Assembly (NCBI RefSeq): GCF_030397665.1
Contig: NZ_JAPUBT010000007.1
Coordinates: forward strand, 62,001-126,000
DNA from: Janthinobacterium sp. SUN073
GTDB taxonomy: Bacteria; Pseudomonadota; Gammaproteobacteria; Burkholderiales; Burkholderiaceae_D
Length of the DNA stretch: 64,000 nucleotides
Reading direction: 5' to 3'
Below, piece after piece: positions 1 to 64,000 of the stretch (position 1 is the stretch's first letter; each line of letters starts with the position of its first letter). The notes beneath the pieces were generated by a model. It was given only the letters and a program-made list of their open reading frames with translations. It searched no databases and was not told the DNA's origin. Made by a program: the position numbers and the translations under genes.

Positions 1-923
1 CCGCGCACGGCGCAACCGGGTTCGCTGGCATGCTGGCAATCGCGGAACTGGCACGTCGCTGCCAGTGCCACAATGTCGTAAAACGTGGCCGCCAGGGTCT
101 GCGCGTCGGCATCGGCCTGCCAGCTGCGCAAGCCCGGTGTGTCGATGATGCAGGCGCCATCCGCGCACAGGTGCAGCGAGCGCGCCGTCGTCGTATGCCG
201 GCCACGGCCGTCGCCATGGCGCACGTCGTTGGTCGTTTGATCCACCGCGCACAGGGTGTTGGTCAGGCTGGACTTGCCGGCGCCCGATGAACCGAGCAGC
301 ACCAGGGTCTGGCCGGCGCCCAGCCAGGGTTCCAGGATGGCCACGTCATATGCGTGGCGCGTATCGACGGCCAACAGCGGCACGTGGGGCGGCAGGCGCT
401 GTTTCAGCTGCGCCAGTTTACCGGCGACGTCGTCGGCTACGTCGGCCTTGCTCAGCACCACCACGGGCGTCACTTGCGCCGCCAGCACGATGGCCAGGTA
501 GCGCTCCAGGCGGCGCGGATTAAAATCCTCATCCAGTCCCATCACCAGCAGGGCCGTATCGACATTGCTGGCGAGTACCTGGCGGCGGCCGTCATTGCCG
601 CGTCGGGCGATTTGCGTGACTGGGGATAAGTGCGCCGTTATCCACAGCGCGCCGTGCGCATCGTGTTCGGCGGCGACCCAGTCGCCGACCGTGAGGACCT
701 CGTCCTTCGCCTGCAGTTCGTGCAGCAGGCGCGGCAGGATCTGCGCCGGGTGTTCCTTGCCGCCGTCGTGCACGCCGATGCTGTCGCGGTGCACGGCGCT
801 CACGCGCAGCAGCTGCGCGCTGGAAGAAGATAGTGGGGAGGATACGTCGAGTTGGGCGGCTGCGCTGGCGATGGCCTGCTGCAGCCCGATAAGGCGTAGT
901 TGCGCAAAATCGAATGCGATCAT
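1..923 (-). CDS. rsgA: RsgA, ribosome small-subunit-dependent GTPase A (3' end outside the window)
   Basis: A circularly permuted GTPase that acts late in 30S subunit maturation. From the ATG at 923 the frame stays open to the left edge, giving 307 codons. An N-terminal OB-like region is followed by the permuted GTPase order: SKAD (G4 position, residues 158-161), the Walker A motif GSSGAGKS (211-218), then DTPG (261-264). Near residue 291 begins the zinc-binding Cys-x4-Cys-x-His-x5-Cys pattern followed by EPGCAV, which is diagnostic for RsgA/YjeQ. The G4 motif reads SKAD, where NKxD or TKxD is usual; this is a mild variant. The C-terminal helices and stop lie beyond base 1. Confidence 0.95.
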   Translation of the reverse strand, partial: MIAFDFAQLRLIGLQQAIASAAAQLDVSSPLSSSSAQLLRVSAVHRDSIGVHDGGKEHPAQILPRLLHELQAKDEVLTVGDWVAAEHDAHGALWITAHLSPVTQIARRGNDGRRQVLASNVDTALLVMGLDEDFNPRRLERYLAIVLAAQVTPVVVLSKADVADDVAGKLAQLKQRLPPHVPLLAVDTRHAYDVAILEPWLGAGQTLVLLGSSGAGKSSLTNTLCAVDQTTNDVRHGDGRGRHTTTARSLHLCADGACIIDTPGLRSWQADADAQTLAATFYDIVALAATCQFRDCQHASEPGCAVR

Positions 924-1085
924 GGTAGCGTGATTCCAGATTCTGTCGTCCGCGTGCGGACATGTAGCCTGCGCGTGCAGGCACCGCCAGTCGCGATGAC
1001 TGGCACGAAAGAAGGGGGACGTCGGCTACGCGATCACGCGTATGGGGAGTTGCGAGCTAACAGGCTACGCAGGGAAAAACGGTGA

Positions 1086-1124
1086 TCAGGCAGCCGACAG
1101 CACGGCAGTATGCGAATGGCGCAT
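1086..1124 (-). CDS. Possible 12-residue leader ORF (MRHSHTAVLSAA)
   Basis: An ATG at 1124 opens a 12-codon frame that ends in TGA. A CAGGAG sequence sits about eight bases upstream on the minus strand, a better ribosome binding site than several larger genes here have. It lies in the 265-base gap between the lipoprotein gene and rsgA, both on the same strand. Nothing else in that gap looks coding. It may be a translated leader for rsgA, or chance; the peptide matches no family I know. Confidence 0.2.
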   Translation of the reverse strand: MRHSHTAVLSAA

Positions 1125-1188
1125 GTTGTCTACTCCTGAGGTGTGATGGAAAATGCCAGTGTGCCAGCGGCGTGCGCCGCCGTCAACC

Positions 1189-1743
1189 TCAGCTGCACAT
1201 GCCGTATGCCTGGCGCTCGGGGAAATAGCGGTACGTAAACGTGCGCACCGGGTAGCGCTTGCCGGCGACGAGCATGTCGGGCATCGACAGATCGAAGCGC
1301 TGCGGCAGCTGGCGCGGCAGTTGCAGGCGCAGCCGCCACTGGGTTTCTGCGCTCGAACCCACGGCGGAAAACATGATGGGCAGTGTTTCGATGACGTCGA
1401 CCATTTCCGCCTTGCGGCTCACGCCGCGCTGGTAAATGGTGAGTATCTTCGCTTCGGCGAACGGTGCTTGTTTCGGCTCTTCCAGCAGGAAGGACAGGCG
1501 CGTAAAACTGGCTTGCGTACCGACGGGCAAGGTGAAGATCAGCGCCAGTTCCGTGCCGCCTTCCTTCAAGGTGACGGGCGGCGTGGCATACACGCTGATA
1601 CCGCGCGGCAGTTCGAAACGCGAACCTTCCGTCCACGTCTTGCACTCGGGCGTGGTGGCCTGGTACAGGCTGGGCGCCGTGTAGTCGTCGCAGGCGGAAA
1701 CCAGCAGTAGCAGGGGCAGGGCGAGGAGGGTGGAACGGCGCAT
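1189..1743 (-). CDS. Lipoprotein of unknown function
   Basis: A 184-residue protein. A charged start (MRRST) is followed by a Leu-rich hydrophobic stretch and the lipobox LVSAC, with the lipidated cysteine at residue 18. This marks it as a type II signal peptide protein anchored to a membrane outside the cytoplasm. The mature part is beta-rich in appearance, with no motif I recognise; one internal Cys and a C-terminal Cys-Ser could form a disulfide. The start is the ATG at 1743; a GTG three codons earlier is possible, and neither has a clear Shine-Dalgarno. It follows speD by 63 bases on the same strand, so it may be the last member of that operon. Confidence 0.75.
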   Translation of the reverse strand: MRRSTLLALPLLLLVSACDDYTAPSLYQATTPECKTWTEGSRFELPRGISVYATPPVTLKEGGTELALIFTLPVGTQASFTRLSFLLEEPKQAPFAEAKILTIYQRGVSRKAEMVDVIETLPIMFSAVGSSAETQWRLRLQLPRQLPQRFDLSMPDMLVAGKRYPVRTFTYRYFPERQAYGMCS

Positions 1744-1806
1744 GGGAGTCACGGTTGGAGGATCAGCCGACAGTGTAAGCGATCGCCACGCGATCCACCA
1801 GCGACG

Positions 1807-2178
1807 CTAGGAGTGCTCGGGCGGGGCGCGCCGCACGGATTGCAGCTGGCAGTGCGCCGCCTGCAGTGCGTCCTGGATGGCGTCAAGCGCCAGTTGCGGC
1901 TGCGCCGCGCCGCACATGAAGATGTCGACGGCGGCAAAGCTGCATTCCGGCCAGGTGTGGATGGAAATGTGCGATTCGGCCAGCAGCACCACGCCGGTGA
2001 CGCCCTGGCCTGCGCCAAAGCTGTGGAAATGGCTGTGCAGCACCTGCGCGCCGGCCGTAGTGGCCGCTGCGCGCAGCAGGCGTTCGAGCGCGGCGCAGTC
2101 GCGCAGGCGTTCGGGTGCGATGCCGGACAAGTCGGCCAGCAGATGGATGCCCAGGGGCAGATGCGGTGTGGCGGTCAT
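1807..2178 (-). CDS. speD: S-adenosylmethionine decarboxylase proenzyme (prokaryotic class 1B)
   Basis: A 123-residue pyruvoyl enzyme that decarboxylates S-adenosylmethionine to dcSAM, the aminopropyl donor for spermidine synthesis. The processing site is in AESHISIHTWPE, with Ser69 as the expected self-cleavage and pyruvoyl residue. His74 and Cys89 (in DIFMCG) keep the spacing of the catalytic Ser-His-Cys set known from the Thermotoga enzyme. Its length is normal for the short bacterial class. It starts three bases after the stop of the upstream miniprotein, so it is translated as the fifth gene of the DUF350-SPFH-DUF4178-miniprotein-speD run. A matching aminopropyltransferase is encoded divergently at 5337. 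Confidence 0.95.
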   Translation of the reverse strand: MTATPHLPLGIHLLADLSGIAPERLRDCAALERLLRAAATTAGAQVLHSHFHSFGAGQGVTGVVLLAESHISIHTWPECSFAAVDIFMCGAAQPQLALDAIQDALQAAHCQLQSVRRAPPEHS

Positions 2179-2180
2179 GC

Positions 2181-2351
2181 TTATTTGTGGCTGCCGCCAC
2201 TGGAGCCGCCACCATAGCTGCCGCCGCCGCTGCCCGTGCGCGAACTCCAGCTGCTGCCGCTGCTGCTGCCGGCTACCTTGAACATGCGCACCCAGTTGGC
2301 GGCCGTGACGGAAAACGTCACCATCAAGGCATAGATCACGTATTTACTCAT
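2181..2351 (-). CDS. Gly/Ser-tailed single-pass membrane miniprotein
   Basis: A 56-residue protein with one hydrophobic segment (about residues 4-20), a short basic-aromatic stretch (WVRMFK), then a tail from residue 28 made almost entirely of Gly, Ser and Tyr, ending in GGSHK. The start is set by an ATGA overlap with the stop of the DUF4178 gene (ATG at 2351, TGA at 2350); there is no independent Shine-Dalgarno, so translational coupling is likely. The stop lies two bases before speD. The tail resembles those of TPM/YgcG-type membrane proteins, but the protein is too short to assign to a family. It looks like an accessory subunit of the locus. Confidence 0.8.
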   Translation of the reverse strand: MSKYVIYALMVTFSVTAANWVRMFKVAGSSSGSSWSSRTGSGGGSYGGGSSGGSHK

Positions 2352-3811
2352 GGAGGATTCTTTGCATTCTTGTCGAGGAAAACGGCGGGCAGGAACAGCG
2401 CCAGGCAGCCCAGCAAACTCCACATCAAGGTGCTGGAGAACGAGACAAACATGGGGATCGCATTCAAGACCAGCACGATGACGATGAAGACCTTGGCGAT
2501 ACCGCGGTGACTCAGTTTAATATTTTGTACCTTGGCAGCGCCATGGAAGGCGGCGCCGAACCAGGCGGCCATCTGGTCATAGGCGACGGGTACGGAGCGC
2601 GACCAGGTCATTTCCTCGCCGGTGAGCTCCGTCGCCAGTTTTGTCTGACCCTGCTCGAATTCGTGGACGCGCGTGCTGTCGCCGACGGCCACCTTCCAGT
2701 TGAAGGCGCCCGCCGCATACACCACCTGCGAGCCGTAGTCATACAATTTGCGATAGGTGGCGCCATCGAGCGTGCAGGTAGCGGCGTCCAGCGAGGCCCA
2801 GTTGGGCCAGTTCGGCAGCACGTTCGAGCGCGACCAGCCGTCGTCCGTCTCCACCAGCCAGAAGAAGCCGGCGCGCGCGTTGTACAGCAGGTATTCGTTC
2901 CACTCGCTGCCTTCATCGTCGGCGCGGCGCATCATGCCGATCACCGTGAAGTCGGCATTGCTGATCTTCGCGCTGGCGCCCAGCTCCAGCGTGATGTCGG
3001 CATTGTCGTGCACCTGCTTGCCGATGGCCAGCACCTGTGCTTCCGGGCCGCTGGCGTCGAGCTGCGCGTGGCAGGCGGGACACACCAGCTGCGCCGCCGC
3101 GCCGGGGACGTACTTGATGCCGCTGCCGCAGGAGGGGCAGTCGAGCGCATCGAGCTTGCCACGGTACTTGCCGGCGCTTCTGGCGATGGCGTCGTCATCG
3201 CGCAGCAGCTGGCACTGCAAGCCATCCAGGGTGACGGCAACGCCCTGGTAGACGACGGGTTGCGGGCCGTCCGTGTAGTCGAGCGTGACAAAGCTGGCGT
3301 AGTTGCGGAAGTCCGCCACCTGGATGCGCCAGCCGGCGCCCACCTTGAACGGCAATTCACCCTGGCCGGCGATGCATTCGGCATTGCGGATCTCGGCCGC
3401 CGTGTACGGCTCGCCGCAGAGCGTATAGCGCTTGCCCGGCGCCAGCTCGCCAAAGACGGGCAGGGTATCTTGCGTGCTGCGCTCACGCGTCAGCGTGTAC
3501 AGGCCGGACGAGTCGCCCAGCCAGGCCGTGCTGGCGTCGTCGAACAGCAGATACCACTCGTTCCATGTGCCGGCGCTGTAGCGCTGCTGGATGCGCCCGA
3601 CGACGGTGAAGTGCAGGCCGTCGTGTACGCCGGCCGTGCCGATCTGGATCGGTGTATAGTCTTCCAGGACGGTCGACATCTTGCCCACGTCCCTGACGGA
3701 ATCGGCGTCCTTGAGGATGGTGCTGTGGCAGTACTCGCACACGGCGAGCACGGAAGCATGCGAGCGGAAATGAACTTCCGCGCCGCAGCTGGGACAGGAA
3801 ACAGTTTGCAT
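2348..3811 (-). CDS. DUF4178 protein with two zinc ribbons and a C-terminal membrane hairpin
   Basis: A 487-residue protein with a duplicated layout. Zinc ribbon 1 has Cys6, Cys9, Cys25 and Cys28, followed by a DUF4178 domain (about 55-195). Zinc ribbon 2 has Cys225, Cys228, Cys244 and Cys247, followed by a second DUF4178 domain (about 275-410). The signature G-x-WNE-W/Y-LL is seen in both copies (near 83 and 304). Two hydrophobic segments near 438-457 and 462-480 form a C-terminal hairpin, so the ribbons probably face the cytoplasm. The DUF4178 family recurs beside SPFH, DUF350, SpeD and spermidine synthase genes, but its biochemical role is not established. It ends in an ATGA overlap with the miniprotein gene. 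Confidence 0.85.
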   Translation of the reverse strand: MQTVSCPSCGAEVHFRSHASVLAVCEYCHSTILKDADSVRDVGKMSTVLEDYTPIQIGTAGVHDGLHFTVVGRIQQRYSAGTWNEWYLLFDDASTAWLGDSSGLYTLTRERSTQDTLPVFGELAPGKRYTLCGEPYTAAEIRNAECIAGQGELPFKVGAGWRIQVADFRNYASFVTLDYTDGPQPVVYQGVAVTLDGLQCQLLRDDDAIARSAGKYRGKLDALDCPSCGSGIKYVPGAAAQLVCPACHAQLDASGPEAQVLAIGKQVHDNADITLELGASAKISNADFTVIGMMRRADDEGSEWNEYLLYNARAGFFWLVETDDGWSRSNVLPNWPNWASLDAATCTLDGATYRKLYDYGSQVVYAAGAFNWKVAVGDSTRVHEFEQGQTKLATELTGEEMTWSRSVPVAYDQMAAWFGAAFHGAAKVQNIKLSHRGIAKVFIVIVLVLNAIPMFVSFSSTLMWSLLGCLALFLPAVFLDKNAKNPP

Positions 3812-3821
3812 GCAGTCGCGC

Positions 3822-4859
3822 TTAACCGATCAGTTTTTTCAGCAGTTCAGCCTTGGCGCCGTCGTAGTCGGCCGGCGAAATGAGACCCTTGTCGAGCAGA
3901 CCCTTGAGCTTTTCCAGGCGTGCCTCGATCGGTTCTTCCGCAGGGGCCGGTGGTGCCGCAGGTGCGGCCGGAGCCGGCTGCTGCAGCGCACCGCCCATGC
4001 TTTGCGCCATCACCTGGCCGATCGACAGCCCGGCGCCGAGACCGGCGCCGATACCGGCCATGCCGCCTTCGTTCTGCGCCGCCAGCGGGATCGCGTTGGC
4101 GACCTGGAATTTGGTGTAGCCGCTCATCTTGTCGGCGCCCAGCCCGCCCTTCATGCCGGCCGAGATGCGCTCGTCGAGCGCCGCCTGCAATTCCTCGGGC
4201 AGGCTGATGCTGGCCACGTTGAATTCATCGAGGCCCACGCCATAGCGGGCAAACGCCTGCGCCAGGCCATCCTTGACCTCTTGCGCCATCAGCGCCTGGT
4301 TGGCCGCCATGTCGAGGAAGGGAACGTTCGCGCCGCCCAGCGAGCTGGCCATGCTCGACATCAGAATGCCGCGCAATTGATCTTCCACCTCGTCGCGCGT
4401 ATAGACTTCGCGCGTGCCGCTGATCTCGGTGAAGAAGGTGCGGGCGTCGGCGATGCGGTACGAGTACATGCCGAAGGCGCGCACGCGGATCATGTCGAAA
4501 TCCTTGTCGCGGATGGTGATCGGCTGCGGCGTGCCCCACTTGCGGCCCGTCTGTACGCGGGTGCTGAAGTAATACACATCCGACTTGAAGGGCGAGTCGA
4601 ACAGCTTGTCCCAGTTTTTCAGGTTGGTCAGCAGCGGTAAAGTCTGCGTCGTCAGCTTGTGCGTGCCGGGACCGAAGACGTCGGCGATCTTGCCTTCATT
4701 GACGAAGACGGCGACCTGCGATTCGCGCACATTCAGGATGGCGCCGTTCTGGATCTCGAAATCCTGCATGGGGAAGCGCCAGGCCAGTACGCCTTCCGTT
4801 TCTTCGTTCCACTGCAGTACGTCGATAAACTGCTTCTTGATAAAGCTGCCGAGGCTCAT
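3822..4859 (-). CDS. SPFH-domain protein with C-terminal SHOCT motif (virion-core-like)
   Basis: A 345-residue protein. The N-terminal 250 residues form an SPFH/Band-7-type domain of the 'virion core protein-like' branch: an early QWNEET segment, then GPGTHKLTT, then a long helical region. A Gly/Ala-rich hydrophobic patch (near 255-280) and an Ala/Pro linker lead to a short helical hairpin with the SHOCT pattern (LEKLKGLLDKGLISPADYD, near 315-333). SPFH proteins usually form membrane microdomain scaffolds, and SHOCT is an oligomerisation motif. The ATG at 4859 has AAGGA nine bases upstream; longer upstream open frame is rejected because it overlaps the DUF350 gene. It ends ten bases before the DUF4178 gene. 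Confidence 0.88.
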   Translation of the reverse strand: MSLGSFIKKQFIDVLQWNEETEGVLAWRFPMQDFEIQNGAILNVRESQVAVFVNEGKIADVFGPGTHKLTTQTLPLLTNLKNWDKLFDSPFKSDVYYFSTRVQTGRKWGTPQPITIRDKDFDMIRVRAFGMYSYRIADARTFFTEISGTREVYTRDEVEDQLRGILMSSMASSLGGANVPFLDMAANQALMAQEVKDGLAQAFARYGVGLDEFNVASISLPEELQAALDERISAGMKGGLGADKMSGYTKFQVANAIPLAAQNEGGMAGIGAGLGAGLSIGQVMAQSMGGALQQPAPAAPAAPPAPAEEPIEARLEKLKGLLDKGLISPADYDGAKAELLKKLIG

Positions 4860-4890
4860 GATGAATGTCCTTGAATAAGATAAAACGGTG

Positions 4891-5277
4891 TCAGGAAATG
4901 CAGGCGGCGTTGATGGCGCCGATCGACAGGGAAATGGCGCCCAGCAAGCCGCCGAAGGCGCTGTTGTTCGATTCGATCTGGTCCTTCGACATGCGCAGCA
5001 AGCGCGTGGTGACCACATAGGCGAGCAACTGCACCACCATGGCGCCGAAGGCCCAGGCGAAGAATTGCTGATAGTCGGCCGTGTGCATCAGGGACGAGGC
5101 GATGGTGGCGGAAAATCCCAGCAGCGCGCCGCCCAGCGACAGCGCCGCCGCCTGGTTGCCCTGGCGAATCAGCAGCACTTCGTTGTAGGGCGTAACGCGC
5201 GTGTAGATGATAAAAAATACAATCAACAGCCCGGCGGCCAGTAAAAGATGGATCAGATAGTTTAGGATGGCGGGCAC
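4891..5277 (-). CDS. DUF350 (YjfL-like) four-helix membrane protein
   Basis: A 128-residue integral membrane protein with four hydrophobic segments (near 5-25, 44-64, 72-90 and 106-126), as expected of DUF350/YjfL. The conserved-looking features are EVxLIRQGNQAAALSLGG between helices 1 and 2 and a small-residue-rich last helix. The start is a GTG at 5277 with AGGAA a few bases upstream. It is the first gene of the minus-strand polyamine-locus operon. E. coli yjfL also lies in an operon with a PspA-family protein and a glutathionylspermidine-synthase-like ligase, so a link between DUF350 and polyamine chemistry appears in two unrelated contexts. Molecular function is unknown. Confidence 0.9.
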   Translation of the reverse strand: MPAILNYLIHLLLAAGLLIVFFIIYTRVTPYNEVLLIRQGNQAAALSLGGALLGFSATIASSLMHTADYQQFFAWAFGAMVVQLLAYVVTTRLLRMSKDQIESNNSAFGGLLGAISLSIGAINAACIS

Positions 5278-5336
5278 GGCTTTCCTCGCAATGAGTATTT
5301 GATAACGTCAACGCATATTAGAACAAAAAAAGTCCC
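5278..5336. promoter_or_regulatory. Divergent promoter interval of the polyamine-SPFH locus
   Basis: The 59-base gap between the divergent DUF350 and aminopropyltransferase genes is AT-rich compared with its surroundings and must carry both promoters unless transcription enters from further away. On the minus strand TTGTTC and TATCAA are 16 bases apart and could be a weak -35/-10 pair. No clear plus-strand promoter or operator is visible. The plus gene has only an A-rich leader and no good Shine-Dalgarno. Confidence 0.4.
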
Positions 5337-6848
5337 ATGAACAAAAAAATTCTGATCTTGTCCGTCTTCGTGGTCGCCTCCTGCGGCCTCGCGTATGAAC
5401 TGATCGCCGGCGCCATGTCCAGCTACCTGCTCGGCGACTCCATCCTGCAGTTTTCCACCATCATCGGCTGCTACCTGTTCGCCATGGGTGTGGGTGCTCA
5501 CTTTTCGAAGTATGTAAAGGACGACGACGTGCTCTCGCGCTTCGTCGACATCGAGCTGGCCGTGGGCTTGATCGGTGGCCTGTCGGCCGCCATCCTGTTC
5601 ATGACGTTTTCGTGGATGGCCGCGCCATTTCGCACCTTATTGTATGTGATGGTGTTCCTGATCGGCGCACTGGTCGGCATGGAAGTGCCGCTGGTGATGC
5701 GCGCTCTCAATTCGCGCCAGACGGAATTTAGTGAACTTGTCAGCCGTGTGCTCACCTTCGATTACCTGGGTGCGCTGGCCGTCTCCCTGCTGTTCCCGCT
5801 GGTACTGTCGCCGTATCTGGGACTGGTGCGCACGGGCTTTTTGTTCGGCATGCTGAATGTTGGCGTGGGCCTGTGGACGATTTACGTGTTCCGCGCGGAG
5901 CTGAAGAACCTCACGGGGCGCTTCCTGCGCGCCTGCGTCGTGATGCTGGTGCTGATCGCCGGCTTTGCCATGTCGGACCGTATGGTGGCCTGGGGCGAAC
6001 ATGGCCTGTTCGGTGACCAGATCGTGTATTCCACCACCACGCCCTACCAGCGCCTGGTGATCACGCGCTGGAAGGACGATACGCGGCTGTACATCAACGG
6101 CAACCTGCAGTTTTCCTCACGCGACGAGTACCGTTACCACGAGGCGCTGGTACACCCCGTGCTGGAAGCGCTGCCGTGGGCGCGCCGCGTGCTGGTGCTG
6201 GGCGGCGGCGATGGCCTGGCGCTGCGCGAAATCCTGCGTTATCCACAGATCGAGCACGTCACCGTGGTGGACCTGGACCCGGCCATGACGGCCGCGTTTA
6301 CCACGCGCCCGGAACTGGCAAAGCTGAATAACAACTCGTTCTCCGACAAGCGCGTCACCGTCGTCAATGCCGATGCCGCCGTCTGGCTGCGCAATAACGG
6401 CGACATGTTCGACGCGGCCATCGTCGACTTCCCCGATCCGTCCAGCTTTGCGCTCGGCAAACTGTATTCGGTGCCCTTCTACGACCTGGTGAAAAAACAC
6501 CTGGCGGTCAAGGGCTTGATGGTGGTGCAATCGACTTCGCCCTTTTTTGCCCCGCACGCCTACTGGACCATCAATTCGACCCTGCGCGAAGTGGGCATGC
6601 GCACCTGGCCCTACCACGCCTATGTACCCTCGTTCGGCGAATGGGGTTTTATCCTCGCTTCACCCCAGCTCGACTACACACCGCCGACGACATACCGCCT
6701 GCCGATGCGCTACCTGAACGCGGACACCACGCGCGAGATGTTCATCTTCCCGCCCGACATGCAGCCGCTGCCGATGGCGCCGAATCGCCTGAATACCCAG
6801 TCGCTCGTGCATGAATTCGAGCAGGACTGGAACCGGGTGATTCGCTGA
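5337..6848 (+). CDS. Membrane-anchored polyamine aminopropyltransferase (spermidine-synthase-like)
   Basis: A 503-residue fusion. The first 210 residues hold about seven or eight transmembrane segments; residues 225-490 are a spermidine-synthase-type domain. The SAM/dcSAM-binding loop is GGGDG (289-293), with the acidic strand end VDLDP (311-315). DFPDP (364-368) takes the place of the DSTDP motif carrying the catalytic aspartate in soluble SpeE, and YRYHE (265-269) stands where SpeE has its substrate Tyr/His region. Family knowledge: transfer of an aminopropyl group from dcSAM to an amine. The dcSAM source is probably SpeD at 1807. Substrate is unknown; the Ser-Thr to Phe-Pro change and the membrane domain argue against plain putrescine as a safe assumption. 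Confidence 0.88.
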   Translation: MNKKILILSVFVVASCGLAYELIAGAMSSYLLGDSILQFSTIIGCYLFAMGVGAHFSKYVKDDDVLSRFVDIELAVGLIGGLSAAILFMTFSWMAAPFRTLLYVMVFLIGALVGMEVPLVMRALNSRQTEFSELVSRVLTFDYLGALAVSLLFPLVLSPYLGLVRTGFLFGMLNVGVGLWTIYVFRAELKNLTGRFLRACVVMLVLIAGFAMSDRMVAWGEHGLFGDQIVYSTTTPYQRLVITRWKDDTRLYINGNLQFSSRDEYRYHEALVHPVLEALPWARRVLVLGGGDGLALREILRYPQIEHVTVVDLDPAMTAAFTTRPELAKLNNNSFSDKRVTVVNADAAVWLRNNGDMFDAAIVDFPDPSSFALGKLYSVPFYDLVKKHLAVKGLMVVQSTSPFFAPHAYWTINSTLREVGMRTWPYHAYVPSFGEWGFILASPQLDYTPPTTYRLPMRYLNADTTREMFIFPPDMQPLPMAPNRLNTQSLVHEFEQDWNRVIR

Positions 6849-8479
6849 TGCGGCGCCGTTCCTTCATGCTGTGGGCTGCCGGTGGCACGGCCGCGGCCGC
6901 GGCTGGCATCGGCAGTATCGCCGCGTATTTGCGCTGGCAGGAAATCACGCCCAAGGTGTTGTATCCAGGCCGCAGCGAGGGGCACTATTTGCGCACGCTG
7001 CTGCGCGAGCGCACGGCGCTGCCGCCACCTTCACGCACCTTGAGCACCGACGTGGCCATCCTCGGCTCCGGCATCGCCGGCCTGACGGCCGCCTGGCGCC
7101 TGAACAAGCTGGGGCACCAGGATTTCCTGATGATCGACGGTCCGCAGCCTTATGGCAACGCGGCCGGCGGCCACTTCGGCGACCTGGCTTATCCGACCGG
7201 TGGCCATTACTTGCCGCTGCCTTCGCCCGAATCGACCCATGTGCGCGAGATCCTGTTCGACCTGGGGATTATCCAGCGCGATCCGCAGGCGGAAAAGCCG
7301 ACTTACGACGAGCGCTATATCCTGCACGCGCCGGAAGAACGATTGCTGTTCAACGGTCACTGGCAGGATGGCTTCATTCCCACGGAAGGCGTGCCGCCTG
7401 CGGAACTGGCGCAGCACCAGCGCTTCTTTGCGCAGGTGGCGCAGCTGCGCCAGGCGCGCGGCAATGACGGCAAGCGCGTGTTTGTCTTTCCTACCGTGGA
7501 GTCGTCGCATGATCCCGCCTGGCAGGCGCTCGACACCATCACCTTGAAGCAGTGGATGGAACGCGAAGGCTATACCTCGCCTACCCTGCACTGGTATTTG
7601 AACTACTGCTGCCGCGACGACTACGGCACGCGCTACGACCAGGTCTCGGCCTGGGCCGGCCTGCATTACTACTGCAGCCGCTGGGGACAGGCGGCGAATG
7701 CCGGCAATGGCGCCTGGCTGACCTGGCCCGGTGGCATGCAACCGGTGGCCACGGCCATGGAGCAGGCCTCGGGTGTCCAACGTCATGCGGGCACGGTGGT
7801 TTCCGTACAGACGACGGATCAGGGCGTGGAAGCGCTGTGCCTGGAACTGGTCGACGGCCAGCCACGCACCTATTTGGTCCGCGCACGCAAGGCCATCTGC
7901 GCCATGCCCTTGTATGTGGCGGCGCGTGTGGTGCCGGACATTGCCAGCTACGGCTTTGACGCGAAGCTGCACACGCCCGCCTATGCGCCATGGATGGTGG
8001 CGAACTTTTTACTGAAACGCTTTCCCGACGAACTGCCGCATGCGCCCCTGTGCTGGGACAACGTGGTGTACCAGGAACCGGGCCTCGGCTACGTCGTCTC
8101 GACCCACCAGGATATCCGTGTGCGTCCGCCCGAGAAAACCGTCTTCAGCGCCTACGTGGCCCTGTCCGACCGCACGCCGCAGCAAGCGCGCAAATGGTTA
8201 GATGTGGCCACGCCCGAGCAATTGCTGGCGCTGGCCAGCGTCGACCTGAAAACGGCGTATGGACGCGATTTTGCCAGCTGCGTCGAGCGCGTCGACATCA
8301 CCGTGCGCGGCCATGCCATGGCCGCACCGTTACCGGGATTTCGCAGCAATGCGGGCTTGAAGGCGCTGCGCGAGCACGATGGCGCCATCCTGTTCGCGCA
8401 TGCCGATTTGTCGGGCTTTTCCGTGTTCGAGGAAGCGGCGTGGTGGGGGGATAGGGCCGCTCGCCTGGCGGCAAAATAA
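6848..8479 (+). CDS. Tat-exported FAD-dependent amine-oxidase-like oxidoreductase
   Basis: A 543-residue flavoprotein. The N-terminus has a twin-arginine signal (MRRRSFML followed by a Gly/Ala hydrophobic stretch to about residue 28). The FAD-binding Rossmann motif is GSGIAGLTAA (73-82), and a C-terminal segment around GAILFAHADLSG matches the second FAD contact of amine-oxidase-type enzymes. The start overlaps the aminopropyltransferase stop by one base (TGATG), so the two are coupled. Inference: the folded enzyme is exported with its flavin and oxidises an amine made by, or related to, the product of the preceding gene. The substrate cannot be read from sequence. A plain NAD(P)-independent dehydrogenase is the alternative. 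Confidence 0.82.
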   Translation: MRRRSFMLWAAGGTAAAAAGIGSIAAYLRWQEITPKVLYPGRSEGHYLRTLLRERTALPPPSRTLSTDVAILGSGIAGLTAAWRLNKLGHQDFLMIDGPQPYGNAAGGHFGDLAYPTGGHYLPLPSPESTHVREILFDLGIIQRDPQAEKPTYDERYILHAPEERLLFNGHWQDGFIPTEGVPPAELAQHQRFFAQVAQLRQARGNDGKRVFVFPTVESSHDPAWQALDTITLKQWMEREGYTSPTLHWYLNYCCRDDYGTRYDQVSAWAGLHYYCSRWGQAANAGNGAWLTWPGGMQPVATAMEQASGVQRHAGTVVSVQTTDQGVEALCLELVDGQPRTYLVRARKAICAMPLYVAARVVPDIASYGFDAKLHTPAYAPWMVANFLLKRFPDELPHAPLCWDNVVYQEPGLGYVVSTHQDIRVRPPEKTVFSAYVALSDRTPQQARKWLDVATPEQLLALASVDLKTAYGRDFASCVERVDITVRGHAMAAPLPGFRSNAGLKALREHDGAILFAHADLSGFSVFEEAAWWGDRAARLAAK

Positions 8480-8503
8480 AAAGGCCGGCGCGAACGCCGG
8501 CCT
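8472..8503 (-). terminator. Rho-independent terminator of the mmsB operon
   Basis: On the minus strand a perfect 9-bp stem AGGCCGGCG/CGCCGGCCT closes a TTCG loop (8482-8503) and runs into TTTTTATTTTG. This is a textbook terminator 25 bases after mmsB. Read on the plus strand the hairpin follows the flavin oxidase but has no T-tract, so it is at best weakly bidirectional. Confidence 0.9.
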
Positions 8504-8527
8504 GAGCCCCCTAAGGCTCGAACCGGT

Positions 8528-9745
8528 CTACTTGTTCTTGTTGATCACGTCGATGAACACGGCCGCCAGCAGCACCAGGCCCTTGATCACCTGCTGGTAA
8601 TCGATGCCGATGCCCATGATGGACATGCCGTTGTTCATTACGCCCATGATGAAGGCGCCGATGACGGCCCCCATCACCTTGCCAACGCCGCCCGAGGCCG
8701 AGGCGCCGCCGATGAAGCAGGCGGCGATCACGTCCAGTTCAAAACCCGTACCGGCTTTCGGCGTGGCCGTGTTCAGGCGCGCCGCGAAGATCAGGCCGGC
8801 CAGCGCGGCCAGCATGCCCATGTTGACGAAGGTGTAGAAGCTGACCCGTTCCGTCTTGATGCCGGACAGGCGCGCCGCCTTCTCGTTGCCGCCCACAGCA
8901 TACACGCGGCGGCCCAGCACGGTGCGGTTGGTAATGAAGGTGTAGGCGACGATCAGCAGCGACATCACGGCCAGCACGTTGGGAAAACCGCGGTACGACG
9001 CCAGCAGGTAGCTGAAATACACCATCACGGCGGCGAAGATGCTATTTTTCAGCAGGAAGAAGGCGCGCGGCTCGTTTTCCATGCCGTGCTTCAGTTGCTT
9101 GGCGCGGCTGCGCAGCGAAGTGATAATCAGCGCCGCGGCGGCGATCACGCCCAGCAGCAATGACAGGCCGCGCAGGTTTTCACCGCCGAACGGGTCGGGC
9201 AAAAAGCCCGAGCTGAGCATCTGGAAGCCTTCCGGGAAGGGACCGACCGACTGGCCTGCCAGCAGGGCCAGGGTCAGGCCCTTGAACACCAGCATGCCGG
9301 CCAGGGTGACGATGAAGGACGGGATTTTAAAGAAGGCGACAAAATAGCCTTGCGCGCCGCCGATGACGGCGCCGGCCAGCAGGCAGATGATGCTGGCGGC
9401 GATAAAGTTCATCTCGTAGTTGACGATCAGGACGGCCGCCAGCGCGCCGACGAAGCCGACCACGGAGCCGACGGACAAATCGATATGGCCGGCCACGATG
9501 ACCATCAGCATGCCCAGCGCCATGATGACGATGTAGCTGTTTTGCAGCACCAGATTGGTCAGGTTCAGCGGCTGCATCAGGGTGCCATCGGTCATGTACT
9601 GGAAAAAGCCCATGATGACGATCAGGGAGAGCAGCATGCCGTAGTCGCGCATATTGTTCTTCAAAAAGCCGGCATAGCTTTTCGCTTGCGGCGCGGCCGC
9701 TGGCGCTGCTGCTGCCGGCGCGCCTGCTGTCAGTTTATTGTCCAT
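8528..9745 (-). CDS. mmsB: Multiple-monosaccharide ABC transporter, permease MmsB/GguB
   Basis: A 405-residue inner-membrane permease of the ribose/xylose (CUT2) family with about ten hydrophobic segments. An Ala/Pro-rich N-terminus precedes the first helix. Family signatures are [16 protein letters not shown] near residue 85 and the EAA-like [18 protein letters not shown] near residue 340. It imports sugars with MmsA and ChvE. It overlaps mmsA by 11 bases and is followed by a strong terminator, so it is the last gene of chvE-mmsA-mmsB. Confidence 0.93.
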
Positions 9746-11276
9746 TGTTTTCTCCGTGTGTAACGATCGCGCGCATGATGCGCTCCTGCGATGCTTCTGC
9801 CGCGCTCAGTTCTGCCGCGAAGCGGCCTTCGTTCATGACATAGATCCGGTCGCACATGCCCAGCAATTCCGGCATTTCCGAGGAAATCATGATGATGCAT
9901 TTGCCTTCGGCCGCCAGCTCGCTGATGATGCTGTAGATCTCGTACTTGGCGCCCACGTCGATGCCGCGGCTCGGTTCATCGAGGATCAGGATGTCGGGGC
10001 GCGAAAACAGCCACTTCGCCAGCACCACTTTCTGCTGGTTGCCGCCGGACAGATTGACTACCTTTTGCGCCACGCTCGAGCAACGGGTCTTGAGCTTGCG
10101 GCGGAACTCCTCGGCCACGCTGAATTCACGCTGCTCATCGATCACCATGTGCTTCGAAATCGCATCCAGGTTGGCCAGGCTGGTGTTCTTCTGGATGTCT
10201 TCCTCGAGGATCAGGCCCAGGCCCTTGCGGTCTTCCGTGACATATGCGAGGCCATGGGCGATCGCCTTGCCGATGCTGCTGACGTCGATTTCCTGGCCAT
10301 TCTTGAGCACCGTGCCGCTGATGCGCTGGCCGTAGGCGCGTCCGAATATGCTCATCGCCAGTTCCGTGCGCCCTGAGCCCATCAAGCCGGCGATGCCGAT
10401 GATCTCGCCCTTTTTGGCGTGCAGGTTGATGCCCTTGATGACGGGGCGGTCGGCATGCTCGGGATGGAAGACGCGCCAGTCGCGCACCTCGAAAATGGTC
10501 TCGCCGATGCTGGGTGTGCGCGGAGGATAGCGGTCGGCCATTTCGCGCCCGACCATTTTTTCGATGATGCGGTCTTCGCTGACGGGCTCCGTGCGGCAGT
10601 CGAAACTGTCGACCGTGTTCCCGTCGCGCAGCACAGTGATGGCATCGGCCACCCGCGAGATTTCATTGAGCTTGTGCGAGATCAGGATCGAGGCGATGCC
10701 CTGGGCTTTCAGGCCCAGCAGCAGGTCGAGCAGGGCCGCGCTGTCGCTCTCGTTCAGGCTGGCCGTCGGCTCGTCGAGGATCAGCAGCTTGACGTCCTTG
10801 CACAGCGCCTTGGCGATCTCGATCAGCTGCTGCTTGCCCACGCCCAGGTTGGTGATCAGGGTGTCCGGGGACTCTTTCAGGCCGACTTTGTGCAGCAGTT
10901 CGCGCGTCTTCGCTTGCGCGTATTCCCAGTCGATGACGCCCATGCGGGCCGGCTCGTTGCCGAGGAAGATATTCTCGGCGATCGACAGCTGGGGCACCAG
11001 CGCCAGTTCCTGGTGGATGATGATGATGCCGATTTCTTCGCTGTCCTTGATGCCGCGAAAGTGCCGCGTCTGGCCCAGGTAATCGATGTCGCCCGTATAG
11101 CTGCCATGGCCGTAGACGCCGCTCAGCACCTTCATCAGGGTCGATTTGCCTGCACCGTTTTCGCCGACGATGGCGTGGATCTCGCCGCTGCGCACGCGCA
11201 GGTTGACATTGTCGAGCGCCACGACGCCCGGGAATGTTTTGCGTATCCCGCGCATTTCCAGGATAGTGTTCGTCAT
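9735..11276 (-). CDS. mmsA: Multiple-monosaccharide ABC transporter, ATP-binding protein MmsA/GguA
   Basis: A 513-residue double ATPase, the usual length for CUT2 sugar importers. The N-terminal cassette has Walker [10 protein letters not shown] (38-46), a diverged signature [15 protein letters not shown] and Walker [11 protein letters not shown]. The C-terminal cassette has a degenerate P-loop ([10 protein letters not shown], near 294) but an intact [15 protein letters not shown] and [11 protein letters not shown]. This asymmetry is normal for the family. It energises uptake through MmsB of sugars bound by ChvE. A 113-base gap with a hairpin separates it from chvE. Confidence 0.94.
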
Positions 11277-11351
11277 ATAACCTCTCTGGCACGGCCGCGC
11301 TGGTCGGCATCGGTCGTGCGGCAGTCTTGTTCTGGATCGTGCATGAAGCGA

Positions 11352-11374
11352 AAGGCCCGGCAGCGCCGGGCCTT
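11352..11374 (-). terminator. Intra-operon hairpin between chvE and mmsA
   Basis: A perfect 10-bp inverted repeat AAGGCCCGGC/GCCGGGCCTT around a 3-base centre lies 15 bases after the chvE stop. On the minus strand only a short TTTCGCTT follows, so it is a weak terminator or an mRNA-stabilising hairpin. Such a position fits the common excess of binding protein over ATPase and permease. Confidence 0.6.
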
Positions 11375-11389
11375 CAGTACCGTGGATGC

Positions 11390-12466
11390 TTATTTCACTT
11401 GCGCTTCCGTGTAGTAGCCGCTGCCGGTGACGAGCACCTGTTTCCAGTTCGCCTTGTCGACGGTGACCGGTTTCAGCAGGTAGGACGGCACCACCTTGAC
11501 GCCGTTGTTGTAGGTCTTGGTATCGTTGACGGTCGGTACCTTGCCCGACATCATGGCGTCGACCATGTTCGCCGTCACCTTGGCCAGTTCGCGCGTGTCC
11601 TTGAACACGGTCGATGCCTGTTCGCCGCGGATGATCGATTTCACCGACGGGATTTCCGCATCCTGGCCCGTCACGACGGGAAACGGTTGTTTCGGCGTGC
11701 CGTAGCCGACACCCTTGAGCGAGGACAGGATGCCGATGCTCAAGCCGTCATACGGTGACAGCACCGCATCGACCCGCGCATTGCCATAGTAGGCGCTGAG
11801 CAGGTTGTCCATGCGTGCTTGCGCCACGGCGCCATCCCAGCGCAGGGTGGCCACTTTTTCCATGCCCATCTGCTTCGAGCGCACCACCAGCTTGCCGCTG
11901 TCAATGTACGGTTTCAGGACCGACAGCGCGCCGTTGTAGAAGAAGTGCGCGTTGTTGTCGTCGGCCGAGCCGCCGAACAATTCGATATTGAACGGGCCTT
12001 TGCCTTCCTTGAGTTTCAGCGCCGATTCGATATAGCCCGCTTGCAGTACGCCGACCTGGAAGTTGTCGAAGGTGGCGTAGTAATCGATGTTTTTCGTGCC
12101 GCGGATCAGACGGTCATACGAGATGACCTTGATACCCTTGTCGGCCGCCTTTTGCAGCACGTTCGACAAGGTGGTGCCGTCGATGGCGGCAATCACCAGC
12201 ACCTTGGCGCCCTTGGTGATCATGTTTTCCACCTGCGCCAGCTGGTTCGGGATATCGTCGTCGGCAAACTGCAAGTCCGTCTTGTAGCCGCGCTCCTTGA
12301 ATACCTTGACCATGTTGTCGCCATCGGCGATCCAGCGCATGGACGACTTGGTCGGCATCGAGATGCCGATCGCGCCCTTGTCGGCGGCACTAGCCACAGG
12401 CATTACCGCCATGCCGGAGATGGCCAGCGCCAGGCTCGCGGTCAGCATTTTCATTGTTGTTTTCAT
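11390..12466 (-). CDS. chvE: ChvE-type multiple-monosaccharide-binding periplasmic protein
   Basis: A 358-residue secreted binding protein. A signal peptide ([18 protein letters not shown], cleaved after a VASA-A site near 27) precedes a type I periplasmic binding fold with [17 protein letters not shown] and the sugar-contact segment [14 protein letters not shown]. ChvE-like proteins bind arabinose, xylose, galactose, glucose and related sugars; which ones apply here cannot be read from sequence. The ATG at 12466 has GGAGA seven bases upstream and gives a normal signal peptide; the longer open frame upstream is rejected for that reason. First gene of chvE-mmsA-mmsB, divergent from the sugar-acid operon. 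Confidence 0.93.
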
Positions 12467-12842
12467 TTCAGGTCTCCACCGTCTTCGATAGTTGAATGTG
12501 CCAGGGCCGTCGTCCCACCGGGCGGGCTCCGTGCGGATGGCCGATTGCAGGCCACGGCTGATACTAGTTTGTCCATCCATCCCTCACCAATCACTTTTTT
12601 CGCATAGCCGATATCCAAAACGGTATCGATACGCCAATTGATGCAATGCGCCATGTCGCCCCTTTCCGCATGCTGACAGGGCGGAAACGGGGGCCGGGCG
12701 GCGGCTTTTTTTGGTGCGCTGCAATACCAATAATCATCATTCAATTTGGTGATTTTCGTAATTGCGGCGACACAGGCCGGCGCGCAGAATCGGTCCGGAC
12801 TTGAAGACCGGCCATCCCGTCACGACCTTTTGAAAGCTTGCC
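12467..12842. promoter_or_regulatory. Divergent control region between chvE and the xyl operon
   Basis: This 376-base gap holds no convincing gene. It contains the only long AT-rich stretch in the area (about 12725-12765), probably the promoter for the rightward operon. At 12621-12633 is CGGTATCGATACG, with a perfect 10-bp palindrome GTATCGATAC centred on CG, as in many LacI/GalR-family operators. A T7 run follows a GC-rich stretch near 12700, but I see no clean stem for a terminator there. A separate ACCAA/TTGGT pair flanks 12727-12751. Confidence 0.55.
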
Positions 12843-14003
12843 ATGCAGCCGATTTCCCCCGCTTCCCTGTTGCCCGCCGACCTGGCGCAGGCCCTCCTTA
12901 TCGGCCGCATCTGGCGTGACGGACCCTGCGTCGTCGCCGTGCGCGGCGGCGAGGTGGTCGACATCACGCAGACGGTAGCGACGGTGGCCGAGCTGTTCGA
13001 GCGCAGCGATGCGCTCGATATCGCCCGCCATGCGCCCGGTATCGCGCTCGGCTCCGTGCAGGCGCTGCTGGCGCAGGCGCTGGCCGCACCGGCAGGTGAG
13101 CCGCTGCTGCTGGCGCCGTGCGACTTGCAGGCCGTCAAGGCCTGCGGCGTGACCTTCGCCGTCAGCCTGCTCGAACGGGTGATCGAAGAACAGGCGGGCG
13201 GCGACGCGGCACGCGCCGCGAGCTTGCGCACTGCGCTGCAAACGACCCTGGGCGGCGATTTGTCGGCCCTGAAACCCGGCTCGGAGGCGGCGCAGCGGCT
13301 GAAACAGCAGCTGCAGCAGCGCGGCGCCTGGTCGCAATACATGGAAGTGGGCATCGGCCCCGATGCGGAAGTGTTTACCAAGGCGCAGCCGATGTCGTCG
13401 GTGGGCTGCGGCGCGCAGGTGGGCTTGCTGCCATCGTCCGCCTGGAACAACCCCGAGCCGGAGATCGTCCTGGCCGTCAACAGCCGTGGCGAGGTGCTGG
13501 GGGCGACCTTGGGCAACGACGTCAACCTGCGCGATATCGAAGGGCGCAGCGCCCTGTTGCTGGGCAAGGCCAAGGACAACAACGGCTCCTGCGCCATCGG
13601 TCCCTTCATCCGCCTCTTCGACGAGTGTTTTACGCTCGAGACCGTGCGCCAGGCCGAAGTGTCGCTGCTGATCGAAGGCGCGGACGACGGCTTTGTGCTC
13701 GAAGGCGCCAGCTTCATGCGCGAGATCAGCCGTGACCCGCTCGACCTGGTGCGCCAGACGGCGGGCCAGTACCACCAGTATCCGGACGGCTTCATGCTGT
13801 TCCTCGGCACCATGTTCTCGCCCGTGAAGGACCGCGGCGCGCAGGGCGGCGGTTTTACGCACCACCTGGGCGACCGCGTGACGATTGCCAGCGCCGCGCT
13901 GGGCGCGCTGGTCAACGAAGTGCAGCGCTGCGATGCGATTACCCCCTGGACGTTCGGCGTGCGCGCGCTGTATCAGAACCTGGCGCAACGCGGCGTGCTT
14001 TGA
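12843..14003 (+). CDS. xylX: XylX/AraD1-type fumarylacetoacetase-fold 2-keto-3-deoxy-pentonate dehydratase
   Basis: A 386-residue member of the FAH superfamily. The C-terminal half carries the metal-binding pattern: Glu pair in NNPEPEIVLAV and the Asp in LGNDVNLRD about 25 residues on. The length and motifs match the Caulobacter XylX/AraD1 branch. Family knowledge: dehydration of 2-keto-3-deoxy-D-xylonate (or L-arabonate) to alpha-ketoglutarate semialdehyde, a late step of the Weimberg pathway. It heads the rightward operon, 26 bases before the xylose dehydrogenase gene. Substrate preference between xylonate- and arabonate-derived acids is inferred from the XylB and XylD neighbours. Confidence 0.85.
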   Translation: MQPISPASLLPADLAQALLIGRIWRDGPCVVAVRGGEVVDITQTVATVAELFERSDALDIARHAPGIALGSVQALLAQALAAPAGEPLLLAPCDLQAVKACGVTFAVSLLERVIEEQAGGDAARAASLRTALQTTLGGDLSALKPGSEAAQRLKQQLQQRGAWSQYMEVGIGPDAEVFTKAQPMSSVGCGAQVGLLPSSAWNNPEPEIVLAVNSRGEVLGATLGNDVNLRDIEGRSALLLGKAKDNNGSCAIGPFIRLFDECFTLETVRQAEVSLLIEGADDGFVLEGASFMREISRDPLDLVRQTAGQYHQYPDGFMLFLGTMFSPVKDRGAQGGGFTHHLGDRVTIASAALGALVNEVQRCDAITPWTFGVRALYQNLAQRGVL

Positions 14004-14029
14004 TCCGATTTTTTTAAAAGAGAGACACC

Positions 14030-14797
14030 ATGCAGCATGCAACTTACCCTAGCTTGGCCGGCAAGCGCGTCGTCATCACGGGCGGCGGCACCGGTATCGG
14101 CGTGGCCATCGTCGAGGCGTTCGCGCGCCAGGGCGCCCACGTCACCTTTCTCGACATTGCCCGCGAGGCGTCGCTGGCGCTGCAGGAAAAGCTGGCACAC
14201 CTGCCGCAGCCACCCGTTTTCCGCTATTGCGACCTGACGGACCTGGGCGCCCTGGCCGCCACCTTCGCCGAGATCGAAAACGCCAGCGGTGGTACCGATA
14301 TCCTCATCAACAATGCGGCCAATGATGATCGCCACCAGTTGCAGGACGTCACGCCCGCCTACTGGGACGAGCGCATCGCCGTCAACCTGCGCCACCAGTA
14401 TTTCTGTGCGCAGGCAGTGGCGCCGGCCATGCGCGCCAAGGGCCGTGGCGTGATCCTCAACCTGGGGTCGATTTCCTGGCACCTGGCGCAAGCGAACCTG
14501 TCGATCTACATGACGGCGAAAGCTGGCATCGAGGGCCTCACGCGCGGCCTGGCGCGCGACCTGGGTGTCGACGGCATCCGCGTCAACTGCATCATTCCCG
14601 GCGCCGTGCGCACGCCGCGCCAGGAGCGGCTGTGGCATACGCCGGAGGCGGAAGCGTTGATCCTGCAGGGACAGTGCCTGCAGACGCGCGTGGAGCCGGA
14701 AGACGTGGCGGCGCTGGCGCTGTTCCTCGCGTCCGACAACGCGGCCAAGTGCGCGGGACGCGAATACTATGTCGACGCCGGCTGGTACGGCGCATGA
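14030..14797 (+). CDS. xylB: SDR-family D-xylose 1-dehydrogenase (XylB type)
   Basis: A 255-residue short-chain dehydrogenase. It has the NAD-binding TGGGTGIG loop (17-24), NNAAND (94-99), Ser147 and Tyr160-x3-Lys164. YPSLAGKRVVITGGG at the start and NDDRHxL followed by AYWDERIxVNLRH (98-121) closely follow the Caulobacter NAD-dependent D-xylose dehydrogenase XylB as I remember it. Reaction: D-xylose to D-xylonolactone. It overlaps xylD by four bases (ATGA). Broad activity on L-arabinose or galactose is possible and would fit the mixed content of the cluster. Not to be confused with E. coli XylB, a kinase. Confidence 0.88.
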   Translation: MQHATYPSLAGKRVVITGGGTGIGVAIVEAFARQGAHVTFLDIAREASLALQEKLAHLPQPPVFRYCDLTDLGALAATFAEIENASGGTDILINNAANDDRHQLQDVTPAYWDERIAVNLRHQYFCAQAVAPAMRAKGRGVILNLGSISWHLAQANLSIYMTAKAGIEGLTRGLARDLGVDGIRVNCIIPGAVRTPRQERLWHTPEAEALILQGQCLQTRVEPEDVAALALFLASDNAAKCAGREYYVDAGWYGA

Positions 14798-16581
14798 ACA
14801 TTCCAGCCCAACGCCCGTCGCGGCGCTTCCGCTCGCAGGACTGGTTCGACAATCCCGAGCACATCGACATGACGGCGCTGTACCTGGAGCGCTTCATGAA
14901 TTACGGCATCACGGCCGAGGAACTGCGTTCAGGGCGGCCCATCATCGGCATTGCGCAAAGCGGCAGCGATATCAGTCCCTGCAACCGCATCCATCTGGAA
15001 CTGGCGCAGCGCGTGCGCGACGGCATCCGCGATGCGGGCGGCATCCCGATGGAATTCCCGCTGCACCCGATTTTTGAAAATTGCCGCCGTCCCACGGCCG
15101 CGCTGGACCGCAACCTGGCGTATCTGGGCCTGGTGGAAATCCTGCATGGCTACCCGATCGACGCCGTGGTGCTGACCACGGGCTGCGACAAGACCACGCC
15201 GGCGCAACTGATGGCCGCCGCCACGGTGGACATTCCCGCCATCGTGCTGTCGGGCGGTCCCATGCTCGATGGCTGGATGGATGGCGAACTGGTGGGTTCC
15301 GGCGCCGCCATCTGGAAGGGCCGCCGCCAGCTGTCCGCCGGCTTGATCGACAACGACAAATTCCTGCAGATCGCCGCCGCCTCGGCGCCGTCGGCCGGCC
15401 ACTGCAACACCATGGGTACGGCATCGACCATGAATGCGCTGGCCGAGGTGCTGGGCATGTCCCTGACGGGCTGTTCGGCCATCCCCGCGCCGTACCGCGA
15501 GCGGGGCCAGATCGCCTATGCCACGGGGCGCCGCATCGTCGAGCTGGCGCATGAGGACGTGCGCCCGTCGAGCATCCTCACGCGCGAGGCCTTTCTGGAC
15601 GCCATCATCGTCAACGCGGCCATCGGCGGCTCCACCAACGCCCAGCCGCACTTGATGGCCATGGCCCGTCACGCGGGCGTGGAACTGCATTCGAGCGACT
15701 GGATGGAACATGGCTACGACGTGCCGCTGCTCCTGAACATGCAGCCGGCCGGCAAATTTCTGGGTGAGCGCTTCCACCGCGCCGGCGGCGTGCCGGCCGT
15801 GATGTGGGAGCTGCAGCAGGCGGGCTTGCTGCATGCCGAGCGTTTGACGGTCACGGGCCAGAGCATGGCGCTCAACCTGGCGGGGCGTGAAAGCGCGGAC
15901 CGCGAGATGATCCGCCCGTTTGCCGCGCCCCTGAAGGAAAAGGCGGGTTTCATGGCCTTGCAGGGCAACCTGTTCGACTTCGCCATCATGAAGACCAGCG
16001 TGATCTCGCCCGCTTTCCGTGAGCGCTACCTGTCGCGCCCCGGCAGCGAAGGCGTGTTCGAGGTGCGCGCCATCGTCTTTGACGGTTCAAGCGACTATCA
16101 CGCGCGCATCAACGACCCGGCACTCAACATTGACGACAGCTGCATGCTGGTCATGCGCGGCGCCGGTCCTGTCGGCTGGCCCGGTTCGGCCGAAGTGGTC
16201 AACATGCAGCCGCCCGACGCCTTGCTCAAGGCCGGCATTTTGAACCTGCCGACTCTGGGCGACGGGCGCCAGTCGGGCACCTCGGACAGCCCCTCGATCC
16301 TGAACGCCTCGCCGGAAAGCGCGGTCGGTGGCGGCCTGGCGCTGCTGCGCACGGGCGACATCATCCGCGTGGACTTGAATGCAGGCCGCTGCGACATGCT
16401 GGTTGACGCCTTTGAGCTGGCGCGCCGCGCCCAGGAGCTGCCGCCGCCAGTCAACGACAGCGCCACGCCGTGGCAGGAGCTCTATCGCGCCAGCGTGGGC
16501 CAGCTGGAAACGGGCGCCTGCATGGAGCTGGCACTGAAATACCGCGCCGTGGGGCAAACCCTGCCGCGCCATAACCACTGA
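14794..16581 (+). CDS. xylD: D-xylonate dehydratase (IlvD/Edd family, XylD)
   Basis: A 595-residue iron-sulfur dehydratase that converts D-xylonate to 2-keto-3-deoxy-D-xylonate. The three cluster cysteines of the IlvD/Edd family are present: Cys63 (SPCNRIH), Cys131 (TTGCDKTTPA) and Cys204 (SAGHCNTMGTAST). The start at 14794 is fixed by the ATGA overlap with the dehydrogenase gene; a longer in-frame extension is rejected. Position directly after the xylose dehydrogenase, and before xylFGH, supports xylonate as substrate. It differs clearly from the second dehydratase at 23593. Confidence 0.9.
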   Translation: MNIPAQRPSRRFRSQDWFDNPEHIDMTALYLERFMNYGITAEELRSGRPIIGIAQSGSDISPCNRIHLELAQRVRDGIRDAGGIPMEFPLHPIFENCRRPTAALDRNLAYLGLVEILHGYPIDAVVLTTGCDKTTPAQLMAAATVDIPAIVLSGGPMLDGWMDGELVGSGAAIWKGRRQLSAGLIDNDKFLQIAAASAPSAGHCNTMGTASTMNALAEVLGMSLTGCSAIPAPYRERGQIAYATGRRIVELAHEDVRPSSILTREAFLDAIIVNAAIGGSTNAQPHLMAMARHAGVELHSSDWMEHGYDVPLLLNMQPAGKFLGERFHRAGGVPAVMWELQQAGLLHAERLTVTGQSMALNLAGRESADREMIRPFAAPLKEKAGFMALQGNLFDFAIMKTSVISPAFRERYLSRPGSEGVFEVRAIVFDGSSDYHARINDPALNIDDSCMLVMRGAGPVGWPGSAEVVNMQPPDALLKAGILNLPTLGDGRQSGTSDSPSILNASPESAVGGGLALLRTGDIIRVDLNAGRCDMLVDAFELARRAQELPPPVNDSATPWQELYRASVGQLETGACMELALKYRAVGQTLPRHNH

Positions 16582-16646
16582 TTTATGAAGCCGCAACACC
16601 CGTAGTGAAAAAACGTCGTTAAAAAAATCCAACAAGGAGACACGTA

Positions 16647-17648
16647 ATGAACAAGATCATCAGTGCAGCCATCATGACCGCCATGCTGGCATTGAGCAGC
16701 AGCGCCGCCCTGGCCGACGCGAAAAATCCGAAGATCGGCTTTTCCATCGACGATTTGCGCGTGGAACGCTGGACGCGTGACCGCGATTTCTTCATCGCCG
16801 CCGCCGAAAAGCAGGGCGCCAAGGTCTTCGTGCAGTCGGCAGACGCCAGCGAACAGCGCCAGATTTCACAGATCGAAAATCTGATCTCGCGCGGCGTGGA
16901 CGTGCTGGTGATCGTGCCGTTCAACGCCACAGTCCTCAACAACACCGTCAAGGAAGCGAAAAAGGCCGGCATCAAGGTGCTGTCGTATGACCGCCTGATC
17001 CTGAATGCCGATATCGATGCCTACATCTCGTTCGACAACGAGAAAGTGGGCGAGATGCAGGCCGAAGGCGTGACCAAGCTGCAGCCGAAGGGCAATTACT
17101 ACCTGCTGGGCGGTTCGCCGACCGACAACAACGCCAAGATGCTGCGCGAAGGCCAGATGAAGGTACTCAAACCATTCATCGACAAGGGCGACATCAAGAT
17201 CGTCGGCCAGCAGTGGGTGAAGGACTGGAGCGCCACCGAAGCGCTGTCCATCGTGGAAAACGCGCTGACGGCCAACGGCAACAAGATCGACGCCATCGTC
17301 GCCTCGAACGACGGCACGGCCGGCGGCGCCATCCAGGCTCTGGCCGCGCAAAAACTCGCTGGCAAGGTGCCCGTCTCGGGCCAGGATGCCGACCTGGCGG
17401 CGGTGAAACGGGTGATCGCCGGCACGCAATCGATGACCGTCTACAAGCCGTTGAAAACCATCGCTGCCGAAGCGGCCAAGCTGGCCATCCAGCTGGCGCG
17501 CAATGAAAAGCCGGCCTACAACTCCAGCTATGACAACGGCCTGAAGAAAGTCAGCACGGTGCTGCTGAAACCAACGCCCTTGACCAAGGCGAATGTGAAC
17601 ATTCTCGTCGATGACGGCTTCTATACCAAGGCGCAGCTGGGTAATTGA
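16647..17648 (+). CDS. xylF: D-xylose-binding periplasmic protein XylF
   Basis: A 333-residue secreted binding protein. The signal peptide ends near residue 23 (AALADA). The mature protein begins IGFSIDDLRVERWTRDRDFF, typical of XylF, with SYDRLI near 110 and the ligand loop SGQDADLAAVKR near 245. It delivers D-xylose to XylGH. AAGGAGA lies seven bases before the ATG, one of the strongest ribosome binding sites in the window, as suits an abundant binding protein. A dyad repeat follows the stop and may limit readthrough into xylG. Confidence 0.95.
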   Translation: MNKIISAAIMTAMLALSSSAALADAKNPKIGFSIDDLRVERWTRDRDFFIAAAEKQGAKVFVQSADASEQRQISQIENLISRGVDVLVIVPFNATVLNNTVKEAKKAGIKVLSYDRLILNADIDAYISFDNEKVGEMQAEGVTKLQPKGNYYLLGGSPTDNNAKMLREGQMKVLKPFIDKGDIKIVGQQWVKDWSATEALSIVENALTANGNKIDAIVASNDGTAGGAIQALAAQKLAGKVPVSGQDADLAAVKRVIAGTQSMTVYKPLKTIAAEAAKLAIQLARNEKPAYNSSYDNGLKKVSTVLLKPTPLTKANVNILVDDGFYTKAQLGN

Positions 17649-17666
17649 TCGCCTGTGTCATCTTTC

Positions 17667-17730
17667 ACCCCAACGGCAGAATCTGGGGTCGGACCCTTAG
17701 GGTCCGACCCCGGTCTTTCGACGTTGGGGT
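17667..17730. repeat. GGGGTCGGACC-type nested dyad repeat, copy 1
   Basis: A perfect 12-bp inner stem GGGGTCGGACCC/GGGTCCGACCCC (17685-17711, 3-base loop) is nested in a 9-bp outer stem ACCCCAACG/CGTTGGGGT (17667-17675 with 17722-17730). A second copy lies at 46712-46774. Both follow gene ends, here between xylF and xylG, so the element may act as a transcript-end or attenuator hairpin. No T-tract follows. Confidence 0.85.
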
Positions 17731-17783
17731 TGGAGTACCAGCTACAACCGGTGTAGTTTCTGTAATCCGCAACGAGAGTGAGC

Positions 17784-19355
17784 ATGTCCGACTATCTGCT
17801 TGAAATGAAAGGCATCGTCAAACAATTTGGCGGTGTCCGCGCGCTTGACGGCATCGACCTGCAGGTGCGGGCCGGCGAGTGCATCGGCTTGTGCGGCGAG
17901 AATGGCGCCGGCAAGTCGACCCTGATGAAGGTGCTGTCCGGCGTCTATCCGCATGGCACCTGGGATGGCGAGATCCTGTGGGAGGGCCAGCCCCTGCGCG
18001 CGCAATCGATCCGCGACACGGAAGACGCGGGCATCATCATCATCCACCAGGAACTGATGCTGGTGCCGCAGCTGTCCGTGGCCGAGAATATCTTCATGGG
18101 CCGCGAGCTCACCCTGCCGGGCGGGCGCATGCATTACGCGGCCATGTACAAGCGCGCCGACGAGCTGCTGCGCGAACTGAACATTCCCGAACTGAACGTG
18201 GCGCAGCCCGTGATGAATTACGGCGGCGGCCACCAGCAGCTGGTGGAAATCGCCAAGGCGCTCAACAAGAATGCGCGCCTGCTGATCCTCGACGAGCCAT
18301 CGTCGTCGCTGACGGCGTCGGAAATCGCCGTGCTGCTCGATATCCTGCGCGCCCTGAAAGCCAAGGGCGTCACCTGCATCTACATTTCGCACAAGCTCGA
18401 TGAAGTGGCGTCCATCTGCGACACCATCGTCGTCATCCGCGACGGCAAGCATATCGCCACCACGCCGATGGCGCAGATGAACGTCGAGCGCATCATCGCG
18501 CAGATGGTGGGCCGCGAAATGAGCCAGCTGTACCCGCAACGCGCGCAGCCGGCACGTATCGGCGAAGTGCTGTTCGAGGCGCGCCACGTGAGCTGCATCG
18601 ATGCCGACAACCCGCAGCGCAAGCGGGTCGACGACATCTCGTTCACCCTGCGCAAAGGCGAGATCCTCGGCATCGCCGGCCTGGTGGGGGCGGGGCGCAC
18701 GGAGCTCGTCTCGGCCCTGTTCGGCGCCTACCAGGGGCCGTGCCAGGCCGAAGTGTGGCTCGATGGCCGCCGCATCGACACCTCGTCTCCGCAAAAGGCG
18801 ATTGCCATGGGCCTGGCCATGGTGCCGGAAGACCGCAAGCACCACGGCATCGTGCCCGACCTCGACGTGGGGCAGAACATCACCCTGGCCGTGCTGGAGA
18901 CATTCGTGCGCGCCACGCGCATCGATGGCGAGGCGGAACTGGCGGCCGTGCGCGGCGAGATCGCCCAGCTGGAACTGAAGGCGGCCAGTCCGTCGCTGCC
19001 CATCACGAGCCTGTCGGGCGGCAACCAGCAAAAGGCCGTGCTGGCGAAGATGCTGCTGACGCGCCCGCGCGTGCTGATCCTCGATGAGCCCACGCGCGGC
19101 GTCGATGTGGGCGCCAAATATGAAATCTACAAATTGATGCTGGCGCTGGCCGACCGGGGCGTGGCCATCATCATGGTCTCGTCGGAACTGGCCGAAGTGC
19201 TGGGCGTGTCCGACCGCGTGCTGGTGATGGGCGAAGGCCGCCTGCGCGGCGACTTTATCAACGATGGCCTGAGCCAGGAAACCGTGCTGGCGGCGGCGCT
19301 GGACCAGCGTCCGGCGCCCGCCGCCAACACCGCAAACAAGGAACCCGCAGCATGA
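17784..19355 (+). CDS. xylG: Xylose ABC transporter ATP-binding protein XylG
   Basis: A 523-residue tandem ATPase. The N-terminal cassette has GENGAGKST (38-46) and [15 protein letters not shown]. The C-terminal cassette has [16 protein letters not shown] and [19 protein letters not shown]; its P-loop is diverged ([10 protein letters not shown]), as usual for CUT2 importers. It powers xylose uptake with XylF and XylH. I chose the ATG at 17784 over a GTG two codons earlier because of the GAGAG spacing. It overlaps xylH by four bases. Confidence 0.93.
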
Positions 19356-20494
19356 AACCGCACAGTATCAAACAGCTGTTCACCCAATACAAGATGCTGG
19401 CCCTGCTGATCGCCGTGGCGCTGATCTGGGCCTTCTTTTCGTGGAAGACGCAGGGCAGTTTCCTCACGCCGCGCAACCTGTCGAACCTGCTGCGCCAGAT
19501 GTCCGTCACCGGCATCCTCGCCTGCGGCATGGTGCTGGTGATTATCGCCGGCGAGATCGACCTGTCGATCGGTTCCCTGCTGGGGCTATTGGGCGGCATC
19601 GCCGCCGTGCTGGACGTGACGCAGCACTGGCCGCTGGCGCTGAACCTGGCGGCGGTACTCGGCTGCGGCCTGGTGATCGGCCTCTTGAATGGCTACCTGA
19701 CGGCGTACCGGGGCATCCCGTCCTTCATCGTTGGTTTGGGCGGCATGCTCGCGTATCGCGGCGTCCTGCTGGGCATCACGGGCGGCATCACGATCGCACC
19801 CGTCTCCGAGCCGATGGTCTACCTGGGGCAGGGTTACTTGCCCGCGGCGCCCGGCATCGTGCTGGGCGTCGGCCTGTTCCTGCTGGCCGCCTTTTTGACG
19901 TGGCGCGCGCGCGCCAGCCGCGCGCAGCATGGCTTGCCGCAGACGGCGCCTTGGGCCGATGGCTTGCGCCTGGCCGTCATCGGCGCCGTGCTGTACGCCT
20001 TCGTGCAAACCCTGAACGGTTATGAAGGTATCCCGCTGCCCGTGCTGTTGCTGCTGGCCTTGCTGGGACTGTTCAGCTATATCACCAGCCAGACCGTGTT
20101 CGGCCGCCGCATCTACGCCGTCGGCAGCAATATGGAGGCGACGCGTTTGTCCGGCATCAACGTGAAAGCCGTCAAGTTGTGGATCTTCGGCATCATGGGC
20201 CTGATGTGCGCGCTGGCTGGCCTGATCAACACGGGCCGCCTTGCGGCCGGTTCGCCCTCGGCCGGTACCTTCAGCGAACTCGATGCCATCGCCGCCTGCT
20301 TCATCGGCGGCACCTCGATGCGCGGCGGCTCGGGCACCGTGTACGGCGCCCTGATCGGCGCGCTGGTCATGGCCAGCCTGGATAACGGCATGTCCATGCT
20401 GGACGTGGACACTTACTGGCAGATGATCGTGAAAGGCAGTATCCTCACCCTCGCCGTGTGGGTCGATGTTAGCACGCGCGCCGGGCGCCGCTAG
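19352..20494 (+). CDS. xylH: Xylose ABC transporter permease XylH
   Basis: A 380-residue permease with about ten hydrophobic segments. Family landmarks are [17 protein letters not shown] near 70 and [23 protein letters not shown] near 310. It forms the channel for xylose with XylG and XylF. ATGA overlap with xylG shows tight coupling. The next gene, xylR, begins 43 bases after its stop and has its own strong ribosome binding site. Confidence 0.93.
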
Positions 20495-20537
20495 CGGGCC
20501 CCGAAAGGCCTGGCTGCCACATGGAGGAGACACCAGC

Positions 20538-21719
20538 ATGAAGTTACCGACCGCGCACCGGATCGCGCTGCTGTTTAACGGGAATAAGATATACGACCGC
20601 GACATCATCGCGGGCATTGCCGCCTACCTGAACACCACGCGCGTATCGTGGGACCTGTTCCTGGAAGAGGATTTTCGCTGCCGCCTGCCCGGCATCGAGC
20701 GCTGGCAGGGCGACGGCATCATCGCCGATTTCGACGATCCCGCGGTCTGCGCGGCGCTGGCGCACAGCCGCCTGCCCGTGGTGGCCGTGGGCGGCTCGTA
20801 TGCGCGCGCCGAGGACTACCCGGCCGCCATCCCATACGTGGCGACCGATAATTTTAAGATCGTCAAGCTGGCCTATGAGCACCTGGTGGAAGCGGGATTG
20901 AGCCGCTTTGCCTGTTTCAGCCTGCCCGAGGCCGATGTCAACCGCTGGGCGCAGGAGCGCGAAACGGCGTTTTGCGCCTTGATGGAGCGCGACCACATGC
21001 GCGCCGACGTGTACCGGGGCGTCGCCACCAGCGCGCCCGCGTGGGACGAAGCGGTGGAGCAGCAGATCGCCTGGCTCAACAGCCTGGAAAAACCCGTCGG
21101 CATCATCGCCGTCAGCGACGCGCGCGCGCGTCAGCTGCTGCAAGCCTGCATGCATGCGGGGATTGCCGTGCCGGAGCAAGTCGCCCTGATCGGCATCGAC
21201 AATGACCCGCTGGCGCGCATGCTCACGCGCATTCCATTGAGTTCCGTGATCCAGGGCACGGAGGAAATGGGCCGCACGGCGGCGCATTTGCTGCACCAGA
21301 TGTTGAATGGCGCGCGCCTGTCCGGCACACGCATCCTGGTGCCGCCGGCCGGCCTGAACGTGCTCGCGTCCACGCGTCACCAGCCCTTCCAGCATCCGCA
21401 GGTGATGCAGGCGCGCCACTTCATCCGCCAGTACGCGTGCCAGGGCATCAAGACGGAGCAGGTGGCCGATTACGTGGGCGTGTCGCGCTCCTCGCTCGAA
21501 GCGCACTTCCGCCAGGAACTGGGGCGCAGCGTGCACGACGAGATCCTGCATTTCAAGCTCGATGCGGCCAAGACCCTGCTGGCGCTCGGGCCGGGGCAGG
21601 TGGCCGAGGTGGCCGTGCGTTGCGGCTTTACCACGGTGCAGTACATGCACGCCGTCTTCAAGCGCGAACTCGGTTGCACGCCGCGCGAATTCCAGCAGCG
21701 CAGCCAGCCACCGCCATGA
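20538..21719 (+). CDS. xylR: XylR, xylose-responsive AraC-family activator
   Basis: A 393-residue regulator, almost the length of E. coli XylR (392). The first 280 residues form a LacI/periplasmic-binding-like sensor (RIALLFNGNKIYDRDIIAGIA at the start; GIIAVSDARARQLL near 195; ALIGIDNDPLARML near 220). The last 100 residues are an AraC helix-turn-helix pair (TEQVADYVGVSRSSLEAHF and VAEVAVRCGFTTVQYMHAVFKRELGCTP). GGAGGAGA lies nine bases before the ATG at 20538; the longer frame upstream is rejected. It probably senses D-xylose and activates xylX-to-xylH and perhaps chvE. It sits inside the operon it is expected to control. Confidence 0.92.
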   Translation: MKLPTAHRIALLFNGNKIYDRDIIAGIAAYLNTTRVSWDLFLEEDFRCRLPGIERWQGDGIIADFDDPAVCAALAHSRLPVVAVGGSYARAEDYPAAIPYVATDNFKIVKLAYEHLVEAGLSRFACFSLPEADVNRWAQERETAFCALMERDHMRADVYRGVATSAPAWDEAVEQQIAWLNSLEKPVGIIAVSDARARQLLQACMHAGIAVPEQVALIGIDNDPLARMLTRIPLSSVIQGTEEMGRTAAHLLHQMLNGARLSGTRILVPPAGLNVLASTRHQPFQHPQVMQARHFIRQYACQGIKTEQVADYVGVSRSSLEAHFRQELGRSVHDEILHFKLDAAKTLLALGPGQVAEVAVRCGFTTVQYMHAVFKRELGCTPREFQQRSQPPP

Positions 21720-22498
21720 CGATTTTTACCTTGCACAACGCGCGCGGCATGCGCGTGGCCATCGACGCGCACGATGCCAGCGTGCGGGCCTGGTGGGCAC
21801 CCGACCGCTATGGCCGCCTGGCCGATGTGCTGGACGCGGCGCCCCCTGCGGCACGGTCGTCCACGGGCTGGCGGTGCGCGCCGCCGGTGGACGGCCACTT
21901 GCTGCTGCACCTGGCGCACGACGGCCTGTCGGTGCGCCTGGCCTACCGGCTTGACGACGATGGCAGCCTGCACCTCGACTGCGCCGCTACGGCCGATAGC
22001 GTTTCCCGTTTCGCGCTTGCCGCGCCCCGCTTCAATCTGCAGGGCCATCATGCCAGTGTGGGCGACCATGTGCTGCGCCTGGCCGCCGACCATTATTGGC
22101 CTTGGCCTTGGCCTGGCGGCAGCGCCAGCGATGCTCCGCTCGATGTGGCGGGCAGCGCGTTTGACTTTCGCCAGCCGGCGCCGCTCGCATCGCGCCTGGC
22201 CTGGCCCGCGCTGGTGAACTTGCCGGGATTCCGGCATGACTTTTACTGGACGGGCTGCGGCCAGCTGCGCGAAGCGGCACGGGTTGCCGACCCCGCGTCG
22301 GGCCGGGTCTTGCGTTTTTCCAGTAGCCAGGACAGCTGCCATCTGTATTCCGATGCGCGCTGTTTTTCCCTGCTGGCGCGGGGCGTGCAAGTGCAGCCGG
22401 GACAGGTGATGCGCTTCAAGCTCGCCTACCGTTTGGGCGTGCAGGATCTCGACGCGTTTGACATATCCGAACCGGTATCAATGATGTCAAATAAGTGA
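21716..22498 (+). CDS. Short aldose-1-epimerase-like protein
   Basis: A 260-residue protein with beta-sandwich character resembling GalM-type mutarotases, which interconvert alpha and beta sugar anomers. The segment RFNLQGHHASVGDHVLRLAADHYWP recalls the NL-x-GH region of GalM with its conserved histidines. At 260 residues it is about 80 shorter than typical GalM, and I cannot place the C-terminal catalytic glutamate. It may be a compact epimerase-like member or a non-catalytic relative. It overlaps xylR by four bases (ATGA), so it is made with the sugar genes, which supports an anomer-related role. Confidence 0.6.
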   Translation: MTIFTLHNARGMRVAIDAHDASVRAWWAPDRYGRLADVLDAAPPAARSSTGWRCAPPVDGHLLLHLAHDGLSVRLAYRLDDDGSLHLDCAATADSVSRFALAAPRFNLQGHHASVGDHVLRLAADHYWPWPWPGGSASDAPLDVAGSAFDFRQPAPLASRLAWPALVNLPGFRHDFYWTGCGQLREAARVADPASGRVLRFSSSQDSCHLYSDARCFSLLARGVQVQPGQVMRFKLAYRLGVQDLDAFDISEPVSMMSNK

Positions 22499-22582
22499 TT
22501 GGTCAGATATGCGGGGCAGTTCTACCATGGGGTAGTTTTTCCCTCATTTATTTTTGCTCTTAGCGACGCTGCGAACCTGCCC

Positions 22583-23596
22583 ATGAACATACTCACCATC
22601 GATGCCGGCACCACCAATACGCGTACCTTGCTGTGGCGCGCCGGTGCCGTCGTCGCCCAGGCGCAGCTGGAAACGGGCGTGCGCAATACCGCCATCGATG
22701 GCCATAACGGCGCGCTGAAACAGGCGCTGCGCGACACCATCGCCAGCGTGCTGGCCAGCGCCGGCATCGCGCCGTCCGCCGTGGACCTGGCGCTGGCCTC
22801 GGGCATGATCAGCTCGCCCATGGGCGTGCGGGAAGTGCCGCATTTGCCGGCGCCCGCCGGCCTGGCCCAGCTGGCGCAAGGCATGCAGACGGTGGACTTG
22901 CCCGACGTGCTGGCGCAGCCCCTGTGGCTGATCCCCGGCGTGCGCAACCAGCATGGCGCCGTCGGCCTGCATAACGTCGAGGCGATGGACATGATGCGCG
23001 GCGAAGAGACGGAAGTCGTCGCGCTGCTCGAGCGCTTGCAGTTGCGCGGCGCGGCGACCCTGATCATGCCCGGTTCGCATACCAAATTGATCAGCGTGGA
23101 CGAGCAGCGCCGCATCCTCGGCTGCAGCACCACCATCGCGGGCGAGCTGCTGCAGGCGATCACGCAGCACACCCTGATCAAGCAATCGGTCGACGGCGGT
23201 TTTGCGCAGACCCTGGTGCCGAAAATGCTGCTGGCCGGCGCGGCCGCGGCGCAAAAAACGGGACTGGCGCGCGCCTGCTTCAGCGTGCGCACGCTGGGTC
23301 AGTTCAGCGCCGTCGAATGCAATGAGCGGGCCAATTTCCTGATGGGCGCCGTCCTCAGCGGCGACTTGCTGGCGCTGCGCAACAGCACCGCCATCCAGAT
23401 GCGGCCCGATACCCCGCTCGTTATTACCGGTAAACCCATGCTGCGGCAGGCGCTCGGGCTGCTGATCGAAGAACACGGATTTTTTTATGGCAAGCGCATC
23501 ATCGTCGACGACCAGCAGCAAGACCATCTGGCCGGTCACGGTGCGCTGCTGATCGCCGCCGCGCGCGGCTTGATTTCCCGGCAGGAGACGGTATGA
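22583..23596 (+). CDS. dgoK: 2-dehydro-3-deoxygalactonokinase
   Basis: A 337-residue sugar-acid kinase that phosphorylates 2-keto-3-deoxygalactonate using ATP. The N-terminus has the ASKHA-type phosphate loop DAGTTNTR (7-14), then LASGMISSPMGVREVPH and IPGVRNQ, which are typical DgoK segments. MPGSHTKLISVDEQRRI near 180 is the second nucleotide-contact region. An ATG at 22583 begins the family-typical MNILTIDAGT; the 84-base gap before it carries a CTACC/GGTAG dyad and a CGGTATCAAT sequence (22473), so a promoter may lie here. It overlaps the next gene by four bases. Confidence 0.92.
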   Translation: MNILTIDAGTTNTRTLLWRAGAVVAQAQLETGVRNTAIDGHNGALKQALRDTIASVLASAGIAPSAVDLALASGMISSPMGVREVPHLPAPAGLAQLAQGMQTVDLPDVLAQPLWLIPGVRNQHGAVGLHNVEAMDMMRGEETEVVALLERLQLRGAATLIMPGSHTKLISVDEQRRILGCSTTIAGELLQAITQHTLIKQSVDGGFAQTLVPKMLLAGAAAAQKTGLARACFSVRTLGQFSAVECNERANFLMGAVLSGDLLALRNSTAIQMRPDTPLVITGKPMLRQALGLLIEEHGFFYGKRIIVDDQQQDHLAGHGALLIAAARGLISRQETV

Positions 23597-25323
23597 GTGA
23601 CAACAAGAACAAGCGTCCCTTGCGTTCGCAGTCGTGGTTTGGCGGCGACGACAAGGACAGTTTTATTCACCGCAGCTGGATGAAGAACCAGGGTTATCCC
23701 GGCGACGCTTTCGATGGCCGTCCCGTCATCGGCATCTGCAATACCTGGTCCGAGCTGACGCCCTGCAATGGCCATTTCCGCGACTTGGCCGAGATGGTCA
23801 AGCGCGGCGTGCTCGAAGCGGGCGGCTTTCCCGTCGAATTTCCCGTCATGTCGCTGGGCGAGACGAATCTGCGCCCGACGGCCATGCTGTTCCGTAACCT
23901 GGCCAGCATGGATGTGGAAGAATCGATCCGCGCCAACCCGATCGACGGCGTGGTGCTGTTGACGGGCTGCGACAAGACCACCCCGGCCCTGCTGATGGGC
24001 GCGGCCAGCGTGGACTTGCCCACCATCGTGCTGTCGGGCGGCCCCATGCTGAACGGGAACTATCGCGGCAAACCGATCGGCTCGGGCACCGACGTGTGGA
24101 AGTTTTCCGAAGACGTGCGCGCCGGGCGCATGACGTCCGCCGAATTCAAGCAGGCCGAATCGTGCATGTCGCGCTCCGCCGGCCACTGCATGACCATGGG
24201 CACGGCGTCTACCATGGCCAGCATGGTCGAGGCGCTGGGCGTGACCCTGCCCGGCAACGCCGCCATTCCCGCCGTCGATGCGCGCCGCAAGCTGCAGGCG
24301 CAACTGACGGGCCGGCGCATCGTCGACATGGTGCATGAAGACCTGAAACTGTCGCAGATCCTCACGCGCGACGCGTTTGAAAACGCCATCATGGTCAATG
24401 GCGCCATCGGCGGCTCGACCAATGCCGTGATCCACCTGCTGGCCATCGCCGGGCGCATCGGCGTGGACATGCGCCTGGCCGACTGGGACCGCCTGGGCCG
24501 CGACATTCCCTGCCTGCTCAACCTGATGCCGTCGGGCCAGTACCTGATGGAAGATTTTTACTATGCGGGCGGCCTGCCCGTGATCATCCGCGACCTGCTT
24601 GGCAAATTGCATGGCGAGGCGCTCACCGTCACGGGCGCCAGCATGGCCGTCAACGTGGCCGAGGCGGAAAATTTCAATCCCGAGGTGATCACGCCGCTGG
24701 CGCAGCCATTCAAGGACGAGGGCGGCATCGCCGTCCTGCACGGCAACCTGGCCCCGCGCGGCGCCGTCATCAAGCCTTCGGCCGCTTCGCCGGAGCTGAT
24801 GCAGCACCGTGGCCGCGCCGTCGTCTTCAACAGCATCGAGCACTATAAAAAGCGCGTCGACGATCCCGCCCTTGATATCGACGCCAGCTGCGTGATGGTG
24901 CTGCAAAATTGCGGCCCGCAGGGCTATCCGGGCATGGCCGAAGTGGGCAATATGGGACTGCCGAAAAAACTGCTGGAGCAGGGCGTGCGCGACATGGTGC
25001 GCATCTCGGATGCGCGCATGAGCGGCACGGCCTATGGCACGGTGGTGCTGCACGTGGCGCCGGAAGCGGCCGTGGGCGGGCCGCTGGCGCTGGTGCGCGA
25101 TGGCGACATGATTGAACTCGACGTGGCGGGACGGCGTTTGCACCTGGACGTCGACGAGGCCGAGCTGGCGCGCCGGCGCGCAGAGTGGCGCGTACCCGAG
25201 CCGGCCATGAAGGGCGGCTACCAGTCCATGTACATCAGGCACGTGACGCAGGCCGACGAAGGCGCGGACCTGGACTTCCTCGTCGGCTGCCGCGGTTCGG
25301 CCGTGCCTCGCGAATCACATTGA
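23593..25323 (+). CDS. IlvD/Edd-family sugar-acid dehydratase (L-arabonate/D-galactonate type)
   Basis: A 576-residue iron-sulfur dehydratase. Cluster cysteines are Cys58 (TPCNGH), Cys126 (LTGCDKTTPA) and Cys199 (RSAGHCMTMGTAST). The opening RSQSWFGGDDKDSFIHRSWMKNQG segment and the length match the L-arabinonate dehydratase branch, whose rhizobial member also accepts D-fuconate and D-galactonate. Between dgoK and dgoA, the likely role is D-galactonate to 2-keto-3-deoxygalactonate, with L-arabonate as a possible extra substrate. It starts in an ATGA overlap with dgoK. A MITE-like element begins at the base after its stop codon. Confidence 0.87.
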   Translation: MSDNKNKRPLRSQSWFGGDDKDSFIHRSWMKNQGYPGDAFDGRPVIGICNTWSELTPCNGHFRDLAEMVKRGVLEAGGFPVEFPVMSLGETNLRPTAMLFRNLASMDVEESIRANPIDGVVLLTGCDKTTPALLMGAASVDLPTIVLSGGPMLNGNYRGKPIGSGTDVWKFSEDVRAGRMTSAEFKQAESCMSRSAGHCMTMGTASTMASMVEALGVTLPGNAAIPAVDARRKLQAQLTGRRIVDMVHEDLKLSQILTRDAFENAIMVNGAIGGSTNAVIHLLAIAGRIGVDMRLADWDRLGRDIPCLLNLMPSGQYLMEDFYYAGGLPVIIRDLLGKLHGEALTVTGASMAVNVAEAENFNPEVITPLAQPFKDEGGIAVLHGNLAPRGAVIKPSAASPELMQHRGRAVVFNSIEHYKKRVDDPALDIDASCVMVLQNCGPQGYPGMAEVGNMGLPKKLLEQGVRDMVRISDARMSGTAYGTVVLHVAPEAAVGGPLALVRDGDMIELDVAGRRLHLDVDEAELARRRAEWRVPEPAMKGGYQSMYIRHVTQADEGADLDFLVGCRGSAVPRESH

Positions 25324-25444
25324 TAACGCACGATCAAACCTGCTGCGCGTCGTCATTTGCGGCCTCGATGCTCACTGTGCTCAAGCACAGTTGCGCGTCT
25401 CGGCCCCAACTGACTTCCGCTCGCGACGGTTTTATCATGCGTTA
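25324..25444. repeat. 121-bp MITE-like inverted repeat element
   Basis: The ends TAACGCACGATCAAACC (25324-25340) and GGTTTTATCATGCGTTA (25428-25444) are inverted copies matching at 15 of 17 positions. The interior is also an imperfect inverted repeat, closing on a perfect 8-bp hairpin ACTGTGCT-CA-AGCACAGT (25374-25391). The whole element could fold into one long stem. It carries no coding frame of note. It fills the gap from the dehydratase stop to 18-21 bases before the lactonase start, so it is either the local promoter region or an insertion that splits the operon. Confidence 0.8.
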
Positions 25445-25465
25445 TACACAGTTAAAGGAAAAATG

Positions 25466-26359
25466 ATGGGGACACGGGCCCAATTACTGGTCGATGCGCA
25501 GAATTTCCTGGGCGAGGGCGTGCGCTGGTGCGAACGCAGCGGCCGCGTTTTCTGGACGAATATCGAAGGCTGCCAGCTGCATGCGCTGGTGCTGGCCACG
25601 GGCGAACGCCAGAGTTGGGCCATGCCCGAGCGTCTGGCGTGCTTCGCGCTGACGCACAGCGACGAGGTGCTGCTGCTGGGACTGGCCTCGCGCCTGGCGT
25701 GGTTTGACGCGCGCAGCGGGGCCGTCACGCCCTTCCACACGGTGGAGGGGGACTTGCCCATGACGCGCCTGAACGATGGCCGCTGCGACCGCCAGGGACG
25801 TTTTGTCTTCGGCACGCTCGATGAACGCCCGTGCCGCGATGCCATCGCCAGCTTTTACCGCCTCAACCTGGACTTGAGCCTGGAGCGCCTGCCGCTGCCG
25901 CCCATCGCCATCTCGAACAGCATCTGCTTCAGCATCGATGGCACGGCCATGTATTTTTGCGATTCGATGAAGAAGGCGATCTACCGCTGGGACGATTACC
26001 TGGGGGGCGACGCCAGCCGGGTGCGCGTGTTTGCCGTGCTCGATCCCGGCCCCGGCGCCGCCGACGGCGCCACCATCGATGCGCACGACCACTTGTGGAG
26101 CGCGCAATGGGGCGCGGGACGCGTATTGCGCTTCGCGCCGGACGGCAGCGTCGAGCGCGCGATCACCTTGCCCGTCTCGCAGCCCAGCTGCGTGAGCCTG
26201 GGCGGCCCGCATTACGACGAATTGTTCGTCACCACCGCTCAGGAGAGTTTGACGCCGGCTCAGCTGGCGGGCGAACCGCTGGCCGGGGGATTGTTTCATG
26301 CGCGCCAGCCTGGCTTGCGCGGTTTGCCGGAAGTGCGCTTTGGCGCCCTGCCGGCCTGA
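25466..26359 (+). CDS. SMP-30/gluconolactonase-family sugar lactonase
   Basis: A 297-residue six-bladed propeller protein that hydrolyses sugar-acid lactones. Metal-ligand positions of the family are visible: Glu in FLGEGVRW, Asn-Asp in TRLNDGRCDRQGR, Asn in ISNSICFS and Asp in ATIDAHDHLWSAQWG. It would open the lactones made by sugar dehydrogenases, such as D-xylonolactone, L-arabinolactone or D-galactonolactone. It is the only lactonase in the cluster, so it may serve both routes. Two ATGs, 25463 and 25466, follow AAAGGAA; I chose the second for better spacing. It is 13 bases upstream of dgoA. Confidence 0.88.
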   Translation: MGTRAQLLVDAQNFLGEGVRWCERSGRVFWTNIEGCQLHALVLATGERQSWAMPERLACFALTHSDEVLLLGLASRLAWFDARSGAVTPFHTVEGDLPMTRLNDGRCDRQGRFVFGTLDERPCRDAIASFYRLNLDLSLERLPLPPIAISNSICFSIDGTAMYFCDSMKKAIYRWDDYLGGDASRVRVFAVLDPGPGAADGATIDAHDHLWSAQWGAGRVLRFAPDGSVERAITLPVSQPSCVSLGGPHYDELFVTTAQESLTPAQLAGEPLAGGLFHARQPGLRGLPEVRFGALPA

Positions 26360-26372
26360 CAGGAGAGAGCAT

Positions 26373-27026
26373 ATGCAAAAACACGCGGTTTTCGAGGGCA
26401 TTATCGAGCGGGGCATGGTCGGCATCGTGCGCGCCGGCTCGCCCGATGCGGCGCTGCTGATCGCCGAGGCGTGCATCGCCGGCGGCATCACGGCGCTGGA
26501 AGTGGCCTTCACCACGCCCGATACCCTGGGCGTGCTGCGCACCCTGCGCGAACGCCATGGAGACGACGTGCTGCTGGGCGCGGGCACGGTGCTCGATACG
26601 GAGACGGCGCGCGCCGCCATCCTGGCCGGCGCGCAGTTCATCATTTCGCCCGGCGTCAACGTGGAAACCATCACGCTGTGCCAGCGCTACCAGGTGCTGG
26701 CCATGCCGGGCGCGATGACGCCGACGGAAATCGTCACGGCCCTGCAGGCGGGCGCCGACATCGTCAAGGTCTTCCCCGCCGAGATGTTCGGCCCCGCCTA
26801 CATCAAGGCCCTGTGCGCGCCCCTGCCGCAAGCGCCGCTGATGCCGACGGGCGGCGTGACGGTGGAGAACCTGCATGCATGGTTTGCCAGCGGCGCCGTG
26901 GCCGTGGGTATCGGCGGCAGCCTGAGTGGCCCGGGCGCCACGGGAGATTACGCGGCCGTGACGGCGCGTGCGCAGGCTTTTGTCGCGCAGATGGCGGCCG
27001 TGCGGACTTCTAAGTCTTCTGGCTAG
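26373..27026 (+). CDS. dgoA: 2-dehydro-3-deoxy-6-phosphogalactonate aldolase (KDPG-aldolase fold)
   Basis: A 217-residue class I aldolase. Glu43 (ALEVAFTTPD) and Schiff-base Lys132 (IVKVFPAEMFG) are the catalytic pair of the KDPG/KDPGal aldolase family, and PTGGVTVEN near 154 closes the phosphate site. It cleaves the phosphorylated keto-deoxy acid made by DgoK to pyruvate and glyceraldehyde 3-phosphate. AGGAGAGAG precedes the ATG at 26373. KDPG rather than KDPGal is the main alternative substrate; dgoK in the same operon favours the galactonate route. It is the last gene of the sugar cluster. Confidence 0.9.
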   Translation: MQKHAVFEGIIERGMVGIVRAGSPDAALLIAEACIAGGITALEVAFTTPDTLGVLRTLRERHGDDVLLGAGTVLDTETARAAILAGAQFIISPGVNVETITLCQRYQVLAMPGAMTPTEIVTALQAGADIVKVFPAEMFGPAYIKALCAPLPQAPLMPTGGVTVENLHAWFASGAVAVGIGGSLSGPGATGDYAAVTARAQAFVAQMAAVRTSKSSG

Positions 27027-27090
27027 CTCCCGGCGCGACGGGAATCTGCTACGCTAGGCGGGCAATGTCGCACGCCCAACTACAGAAACC

Positions 27091-27513
27091 ATGTCCAACA
27101 TCGCCCGCATCCTGCAAGACAGCCGCATCATCGCCATCGTCGGCATGTCCGACAAGCCCGAACGCGCCAGCCACGAAGTGGCCGATTACCTGCTGCGGCA
27201 TGGCTACCGCGTGCTGCCCGTCAATCCGGCCCTCGCCGGTAAGGAAGTGCTGGGCCAGCGCGCCTATGCCACCCTGATGGAGGCCGCGGCGGCTGTGGCG
27301 CCGGCGCGCATCGACATCGTCGATTGCTTCCGCAAGTCCGAGGATATCCTGCCCATCGCCGAAGAAGCCATCGCCGTCAAGGCAGGCTGTTTGTGGCTGC
27401 AGCTCGATATCATCAACGAGCCGGCGGCGCAACTGGCACGGGCGGCTGGCCTGGACGTGGTGATGAACCACTGCACAAAAATTGAGCACCGCAAGCTGAC
27501 GGTGGCGGCATGA
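27091..27513 (+). CDS. CoA-binding domain protein (YccU-like)
   Basis: A 140-residue single-domain Rossmann protein of the CoA_binding_2 type. It begins with IIAIVGMSDKPERASHEVADYL, the nucleotide loop of the family, and later has DIVDCFRKSEDI and the C-terminal NHCTKIEHR typical of YccU-like proteins. It binds CoA or a related nucleotide; the cellular role is not known. It overlaps the PPK2 gene by four bases (ATGA), so the two are translationally coupled. Confidence 0.88.
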   Translation: MSNIARILQDSRIIAIVGMSDKPERASHEVADYLLRHGYRVLPVNPALAGKEVLGQRAYATLMEAAAAVAPARIDIVDCFRKSEDILPIAEEAIAVKAGCLWLQLDIINEPAAQLARAAGLDVVMNHCTKIEHRKLTVAA

Positions 27514-28352
27514 AGGCGCGCACGCAATTTCGCGCCGGCCAGGGCTTCGAGCTGAACGAGGAATTCGCCGGCAAGCGCCTGCTGGGCGCCGCCACCAAGG
27601 CGGCCAACAAGAAGCTGACGCCAGCCCAGTGCAAGGCGCTGGACCGCGAGGAAACCGTGGCCCTGACGGCGCAGATCGCCGAGTGCCAGAGCATGCTGTA
27701 TGCGCAGCACAAGAAAAAAGTGCTGCTGGTCCTGCAGGGCATGGATACCTCGGGCAAGGATGGCACGGTCAAGGCTATCTTCAGCAATATCAACCCGATG
27801 GGCATCCGCGCCGTGGCGTTCAAGGGCCCCACCGATATCGAACTGGCGCACGATTACCTGTGGCGCGTGCACCAGCACGTGCCCGTCAAGGGCGAGATCG
27901 CCATCTTCAACCGCAGCCACTACGAAGATGTGCTGGTCACGCGGGTGCAGGACATGATCGACAAGGCCGAATGCCAGCGTCGCTACGCGCAGATCCGCGA
28001 TTTCGAGCGCATGCTGAGCGAAACGGGCACCGTCATCCTGAAAGTCTTCCTGCATATCTCGAAGGACGAGCAGCGGGGACGGCTGCAGGAGCGGCTTGAC
28101 GATCCCGACCGCCAGTGGAAGTTCGATCCCAACGATATCGCCCAGCGCAAGAAGTGGGATGGCTACCAGCGCGCCTATGAAACGGCGATTCGCGAGACCG
28201 ATGCCGATCACGCGCCGTGGTACGTGGTGCCATCGAACTCCAAGACGCAGCGCAACCTGGTGGTCGCCTCGCTGCTGCTGGAAACCCTGCAGGGCATGAA
28301 GCTGGAATACCCGGCGCCGGACCCGAAACTGTCGTCTTTCAAGGTCGAGTAG
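27510..28352 (+). CDS. ppk2: Polyphosphate kinase 2 family nucleotide phosphotransferase
   Basis: A 280-residue PPK2. Walker A is GMDTSGKDG (77-85), followed by FSNINPMGIRAVAFKGPT and the lid and Walker B region IAIFNRSHYED (131-140) VLVTRV. It transfers phosphate between inorganic polyphosphate and nucleotides; one-domain enzymes of this length with this lid are mostly class I or III and make ADP or ATP from AMP or ADP. The class cannot be fixed by eye. Coupled to the CoA-binding gene upstream. Confidence 0.9.
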   Translation: MKARTQFRAGQGFELNEEFAGKRLLGAATKAANKKLTPAQCKALDREETVALTAQIAECQSMLYAQHKKKVLLVLQGMDTSGKDGTVKAIFSNINPMGIRAVAFKGPTDIELAHDYLWRVHQHVPVKGEIAIFNRSHYEDVLVTRVQDMIDKAECQRRYAQIRDFERMLSETGTVILKVFLHISKDEQRGRLQERLDDPDRQWKFDPNDIAQRKKWDGYQRAYETAIRETDADHAPWYVVPSNSKTQRNLVVASLLLETLQGMKLEYPAPDPKLSSFKVE

Positions 28353-28444
28353 AGGGCAGGGCAGTTCAGCGCCGCGCCTGCGGAATCGGCCGCGCTGTGG
28401 CATAGTATCCCTCGTCGATAATTCAAACCAGACCGGAGATCCAT

Positions 28445-29899
28445 ATGCTGCAGTTGAAAGATCCTACCTTGTTGCGTCACCAGGCTTACGTGAATGGAGC
28501 CTGGGCGGATGCCGATGGTGGCCAGACGATTAATGTGAGCAATCCCGCCACCGGCGAGCATATCGGCACGGTGCCACTGATGGGCGCGGCCGAGACGCGC
28601 CGCGCCATCGAGGCGGCCAATGCCGCCTGGCCCGCCTGGCGCAAGAAGACGGCCAAGGAACGCGCGGCCGTGCTGCGCCGCTGGCATGACCTGATCCTGG
28701 AAAACGCCGACGACCTGGCGCTGATCATGACCACCGAGCAGGGCAAGCCCCTGCCGGAAGCGAAGGGCGAAGTGCAGTTCGGTGCCTCGTTCATCGAGTG
28801 GTTTGCCGAAGAAGGCAAGCGCGTCGCGGGCGATACCCTGCAATCGCCGTGGCCGGACCGTCGCCTGGTCATCACCAAGGAGCCGATCGGCGTGTGCGCC
28901 GCCATCACGCCGTGGAACTTCCCGGCCGCCATGATCACGCGCAAAGTCGGCCCGGCCCTGGCCGCCGGCTGCCCGATGGTCCTGAAGCCTGCCGAAGCGA
29001 CGCCGTTTTCCGCGCTGGCGCTGGCCGTGCTGGCCGAGCGCGCGGGCGTGCCTGCGGGCGTGTTCAGCATCGTTACGGGTGCGCCGAAAGACATCGGCGG
29101 CGAAATGACCTCGAACCCCATCGTGCGCAAGCTGACGTTTACGGGCTCGACCCAGGTGGGCCGCTTGCTGGCCGAGCAGTGCGCGCCAACGATCAAGAAA
29201 CTCTCGCTGGAACTGGGCGGCAATGCGCCGTTCATCGTCTTCGACGACGCCGACCTGGATGCGGCCGTGGAAGGCGCCATCGCCTCGAAATACCGCAACG
29301 CGGGCCAGACTTGCGTGTGCGCCAACCGCCTGTACGTGCAGGACAGCGTGTATGACGCGTTTGCCGACAAACTGGTGGCCGCCGTGGCCAAGCTGAAGGT
29401 GGGCAATGGCATCGAGGCGGGCGTGACGCAAGGCCCGCTGATCGACGCCAAGGCCGTCGCCAAGGTGGAGGAGCACGTGGCCGATGCATTGGCCAAGGGC
29501 GGTCGCCTGCTGGCCGGCGGCAAGCGCCATGCGCTGGGTAACGGCTTCTTCGAGCCGACCATCATCGCCGACGTGACGAACGACATGCGCGTGGCCACCG
29601 AGGAAACCTTCGGCCCGCTGGCACCCCTGTTCCGCTTCAAGACGGATGATGAAGTGATCGCCCTGGCGAACAACACGGAATTCGGCCTGGCCGCCTACTT
29701 CTATTCGCGCGACATCGGCCGCATCTGGCGCGTGGCCGAAGGTCTGGAAACGGGCATGGTTGGCGTCAACACGGGCCTGATCTCGAACGAGATCGCGCCC
29801 TTCGGCGGCGTCAAGCAATCGGGCCTGGGCCGTGAAGGGTCGACCTACGGTATCGAAGATTATTTAGTCATCAAATACATCTGCATGGGCGGTATCTAA
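28445..29899 (+). CDS. gabD: NAD(P)-dependent succinate-semialdehyde dehydrogenase (GabD type)
   Basis: A 484-residue aldehyde dehydrogenase. Catalytic Glu256 (ELGGNAP) and Cys290 (NAGQTCVCANR) are in place, as are PWNFPAAM and FTGSTQVGR of the cofactor site. TCVCANR and overall form match GabD, which oxidises succinate semialdehyde to succinate. Close relatives oxidise glutarate or alpha-ketoglutarate semialdehyde. It lies 1.4 kb after the sugar cluster, which lacks its own alpha-ketoglutarate semialdehyde dehydrogenase, so a role in finishing the Weimberg route is an open possibility. It has its own 92-base upstream region. Confidence 0.87.
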   Translation: MLQLKDPTLLRHQAYVNGAWADADGGQTINVSNPATGEHIGTVPLMGAAETRRAIEAANAAWPAWRKKTAKERAAVLRRWHDLILENADDLALIMTTEQGKPLPEAKGEVQFGASFIEWFAEEGKRVAGDTLQSPWPDRRLVITKEPIGVCAAITPWNFPAAMITRKVGPALAAGCPMVLKPAEATPFSALALAVLAERAGVPAGVFSIVTGAPKDIGGEMTSNPIVRKLTFTGSTQVGRLLAEQCAPTIKKLSLELGGNAPFIVFDDADLDAAVEGAIASKYRNAGQTCVCANRLYVQDSVYDAFADKLVAAVAKLKVGNGIEAGVTQGPLIDAKAVAKVEEHVADALAKGGRLLAGGKRHALGNGFFEPTIIADVTNDMRVATEETFGPLAPLFRFKTDDEVIALANNTEFGLAAYFYSRDIGRIWRVAEGLETGMVGVNTGLISNEIAPFGGVKQSGLGREGSTYGIEDYLVIKYICMGGI

Positions 29900-29905
29900 G
29901 GCTGC

Positions 29906-31030
29906 CTAGCGCGAGCCGCGGCGCGCGGCGAGGCGGTCGAGCATGCCCTTGACCGCTTCCATCTGCGTGCCGCTCTTGCGGTAGAAATCCGGGTCGATCG
30001 GATTGATGCTGGTATAGCCCCAGAAATCCCAGCAGCCTTTCGGGTTGTACGGGTAGACGGGGCTCGGTTCGGCCTGCGGATACAGCACGATGATCTTGTT
30101 GGCGTCCGCCACCTGGTTGTAGCCGGTGCTGGTATAGAAGCGGTCGCCGATGGCCTGCGTCGTTTGCAGGCAGCCGTGGAACACCACGTGCACGCGGCAG
30201 CTCTCGCTGTCGCAGGCTTTCGGGATGTAGGCGTAGCCCGTATTGTTCATGCTGGAGTAGGCGTTCTGGATGAAGCTGCGTTGGTTGAAGGCGATCAGCT
30301 TGCCCGTCAGGGTGGTCGACGACGGTTGCAGGTCCGGGTACAGGTGCTGCAGGATGTCGCGCGCCTGCACGAAGTCGCAGTCATTGATGAAGGGCGAGTC
30401 CGTCACGGCGCACGGCTTGTCCTGATTGTTGTCCGTGATGATGGCATGGCCCGCACCGACCGTATCGACGAAGCGGATCTGCGCCGCCGGCGTGCCCGCC
30501 AATGCATAGAATTTTCCCACCTGTTCCACCACCGGCCGCGTCACGGTCTGGTCTTTCGTTCCGCTGAACAGATACACGCGCTGGCGTTTCAGGTTGGCCG
30601 TGTCGTCGATGAGACGGGCGCGTGCAAAATCGTTTGCCGCGCGCAGCAATTCGCTGGCCACGGGCGGCGCCACCTGTGCGCTGCCCGGATTCATGCAGGT
30701 GGTCAGGGCATTCGTCAGGTAGGGAATGTAGGGAAAGCGGCCCGGCTGGCCCGAGCAGAAATACGGGCCGCCGGCGATGATGCCGGCGCCGGCCACCGTG
30801 GCCGAATAGGCGACGGCAAATTGCGCCGCCATGAAGCCGCCCGAGGACAGGCCGGACACCGTGGTCTGGCTCAGGTCGGCCTGGTAGGCGGGCAGGGCGG
30901 CGGCATCTTTGCTCGCGGCGGGCTTGACGGCTTTGGCGGCGGTGGCGGCGTGCGCGCCGCCAGGCGCCAGGACGAGCAAGCTGGCGGTCAGCAGGGTGGT
31001 GGTTAGTGTGGTCAGGTGCGGGAAGGACAT
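29906..31030 (-). CDS. Secreted PHB-depolymerase-like esterase, type II domain order
   Basis: A 374-residue exported alpha/beta hydrolase. A signal peptide (to about residue 28) precedes the lipase box GLSSG (60-64, Ser62). Asp160 (SGTKDQ) and His195 (GAGHAII) complete a likely triad. The oxyanion segment HGC (285-287) comes late, followed by KGCWDFWGY (331-339). Oxyanion after nucleophile is the circularly permuted (type II) order of extracellular PHB depolymerases. It probably acts on polyhydroxyalkanoate or related polyesters outside the cell. No substrate-binding domain is present. The ATG at 31030 has GGAG five bases upstream. It is convergent with gabD with a six-base gap. Confidence 0.83.
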   Translation of the reverse strand: MSFPHLTTLTTTLLTASLLVLAPGGAHAATAAKAVKPAASKDAAALPAYQADLSQTTVSGLSSGGFMAAQFAVAYSATVAGAGIIAGGPYFCSGQPGRFPYIPYLTNALTTCMNPGSAQVAPPVASELLRAANDFARARLIDDTANLKRQRVYLFSGTKDQTVTRPVVEQVGKFYALAGTPAAQIRFVDTVGAGHAIITDNNQDKPCAVTDSPFINDCDFVQARDILQHLYPDLQPSSTTLTGKLIAFNQRSFIQNAYSSMNNTGYAYIPKACDSESCRVHVVFHGCLQTTQAIGDRFYTSTGYNQVADANKIIVLYPQAEPSPVYPYNPKGCWDFWGYTSINPIDPDFYRKSGTQMEAVKGMLDRLAARRGSR

Positions 31031-31205
31031 GGTGACTCCACAAGGCAAGGGCAGGAAGGCCGAGCATAGGTAAAAAAACTGTGCGCTGGGCAAGTACTGC
31101 ACGGTCGTTGATGTCGCTCAAGCTATCGCTGTTGTTGTGGCCCTCATGCGCGTGGGCGGTGTTTGGCATAGAATGGTTTTTTTCCGTTCAACCATGGTGC
31201 CCCTC

Positions 31206-31817
31206 ATGTCCAAGACCCTTGCCCAGCTGTTTGCGCTCACCACCCTTGCCGCCGGCGCCAGCCTGGCCGTGCCGGTCCATGCCGCCGACACCGCGCCAGC
31301 TGCCGACACCGCGCCAGCTGCCGCCGCGCCAGCGGCCTGTCCCGCCATCCTCAAGCAGACCTTCAACCGTTTGCAGGATGAGGCGCCGCAAAACCTGTGC
31401 CAGTACGCGGGCAAGGTCGTGCTGGTGGTCAATACGGCCAGTTATTGTGGTTTTACCAACCAGTATGAAGGGCTCGAAGCGCTGTACGCCAAGTACGGCA
31501 GCAAGGGCCTGGTGGTGCTGGGCTTTCCGTCGAACGATTTCGGCAAGCAGGAGCCTGGCAACAGCAAGGAAATCGCCGATTTCTGCTACAACACCTATGG
31601 CGTGAAGTTCCCCATGTTCGCCAAATCGGCGGTTTCCGGCCCCGCGCCGAATCCGCTGTACGTGGACCTGATCAAGCAGACGGGCAAGACGCCGGCCTGG
31701 AATTTCCATAAATACCTGATCGACCGCCACGGTAAAGTGGTGGAAAGCTTCCCCAGCAAGGTGACGCCGGAGGACAAGAAACTCGTTGGCGCGGTGGAAA
31801 AAGCGCTGGCGCTGTAA
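31206..31817 (+). CDS. Exported thiol-type glutathione peroxidase
   Basis: A 203-residue Gpx-family peroxidase with a Sec signal (MSKTLAQLFALTTLAAGASL, cut after VHA near 26). The catalytic Cys81 is in NTASYCGFTNQ, followed by GFPSNDFGKQEPG and WNFHKYLID. It reduces peroxides, probably with thioredoxin or glutathione as donor, in the periplasm. A linker holds an exact 18-bp tandem duplication (31284-31319) giving ADTAPA twice. An ATG four codons earlier (31194) is also possible. A strong terminator follows. Confidence 0.9.
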   Translation: MSKTLAQLFALTTLAAGASLAVPVHAADTAPAADTAPAAAAPAACPAILKQTFNRLQDEAPQNLCQYAGKVVLVVNTASYCGFTNQYEGLEALYAKYGSKGLVVLGFPSNDFGKQEPGNSKEIADFCYNTYGVKFPMFAKSAVSGPAPNPLYVDLIKQTGKTPAWNFHKYLIDRHGKVVESFPSKVTPEDKKLVGAVEKALAL

Positions 31818-31831
31818 GTTGCCGACACACA

Positions 31832-31859
31832 AGCAGGCTTGATCGCCTGCTTTTTTTTT
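31832..31859 (+). terminator. Rho-independent terminator after glutathione peroxidase
   Basis: Stem AGCAGGC/GCCTGCT around a TTGATC loop (31832-31851), followed at once by a run of nine T residues. It lies 14 bases after the stop codon. Confidence 0.92.
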
Positions 31860-31933
31860 AATGCCGCGCTTGTCGTCTTGCCATCATTATCCTAAGCTGG
31901 TTGTTCGCGTTTGTCACAACAGAGGAGAACATC

Positions 31934-32296
31934 ATGGCGTATGTCGATGGATTTGTGGTGCCCGTACCGAAAGCCAAGCTCGATGCTTACCTGGCCATGT
32001 CGCGTAGTTGCGGCGCCGTCTGGCGCGAATATGGCGCGCTGGAATTTCGCGAATGCGTGGGCGACGATGTCAAGCCGGGCAAGCTGACCTCGTTCCCGCA
32101 GGCGGTGGACTTGCAGGATGGCGAAGTGGTGGTGTTTTCCTGGATCGTGTATGAGTCGCGCGCCAAGCGCGATGAAATCAACGACAAGGTCATGAAAGAC
32201 CCGCGCCTGGCCGAGATGATGGATCCGGCCAAGCTGCCGTTCGATGGCAAGCGGATGATCTATGGCGGTTACGAAATGCAGGTTGACATCAAGTAA
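31934..32296 (+). CDS. DUF1428 family protein
   Basis: A 120-residue protein that fits DUF1428 in full: opening YVDGFVVPVPKAKLDAY, the middle FPQAVDLQDGEVVVFSWIVYESR, and the end LPFDGKRMIYGGYEM. The family is a small dimeric alpha/beta-barrel-like (ferredoxin-type) fold with no known reaction. AGAGGAGAA lies before the ATG at 31934. Its last eight bases overlap, tail to tail, the end of the pabB gene on the other strand. Confidence 0.9.
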   Translation: MAYVDGFVVPVPKAKLDAYLAMSRSCGAVWREYGALEFRECVGDDVKPGKLTSFPQAVDLQDGEVVVFSWIVYESRAKRDEINDKVMKDPRLAEMMDPAKLPFDGKRMIYGGYEMQVDIK

Positions 32297-34127
32297 TCAG
32301 TTTTGCCGGCATCGCCCCGCGCAGCGCATTGCACACGACGATGGCTTCGGCCCGCGCCAGCATGGCGCGCGTGATGATGGTTTCCTGCGCATTCCAGGCG
32401 AGGTCGGCCAGCATGGCCGCGCGCTGCACGCCGGGCAGCAGACCGCAGGACAGGGGCGGCGTGTGCCAGCGGCCGTCCAGCTTCACGAAGACATTGCTGC
32501 GCCCACCCTCCGTCAGCTCGTCCCGTTCATTGAAGAACAGCATGTCGAAGCCGCCTTGCGCCTCGGCCGCGCGCCAGGCTGCGTCGTAGCGCGCACGCAC
32601 GCTGCTCTTGTGGCGCAGGAACAGGTCGTCCGCTGTGGTGGCGTCGGGCGCCAGCAAAATGTTCACGGTCTCCGGCAAGGCGGTGAGCGTACCGCTTTGC
32701 ACTGTGAACTGGCCATCCTGGCGCAGCGCCAGGCGCAGGCGGAAGGGCGCATCGTCTGGCCGTGCCGCGCAAGCCGCCTGCAGCGCGGCGCGGGCGGCCT
32801 GCGCATCCCAGGCAAAATTAAAATAGGCGCAGGAGGCGGCCAGGCGCGCCAGGTGGCGCTCCTGCTGGCGGCAGCCATGGTTGCGGCTGGCGTGCAGGGT
32901 TTCGAACAGTTCGAAGTCGTTCGTCAGGCCCGTCAGGAAGCGGGCCTTGAGCTGGCATTCCGCAAATTCATCGCGCGGGTCGCTGTCGAGCACGATGCCG
33001 GCGCCCACGCCCATTTCGCCGCGCCGCACGCCGTTCGCCCCAGGCGCTTGCAAGGCCAGGGTGCGAATCGGCACGGATAGGCAGAAGTCGCCCACCGCGT
33101 GGCCAGCGCCGGCGGCAGGCGGGTCGAACCAGCCGATGGCGCCCGTATAGATGCCGCGTGGCGCTGGTTCCAGTTCGGCGATGATTTCCATGGTGCGCCG
33201 TTTCGGCGCGCCCGTGATCGAGCCGCAGGGATACAAGGCCTGGAAGATGTCGGCCAAGCTGGCATCTTCGCGCAGGCGCGCCTGTACGGTGGAGGTCATT
33301 TGCAGCACGCTGCTGTAGCGCGTCACCTGGAACAGGGCCGGCACCCTGACGGAGCCCGTGACGGCGATGCGGCCGATGTCGTTGCGCAGCAGGTCGACGA
33401 TCATCAGGTTTTCCGCGCGATTCTTCGGGTCATGGGCCAGGGCGCTGGCGCGGCGCGCATTTTCTTCCACCTGTTCGGCAGGAGCGGCCGGTGCCGTGCC
33501 TTTCATGGGACGCGCCGTCAGCTCGCCTTGCGCATGGCGCACGAACAGTTCCGGCGACAGCGACAGCAGGGCACCGCCATCGGGCAGCATCACCAGCGCG
33601 CCATACGGCACGGGCTGGCGCGCGCGCAGCCGCGCATACAGGGCCAGGGGCGAACCGAAGGCGTCGAAGCGCAAACGATACGTGTAGTTGACCTGGTAGG
33701 TGTCGCCGGCCACGATGTAGTCGTGGATGCGCTGCAGCGCGCGCGTAAATTCTGCTTGATCCACATTTGCGCGGATATCGGCCACGCCGGCCGGCGCGGC
33801 GTTCGCGTGAAGGCGCGCGTTCAGCCACTGCGCCACCTCGTCTTGCGACAGCTGCGTGCAATGGTCAAAGACGAGCACTTGCGCCAGCGGCGGCGTATCG
33901 ATGCCTGCCGCGCGCGGCGGCATGGCCAGCAAGTGCGCGCCCAACTCGTAGCTGCACACGCTGACGGCGTATTGGCCGCGTTCCAAGGCCCCTTGCAGCC
34001 CTTCAAGCAGGGCAGGCCACTGCTCCCCCTCGGTGCACAGCAAGACCGCCACCAGGCCCGTGTACAGGCGCGAACCGGCGCCAGGTGTGCTGGCGTCGTC
34101 GAGCAGGGCGAAACAGTCGGTATGCAT
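32289..34127 (-). CDS. pabB: Fused aminodeoxychorismate synthase component I and 4-amino-4-deoxychorismate lyase (PabB-PabC)
   Basis: A 612-residue fusion for p-aminobenzoate synthesis. The chorismate-binding domain spans about 115-390: RPMKGTAP (206-213) carries the Lys that marks PabB rather than anthranilate synthase, then LLRNDIGR (246-253) and GSITGAPK (302-309). From about 403 (NDFELFETL) a class IV aminotransferase-fold lyase follows, with the likely PLP lysine in RHKSSVRARYD and the GGRSNVF loop near 555. Together they take aminodeoxychorismate to PABA and pyruvate for folate. A separate PabA glutaminase is needed and is not in the window. It lies 21 bases after slmA. Confidence 0.92.
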   Translation of the reverse strand: MHTDCFALLDDASTPGAGSRLYTGLVAVLLCTEGEQWPALLEGLQGALERGQYAVSVCSYELGAHLLAMPPRAAGIDTPPLAQVLVFDHCTQLSQDEVAQWLNARLHANAAPAGVADIRANVDQAEFTRALQRIHDYIVAGDTYQVNYTYRLRFDAFGSPLALYARLRARQPVPYGALVMLPDGGALLSLSPELFVRHAQGELTARPMKGTAPAAPAEQVEENARRASALAHDPKNRAENLMIVDLLRNDIGRIAVTGSVRVPALFQVTRYSSVLQMTSTVQARLREDASLADIFQALYPCGSITGAPKRRTMEIIAELEPAPRGIYTGAIGWFDPPAAGAGHAVGDFCLSVPIRTLALQAPGANGVRRGEMGVGAGIVLDSDPRDEFAECQLKARFLTGLTNDFELFETLHASRNHGCRQQERHLARLAASCAYFNFAWDAQAARAALQAACAARPDDAPFRLRLALRQDGQFTVQSGTLTALPETVNILLAPDATTADDLFLRHKSSVRARYDAAWRAAEAQGGFDMLFFNERDELTEGGRSNVFVKLDGRWHTPPLSCGLLPGVQRAAMLADLAWNAQETIITRAMLARAEAIVVCNALRGAMPAKLIT

Positions 34128-34148
34128 GGGGACAGCCGCAGCGATGAC

Positions 34149-34724
34149 TTACCCCAGCAGCATGGCGATTTGCAGCGCCGCGTCCTGGGATGGATTGATC
34201 TTGAAGCCGCTCTTGGCATAGCGGTGCCAGCGTCCGATGACGAAGCTGACGATCAGCGTGGCGCGCGCCGCCACTTCGCTTTCCTTGCCATGGCCTTCGG
34301 CGGCGGCCACGCGCAAGGCCTGCTTGAGCGCCAGTTCCACGCGGTCGTAGAACTGGTTCATGCGCACTTGCAGGCGCTCGTCTTCATTGACCAGCGCATC
34401 GCCGATCAATACGCGCGTCATGCCCGGATTGCTGATGGCGAAATTGAGCAGCATGCCGATGATATCGCGCGTCTGCGTCATGCCGTCGCTGTGCTTTTCC
34501 GCGATCTGGTTGATCAGGCCGAAAACGCTCGACTCGATGAATTCGATCAATCCTTCGAACATTTGCGCCTTGCTGGCGAAATGGCGGTACAGGGCCGCTT
34601 CCGACACGGCCAGTCTGGCCGCCAGTGCGGCAGTGGTGATCTTTTCGCCTTTCGGCTGCTCCAGCATTGCGGCGAGGGCCTGAAGAATTTGTAGCCTGCG
34701 TTGGCCCGGCGGTGTGCTTGCCAT
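34149..34724 (-). CDS. slmA: SlmA, nucleoid occlusion factor (TetR family)
   Basis: A 191-residue TetR-type protein. The helix-turn-helix is at about 30-60 (KITTAALAARLAVSEAALYRHFASKAQMFEGL), and QRRLQILQALAAMLE opens the protein as in SlmA. SlmA binds specific chromosomal sites and blocks FtsZ ring assembly over the nucleoid. I chose the ATG at 34724, with AGAGA upstream; the open frame extends 27 codons further but without family similarity. It is followed by pabB on the same strand. Confidence 0.92.
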   Translation of the reverse strand: MASTPPGQRRLQILQALAAMLEQPKGEKITTAALAARLAVSEAALYRHFASKAQMFEGLIEFIESSVFGLINQIAEKHSDGMTQTRDIIGMLLNFAISNPGMTRVLIGDALVNEDERLQVRMNQFYDRVELALKQALRVAAAEGHGKESEVAARATLIVSFVIGRWHRYAKSGFKINPSQDAALQIAMLLG

Positions 34725-34790
34725 ATTTTCTCTTGTCGTTAAAAAAAATGCTGCCTTGATGGGGATATCCGTCACCGCCGCTAGCGGTGC

Positions 34791-34814
34791 GGCTTCCGGC
34801 GTCAACCGGAAGCC
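34791..34814 (-). terminator. Hairpin downstream of the HAD nucleotidase gene
   Basis: A perfect 9-bp stem GGCTTCCGG/CCGGAAGCC with a 6-base loop lies 13 bases after the nucleotidase stop. On the minus strand no T-tract follows directly, so it may be an mRNA 3'-end stabiliser rather than a full terminator. Confidence 0.45.
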
Positions 34815-34826
34815 CAGGAGTCCCCT

Positions 34827-35555
34827 TCAACGCAGGCGGTGAAGGCGGCGTACCAAATGCCGGACAGATTTTACTTTGACATCGACGTAAGCGGGGCGAT
34901 TTAACGCCTTGGGCAGCTTCGCCACGCTGATCGGATCAGCCATTTTCAGGTATTGCGTGACCCAGGCCGTGCGCAAGCCCAGTCTTTTTGCGCTCTTCAG
35001 GTTGGCCAGGGTGTCTTCCACCAGGATGCAGCGGCCAGGGCGGATCTGGTGCTTGCGCATCAGTTTGCGCAGCATCAGGGTCGATGGCTTGGGCCGCAGC
35101 TGGCGGTGCACATGCATCGACTCGATGGCGATATGCTGCGCAAAGTGCCGGTGCAGGCCCAGATGGCGCATCACGTCGCTCGAGTAGCGCAGCGGCGCGT
35201 TGGTGAGTAAAATTTTACGGCCAGGCAGGCGTTTGAGTAAAGCCCCCAGCCCCCGCTCGGCGCGTATCATGGCGCGCAAATCGTCGAACGCGTGCGTCTC
35301 GTGGAGGAAGTGCGCTGCCTGCACCTGATGGTGCTTGACCATGCCCAGCAAGGTGGCGCCATAGCGGCGCCAGTAGGCCGCGCGCGCCGCATTGACGATG
35401 GCGTCGTCAGCCGGCGTGACGCCGTCGCCCAGCACGCGGGCAATATACGTGTTCATATTGGCCGTGATGGTGGGGAAGATGGCGTGCGAGGCATTGTGCA
35501 GCGTGTTGTCGAGGTCAAACAGCCAGACCGGCGACGAGCGGTTAAGATGGGACAC
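34827..35555 (-). CDS. Pyrimidine 5'-nucleotidase (HAD superfamily)
   Basis: A 242-residue HAD hydrolase of the SDT1/YjjG-like pyrimidine nucleotidase group. Motif I is FDLDNTLHNA (Asp14, Asp16), motif II LLTNAPL, and motif IV VEDTLANL. It removes phosphate from nucleoside monophosphates. No ATG lies near the start; I propose the GTG at 35555, with a GTG at 35561 and a TTG at 35606 as alternatives. The last would overlap the leader of the divergent TraB/GumN gene. The region between the two genes is short and must hold both promoters. Confidence 0.85.
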   Translation of the reverse strand: MSHLNRSSPVWLFDLDNTLHNASHAIFPTITANMNTYIARVLGDGVTPADDAIVNAARAAYWRRYGATLLGMVKHHQVQAAHFLHETHAFDDLRAMIRAERGLGALLKRLPGRKILLTNAPLRYSSDVMRHLGLHRHFAQHIAIESMHVHRQLRPKPSTLMLRKLMRKHQIRPGRCILVEDTLANLKSAKRLGLRTAWVTQYLKMADPISVAKLPKALNRPAYVDVKVKSVRHLVRRLHRLR

Positions 35556-35617
35556 AGGCACAGGCGTCTTTAGGCAAGATGATAAGCAAGATGAAAAATT
35601 CAACAATCAGGAAAACC

Positions 35618-36526
35618 ATGCGAAGCCAGATTATAGTGATGTTTTGCGGATTATTCTTGCTGCCGTTGCCGGCGGCCTTCGCCGAAGCGGCGCCCGTGGC
35701 GCAAAACCGGGGCGCCCTGTTCAAGGTGCAGGACGCGGGCCACACCCTGTATTTATTCGGCACCATCCACGTCGGCGCCCCCGACTTTTATCCGCTCGAG
35801 CCGACGGTGACGCAGGCATTGGAAGGTGCCGGGGCACTGGCGCTGGAGATCGATCCCGGCGCCGACCCGCGCGCCGCCCTGGGCGCCGTGCTGAAATACG
35901 GCATGGAGGCGCCGGGCAGCCAAGTGCCGGCCGACTGCCGCCAGACCCTGGCGCCGCGTCTGGCGCCGTTGTTGCAAAAATACGGTATTCCCGCTGAATC
36001 GGTGGCGCCGATGAAACCGTGGATGCTGGCCAGCATGCTGGCCATCGGCGAGTTTTCCACACTCGGCTATCGCTCCGACCTGGCGGTCGACAATTATCTG
36101 TCGCAGCAGGCCAAGGCGCGCAAGATCCCCGTGCTGGAACTCGAATCGATGGAAGGCCAGCTGGCGCTGTTTGGCGCGATGACGCCGGCTGACCAGTGCC
36201 GCTTCCTGGAAGACGGCGTGGCCTCGATCGAGGACCAGGAACAAAGCCAGGAAGCGCGCGAGATCGCCAACGCCTGGCGCACGGCCGACGCGGCCGCCTT
36301 CGACAAGCTGGCCGCCAAAGCGGCGACAGACCCCTCGTTTGCCGCGCAATTCGTGCAAAAAGTACTGCTGGACGGCCGCAATCCGGCCCTGGCCGACGGC
36401 ATCGCCAAACTGCTGGCGCGCGAAAAACACAGCCTGGCCGCCATCGGCGTGCTGCATCTGGTGGGAACGAAAAGCGTGCCGGATCTGCTGCGCAAGAAAG
36501 GTTTGAAGGTAGAGCGGGTGTATTAA
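35618..36526 (+). CDS. TraB/GumN family protein, exported
   Basis: A 302-residue protein with a signal peptide (MRSQIIVMFCGLFLLPLPAA, cut near 22-24). The first family motif is LYLFGTIHVG with the nearby ALALEID; the closing motif is IGVLHLVGTKSVPDLLRKKG. TraB/GumN proteins are related to Tiki-type metalloproteases, with the GTIH and GVLHL segments supplying metal ligands. The bacterial substrate is unknown. I chose the ATG at 35618 because AGGAA lies five bases upstream and the signal peptide is then normal; 35579 is an alternative. Confidence 0.87.
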   Translation: MRSQIIVMFCGLFLLPLPAAFAEAAPVAQNRGALFKVQDAGHTLYLFGTIHVGAPDFYPLEPTVTQALEGAGALALEIDPGADPRAALGAVLKYGMEAPGSQVPADCRQTLAPRLAPLLQKYGIPAESVAPMKPWMLASMLAIGEFSTLGYRSDLAVDNYLSQQAKARKIPVLELESMEGQLALFGAMTPADQCRFLEDGVASIEDQEQSQEAREIANAWRTADAAAFDKLAAKAATDPSFAAQFVQKVLLDGRNPALADGIAKLLAREKHSLAAIGVLHLVGTKSVPDLLRKKGLKVERVY

Positions 36527-36565
36527 GACGCGGAGTAGACGCGGGCTACAGATAGCAGAGCAGAT

Positions 36566-36650
36566 GGGGAGTGTTCAGGGCAAGGCGGACTGACGAAGAC
36601 AGTACGAATGTACGGCGAGGAAGGACAACGCCGCCATGGACATTTTTTCA
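36566..36650. repeat. Imperfect long hairpin repeat upstream of tRNA-Thr
   Basis: This intergenic stretch is an imperfect inverted repeat centred on GTAC-GAAT-GTAC (36602-36613), with GGCGG and GGC-rich arms pairing further out. It resembles in layout the element at 25324-25444 but shares only short words with it, such as a GAGG-x-GCA/GGACAACGC-like stretch. Edges are approximate. No coding potential is seen. Confidence 0.5.
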
Positions 36651-36668
36651 GCTGCGGGGAGATATAGT

Positions 36669-36743
<75 letters not shown>

Positions 36744-36776
36744 AAATTAAAAGCGGCGCCAGGTGATCTGCGCCGC
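36744..36776 (-). terminator. Terminator-like hairpin between argB and tRNA-Thr
   Basis: Stem GCGGCGC/GCGCCGC (36753-36759 with 36770-36776) with a 10-base loop, then TTTTAATTT on the minus strand. It lies 32 bases after argB. The T-tract ends exactly where tRNA-Thr begins, leaving no room for a separate tRNA promoter after it. Confidence 0.75.
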
Positions 36777-36808
36777 CAAACTACTCGCTGTGATGCATTG
36801 CGATTTTT

Positions 36809-37732
36809 TTAGTGCGAACGGATCATAGTACCAAAAGCCTGCTCGGTCAACACTTCCAGCAATAATGAGTGTTCGATGCGGCCATCGATGATGTGCACCG
36901 TGTTCACGCCGGACTTGGCTGCGTCGAGCGCGGACGAGATCTTCGGCAGCATGCCGCCCGAGATCGTGCCATCGGCGAACATCTCATCGATTTCACGCGC
37001 CGACAGGTCGGTCACCAGGTTGCCCTGCTTGTCCTGGACGCCAGCGATGTTGGTCATCATGATCAGCTTTTCCGCTTTCAGGATTTCCGCGATCTTGCCG
37101 GCGACCACGTCGGCATTGATGTTGTAAGCCTGGCCATCCTGGCCGAAACCGATCGGCGAAATGATGGGAATGAAGGCATCGTCCTGCAGCGCCTTGACGA
37201 CGGCCGGGTTGATCGCGTCGATCTCGCCGACAAAGCCGATGTCGAGGAATTCGCCCGGATGTTCGCGGTCCGGCATCTGCATCTTGCGCGCGCGGATCAA
37301 GCCGCCATCCTTGCCCGTCAGGCCGACAGCCTGGCCGCCGTAATGGTTGATCAGCATGACGATATCCTGCTGCACTTCGCCGCCCAGCACCCACTCCACC
37401 ACTTCCATGGTTTCTTCATCGGTGATACGCATGCCTTGCACGAAGGTGCCTTGCTTGCCGATTTTTTTCAGCGCGTTGTCGATCTGCGGTCCGCCGCCGT
37501 GCACCACCACCGGGTTCATGCCGACCAGCTTGAGCAGGATGACGTCGCGCGCGAAGCCGTGCTTCAGGCGTTCGTCCGTCATGGCATTGCCACCGTATTT
37601 GATGACGATGGTCTTGCCATGGAAATTGCGAATGTAGGGAAGGGCCTCGGCCAGAATCTGCGCCTTGATTTGCGGCGACACCGCCGTCAAGTCGTCATTC
37701 ATGTCCAGGTTCAAGTTAGCTAGTTGATTCAT
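36809..37732 (-). CDS. argB: Acetylglutamate kinase
   Basis: A 307-residue amino acid kinase, normal length for ArgB with an N-terminal extension. [10 protein letters not shown] (near 42-51) is the nucleotide loop, [13 protein letters not shown] the acetylglutamate site, and [13 protein letters not shown] plus VHIIDGR near the C-terminus complete the family pattern. It phosphorylates N-acetylglutamate in arginine synthesis. The start may be the ATG at 37732 or an internal ATG at 37702; neither has a clear ribosome binding site. The C-terminal helix-rich region suggests the arginine-sensitive class, but this is only inference. Confidence 0.94.
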
Positions 37733-37933
37733 GGCGAGTCCGGAAAATAGATTTGTGCGATTTTACAGGGAAGAAGAAAATCCTGGAGGCATTATAGGGC
37801 GATCTTGTTGTATTTTCCCTGATGATCCTATAGTCTGGCCCGATATGTCCCCCAACCAGCCTTTTTACTGCCAGTTACATCTGCGTCGCATCCTGATGCA
37901 GCATGACACACACTTGCCAATTCAAACACAGCC

Positions 37934-38137
37934 ATGAGCGTATGCACCCGCTGCGGCGCCACCTTCCAGTGTGGCCAGACTGACCCGCAGACCAGCGAGC
38001 CATGCTGGTGCACGGCCTTGCCGCCGGCCGTTCCCGTGCCCGGCAATCGCGCCATCGGTTGCTGGTGCCCGGCCTGCCTGCAAGCGCATATTGCCACCCT
38101 GACCCCTCCTCTAAAAACGGTCACTTCGACCAATTAA
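37934..38137 (+). CDS. Cysteine-rich CWC family protein
   Basis: A 67-residue protein with eight cysteines in paired form: CTRCG at residue 4, CGQTDP at 13, CWC at 24-26 and CWCPACL at 43-49. This is the Cys-rich CWC family, presumed to bind zinc or another metal. Function is unknown. It lies between argB and the sensor kinase genes in its own short unit. Confidence 0.8.
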   Translation: MSVCTRCGATFQCGQTDPQTSEPCWCTALPPAVPVPGNRAIGCWCPACLQAHIATLTPPLKTVTSTN

Positions 38138-38230
38138 GCGCTTCGGTACAAATTGCTTTGCAATAAACCTTGCTTTCCGTAGGGGAATACGTTCAGACTT
38201 CAATTTTTAAGAATTTCTTATAGGAAAGTT

Positions 38231-41200
38231 ATGCGCTTCAGGGATATCCGCATCGGCGTGCGTATCAATGCCGGTTATGCCATTTTGATCGTGCTGATGC
38301 TGGTCGTCATCGTCCTGGCCGGTAGCCGCATCTATGCCATCCGCGCCGAGACCGACGATATCCTGCAGCGCGACTGGGTCGCCGCCAAGGCCACCAGCAA
38401 GATCCATGGGCTGGCGCGCGAGGCGGCCACACGCATTCCCAGCCTGCCGAACCAGCACGAATTGGCACGGCGCCAGGCGAATCAGGCGCACCTGGAAGCG
38501 ATCAAGCAAGGCATCGATGAACAGGTGCGCATCCTCGATGGTCTCGATGCGCGGCCGGAAGAACGGCGCCTGCTGGAACAGATGCACCTGGCACGTGCCG
38601 ACTACTATGTTTCGCTCAAGACGATGTTCAAACTGGTCGAGCGCGGCGAGGACGCTGCCGCGGAACTGGCCATGCGGACGCAGACCTTGCCGGTGCTGGA
38701 AAAAGTGCTGCTGTATGTGGGCCAGCTCGATGACTTGCAGCAGCAACTGATACGCGACAGCGCGGCCAGGATACGCAACGATATCGATACATCGCTGATC
38801 CTGATGGGCGGTATCGGGCTGGCAGCCCTGTTGATCGGCCTGGCCTTTGCCTGGTCGGCGCGTTCGATCACGCGTCCCTTGGGCGAGGCGGTGGCGATCG
38901 CTACGCGCGTGGCCAAAGGCGACTTCAGTTCCGTCATCGAAGTGACGTCGCGCGATGAGACGGGCGAATTGCTGCAGGCGCTGAAAAACATGAGCACCAA
39001 CCTGGCCGTCGAGCAGGATCTGCGGCATGCCGTCGAAGTGGCCGAGGATGCGACCAAGATGAAGTCGGACTTCCTGGCCAATATGTCGCATGAAATTCGC
39101 ACGCCGATGAACGGCATCATCGGCATGACCCACCTGGCGCTGCAGACGGAGCTCACCTCGACCCAGCGCAACTACCTGGAAAAGGTGGAATCGGCCTCGA
39201 AGAACCTGCTGGCCATCATCGACGACATCCTCGATTTCTCGAAGATCGAGGCGGGCAAGATGGCCTTTGAAAAAGTCGATTTTTTCCTCGAGGACGTGCT
39301 GGCGCAGATCGCCGACCTGTCCGTGATGCGTGCCCAGGACAAGGGGCTCGAACTGCTGTTCGACATCGCCCCCGACGTGCCGAACGCATTGCAGGGCGAT
39401 CCGCTGCGCCTCGGCCAGGTGCTGATCAACCTGACCAACAATGCCATCAAATTTACGGACAAGGGCGAGATCGTCGTCAGCATCCGCTTGCAGCAGCTGG
39501 AAGAACATGCGGCGGTGCTGCGCGTCGATGTGCGCGACACGGGCATCGGCCTGACGCCGCCCCAGCGCAGCAAATTGTTCCAGGCATTTACCCAGGCCGA
39601 CACGTCCACCACGCGCCACCATGGCGGCACAGGCCTGGGGCTGACCATCAGCAAGCGCCTGGTGGAAATGATGGAAGGCGAGATTGACCTGGTCAGCGAA
39701 GCGGGTGTGGGCAGCACCTTTTTCTTCACGGCCCGCTTCGGCCTGGCCGCCGTGCCGCGCGACAGCCTGCCGGTGCCGCCGCAGTTCCAGGGCCTGCGCG
39801 TGCTGGTGGTCGACGACAACCCCAGCGCGCGTGAAATTTTCGTCAGCATGCTGACGGCGCTCGGTTTCGATGCGCGTGCCGTGTTTGGCGGCGTGCTGGC
39901 CATCGGTGCCGTGGCGCAGGCGCGCACCGAGGGGCGCCCGTACGGGCTGGTGCTGATGGACTGGAAAATGCCGGGCATGAACGGCCTCGATACGCTGGCC
40001 GGCATCCGTGCCGATGCCGCCGGCATCGATGCGACGCCGGCCTGTATCATGGTCACGGCCTTCCATCGCGAAGCGCTGCTGGAGGCGGCGCGCCAGCGGG
40101 AATTGCCGCTCGATGGCGTATTGAACAAGCCGGTCAGCGCCTCGACCCTGCTCGACCAGATATCGTTCGTGTTTGGCGGCGTGACAGGGCAGAGTCGCAA
40201 GACGCAGCGCCAGAGCAGCTACCGCGACGACGAACGCGCCCTGCGCGGCGCCTGGCTGCTGCTGGTGGAGGATAATGAGGTGAACCAGGAAGTGGCGCAG
40301 CATATTCTCAACGACGCCGGCATTCGTGTCGACATCGCGAGCAATGGCGCCATCGCGCTGGCGAAGATCGAGGAAAACGCCTATGACGGCGTACTGATGG
40401 ATTGCCAGATGCCGGTGATGGATGGCTACCAGGCCACGCGCAAGCTGCGCCAGGATCCCCGTTATTCGGATTTGCCCGTGATCGCCATGACGGCCAATGC
40501 CATGGTCGGCGACAAGGAAAAATGCCTGGACGCCGGCATGAACGATTTCATCGCCAAACCGATCGACGTGGCACAGCTGTTCGGTACCCTGGCGCGCTGG
40601 ATCGCGCCGGCTGCGCCGCAGGAAATGACGGTGGTGGTGGCGCAGCCGGAAGCGGAGCTGCCCGTGATCGCCGGCCTGAAAATGGCGGAGGCCATGCGGC
40701 GCGTGGGCGGCAATGCCACGTTGATGCGAAAATTGCTGGACCGTTTTGTGGAAACCCAGTTCGATGCCATGCAGCGCATCGTCGCCGCCATCGAGAACAA
40801 CCAGCTCGAGACGGCAATCCGGGAAGCGCATACCCTGAAGGGCCTGGCCGGCAATATCGGCGCCGGTGGCCTGGCCGACAGCGCGGCGCGGGTCGAGCAT
40901 TTGCTCAGCCTGGGATCGCATGACGGCTTGCCGCAGGCGCTGGCGGCCTGCACCCTGGCGCTCGACGAACTGCTGCCGAAGATCGTGCTGGCCATGCAGT
41001 CGCGCGGCAATGTGCCCGAGCCGGGCAACACCGTGGTGGCAGCGGTGGACCGGGCACACCTGGAGGCGGGCTTGCGCGAACTGTCGCAACTGCTGCAGCA
41101 GGACGATGCGCAGGCCGTCAAGCATCTCGATGGCATCGGTCCCGTGCTGGTCGCGGCCGGGCAGGCGGAACATGCGCGCCAGTTGAAGCGCATGCTGGGA

Positions 41201-41269
41201 CAATACGATTTCGAAGGTGCGCTGGCGCAGCTGGGCGAGGTGGCCGATGCGCTGGAGCTGACACTGTGA
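38231..41269 (+). CDS. Hybrid sensor histidine kinase (HAMP-HisKA-HATPase-REC-REC-HPt)
   Basis: A 1012-residue membrane kinase with a complete internal phosphorelay. TM1 is about 15-33, a helical periplasmic sensor runs to about 186, TM2 is about 187-208, and HAMP is about 209-262. The phospho-acceptor is His287 ([12 protein letters not shown]), the ATPase domain spans about 395-505, REC1 has Asp577, REC2 has Asp724, and the C-terminal HPt has His867 ([11 protein letters not shown]). All four phosphosites are intact. The sensor is a four-helix-bundle type of unknown ligand. The next gene, 31 bases on, is a REC-HD-GYP protein and the likely output. Confidence 0.93.
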
Positions 41270-41300
41270 CAAGGATAACTATGCAGAGCGAAGGACGGGA

Positions 41301-42452
41301 ATGAGAGCGTCAGCAAGCAAGCCAACCATCCTGGTAGTCGACGACACGCCAGACAATATCGACCTGTTGCGCGCAGTGCTGGAAGACGATTACCGGACCA
41401 AGATCGCCGTCAATGGCGAGCGCGCCCTGAAAATCGCCGCCGGCGGCGACCAGCCCGATCTGATCCTGCTCGACATCATGATGCCGGGCATGAGTGGTTA
41501 CGATGTGTGCCGCGCGCTGAAGGCCGATCCCGCCACGGCCGGCATACCCGTGATTTTTGTGACCGCCATGAGCGAAGTGGCCGACGAGCAGCTGGGCCTG
41601 GCCCTGGGCGCCGTCGACTACATCACCAAGCCGATTTCGGCGCCCATCGTGCTGGCCCGTATCAAGACGCAGCTGGCGATGAAGCAGATGCAGGATTTTT
41701 TGCGCGACCAGAATCATTACCTGGAAACGGAAGTGGAGCGCCGGGTGCAGGAAGTGGCGGCGCTGCAGGACGTTACGATACACGCCATGGCGTCGCTGGC
41801 CGAGACGCGCGACAGCGAGACGGGCAACCATATCCGCCGCACCTCGCACTACCTGAAGGCGCTGGCCGAGAAAGTGCGCGGCCTGCCGCGTTTCCGCGAT
41901 TTTTTGACGGACAAGAATATCGAACTGCTGTTCAAGACGGCGCCGCTGCACGATATCGGCAAGGTGGGTATCCCCGACCATATTTTGCTCAAGCCGGGGC
42001 GTTTCGAGCCGCACGAAATGGCCATCATGAAGACGCACACCACCCTGGGGCGCGACGCCATCCTGGCGGCCGAACACGAGCTGGGCATCGAGGTCGATTT
42101 CCTCAAGTACGCGAAAGAGATCGCCTACAGCCACCATGAAAAATGGGATGGCAGCGGCTACCCGCAAGGTCTGGCTGGCGAAGCCATCCCGATTTCGGCG
42201 CGCCTGATGGCGCTGGCCGACGTGTATGACGCCCTGATCAGTCGGCGCATCTACAAGCAGGGCATGGAGCATGCACAGGCCGTGCAGATTATCGTCGAGG
42301 GGCGCGGTTCGCACTTTGACGCCGAGATCGTCGACGCCTTCCTGCAGATCCAGGACCAGTTCATCGCCATCTCCAGCCGCTATGCCGATGGCGTGTGCGA
42401 GATCGCCGACAAGCAGCGGCAGATCGCGCCCTACACCGAAAATATCGGCTGA
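41301..42452 (+). CDS. Response regulator with HD-GYP c-di-GMP phosphodiesterase domain
   Basis: A 383-residue RpfG-like protein. The receiver domain (1-125) has Asp14/Asp15 and phospho-site Asp58 (LLDIMMPGMSG). A coiled linker leads to the HD-GYP domain (about 155-355): ETGNH (173-177), HDIGK (217-221), HH near 278 and GYP (286-288). Domains with intact HD and GYP usually hydrolyse c-di-GMP to GMP. Phosphorylation by the preceding hybrid kinase via its HPt is the likely control. It is convergent with the esterase gene, four bases apart. Confidence 0.93.
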   Translation: MRASASKPTILVVDDTPDNIDLLRAVLEDDYRTKIAVNGERALKIAAGGDQPDLILLDIMMPGMSGYDVCRALKADPATAGIPVIFVTAMSEVADEQLGLALGAVDYITKPISAPIVLARIKTQLAMKQMQDFLRDQNHYLETEVERRVQEVAALQDVTIHAMASLAETRDSETGNHIRRTSHYLKALAEKVRGLPRFRDFLTDKNIELLFKTAPLHDIGKVGIPDHILLKPGRFEPHEMAIMKTHTTLGRDAILAAEHELGIEVDFLKYAKEIAYSHHEKWDGSGYPQGLAGEAIPISARLMALADVYDALISRRIYKQGMEHAQAVQIIVEGRGSHFDAEIVDAFLQIQDQFIAISSRYADGVCEIADKQRQIAPYTENIG

Positions 42453-42456
42453 AGGA

Positions 42457-43746
42457 TTAGCTGACGGTCTTGAAGAAGCGCAACATCTCGCGGCTGGCGT
42501 CCGGCCCTTTGCCGTCCGTGTAACTGCCATTATTGCTGCCGCCGGACCAGGCATGGCCGGCGCCGTGGATGACCCAGTGTTCTCCCAGCGGCGAACCATC
42601 GGCCTGGCTGTGCGTGGTGCGCGTGTAGCGGTGGCCATTCGGTACGCTACCGTCGATGGAGTCGGCCTTGGCCGCCTTGCCGCCCGCCTGGCTGCGTACG
42701 CCCTGGGCGATCAGTTCATCGCCATTGCGCGGGTTGACGGTGGTGTCACGGTCGCCGTGAAAAACGATGATGGGCACGCCGCCCGCCGGCGCCTTGCGCT
42801 GGCCAATGGGCATGGCGCCGCCCTTCATGGCGGCCAGCGCCGACGGCAAGTCCTGCGCCGAGGCGAAGGGCAGGCCCGAATGCACGCCGACGGCGGCAAA
42901 CAGGTCGGGGTACAAGGTGCCGACGATGACGGCCATGGCGCCACCCGCCGACAGGCCGGCGACGAACACTTCGCGTTCATTCACCGGGTAGTCGTCGATG
43001 ACTTGCCGCGCGATGCCGGCGATCAGCGACGGTTCGCCCTGGTCGCGCTGCTGGTCGATGGCGTTGAACCAGTTCCAGCAGCGCGAACTGTTGGCACCCT
43101 GCGTCTGCGCCGGATAGACGACAAAACACTCCTTTTCTTCGGCCAGCGCATTCATCTGCGTGCCGGCGGCGAAATCGTCGGGGTTCTGCGTGCAGCCGTG
43201 CAGCATGACGATCAGCGGCATGGCCTGGCCGTGGTAGCTGCTGGGGATATACAGCTTGTACGAACGCGTGCCCGCATGGTTGCGGTACACGCCGTCGATG
43301 AACTGCGCGCCAGCGGGCATCTGCGCCGGCGCGGTGGCCGGCGCGTTGAAACCGGGCGGATGAAAATTCGGCATCTCGAAGCTGGGCATGTCGAAGCTGT
43401 GCTGGCCCAGGCCGGCGGGCACGCCCAGGCGCGCCATGAAATCCTGCGCGAATTCCTGCGCCGCCTGCGCGGGCGTGGGCGGCACCGATGCCGCTTCCGG
43501 CGCGGCATCAGCTTGCGGCTGCGCGGCGCGGGCCTGCGCTGATGGCGGTGCCGGTGGTGGCGCCGGTGGTGGATTAATGTCGCGCATCGGCTGCGGTGGC
43601 GGCGCTTGCGTGGTTGCTGCCTGCGGTGTCAGGCCGGCCGCAGACAGCGCCTGCTGGATTGCTTCGGTGGCGGCGGCGGGGCCGCTGCCCATCAGATTAC
43701 GGGTCGCTGCGCGCATCTGCGCTAACATGTTGAGAGGTAGTTTCAT
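42457..43746 (-). CDS. PHB-depolymerase-family esterase, type I domain order
   Basis: A 429-residue alpha/beta hydrolase. The first 140 residues are Ala/Pro-rich and of low complexity, without a clear signal peptide. The catalytic domain has the oxyanion segment HGC (183-185) before the lipase box GLSAG (264-268, Ser266), then Asp332 or Asp334 (GDRDTT) and His398 (GAGHAWSGG). This is the common (type I) order. RCWNWF (222-227) is also typical. Likely substrate: short polyester chains or oligomers. The ATG at 43746 lies six bases after AAGG. Without a signal peptide the cellular location is uncertain. Confidence 0.85.
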   Translation of the reverse strand: MKLPLNMLAQMRAATRNLMGSGPAAATEAIQQALSAAGLTPQAATTQAPPPQPMRDINPPPAPPPAPPSAQARAAQPQADAAPEAASVPPTPAQAAQEFAQDFMARLGVPAGLGQHSFDMPSFEMPNFHPPGFNAPATAPAQMPAGAQFIDGVYRNHAGTRSYKLYIPSSYHGQAMPLIVMLHGCTQNPDDFAAGTQMNALAEEKECFVVYPAQTQGANSSRCWNWFNAIDQQRDQGEPSLIAGIARQVIDDYPVNEREVFVAGLSAGGAMAVIVGTLYPDLFAAVGVHSGLPFASAQDLPSALAAMKGGAMPIGQRKAPAGGVPIIVFHGDRDTTVNPRNGDELIAQGVRSQAGGKAAKADSIDGSVPNGHRYTRTTHSQADGSPLGEHWVIHGAGHAWSGGSNNGSYTDGKGPDASREMLRFFKTVS

Positions 43747-43800
43747 GACCATCCTTAACGGTGCCGCGCATCGGCCGGGTCATCGCCGCGAACCAATACG

Positions 43801-44214
43801 CTAGTGAATTCGCCCTGCGAGCGCCGTCTTGACGACGGTGCTGGCGTGCAGGGCACCTAATACGAAAATCGACTCGATGGTGGCCAGTGCCAGTTCCACG
43901 GAGACGTCGCTGGCGATGCTGGCCAGTCCCAGCACCTGGATCTGCAGGCGCTGGCCGGCTGCCTGGATCGCTTCCAGGTCGGCGCGCGAATAATGCTGCA
44001 TGCCCAATACCAGGCTTTTACGGGCGACGGTTTGTTTCACCACGTCGGCGTGGATACCCAGCTGGTTGCGTATGGCCGTACGGATCAGATCCGTGCGGTT
44101 GGAATAAAATCCCTCCTGGACCAGCAAATCGATCTGCCCCAGGTCGATCAAACCGAGGTTGATCGTGATTTTCTCGGATTCCCCAATTTTGGGCTTGCTG
44201 TCTTGCTTGGCCAT
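43801..44214 (-). CDS. Ribbon-helix-helix (CopG-like) transcriptional regulator
   Basis: A 137-residue protein. Residues 12-55 form a ribbon-helix-helix unit: EKITINLGLIDLGQIDLLVQ, then NRTDLIRTAIRNQL, a typical Met-repressor-type N-terminus. The C-terminal 80 residues are helical and of unknown role; two small hydrophobic stretches may form a dimer interface. GGAGAGAT precedes the ATG. It lies 54 bases upstream of the type I esterase gene on the same strand, so it could control esterase or polymer-related genes. The target is unknown. Confidence 0.75.
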   Translation of the reverse strand: MAKQDSKPKIGESEKITINLGLIDLGQIDLLVQEGFYSNRTDLIRTAIRNQLGIHADVVKQTVARKSLVLGMQHYSRADLEAIQAAGQRLQIQVLGLASIASDVSVELALATIESIFVLGALHASTVVKTALAGRIH

Positions 44215-44492
44215 ATCTCTCCAAAAACTCCACGTGGCATCCAATTGCCATCTGTATGGATGGTAGTATAGTTCTGAAATATCTCAAGTCAAGCAGGATC
44301 TGGCCTGATCGTGTTGTAGGACGGATGCCCGCAGAGTGAAAACGCGGCCTAAAATAAATGTGCAACAGATGGCTTTTTAATCATGTTTTGCGCTGAAAAA
44401 TATAGTGACAGAAACATTGCATGCCAGTGCCATCGCCTCGCCGGCACGGTTTCGCGGCATAATGAAAGCCTTCACGTTTACGATGCCGCTCC

Positions 44493-44726
44493 ATGATGGT
44501 CGCTACCCCACCTCCGCCAGCCGTTCCGCTCCCCTTGCCGTCGCCGGTGCCGTCGCCCTGCGTCAGCCTGTGCAAGATGAATCGCAACAGCGGCTTGTGC
44601 GAAGGCTGCTTGCGCACGCTCGACGAGATCATCGCCTGGAGCAAGGCTGACGACGACTTCAAGCGCGCCGTGTGGGCCGAATTGCCGGGACGCGAATCTT
44701 TGCTCGACTTCGAGCCCGACTACTGA
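44493..44726 (+). CDS. DUF1289 family protein
   Basis: A 77-residue protein with the DUF1289 core: SPCVSLC, then GLCEGCLRTLDEIIAWS, giving four cysteines for a small metal site. A Pro-rich N-terminus (MMVATPPPPAVPLPLP) precedes it. The exact start, 44493 or the next ATG at 44496, is unclear for lack of a ribosome binding site. It ends nine bases before the MBL hydrolase gene. Function is unknown. The 278-base gap before it carries the divergent promoters and no other gene that I can see. Confidence 0.85.
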   Translation: MMVATPPPPAVPLPLPSPVPSPCVSLCKMNRNSGLCEGCLRTLDEIIAWSKADDDFKRAVWAELPGRESLLDFEPDY

Positions 44727-44734
44727 GGAAGCCC

Positions 44735-45658
44735 ATGCCGCGATCGCCAGCGCTGTTCCCCGATTCCATGCAGGTGTTCGAACGCGGCTGGCTGTCGTCG
44801 AACAATATCCTGTTCCAGGGCCGGGACGACACGGCCCTGATCGACAGCGGCTATGTCACGCATGCGCCGCAGACCCTGGCCTTGCTGCGCCATAGCTTGC
44901 AAGGGCGGCCACTGGACCGCTTGTTCAACACCCATCTGCACTCCGACCATTGCGGCGGCAACGCGCTGCTGCAAGCCGCATATCGCTGCCAGACGGCCAT
45001 ACCCGTCTCGGAAGCGGACAAGGTACGAGTATGGGATGTCGATGCCCTCAGCTTCCAGGCCACGGGCCAGCAATGCCCGCGCTTCGGCTTTGACGCCACC
45101 GTCTCGCCCGGCGACACGTTGACCTTGGCCGACATGGCCTGGCAGGCGCTGGGCGCACCGGGCCACGACCCGCACTCGCTGATTTTTTACTGCGCCGACG
45201 AGGGCATCCTGATCTCCGCCGACGCCCTGTGGGAAAACGGCTTTGGCGTGATCTTCCCCGAACTCGATGGCGGCTCCGGCTTTCTGGAAGCGCGCGCCAC
45301 CCTGGACCTGATCGCCAGCCTGGACGTGCGCGTCGTCATTCCCGGCCACGGGCGGCCGTTCGAGGACGCTGCCGGCGCCCTGCAGCGCGCGTATTCGCGT
45401 CTCGATTACCTGTCGTCCGACCCCGTGCGCAATGCGCAGAATGCGGTGAAAGTGCTGCTGAAATTTTTGCTGCTGGAGCGTCAGCGCATCGCCCTCGCCG
45501 CCATACCGGCCCTGCTGGGCGGCATGCCCATCTTCGAAGAGGCCAACCGGCGCTTCCTGCGCCAGGAGGCGGCCGCGCTGGCCGAGTGGGGCGTGTCGCA
45601 ACTGGTGAGGGCTGCGGCGGCACGGGTCGAGGGTGAGTACTTGCTCAACGAGGGCTGA
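44735..45658 (+). CDS. MBL-fold metallo-hydrolase
   Basis: A 307-residue metallo-beta-lactamase-fold protein. The zinc motif HLHSDH (67-72) is present, with a further His in APGHDPHS near 147, Asp in ISADALW, and His in VIPGHGRPF near 210. It would hydrolyse an ester, thioester or lactone; the substrate is unknown. GAGGAA lies before the ATG at 44735. It probably shares a transcript with DUF1289. Confidence 0.88.
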   Translation: MPRSPALFPDSMQVFERGWLSSNNILFQGRDDTALIDSGYVTHAPQTLALLRHSLQGRPLDRLFNTHLHSDHCGGNALLQAAYRCQTAIPVSEADKVRVWDVDALSFQATGQQCPRFGFDATVSPGDTLTLADMAWQALGAPGHDPHSLIFYCADEGILISADALWENGFGVIFPELDGGSGFLEARATLDLIASLDVRVVIPGHGRPFEDAAGALQRAYSRLDYLSSDPVRNAQNAVKVLLKFLLLERQRIALAAIPALLGGMPIFEEANRRFLRQEAAALAEWGVSQLVRAAAARVEGEYLLNEG

Positions 45659-45757
45659 AGCGGATAGGTGATAAATTCAGCACGATCGTACTTTTTCTGC
45701 ACTATAATCAACGCTCAGTGTGTCTTTCATCCCGATCAACTTTCCAGCGAGTCCGCC

Positions 45758-46711
45758 ATGGCATTGCCTGTTGCGTTGCAAAACCTTTCCTTACCCGTTA
45801 TCGCCTCGCCGATGTTCATCGCCAGCGGCCCGGCCCTCGTCGCGGCGCAGTGCAAGGCCGGCATCGTCGGTTCCTTCCCGGCCCTGAACGCGCGTCCCGC
45901 CGAATTGCTCGACACGTGGCTCACGGAGCTGCAGGCCGAGCTGGCCGCCTTCCAGGCCGCCAATCCCGATAAAAAAGTGGGACCGATCGCCGTCAACCAG
46001 ATCGTGCACCAGTCGAACGACCGCCTGGCGCATGATGTGGAAGTGTGCGTGAAACACCGGATTCCCATCATCATTTCCTCGCTGCGCGCGCCGCCCAAGG
46101 AAATGCTCGACGCCATCCACAGCTATGGCGGCATCGTGCTGCACGATGTGATTTCGATCCGCCACGCGAAAAAGGCGCTGGAGGCGGGTGTCGACGGTTT
46201 GATCCTGGTGGCCAGCGGTGCTGGCGGCCATGCGGGCACCCTGTCGCCGTTCGCGCTGGTGGGTGAAGTGCGCAAATTCTTTGACGGTCCGCTGGCGCTG
46301 TCCGGCTCCATCGCCACGGGCGACGCCGTGCTGGCCGCACAGGCCATGGGCGCCGATTTTGCCTACATCGGCTCGCGCTGGCTGGCGACCAAGGAATCGA
46401 ACGTCAGCGACGGCTACCGCGACGCCATCGTCGAATCCGCAGCCTCGGACATCGTCTACACGAACCTGTTTACGGGCGTGCACGGGAATTATCTGAAAAA
46501 ATCGATCGTTGCGGCCGGACTCGATCCGGAAGCCTTGCCCGAAGCGGACAAGAGTTCGATGAATTTTGGCTCCGGCAGCGCCAAGGCCTGGCGCGACATC
46601 TGGGGCGCCGGCCAGGGCGTGGGCTTGATGGACGACGTGCCGAGCGTGGAAGAGATGGTGGCGCGCCTGAAAGCCGAATACGATGCGGCGCGCGCGCGGT
46701 TGAAGCTGTAA
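45758..46711 (+). CDS. Nitronate-monooxygenase-family FMN oxidoreductase
   Basis: A 317-residue TIM-barrel flavoprotein of the 2-nitropropane dioxygenase family. FMN contacts are visible in SPMFIASGPALVAAQCKAGIVG (near 20-40), GAGGHAG (near 155) and LSGSIATGDAVLAAQAMGADFAYIGSRWLAT (near 185-213). Members oxidise nitronates such as propionate 3-nitronate or act as related FMN enzymes. The chosen ATG (45758) begins ALPVALQNLSLPVIASPM, the usual start of the fold; earlier in-frame starts add an unrelated segment. Confidence 0.87.
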   Translation: MALPVALQNLSLPVIASPMFIASGPALVAAQCKAGIVGSFPALNARPAELLDTWLTELQAELAAFQAANPDKKVGPIAVNQIVHQSNDRLAHDVEVCVKHRIPIIISSLRAPPKEMLDAIHSYGGIVLHDVISIRHAKKALEAGVDGLILVASGAGGHAGTLSPFALVGEVRKFFDGPLALSGSIATGDAVLAAQAMGADFAYIGSRWLATKESNVSDGYRDAIVESAASDIVYTNLFTGVHGNYLKKSIVAAGLDPEALPEADKSSMNFGSGSAKAWRDIWGAGQGVGLMDDVPSVEEMVARLKAEYDAARARLKL

Positions 46712-46774
46712 CCCAACGGTGAAAGGGCCGGGGTCGGACCCTCATGGTCCGACCCCAGTCTTTGCTACTGGGGT
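46712..46774. repeat. GGGGTCGGACC-type nested dyad repeat, copy 2
   Basis: An 11-bp stem GGGGTCGGACC/GGTCCGACCCC (46730-46756, 5-base loop) partly overlaps an alternative 8-bp stem ACCCCAGT/ACTGGGGT (46752-46774). The arms compete, so two mutually exclusive folds are possible. It sits between convergent genes, just after the nitronate monooxygenase gene and 17 bases after hpt on the other strand, where a bidirectional terminator is expected. Copy 1 is at 17667-17730. Confidence 0.85.
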
Positions 46775-46790
46775 GAAAACCTGCTGTGAG

Positions 46791-47384
46791 TTATTCCTGC
46801 TTCAAATCCTCTGGCTTGATGGCCCACAGCCCCGGCAGGTTGCGCCAGTAGCCGTACGCATCCATGCCGAAGCCGACGACGAAGCGGTTCGGGATCACCA
46901 GGCCGACGATGTCCGCCTGTACCGGTTTTTTCTTGCCGATGGCTTTGTCGGCAAACACGGCCAGGATGACTTCCGAGGCGCCCATGTCCAGCAAACGCTG
47001 CTTGACGTGCGCCAGGGTTTCGCCTTCGTCGAGAATATCGTCGAGCACGATGACGGTGCGGCCCGCCACGTTCGAACGGGGGATGACTTTCCACACCACT
47101 TCGCCACCCTTGTCGTCGTCGCCGTAGCGGCTCACATGGATGTAGTCGAATTCGAGCGGGAAGCTCAGTTGCGGCAGCAGGTTGCCCGTAAACACGACGG
47201 CGCCGCCCATCACGCCCAGCACCAGCGGGAATTCCTTGGAATCCTCGGCGTTGAAGCGCGTGTTGAGCACATCGGCCATGCGCGTGATCGACGCCTGCAC
47301 GGTATCTTGGTCGAACAGCAGTTCCGCGTTCTTGATCAGGTCACGGGCACGGTTGTGATGAAATTCTTGCATGGACTCTTGCAT
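46791..47384 (-). CDS. hpt: Hypoxanthine-guanine phosphoribosyltransferase
   Basis: A 197-residue purine salvage enzyme. The PRPP-binding motif VIVLDDILDEGETL lies near 112-125, VMGGAVVFTGNLL near 58, and KPVQADIVGLVIPNRFVVGFGMD carries the base site. It converts hypoxanthine or guanine plus PRPP to IMP or GMP. It follows the PaaK-like gene by 51 bases on the same strand and may be at the end of that long transcript or have its own promoter there. Confidence 0.92.
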   Translation of the reverse strand: MQESMQEFHHNRARDLIKNAELLFDQDTVQASITRMADVLNTRFNAEDSKEFPLVLGVMGGAVVFTGNLLPQLSFPLEFDYIHVSRYGDDDKGGEVVWKVIPRSNVAGRTVIVLDDILDEGETLAHVKQRLLDMGASEVILAVFADKAIGKKKPVQADIVGLVIPNRFVVGFGMDAYGYWRNLPGLWAIKPEDLKQE

Positions 47385-47435
47385 GGCGATGAATGGGGCT
47401 GATGGTCAATGCGGGTATTATCCCGCAAATCGGCC

Positions 47436-48692
47436 TTATTTGTAATCGCGCATGTCGTCGATGACCTTGCCATCCTGCGCCAGGCTGCCCACGGCCACCA
47501 GCACCACGTCGCCGCGCAGCTTGGTCAGTTCGCGGATCGAACCGATGATGGCTTCCACGCCGCTGGCGTCCGTCGGATCGTCGACTTCGCAATGCAAAGC
47601 CATCTCGTCGTTGGCCATGCGCCCGGACACGACCAGCCGCGCCTTCCTGATTTGCGGGTGGCGGCGCGCGATCTCGTGCACCTGCGATGGATGCACGAAC
47701 ATGGCGCGCACCTTGGTGGTCTGGTCCGCACGCCCCATCCAGCCTTTGATGCGCGTATTCGTGCGGCCGCACGGCGAGTCAGGCGCATTGACCAGTACGG
47801 CCGACAGATCGCCCGTGGCGAAGCGGATCAGCGGATAGTCGGCATTGAAGACGGTGACGACGACTTCACCCACTTCGCCCGGTGCGACGGGAATGCCGCT
47901 GCCCGGATGGACGATTTCAAGCAGCACGTTTTCATCGACGACCATGCCCGGATTGAGCTTGCCATTGCTGGCCGTTTCATAGGCGATGCTGCCGATATCG
48001 GCCGAGGCATAGGTCTGGAACACGTGCGGCACACCGTTCTCGGCAAACCAGCTGCGCAGGGATTCGGGCAAGGCTTCCGCGCCCATCACAGCCTTGGTGA
48101 CGCTGCTGATGTCGGCGCCCATTTCGCGCGCCTTCTCGATGATCAGTTTTAAAAATGACGGCGTGCCGATATACGTGTCGGGCTTCAGGTCGACCATCGC
48201 CTGCACCTGCATTTCCGTCTGGCCGATGCCGGCCGGGATGACGGTGCAGCCGATGCGTGCGGCGCCCCCTTCGACCATGAAGGCGGCCGGCGTGAAGTGA
48301 TACGAAAAGCAGTTCTGCAGCAAGCCGCCGGCGCGCACGCCGGCCGCATACATGGGTCGCGCGAAGCGCCACCAGTCGGGGCCGCGGCCTTCCGGATCGA
48401 AGATGGGGCCGGGCGAGACGAACACGCGCGCCAGGGCGTTTTTCGGCGTCGTGTTCAAGCCGCCGAAGGGCAAGGCATCGTGCTGCAATTGCTTGAGGTC
48501 GGACTTGCGCGTCACGGGCAGCTGCGCCAGCGCGGCGCGGCTGGTGATGTCGGCCGCGTTGACACCATCGAGAATGCGGGCCCAGCCCGGCGCCTGTTGC
48601 GCGCGCGCGATCAACTGCGGCAGGCCGGCCATCAATTCGCGTTCGCGCGCTTCGGGGGCGCGTGCTTCCAGACTATCGAGCGTATCGGTCAT
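47436..48692 (-). CDS. PaaK-like phenylacetate-CoA ligase family protein
   Basis: A 418-residue adenylate-forming enzyme of the phenylacetate-CoA ligase branch. MGAEALPESLRSWF, then QTYASADIGSIAYE, RFATGDLSAVL and GRADQTTKVRAMFVHPSQV mark the acceptor, adenylate and hinge regions. It is slightly shorter than PaaK (about 430-440), and its first ATP motif is not of standard form (VFVSPGPIFDPEG). It would activate an aromatic or other carboxylic acid with CoA. It overlaps the YjbR gene by four bases and ends the transporter cluster. Confidence 0.8.
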   Translation of the reverse strand: MTDTLDSLEARAPEARERELMAGLPQLIARAQQAPGWARILDGVNAADITSRAALAQLPVTRKSDLKQLQHDALPFGGLNTTPKNALARVFVSPGPIFDPEGRGPDWWRFARPMYAAGVRAGGLLQNCFSYHFTPAAFMVEGGAARIGCTVIPAGIGQTEMQVQAMVDLKPDTYIGTPSFLKLIIEKAREMGADISSVTKAVMGAEALPESLRSWFAENGVPHVFQTYASADIGSIAYETASNGKLNPGMVVDENVLLEIVHPGSGIPVAPGEVGEVVVTVFNADYPLIRFATGDLSAVLVNAPDSPCGRTNTRIKGWMGRADQTTKVRAMFVHPSQVHEIARRHPQIRKARLVVSGRMANDEMALHCEVDDPTDASGVEAIIGSIRELTKLRGDVVLVAVGSLAQDGKVIDDMRDYK

Positions 48693-49048
48693 GTTGCTGA
48701 TTCTCCAATGTCACGTTGCATTTTTTTCGTCAGCCCCGCAACAATCAGGCTGTATGAGCGCTGTAGCAGGGCGGCCATTTCGTCGTCGTCGAGCGCGTCG
48801 GGGCTGGCGACCAGCACCCATTTGGCCCGCGCCAGGTAGGGCGCCGGGCGAAAGCCGGGGCGGTCCGTCAATTCCAGGAAGCGCTCCGCATCGACCTTGA
48901 AGCTGATGCCACGCGTGCTGTGGTGTTCCGCGCCGCACAGCGCGAACAGCTTGCCACCGACGCAAAACGCCAGCACATTGCTCCACTTGATGTCTTCTGT
49001 CGCGCCGGGAAAGCCGCGGCATACTTGCTTCGCCCGTTCCAGGTCCAT
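48689..49048 (-). CDS. MmcQ/YjbR family protein
   Basis: A 119-residue single-domain protein. The typical opening RAKQVCRGFPGATEDIKW and the middle LFALCGAE...ISFKVDAERFLELTDRPGFRPAPYLARAKWV fit MmcQ/YjbR, a small double-wing fold often called DNA-binding, though its role is unproven. It lies 16 bases after livF and overlaps the ligase gene (ATGA). Confidence 0.9.
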   Translation of the reverse strand: MDLERAKQVCRGFPGATEDIKWSNVLAFCVGGKLFALCGAEHHSTRGISFKVDAERFLELTDRPGFRPAPYLARAKWVLVASPDALDDDEMAALLQRSYSLIVAGLTKKMQRDIGESAT

Positions 49049-49064
49049 GACGTCTGCTCCTGTG

Positions 49065-49901
49065 TCAGGCCAGCCAGCGCTTGCGGCGGCGATAGAACTT
49101 CATGTCGCGGAAGCTCTTGCGCCCGGCGCTGGAGACGCCCAGATAAAACTCTTTGACGTCTTCGTTGCTGGCCAGTTCCTGCGCTTGCCCTTCCATCACG
49201 ACGCGGCCGTTTTCCAGGATGTAGCCGAAGTCGGCGTAGCGCAGCGCCACGTTGGTGTTCTGTTCGGCCAGCAGGAACGACACGTTTTCCTTGTGGTTCA
49301 GGTCCTTGACGATGCCGAAGATCTCTTCGACGATCTGCGGCGCGATGCCCATCGACGGTTCGTCCAGTAAAATCATCGACGGCTTGGCCATCAGCGCGCG
49401 GCCGATGGCGCACATCTGCTGTTCGCCGCCCGAGGTATAGCCGGCCTGGCTGCTGCGCCGCGTTTTCAGGCGCGGGAAATAGTGATACACCTTCTCCAGC
49501 GCGTCTTTCAGCTCGCCGCGCGACAGGCTGCGCGTGTAGGCGCCCGTCAGGAGGTTTTCCTCGATGGTGAGGTGGCCGAAACAGTGGCGCCCTTCCATCA
49601 CTTGCGACAGGCCCCGCTTGACCAGCTCATTCGGCGTCAATTGATCCACGCGCTCGCCCTTGAACTGGACTTCGCCCTTGGTGACGTCGCCGCGTTCGCC
49701 GCGCAGCAGAGTCGAGATGGTTTTCAGGGTGGTCGACTTGCCGGCGCCGTTGGCGCCCAGCAGCGCCACGATCTTGCCTTGCGGCACTTGCAACGACACG
49801 CCCTTCAGGACCAGGATCACGTGGTCGTAGATGACTTCGATATTGTTCACCGACAGGTAGGGCGGTGGGGTGTCTGGTGTTTGCGTGGCAGTGGGTGTCA
49901 T
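49065..49901 (-). CDS. livF: Branched-chain-type ABC transporter ATPase LivF
   Basis: A 278-residue ATPase, longer than a standard LivF (about 235). Walker A is GANGAGKST (49-57), the signature is SGGEQQMCAIGRAL and Walker B is MILLDEPSMGI. A 20-residue N-terminal and a roughly 25-residue basic C-terminal extension (SFRDMKFYRRRKRW) are extra. It pairs with LivG under LivH and LivM. A hairpin separates it from the binding protein gene upstream. Confidence 0.9.
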   Translation of the reverse strand: MTPTATQTPDTPPPYLSVNNIEVIYDHVILVLKGVSLQVPQGKIVALLGANGAGKSTTLKTISTLLRGERGDVTKGEVQFKGERVDQLTPNELVKRGLSQVMEGRHCFGHLTIEENLLTGAYTRSLSRGELKDALEKVYHYFPRLKTRRSSQAGYTSGGEQQMCAIGRALMAKPSMILLDEPSMGIAPQIVEEIFGIVKDLNHKENVSFLLAEQNTNVALRYADFGYILENGRVVMEGQAQELASNEDVKEFYLGVSSAGRKSFRDMKFYRRRKRWLA

Positions 49902-49928
49902 GGCTGCTTCTTTAAAATGTTAAACACG

Positions 49929-49948
49929 GGACCGGCGGTGGCCGGTCC
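49929..49948 (-). terminator. Intra-operon hairpin between livK and livF
   Basis: A perfect 8-bp stem GGACCGGC/GCCGGTCC with a 4-base loop lies 20 bases after the livK stop. On the minus strand it is followed only by CGTGTTTAAC, so termination would be partial. It probably raises binding-protein mRNA over the genes that follow. Confidence 0.5.
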
Positions 49949-49968
49949 GGTTCCTCTCGCCTACTGCA

Positions 49969-51288
49969 TTACTTCATGCACGCCGGCGTGATCTTCTTCT
50001 CTTCGGCGTACTTGCCCGACGATTCCTCGACGAGTTTACGCACCAGGGCCTTGTCGCCGACGATCCATTTCGGCGTGATGGCGATCCACTTCTTGCCATC
50101 CCACTGCTGCACTTTCACGGCGCCCGAACCTTCATGGTCGTCGCAGCTGGTTTTCACGGTGGGGAACATACCCAGTGCGCCGACGGCCTTCTGGCGCGCG
50201 TCGTCGACGTTCAGGTTTTCCAGGCCCCAGCGCATTTGCTCGCCCGTGACAGGCTTTCCCTTGCCGAATTTTTCCTGCGCCACGCGGATCGCTTCCACCC
50301 ACAGGATGCCGGCTGTTACGCCGCGCATGTGGTAGACGGAGCCGACGCGCGACTGGTCGGACAGGTTGCCCTTGCCGGACGCGTAGAGTTTCTTGCGGAT
50401 GTCGTCCAGCACGGGGTAGTTGCCCGGCGTATTGAACGTCATCGCCGTGTAGCCCTTGGCCGCGTCGCCCGATGGAATCGTGTCTTCCTCGGAGCCGGCC
50501 CACCAGACGCCCAGCATTTTGTCGCGCGGGAAGCCGTTGCGCTGCGCCGTCTTGATGGCAACGGAGTTCATCACGCCCCAGCCCCACAGGATCACGTGGT
50601 CCGGCTTGGCCTGACGGATTTGCAGCCATTGCGATTGCTGTTCGCTGCCTGGCGGCGCGACGGGAATTTTCACCAGTTCAAAGCCGTACTGTTTCGACAG
50701 CGCTTCGAGCACGGGCAGCGGCTCCTTGCCGAAGGCCGAATCGTGGTACAGGTGCACGATCTTTTTGCCTTTCAGCTTGTCCATGCCGCCGTCCTTGTCG
50801 CCCAGGTATTTGATCATGGCGGCGGCCTGGCTCCAGTAGCTGGAGATCAGAGGATACACATACGGGAAGACCTTGCCGTTGGCGGCATCCGAGCGGCCGT
50901 AGCCGATCATCGTCATGGGGATCTTGTCCTGTGCCACGCGGTCCAGAATGCCGTAGGCGACGCCGGTGGAGAGGGTTTCGACCAGGGTGGCGCCGCCCTG
51001 CTTGGTTTTCAGGCGCTCATAGCATTCGACGCCGCGCGACGGGTTGTATTCGGTTTCGCATTCTTCCCAGCTGATCTTGACGCCATTCACGCCGCCGGCC
51101 TGGTTGACCAGGTTGAAGTAGTCGATGGCGCCGCCGTAGAAACCGGAGCCGCCGGCCGCGTAGGGACCCACGCGGTAGGACGGCAGGGCGATGTACTGTT
51201 CCTTGTCCTGTGCCTGGGCGCTGCCGGCCATGGTGAGTGCGGCACTGGCGATGGCGGCGGCCAGCATGAGCGATTTGATGTGTTTCAT
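49969..51288 (-). CDS. livK: Branched-chain-type ABC transporter substrate-binding protein
   Basis: A 439-residue secreted type I binding protein. A signal peptide (MKHIKSLMLAAAIASAALTMAGSAQA, 26 residues) precedes ALPSYRVGPYAAGGSGFYGG and a ligand region with YGYGRSDAANGKVFPYVYPL. It is longer than classical LivK (about 370) and belongs to the larger family that binds varied organic acids and amides as well as branched amino acids. With two acyl-CoA ligases in the operon, an aromatic or fatty carboxylate is a reasonable guess for ligand. Confidence 0.88.
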   Translation of the reverse strand: MKHIKSLMLAAAIASAALTMAGSAQAQDKEQYIALPSYRVGPYAAGGSGFYGGAIDYFNLVNQAGGVNGVKISWEECETEYNPSRGVECYERLKTKQGGATLVETLSTGVAYGILDRVAQDKIPMTMIGYGRSDAANGKVFPYVYPLISSYWSQAAAMIKYLGDKDGGMDKLKGKKIVHLYHDSAFGKEPLPVLEALSKQYGFELVKIPVAPPGSEQQSQWLQIRQAKPDHVILWGWGVMNSVAIKTAQRNGFPRDKMLGVWWAGSEEDTIPSGDAAKGYTAMTFNTPGNYPVLDDIRKKLYASGKGNLSDQSRVGSVYHMRGVTAGILWVEAIRVAQEKFGKGKPVTGEQMRWGLENLNVDDARQKAVGALGMFPTVKTSCDDHEGSGAVKVQQWDGKKWIAITPKWIVGDKALVRKLVEESSGKYAEEKKITPACMK

Positions 51289-51353
51289 TGTGTGTCTCCT
51301 CTTGTTTTATTTGATTTCAAGTCAACCGACATCAGACTGCAAGGTACAAATGC

Positions 51354-52412
51354 CTAGTGCGGGAAAGGCCACAGGCGCAGTTTCTCTTTCGCGATTTGCC
51401 ACAGCCTGGCCAGGCCGTGTGGTTCGACGATCAGGAAGAAGATGATCAGCGCGCCGAACACCATCAGTTCCAGATTCGAGGCCACGCTGGTCGGCAATGC
51501 CAGGCCGTGCGCGATGGTGTTCAGGAAGACGGGCAGCAGCACGATGAAGGCCGCGCCCAGGAAGGAACCGAGGATCGAACCGACGCCGCCGATGATGATC
51601 ATGAACAGGATGCGGAAGGACAGGTCCAGGTTGTACGCTTCCGGCTCCACCGTGCCCAGGTAGGCATACGCATACAGGGCGCCGGCCACGCCGCAGTAGA
51701 ACGAGCTGACGGCAAACGCCAGCAGCTTGGTGCGCATCAGTCTGAAACCGATCACTTCGGCCGCCATGTCCATGTCGCGCACGGCCATCCACGAGCGGCC
51801 CACGTTGGAGCGGATCATGTTCTTGGCCAGCAGCGCCATGCCGGCGACGATGGCCAGCACCAGCAGGTATTTGCTTTGCGGCGTATCGAACTGATAGCCG
51901 AGGATAGTCATTTTCTGCACCGTGATGACGCCCGAGGAGCTGTAGTTGGTCAGATACGGGATCTTGGTCAGGCACCAGACGACGAAGAACTGCGTCGCCA
52001 GGGTGGAGGCGGCCAGGTAAAAGCCGCGGATGCGCAGGGAGGGCAGGCCGAAGGCGATGCCCACCATGGCCGCGCACAGGCCACCGAGGATGAACGACAC
52101 CAGCAGCGGCAGTCCCGGCAGGCGGGCCATGAAGTTATACGAGGCAAAGGCGCCCACGGCCATGAAGGCGGCCGTGCCCAGCGACAGCTGGCCTGCGTAA
52201 CCGGTCAATATGTTCAGACCCAGCGCTGCCAGCGCGAAGATCAGAAAGGGAATCAGGATCGCCGACAGCATGTAGGGCGAGGCAAAATACGGCAGCAGGA
52301 AGACGGCGACAAGCAGCGTGGCCGTCAGCGCCAGGCGGTCCTGGCGGATCGGGAAAATCTGGTTGTCAGCCTGGTAGCTGGTCTTGAATTGTCCTGCTTC
52401 ACGGTAAATCAT
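51354..52412 (-). CDS. livM: Branched-chain-type ABC transporter permease LivM
   Basis: A 352-residue permease with about nine hydrophobic segments. The family landmarks LNILTGYAGQLSLGTAAFMAVGAFASY near 69-95 and IGGVGSILGSFLGAAFIVLLP near 277 are clear. An extra 30-residue N-terminal segment precedes the first helix. It forms the pore with LivH. The 78-base gap before it, after livH, carries a palindromic repeat. Confidence 0.92.
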   Translation of the reverse strand: MIYREAGQFKTSYQADNQIFPIRQDRLALTATLLVAVFLLPYFASPYMLSAILIPFLIFALAALGLNILTGYAGQLSLGTAAFMAVGAFASYNFMARLPGLPLLVSFILGGLCAAMVGIAFGLPSLRIRGFYLAASTLATQFFVVWCLTKIPYLTNYSSSGVITVQKMTILGYQFDTPQSKYLLVLAIVAGMALLAKNMIRSNVGRSWMAVRDMDMAAEVIGFRLMRTKLLAFAVSSFYCGVAGALYAYAYLGTVEPEAYNLDLSFRILFMIIIGGVGSILGSFLGAAFIVLLPVFLNTIAHGLALPTSVASNLELMVFGALIIFFLIVEPHGLARLWQIAKEKLRLWPFPH

Positions 52413-52443
52413 GGCGTGTCCTTTACTGGCTGTTGGGGTGTTT

Positions 52444-52471
52444 GTCGGATTACGCCTTCGGCTAATCCGAC
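52444..52471. repeat. GTCGGATTA palindromic unit inside the liv operon
   Basis: Inverted repeat GTCGGATTA/TAATCCGAC (9 bp) enclosing CGCCTTCGGC, itself a GCC-TTC-GGC mini-hairpin, followed by CTACG. Units with this sequence are, from general knowledge, widespread intergenic palindromes in proteobacteria. Here it lies between livH and livM in one transcript, so it would form an mRNA hairpin. Confidence 0.75.
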
Positions 52472-52490
52472 CTACGATGCTCTTGGGGCC

Positions 52491-53393
52491 TTATATTCGC
52501 CGGATGATCTTCTCGCCGAACAGGCCTTCCGGGCGCACCAGCAGGAACAGCAGGGCCAGCACATACGGGAACCAGCCTTCGATGCCGCCGCCCACCATGG
52601 GGCCGAGGTAGACTTCGGCCAGCTTTTCCGAGGCGCCGATGATCAGGCCACCGACGATGGCGCCCGGCACGGAAGTAAAGCCGCCGAGTATCAGCACCGG
52701 CAAGGCTTTGAGGGCGATGAAGGTGAGGGCGAACTGTACGCCGTTGCGCGCGCCCCACAGCAAGCCGGCCACCATGGCCACCAGGCCCGCCACGCCCCAC
52801 ACCACGGCCCAGATGCGCTGCAGCGGGATGCCGACCGCCAGCGCCGCCTGGTGGTCGTCGGCGACGGCGCGCAGGGCGCGGCCCACCTTGGTTTTCGAAA
52901 ACAGCAGGGCCAGGCAGATCACCAGCAGCGCGCAGATGCCGGCCGCCATCAGGTCGAACTGCGAGATGTTGATGTCGAAGCGGTCCATCAGGAACTGCAT
53001 CGGTACGTCTTCGATGGGCAGGTCCAGCTTGTGCACCTGCGAGCCCCACATCAGCTGCGCCAGGCCTTCGATGAAAAAGGTCAGGCCGATGGTGGCCATG
53101 AAGAGCGTGATTTCCGGCTGGTTGACGAGCGGGCGCAAGACCACCCTTTCAATCGCCATGCCCAGCGCTATCATGGTGAGCATCGTCAGCGGAATGGCCA
53201 GCCATAGCGACAGGCCGAACTTGTCCATGATGCCGACGCAGGTGAGGGCGGCGAAAAACACCATCGCTCCCTGCGCAAAATTGAACACGCCCGAGGCCTT
53301 GTAGATCAGGACAAAACCGATCGCCACCAGCGCGTACATGACGCCCGACAGCAGGCCGCCGATCAGCACTTCAAAGAAAAAATTGATATTCAT
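52491..53393 (-). CDS. livH: Branched-chain-type ABC transporter permease LivH
   Basis: A 300-residue permease with eight or so hydrophobic segments. GGLLSGVMYALVAIGFVLIYKASGVFNFAQGAMVFF (12-47) is the LivH opening, and GGFTSVPGAIVGGLIIGASEKLAE near 236 is the second landmark. It works with LivM, LivG and LivF. It begins 13 bases after livG. Confidence 0.93.
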   Translation of the reverse strand: MNINFFFEVLIGGLLSGVMYALVAIGFVLIYKASGVFNFAQGAMVFFAALTCVGIMDKFGLSLWLAIPLTMLTMIALGMAIERVVLRPLVNQPEITLFMATIGLTFFIEGLAQLMWGSQVHKLDLPIEDVPMQFLMDRFDINISQFDLMAAGICALLVICLALLFSKTKVGRALRAVADDHQAALAVGIPLQRIWAVVWGVAGLVAMVAGLLWGARNGVQFALTFIALKALPVLILGGFTSVPGAIVGGLIIGASEKLAEVYLGPMVGGGIEGWFPYVLALLFLLVRPEGLFGEKIIRRI

Positions 53394-53406
53394 TGCTATC
53401 CCTCGT

Positions 53407-54240
53407 CTAGTGCGCCACGCCTAAGTAGGCATTGATGACATCCTGGTTGCTGCGCACCTCGTCGGGCGTGCCGTCGCCGATCTTCTTGCCGTAGTCGAGT
53501 ACCACCACGCGGTCGGAGATATCCATCACCACGCCCATGTCGTGCTCGATCAGCACGATGGTCGTGCCCAGCTGGTCGTTGACGTCGAGGATGAAGCGGC
53601 ACATGTCCTGCTTTTCTTCCACGTTCATGCCGGCCATCGGTTCATCGAGCAGCAAAATTTCCGGTTCGGCCACCAGTGCGCGGCCCAGCTCCACGCGCTT
53701 TTGCAAGCCGTAGGGCAGGCGCCCTACGGGTGTCTTGCGGATGGCCTGGATTTCCAGGAAGTCGATGATCTCCTCGGCTTTCTTGCGGTGCTCGATTTCC
53801 TCGCGCCGCGCCGGGCCCCAGTACAGGGCTTGCAAGAGAAAATTCGACTTCATCTTCAGGTTGCGCCCCGTCATGATGTTGTCCAGCACCGTCATGCCTT
53901 TAAACAGCGCGATGTTCTGGAAGGTGCGCGCAATGCCGGACTTGGCGGCCGCGTAGCAGTCCATGCCGCGCCGGTGTTCGCCCCGATAAATGATCTCGCC
54001 CTGCTGCGGGCGGTACACGCCATTGATCACGTTCAGCATCGAGCTCTTGCCGGCGCCGTTCGGGCCGATGATGGCGCGAATTTCATGCTGCTTGACGTCA
54101 AACGAGATGTCGGTCAGCGCTTTCACGCCGCCGAACGACAGCGAGATGTTCTTCAGGTCGAGGATCACGGGGCCGGTCTTGCGGGCCGTGCCGAAATGGG
54201 CGTCGGGTTCATTCATTTGCATCGTGCTGTGCTCCATCAT
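53407..54240 (-). CDS. livG: Branched-chain-type ABC transporter ATPase LivG
   Basis: A 277-residue ATPase. Walker A is GPNGAGKSS (59-67), the signature is the LivG form LPYGLQKRVELGRAL and Walker B is ILLLDEPMAGMN. The D-loop and H-loop are followed by the family C-terminus VVLDYGKKIGDGTPDEV. It overlaps the acyl-CoA ligase gene by four bases (ATGA). Confidence 0.93.
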   Translation of the reverse strand: MMEHSTMQMNEPDAHFGTARKTGPVILDLKNISLSFGGVKALTDISFDVKQHEIRAIIGPNGAGKSSMLNVINGVYRPQQGEIIYRGEHRRGMDCYAAAKSGIARTFQNIALFKGMTVLDNIMTGRNLKMKSNFLLQALYWGPARREEIEHRKKAEEIIDFLEIQAIRKTPVGRLPYGLQKRVELGRALVAEPEILLLDEPMAGMNVEEKQDMCRFILDVNDQLGTTIVLIEHDMGVVMDISDRVVVLDYGKKIGDGTPDEVRSNQDVINAYLGVAH

Positions 54241-56192
54241 GCGGCCAGGCCCTGGGGCCGATACGTTTTGCTGTCCCAGATCTGCAGGTTGGCGCTGGTC
54301 GAACCGGTGCGGCCATCCTCGAATTTCACCTGGGTCTCGATGTATTGCGTTGCCTTGCCCTCATACAGGGCGGAAATGAGCACCGCGTATTTTTCGGCGA
54401 TGAATTTGCGGCGTACCTTGCGCGTGCGCGTCAGTTCGTCGTCGTCCGGGTCGAGTTCCTTGTGCAGCACCAGGAAGCGGTGCACCTGCGTGCGGTCCAT
54501 CAGCGGATCGGTTGCCAGTTCCGCGTTGACCTGCTCGATGCAGTCGCGGATCAAGCCGTAGGTTTCGGCGCGCGCCGCCAGGTCGGTGTAGCCGGCATAC
54601 GCGATGCCGCGCCGCTCCGACCAGTTGCCCACCGCTTCGATATCGATATTGATGAAGGCGCACACCTGGTCGCGCGCATGGCCGAAGGCCACCACTTCCT
54701 TGATGAAGGGGAAGAACTTGAGCTTGTTCTCGATGTAGTTGGGCGCGAAGATGGTGCCGCACGTCAGCTTGCCGACATCGGCCGCGCGGTCGATGATTTT
54801 CAAGTGGCCTTCGCTATCGAACACGCCCGCGTCGCCGGTATGAAAGTAGCCGTCGGCATCGATCACTTCGGCGGTGGCTTCGGGACGCTTGAAGTAGCCG
54901 CTCATGGTGGCGGGCGACTTCACCAGCACTTCGCCATTGGCCGCCAGTTTGACTTCCACGCCCGGCGCGGGCAGGCCCACGCTGTCGAACTTGATATTGC
55001 CGTCCGGCTGCAGACACACATAGGCGCAGGTTTCGGTGGAACCGTACAATTGCTTGAGGTTGACGCCGATGGAACGGTAGAAGCGGAACAGGTCGGGGCC
55101 GATGGCGGCGCCGGCCGTGTAGGCGACGCGCACGCGCGACAGTCCCAGCACGTTTTTCAGGGGACCGTAGACCAGCAGCTCGCCCAGCTTGTAGCTGAGG
55201 CGGTCCGCCAGCGGCACGGGCTTGCCATCCAGGATCTGCGCGCCGCAGCGCTTGGCCACGTCCATGAAATGGCTGAACATGTGGCGCTTGATGCTGCTGG
55301 CGTCTTCCATGCGTATCATCACGCTGGTGAGCATGTTTTCGAACACGCGCGGCGGCGCAAAGTAGCAGGTGGGGCCGATTTCGCGCATGTCGATCATCAC
55401 CGTGTCACCCGATTCGGGGCAATTGACGGTGAAGCCGGCCACCATCGCCTGCGCCAGCGAAAACAGGCAGTCGCCCACCCATGCCATGGGCAGGTAGGAC
55501 AGGATGTCTTCCTCGTCGGTGAGCTTGTCGAAGGCCACGCCGCCAACGCCGGCGGCCAGCAGCGCCGTGTGGCTCTGGCACACGCCCTTCGGTTTGCCCG
55601 TGGTGCCCGAGGTGTACAGGATGACGGCCGAGTCGCTACCTTGGCCCGCTGCCACGGCGGCGTCGAAGAAGCCCGGATGCTCGCGGTCATAGGCCCGGCC
55701 CAGCACCTGCAGGGCGGCAAAGGACATCAGCTCCGGCTGGCGGTAATGGCGCATGCCCCGTTCATCGTCGTACGCGATATGGGCGATGTGCGGATACAGC
55801 GCTTTCAGTTCCAGCAGCTTGTCGACCTGCTCCTGGTCTTCGACGATGGCGTAGCGGATTTCCGCATCCTGCAGCACATAGGCCATGTCGGCGGCCGGCG
55901 CGTCCTGATACAGTGGCACGGGCACGCCGCCCAGGCTTTGCGCTGCCAGCATGGCCCAGTACAGGCGGGGACGGTTGTCGCCAATGATGGCCAGGTTCAT
56001 GCCGCGCTGAAAACCGATGGCAGCCAGGCCGCAGGCCAGGGCGCGCACCTCGTCGTTGACCTCAAGCCAGGTCCAGGTTTGCCAGATACCCAGGTGTTTT
56101 TCGCGAAATGCGGGCTTGTCGGATCGTACTGTCCCGTGTTGCAATAAGCGCCGCGGAAAAGTCGGTATCGTTGCTGTGGTAGTCGTTTGCAC
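54237..56192 (-). CDS. AMP-binding acyl-CoA ligase (long-chain-type)
   Basis: A 651-residue adenylate-forming ligase, first gene of the liv operon. The ATP motif is YTSGTTGKPKG (near 195), then YGSTETCAYV, and the hinge GYFHTGDAGVFDSEGHLKIIDRAADVGKL near 455-483. It joins a carboxylic acid to CoA by way of the acyl-adenylate. The size and the insertions are of the long-chain/FACS-like group; the true substrate may be aromatic or branched. The start is the GTG at 56192, six bases after GGGAG; a GTG at 56225 is rejected for lack of a binding site. Divergent from the Crp/Fnr gene. Confidence 0.88.
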   Translation of the reverse strand: MQTTTTATIPTFPRRLLQHGTVRSDKPAFREKHLGIWQTWTWLEVNDEVRALACGLAAIGFQRGMNLAIIGDNRPRLYWAMLAAQSLGGVPVPLYQDAPAADMAYVLQDAEIRYAIVEDQEQVDKLLELKALYPHIAHIAYDDERGMRHYRQPELMSFAALQVLGRAYDREHPGFFDAAVAAGQGSDSAVILYTSGTTGKPKGVCQSHTALLAAGVGGVAFDKLTDEEDILSYLPMAWVGDCLFSLAQAMVAGFTVNCPESGDTVMIDMREIGPTCYFAPPRVFENMLTSVMIRMEDASSIKRHMFSHFMDVAKRCGAQILDGKPVPLADRLSYKLGELLVYGPLKNVLGLSRVRVAYTAGAAIGPDLFRFYRSIGVNLKQLYGSTETCAYVCLQPDGNIKFDSVGLPAPGVEVKLAANGEVLVKSPATMSGYFKRPEATAEVIDADGYFHTGDAGVFDSEGHLKIIDRAADVGKLTCGTIFAPNYIENKLKFFPFIKEVVAFGHARDQVCAFINIDIEAVGNWSERRGIAYAGYTDLAARAETYGLIRDCIEQVNAELATDPLMDRTQVHRFLVLHKELDPDDDELTRTRKVRRKFIAEKYAVLISALYEGKATQYIETQVKFEDGRTGSTSANLQIWDSKTYRPQGLAA

Positions 56193-56332
56193 CAGTGTCT
56201 CCCTGTTGCTTGTCTCAGGCTCCACCTCGTTGGATGGCGCTCTGTGTTTTTATGTATAAGGCGTTTGTGCAATGATAGTAGCTTGCGTTAGTTTGCCGAG
56301 TTGTCTTTTCGGGGACATTTACCCACTTTTCG

Positions 56333-57046
56333 ATGGTGCATCGCACAATGACCTACCCTGATATCACGCTGAAGGATGCCGTGCGCGCGGCCAACTGGGC
56401 GCAGTTGCTCGATCCCGTGCAAATGGCCCGCGTCGAGGCGGACGTGTTTGAAACCTTCGTGCCGAAAGGCGGCTTTGTCTGCCGCAAGGGCGAGCCGGTG
56501 GACAACTGGATCGGCGTCATCAGCGGCATGGTCAAGATGAATAATTTTTCCGCCTCCGGCAAGGCCATGACCTTCATCGGCGTGCCGCCCGGCAGCTGGT
56601 TCGGCGAAGGTTCGCTGCTGAAAAACGAAATCCGCAAATACGACACCATGGCGCTGCGCGACACGCGCGTGGCGCGCCTGCCCGGCGCCACCTTCCACTG
56701 GCTGCTGGAAACGAGTCTGCCATTCACGCGTTTCCTGCTGATGCAGCTCAATGAGCGCCTGGGCCAGTTCATCGGCATGGTGGAAAACGAGCGCCTGCTC
56801 GACCTGAACACGCGCGTGGCGCGCTGCCTGGCCTCGATGTTCAACTCGCACCTGTACCCTGGCGTGGATACCTTGGTGCAGCTGTCGCAGGAAGAGATCG
56901 GCCTGCTGTCCGGCTCTTCGCGCCAGCGCGCCAACCAGGCTCTGCAGGTGCTGGAAAAAAAAGGCTTGCTGCGCCTCGACTATGGCGGCATCCGCGTGCT
57001 GGACCTGGAAGGCTTGCGCCGCTACGAGGCCGATGATGCCATCTGA
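56333..57046 (+). CDS. Crp/Fnr-family transcriptional regulator
   Basis: A 237-residue regulator. The cyclic-nucleotide-like beta-roll spans about 30-125 (KGGFVCRKGEPVDNWIGVISGMVK, PPGSWFGEGSLL), and a long dimer helix leads to a winged helix with LSQEEIGLLSGSSRQRANQALQVLEKKG (near 181-208). No Fnr-type N-terminal cysteine set is present, so it is not an iron-sulfur oxygen sensor. The start may be 56333 or 56348. It diverges from the acyl-CoA ligase-liv operon across 140 bases, so that operon is a likely target. Its 3' end overlaps the DUF4132 gene. Confidence 0.85.
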   Translation: MVHRTMTYPDITLKDAVRAANWAQLLDPVQMARVEADVFETFVPKGGFVCRKGEPVDNWIGVISGMVKMNNFSASGKAMTFIGVPPGSWFGEGSLLKNEIRKYDTMALRDTRVARLPGATFHWLLETSLPFTRFLLMQLNERLGQFIGMVENERLLDLNTRVARCLASMFNSHLYPGVDTLVQLSQEEIGLLSGSSRQRANQALQVLEKKGLLRLDYGGIRVLDLEGLRRYEADDAI

Positions 57047-59093
57047 GTCCACTCGCGCCGCGGCGCTGCGCGCACGCCTCGATGGCGGCTTTGTCGAGCA
57101 TGCGCGTTTCACGGGGCCGCCGGTCGATTTCCAAGACTGGGCACCCGAAGAACTGGGCGCCATCTGGGGTGCGTTGCACCGCGCGGCGGGCTTCGGCCAT
57201 GACGATCCTGCGCGGCGCGAACTGGCGATGGCGCTATTGGCACAAGCGAGCAGCGTGAACCTGGCACCGGCGCTGGCAGGCGACATGTTCCTCGACGCGC
57301 TGGACGCGGCCCGCGTGCACGACTGGGATTACGCAATCGGCTGCCTGGCTTGCCTGCACGGCGAGGTACCCGAGGGCAGCGCGCGCCTGGCCCTGCGCAT
57401 CCTTGATGAACCTGCGCGCTGGGGCGAACAGCATTTTGCCGCCTGGCTGCTGGCGCGGCTGGCCGGTGGCGACGTCCCGGCCCAGTTCGGGCAGATGATG
57501 GACGAGCGCCATGCGCGTTACCCGATGCCCTTGACCTTGCAGGAACTCACCGTGCTGCCGCAGCTGGCGCAAGCGTCCCTGCTGGCGCTGGCCGGCTCGC
57601 GCTACAGCGGCCACTGGAACCGCGACAGCATCGGCGAGGCGGACCCCGCCGAAGTGCTGGCCGACGATGCGGCGTATGTCGATTTTGCGCGCACGATACT
57701 GGAACAGGCGGTGCGCCATATCGCCGCCATCCATGACGGCAGCGTGCCGTATGCGGCCGATGCCGCCTTTGCCACGGCAGACTCTCCGGTGCTGGCGCGT
57801 GCCGCGCGGGTGGCGTCCTATCGCGATGATGCATGGTTCAGGCCCGTGATCACCGTCTTGCTGCCTTTGGCATGCGTGGCACCCGGCGCGGCCAAGAGCG
57901 CGCCGTCGCAATCGCTGGCGATGGCGCTGGGCCATGCGGTGGAAACCATCCCCACGCCCGAAAGCCTGCAGGCCCTGCGCGCGGCGCTGGCCCAGGTACG
58001 CCATGCGGGCATCCGCAAGAAACTGGAACGCAATCTGAAACCGGCCGAACGGGCGCTGGCCGAACGGCCCGATATCGCCTGGAGGATCGGTATGCCGGGC
58101 CCCATGGGCAAGCGGCGCCAGGCCATGCTGGCGCGACGCCTGGAAGCGGGCTACGCCAGCGAGGTGTGGTTTCGCCTGGACCAATGGCGCGCCCTGCGCG
58201 ACGATGCCGATATCGACGCGGTGGCGCGCGCGCTGGTCTGGCGCACGGGCGATGGGTCGGCCTTTATGCTTGACGGGAAGGGCGCAATCGACGCACAGGG
58301 GCAGCCGGTGGGTTTGCCTGCGCAAGGCGAGATCGGCCTGTGGCACCCCTTGCATGGCAACGGGGAAGAGCGCGCGGCCTGGCAAGCGCTGCTCGCGCAG
58401 CGGCGCCTGCGCCAGCCGCTGCGCCAGGTTTATCGCGAAATATATGAACCGCCCGGCGACGGCAGTGCCCCATTTGCCGGCTACCAGCTGTCGCTGCGCA
58501 CCTTGCTGGGACTGGCGCGCCGCGAAGGCTGGCGTCTGGACCATGATGAAGGCTTGTCGCGCCAGTTCGGCGCCTGGCGCGTGTCACTGCGCGTCGAGGG
58601 ACGCGTGTATCCGGGTGCGGGCGGCGCTTGCACGTCAAACGGACTGGCGCCTGCGCAGATGATGCCGATGGCGCCGGTGGCGTATTCGGAAGCGTGTCGC
58701 GCGGCGGACCTGCTGGTCAGCGCCAGCGCGTTGGCGCTGGTGGAGGAAGAGCAAAGCGTGGAGCGCGAACAGCGCCTGTTTTACCTGGCCAACTTGGCAC
58801 CGGGGCCGATGGCGGGCATGCGGCGCGCCGTGCTGGAACAGGTATTCGCGGACCAGATCGAGGATGGCCGCATGGCGCTCGAAGCGCGCCACCTGATGGT
58901 GGGCCGGCATGCGATCCACCTGACCACCGGCAGGGTCACGAAGGATGGTGCCGAGGCGGCGATTGAGGTGGTAGCGAAGGGGAGCAAGCTGGGCGCCGTG
59001 CCGTGGCTTCCCTACGACGAGGCGCTGCTGGAAAAAATCGCCGCCGCCGCCGGGGCGCTAATGGTGCTGCACCGAGTGCAGCCCGGCTGCTAA
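57036..59093 (+). CDS. DUF4132-domain protein
   Basis: A 685-residue protein of unknown function. Residues 1-370 are rich in helical, HEAT-like repeats. The C-terminal 300 hold the DUF4132 pattern: LWHPLHGNGEERAAWQALL, then QPLRQVYREIYEPP (near 453-466), and later LVGRHAIHL-like MVGRHAIHLTTGRV. DUF4132 occurs in MolR/YehI-type proteins, sometimes with WGR domains; no reaction is known. Start ATGs at 57033 and 57036 lie inside the end of the Crp/Fnr gene (overlap 11-14 bases), so the two are co-translated. Confidence 0.75.
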   Translation: MPSESTRAAALRARLDGGFVEHARFTGPPVDFQDWAPEELGAIWGALHRAAGFGHDDPARRELAMALLAQASSVNLAPALAGDMFLDALDAARVHDWDYAIGCLACLHGEVPEGSARLALRILDEPARWGEQHFAAWLLARLAGGDVPAQFGQMMDERHARYPMPLTLQELTVLPQLAQASLLALAGSRYSGHWNRDSIGEADPAEVLADDAAYVDFARTILEQAVRHIAAIHDGSVPYAADAAFATADSPVLARAARVASYRDDAWFRPVITVLLPLACVAPGAAKSAPSQSLAMALGHAVETIPTPESLQALRAALAQVRHAGIRKKLERNLKPAERALAERPDIAWRIGMPGPMGKRRQAMLARRLEAGYASEVWFRLDQWRALRDDADIDAVARALVWRTGDGSAFMLDGKGAIDAQGQPVGLPAQGEIGLWHPLHGNGEERAAWQALLAQRRLRQPLRQVYREIYEPPGDGSAPFAGYQLSLRTLLGLARREGWRLDHDEGLSRQFGAWRVSLRVEGRVYPGAGGACTSNGLAPAQMMPMAPVAYSEACRAADLLVSASALALVEEEQSVEREQRLFYLANLAPGPMAGMRRAVLEQVFADQIEDGRMALEARHLMVGRHAIHLTTGRVTKDGAEAAIEVVAKGSKLGAVPWLPYDEALLEKIAAAAGALMVLHRVQPGC

Positions 59094-59139
59094 TCGCGGT
59101 ATCATAGACGCTTCCCGGCACCGCTCCATTTTCGCTCCC

Positions 59140-60963
59140 ATGCAGACACCTGACCAATCCACTCCCGCCTCCCGTTTGTCGCAACTGCGCAGCGCCATGC
59201 GCGCGCAGCACATCGACGCCTGCATCGTGCCCTCGGCCGACCCGCATTTGTCCGAGTACCTGCCGGCGCGCTGGCAGGGCCGCGAGTGGCTGTCGGGCTT
59301 TACGGGGTCGGTCGGCACCCTGGTCGTGACGCAGGATTTTGCCGGCGTGTGGACCGATGGCCGCTACTGGGAGCAGGCGGAAGACGAACTGGCCGGCAGC
59401 GGCATCGTCCTGAAGAAAATCCCGTCCGGCGCCAGCGTGCTGTATATCGACTGGCTGGGCGAGACCATGCAGCCGGGGCAGACGGTGGCCGTCGATGGCG
59501 CCGTGCTGGGCCTGGCCAATGCGCGCCTGCTGCAGCAGGCGCTGGGCGAGCAAGTGACCCTGCGCACGGATACCGATGTGCTGCAAGCCGTCTGGCCGCA
59601 GCGTCCGGCCATGCCCGCCGCGCCCGTGGTGGAACACGCGGCCGCGTATCCGGGCCTGTCGCGCCAGGACAAACTGGCGGCCCTGCGCGCCAGCATGGCG
59701 GCGCACGGCGCCAGCCACCACGTCATTTCCACCCTCGACGATATCGCCTGGCTGTTCAACCTGCGCGGCGCCGACGTCAACTACAACCCTGTCTTCCTCG
59801 CGCATGCGCTGGTGGGGCCCGAGCGCGCCACTCTGTTCGTCGCCGACGGCAAGCTGCCCGCTATCCTGCGCGCTACCCTGGAAAGCGAAGGCGTGGACGT
59901 GGCCGCGTATGACCGTACTGCGGCCGCGCTGGCCGCGTTGCCGGCCGGCGCCACCTTGCTGCTCGACCCGCGCCGCATCACGTTCGGCACGCGCCAGGCC
60001 GTGGCCGAGGGCGTGCGGGTGGTCGAATCGATCAATCCCACCACCCTGGCCAAGTCGCGCAAGACGGAGAGCGAAGCGGCGCACGTGCGCGCCGCCATGG
60101 AGCAGGATGGCGCCGCCCTGTGCGAATTTTTCAGCTGGCTGGATCGCACCCTGGCCGATCCGCAGCGCGCGTCCTTGACGGAAATCGGCGTCGACGAACA
60201 CCTGACGGCATGCCGCGCGCGCCGTGCCGGTTTTGTCAGCCCCAGTTTCGGTACCATTGCCGGCTTCAACGCGCACGGCGCGATCATGCATTACCACGCC
60301 CATGCGGGCAGCGAGGCCACCATCGAAGGCGACGGCTTGCTGCTGATCGATTCGGGCGGCCAGTACCTGGGCGGCACCACGGATATCACGCGCGTGGTTC
60401 CCGTCGGCACGATCACGGCTGAGCACAGGCGCGATTTCACCCTGGTCTTGCGCAGCATGATCGCCCTGTCGCGTGCGCAGTTCCCGCGCGGCGTGAAGTC
60501 GCCCATGCTGGACGCCATTGCCCGCGCACCGTTGTGGGCCGAGGGCATCGACTTTGGCCATGGCACGGGCCACGGCGTGGGTTTTTTCCTGAATGTCCAT
60601 GAAGGGCCGCAATCGATTTCCCAGTCCGCCATGCCGGAGCCGCAGACGGCCATGGAACCGGGCATGATCACCTCCATCGAACCGGGTATCTACCGCCCTG
60701 GCCAGTGGGGCATCCGTATCGAGAATCTGGTATTGAACGTTCCCGCAGGGACGACGCAGTTCGGGGAATTCCTGCGTTTTGAAACCCTGACCCTGTGCCC
60801 GATCGATACGCGCTGCGTCGAGCGCTCGCTGTTGCGCGACGATGAGGCGGCCTGGCTCAACGATTACCACGCCACCGTGCGTGCGCGCCTCGCGCCGCTG
60901 TTGGCTGCGCCGGCCGATGCGCCTGCGCTGGCGTGGCTGGAACAGCGTACGGGAGCCATCTGA
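59140..60963 (+). CDS. Xaa-Pro aminopeptidase (APP1-type, pita-bread fold)
   Basis: A 607-residue three-domain aminopeptidase P, the long eukaryote-like form rather than the 440-residue E. coli PepP. Two creatinase-like domains (SADPHLSEYLPARWQ at 32; TLDDIAWLFNLRG near 195) precede the catalytic domain. Its dinuclear metal ligands are Asp404, Asp415, His478, Glu514 and Glu528, with GHGTGHGVG and SIEPGIY around them. It removes N-terminal residues that precede proline. It overlaps the next gene by one base (TGATG). Confidence 0.93.
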   Translation: MQTPDQSTPASRLSQLRSAMRAQHIDACIVPSADPHLSEYLPARWQGREWLSGFTGSVGTLVVTQDFAGVWTDGRYWEQAEDELAGSGIVLKKIPSGASVLYIDWLGETMQPGQTVAVDGAVLGLANARLLQQALGEQVTLRTDTDVLQAVWPQRPAMPAAPVVEHAAAYPGLSRQDKLAALRASMAAHGASHHVISTLDDIAWLFNLRGADVNYNPVFLAHALVGPERATLFVADGKLPAILRATLESEGVDVAAYDRTAAALAALPAGATLLLDPRRITFGTRQAVAEGVRVVESINPTTLAKSRKTESEAAHVRAAMEQDGAALCEFFSWLDRTLADPQRASLTEIGVDEHLTACRARRAGFVSPSFGTIAGFNAHGAIMHYHAHAGSEATIEGDGLLLIDSGGQYLGGTTDITRVVPVGTITAEHRRDFTLVLRSMIALSRAQFPRGVKSPMLDAIARAPLWAEGIDFGHGTGHGVGFFLNVHEGPQSISQSAMPEPQTAMEPGMITSIEPGIYRPGQWGIRIENLVLNVPAGTTQFGEFLRFETLTLCPIDTRCVERSLLRDDEAAWLNDYHATVRARLAPLLAAPADAPALAWLEQRTGAI

Positions 60964-61211
60964 TGCGTTCGACCCGCGCCACATCCGCCATCGAGCGGCT
61001 CAAGGAACGCACCGGCCACCGCCTCTACACGATGGCGCGCACGGGCGATGAACTGTTTTTCCTGACCGAAGGCCCGGGCTTGCCGCCCCTGTGCCCGCCG
61101 CTGGAACTCGATGCCTTCGTCGCCTTCGTGAATGGACTGGGACCGCAAAAGGCGCGCCGCGTCAGCAAGCTCGATGTGGCGTTTGAAAAGCAGCTGACGA
61201 AAAAGCCCTAG
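60963..61211 (+). CDS. Small conserved-looking protein of unknown function
   Basis: An 82-residue basic protein (SAIERLKERTGHRLYTMARTGDELFFL at the start) with a short beta-strand-like pattern and a helical, Lys-rich end. I do not recognise a family. Its start overlaps the aminopeptidase stop (TGATG) and its stop directly abuts the MgtC start, so it is certainly in the same transcript. Codon use is like its neighbours, supporting a real gene. Confidence 0.65.
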   Translation: MRSTRATSAIERLKERTGHRLYTMARTGDELFFLTEGPGLPPLCPPLELDAFVAFVNGLGPQKARRVSKLDVAFEKQLTKKP

Positions 61212-61952
61212 ATGCCGACCATCGACTTCCTGCGCGCGTATTGGTCGCCGGCCGAGCTGGCAACGAATGGCGTGATTCTGCTGAACCTGTTGGGCGCGTT
61301 GCTGCTGGGCTTGCTGGTGGGCTATGAGCGCTCGTATCACGGGCGTGCCGCCGGCATGCGCACGTATGGCCTGGTCTGCATGGCGTCGGCCGCGCTGACG
61401 GTGCTGGGCGGCTATCCGGAGTTCTGGTATGGCGGCCATGGCGCCATCGTCGGCAGCGACCCCACGCGTATCATCCAGGGGATCGTCACGGGCGTGGGTT
61501 TCCTCGGCGCCGGCGTCATCATGCGCGAAGGCTTCAATATCAGCGGCTTGACGACGGCCGCCTCGATCTGGGCCTCGTCCGTGATCGGCATCATGGTCGG
61601 CATCGGCTTTTATCTGTCGGCCATGGGCCTGGCCTTCATGTGCGCGATGGCGATGATTTTTCTGTCAAAATTGGAGAACTGGCTGCCGTCGCGCCACGCA
61701 GTGGCCATCACCATGCGCTTCAAGCAAGGGTTCATTCCCCGCGAAGATGCGCTGCGGCGCATGGCCGCCAAGCGCGGCTACGACATCGCCGGCGGCTCGT
61801 TGACCATCGGCAGCACGGACGGCATGCAGGAATGGCGCTTTGTCGCCATCGCGCATGGCAAGAACACGGGCGCCAGCCTGTCGGCCATGTCGGCCGAACT
61901 GGCCCTCTTCGAAGGCATCGCCGGCTTCCAGCTGTCGCACGCACGCAACTGA
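61212..61952 (+). CDS. MgtC/SapB family membrane protein
   Basis: A 246-residue protein. The N-terminal 155 residues hold five hydrophobic segments with the MgtC landmarks LLGLLVGYERSYHGRAAGMRTYGLV (near 33-57) and QGIVTGVGFLGAGVIMREG near 93-112. The C-terminal 80 residues form an ACT-like soluble domain, as in longer MgtC proteins. Family knowledge: membrane protein linked to magnesium limitation and ATP-synthase control in pathogens; the general function in soil bacteria is unclear. It begins at the base after the previous stop. Confidence 0.9.
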   Translation: MPTIDFLRAYWSPAELATNGVILLNLLGALLLGLLVGYERSYHGRAAGMRTYGLVCMASAALTVLGGYPEFWYGGHGAIVGSDPTRIIQGIVTGVGFLGAGVIMREGFNISGLTTAASIWASSVIGIMVGIGFYLSAMGLAFMCAMAMIFLSKLENWLPSRHAVAITMRFKQGFIPREDALRRMAAKRGYDIAGGSLTIGSTDGMQEWRFVAIAHGKNTGASLSAMSAELALFEGIAGFQLSHARN

Positions 61953-61963
61953 AAAGGATGGAC

Positions 61964-62545
61964 ATGGATGCACAGGCCCAAGACGTACTCGATTTCTGGT
62001 TCCTGCCGCCGGATAACCCTGACTACGGCCAGTCGCGCGTGGCATGGTTCCGCAAGGATGACGCCTTCGACGCGCACATACGCGCGCGTTTCGGCGCGCT
62101 GATCGATGCCGCCATCGAGGGCGGCTTGCGCGCGTGGGACGCGACGCCGCACGGCGCGCTGGCGCGCCTCATCGTGCTCGATCAGTTGACGCGCAATGTC
62201 TATCGGGGCACGCCGCGCGCCTTTGCCGGCGACGTCCAGGCGCTGGCGCTGGCCGTCGCCTTGACGCAGGCGGGGCAGGACCAGCAATTGCCACCGATGC
62301 TGCGCGCCTTCGCCTACCTGCCGTTCGAACATGCGGAAGACCTGGCCATGCAGGCGCGCGCCGTCGAATTGTTCCAGCTGCTGTCGCAGGCGCAGCCCGG
62401 CTTTGATGGCATGCTCGATTATGCGCAGCGGCACCAGGAAGTGATCGCCCGCTTTGGCCGCTTCCCGCACCGCAACGCCATTCTCGGCCGGTCTTCCACG
62501 CCGGAAGAAGTGGAATTTTTGCGCCAGCCCGGTTCCAGCTTCTAG
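61964..62545 (+). CDS. DUF924 family protein
   Basis: A 193-residue helical protein that fits DUF924: DVLDFWFLPPDNPDYGQSRVAWFRKDDAFD at the start, LARLIVLDQLTRNVYRGTPRAFAGD in the middle and FGRFPHRNAILGR near the end. The fold is TPR-like; the reaction is unknown. The ATG at 61964 lies six bases after AAAGG; another ATG at 61958 is less well placed. Confidence 0.9.
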   Translation: MDAQAQDVLDFWFLPPDNPDYGQSRVAWFRKDDAFDAHIRARFGALIDAAIEGGLRAWDATPHGALARLIVLDQLTRNVYRGTPRAFAGDVQALALAVALTQAGQDQQLPPMLRAFAYLPFEHAEDLAMQARAVELFQLLSQAQPGFDGMLDYAQRHQEVIARFGRFPHRNAILGRSSTPEEVEFLRQPGSSF

Positions 62546-62551
62546 GCAGCC

Positions 62552-63379
62552 ATGGACGTCACCCTGAATATCATCGGCGCCGGCCATGTGGGCCGCGTGC
62601 TGGGCCGTCTGTTCGCCGGCGTGGACGGGATCGCGGTGCAGGACGTGCTGACGCGCTCGATCGCCTCGGCGCAGGCGGCCGTCGATTTCATGGGCGCCGG
62701 CACGCCTGTCGCCAGCTATGCGGCCTTGCGGCGCGCCGATGTCACCCTGCTTGCCGTCTCCGACGACCAGATCGTCCCGGCCTGCGCGGCGCTGGTGGCC
62801 GAGGGACGCCAGGCGGGCGCCATCGTGTTTCACTGCAGCGGCGCGCTGGCCTCGAACGTGCTGCTGGCGGCCACGCAGGCCGGGGCGTCGGTGGCCAGCG
62901 CCCACCCGATCCGCAGCTTTGCCGACCCGCAGCAGGTGGCCGCCACCTTTGATGGCACGTTTTGCGGCGTCGAAGGCGATCCGCTGGCGCTGGCCTTCCT
63001 CACGCCGGCCTTGAATGCCATCGGCGCGCGCCCCGTGCCCATCGACCCGGCCGCCAAGACCCTGTATCACGCCGCTGCCGTGTTTGCCAGCAACTACCTG
63101 GTGACGGTGCTCGACGCCGCCCTGCGCGCCTACCAGGCAGCCGGCATTGCCGAGCCGGTGGCGCGCGAACTGGCCCAGCCTTTGGTGACGGAAGCGGTGG
63201 CCAATGTGTTTCGCCTGGGCGCCGCGCCCGCGCTGTCCGGCCCCATCGCACGCGGCGATGCAGCCACCGTGCAACGCCAGCAGCAGGCGGTGCAAAGCTG
63301 GGATGCCGCCACGGGGGAGTTGTACCGGGCGCTGGTGGCGCCCACGCAAGATCTGGCCAGGCGCAAGCGCGGGGGATGA
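62552..63379 (+). CDS. DUF2520/Rossmann-like domain protein
   Basis: A 275-residue two-domain protein. The Rossmann domain begins NIIGAGHVGRVLGRLF (5-20) and has VTLLAVSDDQIVPA and FHCSGALAS. The C-terminal helical domain (about 140-270) carries KTLYHAAAVFASNYLVTVLDAAL, typical of DUF2520. It resembles NADP-dependent pyrroline carboxylate reductase and ketopantoate reductase folds; the substrate is unknown. It is convergent with the GGDEF gene, one base apart. Confidence 0.88.
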   Translation: MDVTLNIIGAGHVGRVLGRLFAGVDGIAVQDVLTRSIASAQAAVDFMGAGTPVASYAALRRADVTLLAVSDDQIVPACAALVAEGRQAGAIVFHCSGALASNVLLAATQAGASVASAHPIRSFADPQQVAATFDGTFCGVEGDPLALAFLTPALNAIGARPVPIDPAAKTLYHAAAVFASNYLVTVLDAALRAYQAAGIAEPVARELAQPLVTEAVANVFRLGAAPALSGPIARGDAATVQRQQQAVQSWDAATGELYRALVAPTQDLARRKRGG

Positions 63380-63380
63380 A

Positions 63381-64000
63381 TCAGGCGGCGTGCACGCCGT
63401 TACGGCCGTGATGCTTGGCCTGGTACAGGGCGCTGTCGGCGCGCGAAAAGAAGGCTGACTCGCTTTCGTCGGGCCGGTATTCGGCCACGCCCAGGCTGAT
63501 CGTCACGGGGAGCTGCGGCGCGGGCAGGCCGAAATCGTGCTGCTCGACGGCGGCGCGCAGGTTTTCCGCCACGTCCATCGCCTGCGCCAGGTTGCAGTTA
63601 TTCAGCAGCACCAGGTATTCCTCGCCGCCCCAGCGCGTGATGACGTCGCTTTCGCGCACGGTGGCGCGCGCCACGTCCGCCACGCCACGGATGACCTTGT
63701 CGCCCCACAGGTGGCCGTGGGTATCGTTGACGCGCTTGAAGAAATCGATGTCGAACAGGATGGCGGACATCGGTTGTTCGTTGCGTTTGGACAAGAGCAT
63801 GGCGCGCTGGAACAGCAATTCCAGCGATTGGCGGTTCAGCAAGCCCGTCAGCGCATCCGTCGAGGCGATGCGTTCGATGCGGCGCTGGTAGCGGTTCACC
63901 GTTAGCAAGGTCAGCAGCAGTACCAGCAGGGTGACGCCAAAGCTGATGGCCAGATTCAGGATGAACACGCCTTGCAGCGACTTGACTTCATCGCTGACAT
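63381..64000 (-). CDS. GGDEF-domain diguanylate cyclase, N-terminus outside the window
   Basis: The last 206 codons of a diguanylate cyclase. A hydrophobic segment (FILNLAISFGVTLLVLLLTLL) leads into a coil and a GGDEF domain starting STDALTGLLNRQSLE. The substrate helix is ILFDIDFFKRVNDTHGHLWGD, and the active motif reads RWGGEEY, a variant of GGEEF. No clear inhibitory RxxD site is seen. It makes c-di-GMP. The frame remains open to base 64000, so a sensor domain probably lies before it. The membrane segment suggests a periplasmic sensor. Confidence 0.9.
   Translation of the reverse strand, partial: VSDEVKSLQGVFILNLAISFGVTLLVLLLTLLTVNRYQRRIERIASTDALTGLLNRQSLELLFQRAMLLSKRNEQPMSAILFDIDFFKRVNDTHGHLWGDKVIRGVADVARATVRESDVITRWGGEEYLVLLNNCNLAQAMDVAENLRAAVEQHDFGLPAPQLPVTISLGVAEYRPDESESAFFSRADSALYQAKHHGRNGVHAA

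Follow-up and report, generated by a model that had tools for sequence, protein, structure and literature searches.

Which amine receives the aminopropyl group at a bacterial locus that joins SpeD, an S-adenosylmethionine (AdoMet) decarboxylase, to an aminopropyltransferase fused to a membrane domain? Many bacteria are said to keep such a pair although its fused synthase seemingly does not make spermidine. Li, Kurihara, Kim, Liang and Michael reportedly described, in 2019, loci with an MFS-SpdSyn fusion, AdoMetDC, DUF350 neighbours and no spermidine function, and are said to have named no acceptor. The operon type and the idea of a non-putrescine acceptor reportedly appear in that work. Both are also in print in Ravi 2024 (PMC11237479), whose main-text passages describe polyamine operons with PspA-CesT or band-7 proteins and suggest the aminopropylation of other substrates.

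We have analyzed a locus of this kind in a window of 64,000 nucleotides from Janthinobacterium sp. SUN073 (contig NZ_JAPUBT010000007.1, positions 62,001 to 126,000). With confidence just short of even, we propose that it serves to aminopropylate a protein tail in the cell envelope.

Results

An earlier note had placed seven genes here in two divergent, tightly joined units. All seven open reading frames were confirmed in the window by ORF reading, closely packed at the positions given below, and their families were typed. The reverse-strand unit comprises a DUF350 membrane protein of the YjfL family (4891..5277; 128 aa, four hydrophobic segments), an SPFH (Band_7_1) protein with a C-terminal SHOCT domain identified by profile matches (3822..4859; 345 aa, with the start set at the ATG at 4859 and not at the longest-ORF start, 5018), a DUF4178 protein with two DUF4178 domains (2348..3811; 487 aa), a miniprotein (2181..2351; 56 aa) and SpeD (1807..2178; 123 aa). 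On the forward strand are the PRK03612-type fused aminopropyltransferase (5337..6848) and a flavin amine oxidase (6848..8479; 543 aa) with a twin-arginine signal at its N-terminus. The tight joints were borne out by measurement: the DUF4178 stop overlaps the miniprotein start as ATGA, the aminopropyltransferase and oxidase genes overlap by 1 base, and the remaining joints within units are gaps of 2, 10 and 31 bases. Both units share a 59-bp divergent spacer (5278..5336), of which a block near the aminopropyltransferase end recurs among the genus copies listed. A promoter scan gave 1 match versus 1.3 expected, and we set it aside. We rejected a reading of the locus as a defence system; the sole strong PADLOC match (mad2, 58.6 bits) spans the SpeE-like domain alone, and the others are weak.

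SpeD scored above the cut-offs of both family models (PF02675, 123.6 bits; TIGR03330, 125.1 bits against 75.65) and is the only PF02675 match of the host genome. Residues E68-S69, W76, E78 and C89 are invariant in 8 of 8 aligned sequences. We take the serine of the Glu-Ser pair to be the processing serine and C89 the catalytic cysteine. By family models and residues, SpeD is predicted to be a class 1b AdoMet decarboxylase.

The aminopropyltransferase matched the SpeE family (PF01564, PRK03612) and has the acid of the GxG(D/E)G motif and the Asp pair. D292, D364 and D367 are invariant in 37/37 close and 43/43 distant homologues, and this invariance of the catalytic acids (one Asp that binds dcSAM, plus the Asp pair) was counted in favor of aminopropyl transfer. 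Seven hydrophobic segments make up the membrane part (about residues 1-213; 5337-5975), which is followed by the SpeE-like catalytic domain (about residues 214-503). A surplus of Lys and Arg lies on the N-terminal side of the membrane domain in all 37 close homologues (N-in). Among 39 distant enzymes, a crude count gave seven segments in 21, all N-in, and 6, 8 or 9 segments in the other 18, with a mixed or reversed charge balance. Seven segments with the surplus on the N-terminal side predict a catalytic domain outside the inner membrane, probably in the periplasm. Against this placement stand the 18 deviating distant enzymes and the lack of a known bacterial precedent for a periplasmic enzyme using decarboxylated SAM (dcSAM).

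The DUF4178 protein has two C-terminal hydrophobic segments and Cys pairs resembling zinc ribbons, for which the Pfam ribbon models scored below cut-off. Some other clades have PspA and a CesT-like protein where SPFH stands here, and both genes were confirmed at two distant loci, L119 and L129. The oxidase matched Amino_oxidase above cut-off yet weakly (27.8 bits versus 19.8), and phmmer found no solved structures for it. Among the 60 of 206 solved structures listed as profile matches, the best stretches all fall in the N-terminal dinucleotide-binding part, so we abandoned these matches as a guide to the substrate.

To examine linkage, 95 stretches from relatives were picked by similarity of SpeD or the aminopropyltransferase; four contigs are counted twice (L008/L030, L009/L025, L013/L032 and L015/L031). 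The association of the families presumed in the earlier note was evident and exceeds chance: aminopropyltransferase and oxidase were each found in 94/95, SPFH in 93/95, DUF350 in 92/95, DUF4178 in 89/95 and SpeD in 88/95, versus 24/95 and 16/95 for two flanking genes, with some stretches ending before the flanks. Five short stretches (L055, L081, L084, L086 and L098), a SpeD-only stretch (L004) and a rearranged one (L005, with SpeD elsewhere and a half-size DUF350) account for the absences, along with L097, which has no SpeD within 19.5 kb. Across 41 genomes, SpeD goes together with a strong SpeE-like gene of at least 96 bits: 24 genomes have the two, and the other 17 have neither. The host genome has no DUF350 match besides the one at the locus.

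The miniprotein has no family match. It consists of an N-terminal hydrophobic segment (residues 5-21; 2289..2339) and a Gly/Ser-rich tail that ends -GGSHK, the terminal His-Lys codons, conserved in relatives, occupying 2184..2189 (reverse strand). A miniprotein is kept between DUF4178 and SpeD in all 89 DUF4178-bearing stretches of the 95, and its C-terminus is -His-Lys in 89/89 stretches and 79/79 distinct sequences, 75 of which have no other Lys within the last 30 residues. Both synonymous codons are used for His and for Lys at the terminus; the last two codons show zero amino-acid changes with saturated synonymous sites, and codons 2-24 have a pN/pS of 0.076 across 10 genus copies. Other proteins of these loci also have fixed C-termini (aminopropyltransferase Arg, 88/88; DUF350 Ser, 84/87; SPFH Gly, 83/88 distinct sequences), so the terminal Lys could have a structural reason, and we dropped a fixed C-terminus as sole proof of a substrate role. 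The earlier note had treated the miniprotein as a membrane or scaffold part of no known reaction. With a lysine fixed at its C-terminus, it is instead the foremost candidate for the acceptor.

The terminal lysine recurs across the phylum. In a sample of 398 genomes, 45 fused-type loci scored at least 190 bits, and we read every one of them; matches under 190 bits were taken as soluble SpeE and dropped, as was a partial match of 132 bits in G041. At 41 of the 45 we found a tail that is rich in Gly/Ser, appears to be exported and has Lys as its last residue, namely at 14/14 loci already in earlier sets (one of which, L151, is the contig of L088) and 27/31 new loci. L153 (which has the oxidase), L157 (truncated at a contig end), L169 and L171 have no tail within about 6 kb. 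As a baseline, 84 of 1882 long ORFs in the sequences examined end in Lys. Some tails are miniproteins, others are fused to DUF4178 or belong to longer proteins or lipoproteins. Fusion to DUF4178 was seen in 7/38 distinct distant tails and would most simply have arisen twice separately; a single origin with later splits could also account for it. L151 was left out of the counts of distant tails and of the table on the oxidase, and L126 was dropped as a DUF4178 contig without an enzyme, the enzyme of the same genome lying on another contig, L162.

The small-ORF search used a Lys filter, and lipoprotein-type tails were found by position without one. When the small-ORF search was redone by position without the filter, 9/9 stretches (L151 included) were Lys-ended. 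In an unfiltered first pass over 32 fused-enzyme stretches, the best candidate was Lys-ended in 12, another candidate was found in 3, which we judged short and spurious, and none was found in 17. The same pass over 20 soluble-SpeE stretches gave candidates in 5 and Lys-ended ones in 0/20, a control of limited sensitivity given the 12/32 detected among fused enzymes. DUF350, DUF4178, SPFH and the oxidase were absent from these 20 control stretches, and SpeD matched in 11, 7 of them over 70 bits.

The oxidase and a penultimate His are found together at 98 loci, with one -HK locus lacking the oxidase, and the oxidase is absent beside 28 non-HK tails. On the enzyme tree the oxidase is restricted to one clade; the co-occurrence may be a single event, and we discounted it as independent evidence.

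Discussion

In the mechanism that we favor, SpeD would supply dcSAM, from which the 7TM SpeE-like enzyme would pass the aminopropyl group on to a small, exported protein with a Gly/Ser-rich tail, at this locus the 56-aa miniprotein ending in -GGSHK. The receiving group would be the epsilon-amine of its C-terminal lysine. The four-carbon lysine side chain resembles putrescine, the normal acceptor, and the reaction would yield N-epsilon-(3-aminopropyl)lysine. Charge bias suggests that tail and catalytic domain both lie outside the inner membrane, in which case the 7TM domain may have a second task in supplying dcSAM there. At a later step the Tat-exported oxidase would either take the group off, in the manner of polyamine oxidases (yielding 3-aminopropanal and H2O2), or oxidize it. 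SPFH, DUF350 and DUF4178 would assemble or hold the complex, and the physiological purpose may be a membrane-stress response.

The locus might instead be an ordinary spermidine pathway made membrane-bound, with SpeD and SpeE acting on host putrescine. It holds the sole SpeD and sole strong SpeE of the genome, an Orn/Lys/Arg decarboxylase-type gene is present and the catalytic acids are kept. However, both SpeD and the enzyme are absent from 5/25 genus members (one 82% complete), in one of which the whole block is missing between aligned flanks, and tail, oxidase and scaffold would be left unexplained. Fused enzymes in the 2019 study reportedly failed to complement an E. coli speE mutant, which also counts against this pathway. 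We consider it very unlikely, and judge the non-putrescine acceptor of the earlier note to be the better reading. That note had in mind a membrane-related amine; we found nothing pointing to a lipid-like one. An enzyme that aminopropylates a lipid or other small membrane amine, with the oxidase then oxidizing the product, would suit the fused membrane domain and the SPFH and DUF350 partners, and other substrates have been suggested in main-text passages (PMC11237479). Yet the recurring set holds no lipid-related gene by searches for the seven families and by reading neighborhoods by eye, and the invariant Lys tail goes unaccounted for; such a substrate seems quite unlikely.

An unlikely alternative, though a better one, is that the Lys tail serves for docking to, or assembly with, SPFH/PspA, DUF4178 or DUF350 and that the enzyme acts on a small molecule. 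Tails fused to DUF4178 probably belong to one complex with it, and the fixed C-termini of the other locus proteins fit the same idea. Against this, the terminal Lys is constant across tails that differ in length and anchor on a deep-branched enzyme tree, and most ligase-linked tails end in -GG, so the terminus follows the enzyme chemistry.

Such ligase-linked tails include those of the E. coli systems yjfIJKLMC and ygiBC, and the connection drawn in the earlier note between DUF350 and polyamine enzymes there is real, through the DUF350 gene of yjfIJKLMC. The locus and these systems have in common DUF350, a PspA homologue, a lipoprotein with a Gly/Ser-rich tail and a polyamine-transferring enzyme, but the E. 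coli enzyme is an ATP-grasp peptide-spermidine ligase (YjfC, YgiC) and not an aminopropyltransferase. YgiB and YjfM, encoded beside these ligases, have tails ending in -Gly-Gly, whereas the locus tail ends in -Lys; a -Gly-Gly end fits the need of an amide ligase. An ATP-grasp spermidine-ligase homologue adjoins 12 of 14 DUF1190 proteins, and -GG is the end of 10 of the 14, plus both E. coli proteins, and not of the other 4. Family typing showed no ATP-grasp ligase at the locus, and YgiC and YjfC queries found none in 44 stretches read for DUF4178 or the fused enzyme. The parallel would be one of working alike only.

Compared with the main-text passages of Ravi 2024 (PMC11237479), the locus shares 7TM-SpdSyn, DUF350 and DUF4178, which stand together in nearly all 95 stretches. 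It differs in the Tat signal of its oxidase and in having no CesT/Tir-PspA dyad among its genes, with the SPFH-SHOCT protein in place; an SPFH-type replacement of the dyad is described there for a related operon. The lipoprotein of those operons (Ctha_1186 domain) may be the same as our lipoprotein-type tails. The main-text passages do not mention a C-terminal Lys of the tail. We did not find the Lys-ended miniprotein in print as an acceptor candidate.

Three further systems offer partial likenesses, in the parts of each source compared, and we count the first two in favor of tail aminopropylation. NHMT (PMC10349129), a fungal enzyme found in the ER, likewise joins a 7TM part to a SpdSyn-like catalytic domain and acts at the end of secreted proteins, where it methylates the N-terminal His, but with SAM as donor and Ile replacing the dcSAM-binding acid. 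In diatom silaffins (PMC4557024), Lys side chains of exported proteins bear aminopropyl units, although at many internal lysines, in a eukaryote and with a function in silica. The B. subtilis YdjI/PspA system (PMC8581546) also combines an SPFH protein with PspA and with partners in the membrane, but no polyamine enzymes are named in the abstract and discussion.

Conclusions

A broader form of tail aminopropylation is possible, though doubtful: a new bacterial post-translational modification, periplasmic aminopropyl-lysine at a tail C-terminus, with the 7TM enzyme carrying dcSAM across the membrane and the oxidase as eraser. Together with the ligase/-GG systems, it would belong to a larger class of envelope tails capped by polyamines, which would signal to the SPFH/PspA membrane-stress machinery or adjust it. 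Why bacteria would keep an AdoMet decarboxylase and a fused synthase that reportedly does not seem to make spermidine becomes a testable question with one invariant acceptor candidate. If tail aminopropylation is true, it would be a new protein modification in bacteria, would give a role to the DUF350, DUF4178 and SPFH partners, would connect the phage-shock response with the chemistry of polyamines, and would predict YgiB and YjfM as acceptors of the E. coli peptide-spermidine ligases.

Results

The seven genes reported in the earlier note at window positions 1807-8479 are all present as open reading frames (ORFs), and their families are those it named. On the minus strand, DUF350 (4891-5277) is followed by SPFH (3822-4859; 4859, instead of 5018, is the best start), DUF4178 (2348-3811), a 56-residue miniprotein (2181-2351) and SpeD (1807-2178). 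On the plus strand, a fused aminopropyltransferase (5337-6848) precedes a flavin amine oxidase (6848-8479) that bears a twin-arginine signal, and a 59-bp spacer separates the two divergent units. A GC-rich stem and T run on the minus strand (8482-8503), between the oxidase gene and a convergent Ggu-type sugar transporter operon, is possibly the terminator of that operon.

The nearest homologues of the fused enzyme lie in Janthinobacterium, at up to 99% identity among the best 80 of 580 relatives. These 80, ranked by an enzyme scan and all fairly close, were combined with 15 stretches from an earlier search. The six larger genes occur nearly always together across the resulting 95 stretches, and the families are linked, as had been proposed. 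In the host genome, the sole SpeD, strong SpeE and DUF350 are those of the locus. In another member of the genus (G012), the flanks align but window block 1803-12711 does not occur between them, its place being taken by ~1.8 kb of different sequence (L148:5526-7301); the locus genes are therefore absent together there. Of 41 genomes, 24 have both SpeD and a strong SpeE-like gene, on separate contigs in one case (G026), and the other 17 have neither. An ordinary-spermidine contrast to the locus is seen in genome G038 (C1:1227540-1228694), one of these 24 and from the same taxonomic order, where SpeD and SpeE matches share a single 410-aa open frame. Genome G028 has extra ORFs between DUF350, SPFH and DUF4178 (L003:7174-7506 and 8812-9890), one of them repeat-rich and bactofilin-like by eye. 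Elsewhere in the host, a second Orn/DAP-type decarboxylase adjoins an acyl-CoA ligase-like ORF (L019:1147-2520), in what by eye is an exosortase-type cluster.

Family models gave no match for the miniprotein, and its counterparts were found by position. In all 89 stretches with a DUF4178 ORF, the ORF directly after it encodes 48-75 residues with a hydrophobic N-terminus and ~70% Gly plus Ser over the last 30 residues. Every one of the 89, comprising 79 distinct sequences, ends in -His-Lys (-GGSHK in the window). The terminal codons vary (CAC 80, CAT 9; AAG 51, AAA 38), and over all copies the last two show zero amino-acid changes with saturated synonymous sites. Ten copies from the genus gave pN/pS of 0.076 for codons 2-24 and 0.25 for the last eight codons; eight Duganella copies gave 0.22 for codons 2-20 and 0 for the last eight. 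The 89 are not independent cases, because they come mostly from Oxalobacteraceae and relatives and four contigs were entered twice.

DUF4178 occurs in 13 of 200 genomes sampled across the phylum, and 12 stretches besides the window were examined; 11 contain the fused enzyme, all with a Lys-ended tail. The tail is an -HK extension of the DUF4178 C-terminus in L120, L125 and L127, a separate small protein in L118, L119 and L121-L124, and a longer protein in L128 and in L129, where it has a lipobox. The Lys-tail prediction was then tested on loci picked by enzyme alone (398 genomes, 83 matching, 45 loci of at least 190 bits). Fourteen had already been met (13 by handle, plus L151, the contig of L088), and all 14 have a Lys-ended tail, as do 27 of the 31 new loci; none was found in L153, L157, L169 and L171. 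The new tails are separate -HK proteins (L150, L155), DUF4178 fusions (L152, L154, L158, L161), -RVK or -RIK miniproteins (L156, L159, L165, L166) and -GGK or -SGK proteins (L160, L162-L164). The remaining loci (L167, L168, L170, L172-L181) have longer proteins that end in -RGK or -GGK and mostly contain a lipobox-like motif. In an identical single search pass, the best candidate was Lys-ended in 12 of 32 fused-enzyme versus 0 of 20 soluble-SpeE stretches. The latter gave zero DUF350, DUF4178, SPFH or oxidase matches and a SpeD match in 11 of 20. Among the loci examined, Lys ends 84 of 1882 long ORFs. Tail types form deep groups on a tree of 57 enzymes, where DUF4178-tail fusion needs three changes, the simplest account being two fusions plus one absence.

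The oxidase was found only alongside -HK tails (98 loci with both), a co-occurrence confined to one clade of that tree. Twenty-eight tails of other types are without it in their stretch, 11 of them having been checked genome-wide. L127 has an -HK tail and no oxidase, whole genome included; L153 has an oxidase, and its tail was not found. At L009:2067-3730 (contig shared with L025) the oxidase gene is split across two frames and may have a frameshift.

SPFH was found in some distant loci; two distant loci, L119 and L129, were confirmed to have PspA alongside a CesT-type or DUF2170 gene. In B. subtilis, according to PMC8581546, an SPFH protein recruits PspA and alters membrane fluidity. In two PspA-type or related loci, SpeD (L119:11550-11921, L121:11805-12164) has Ser against His in six other aligned copies (H74, window numbering). 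A half-size DUF350 of 70-74 aa, the first half of the family only, replaces the full form at L005:9758-9973, L118:8394-8618, L120:8977-9195 and L122:8364-8576.

Discussion

Hydropathy places seven hydrophobic segments ahead of the catalytic domain of the enzyme, with K and R on the N-terminal side in 37/37 close and 21/21 distant seven-segment homologues. Another 18 distant enzymes count 6, 8 or 9 segments with mixed or reversed balance, which one missed or split segment would explain. From segment and charge counts, the catalytic domain is predicted to face outwards, probably in the periplasm. The tail should face outwards too: some tails have a lipobox, the miniproteins have a short positively charged N-terminus, and in the three fusions examined one or three hydrophobic segments separate the tail from the DUF4178 domains. 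The twin-arginine motif of the oxidase was present in 62 of the 64 copies, out of 94, with a located Rossmann motif.

The side chain of Lys is a four-carbon aminoalkyl resembling putrescine. Since, in addition, the acids for catalysis and for binding decarboxylated SAM (dcSAM), the SpeD product, are invariant in 37/37 and 43/43 homologues, a terminal Lys would be a natural acceptor. The enzyme would move aminopropyl from dcSAM onto it, and the oxidase would take off or oxidise the added group. Published work describes a fungal 7TM SpdSyn-like enzyme of the ER whose target is the His at the N-terminus of secreted proteins (PMC10349129), and silaffins whose Lys residues bear aminopropyl groups (PMC4557024).

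The suggested link between DUF350 and polyamine enzymes in E. coli is borne out: the DUF350 operon yjfIJKLMC, like ygiBC, encodes a peptide-spermidine ligase by RefSeq naming. YgiB (L130:3745-4416) and YjfM (L131:10388-11026) adjoin these ligases; each has a lipobox-like motif and a Gly/Ser-rich tail with -Gly-Gly at its end, making both candidate acceptors of the ligases. Fourteen further DUF1190 proteins (14/150 genomes) end in -GG in 10 cases and in Lys in none, and a YgiC-like ligase lies in 12 of the 14 stretches. ATP-grasp ligases require a carboxylate, aminopropyltransferases require an amine, and the ends of the tails match the enzyme type: a ligase stands beside -GG in E. coli, and the window pairs an aminopropyltransferase with a Lys-ended tail.

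Conclusions

The locus as first described is confirmed in its ORFs, families and linkage. It falls within a published theme: PMC11237479 already associates these genes and suggests an acceptor other than a polyamine. Within the open-access literature that was searched, we met neither an account of the Lys-ended tail, nor one of its -GG counterpart, nor one of aminopropyllysine in bacteria. Together, the two kinds of tail make the acceptor question directly testable.
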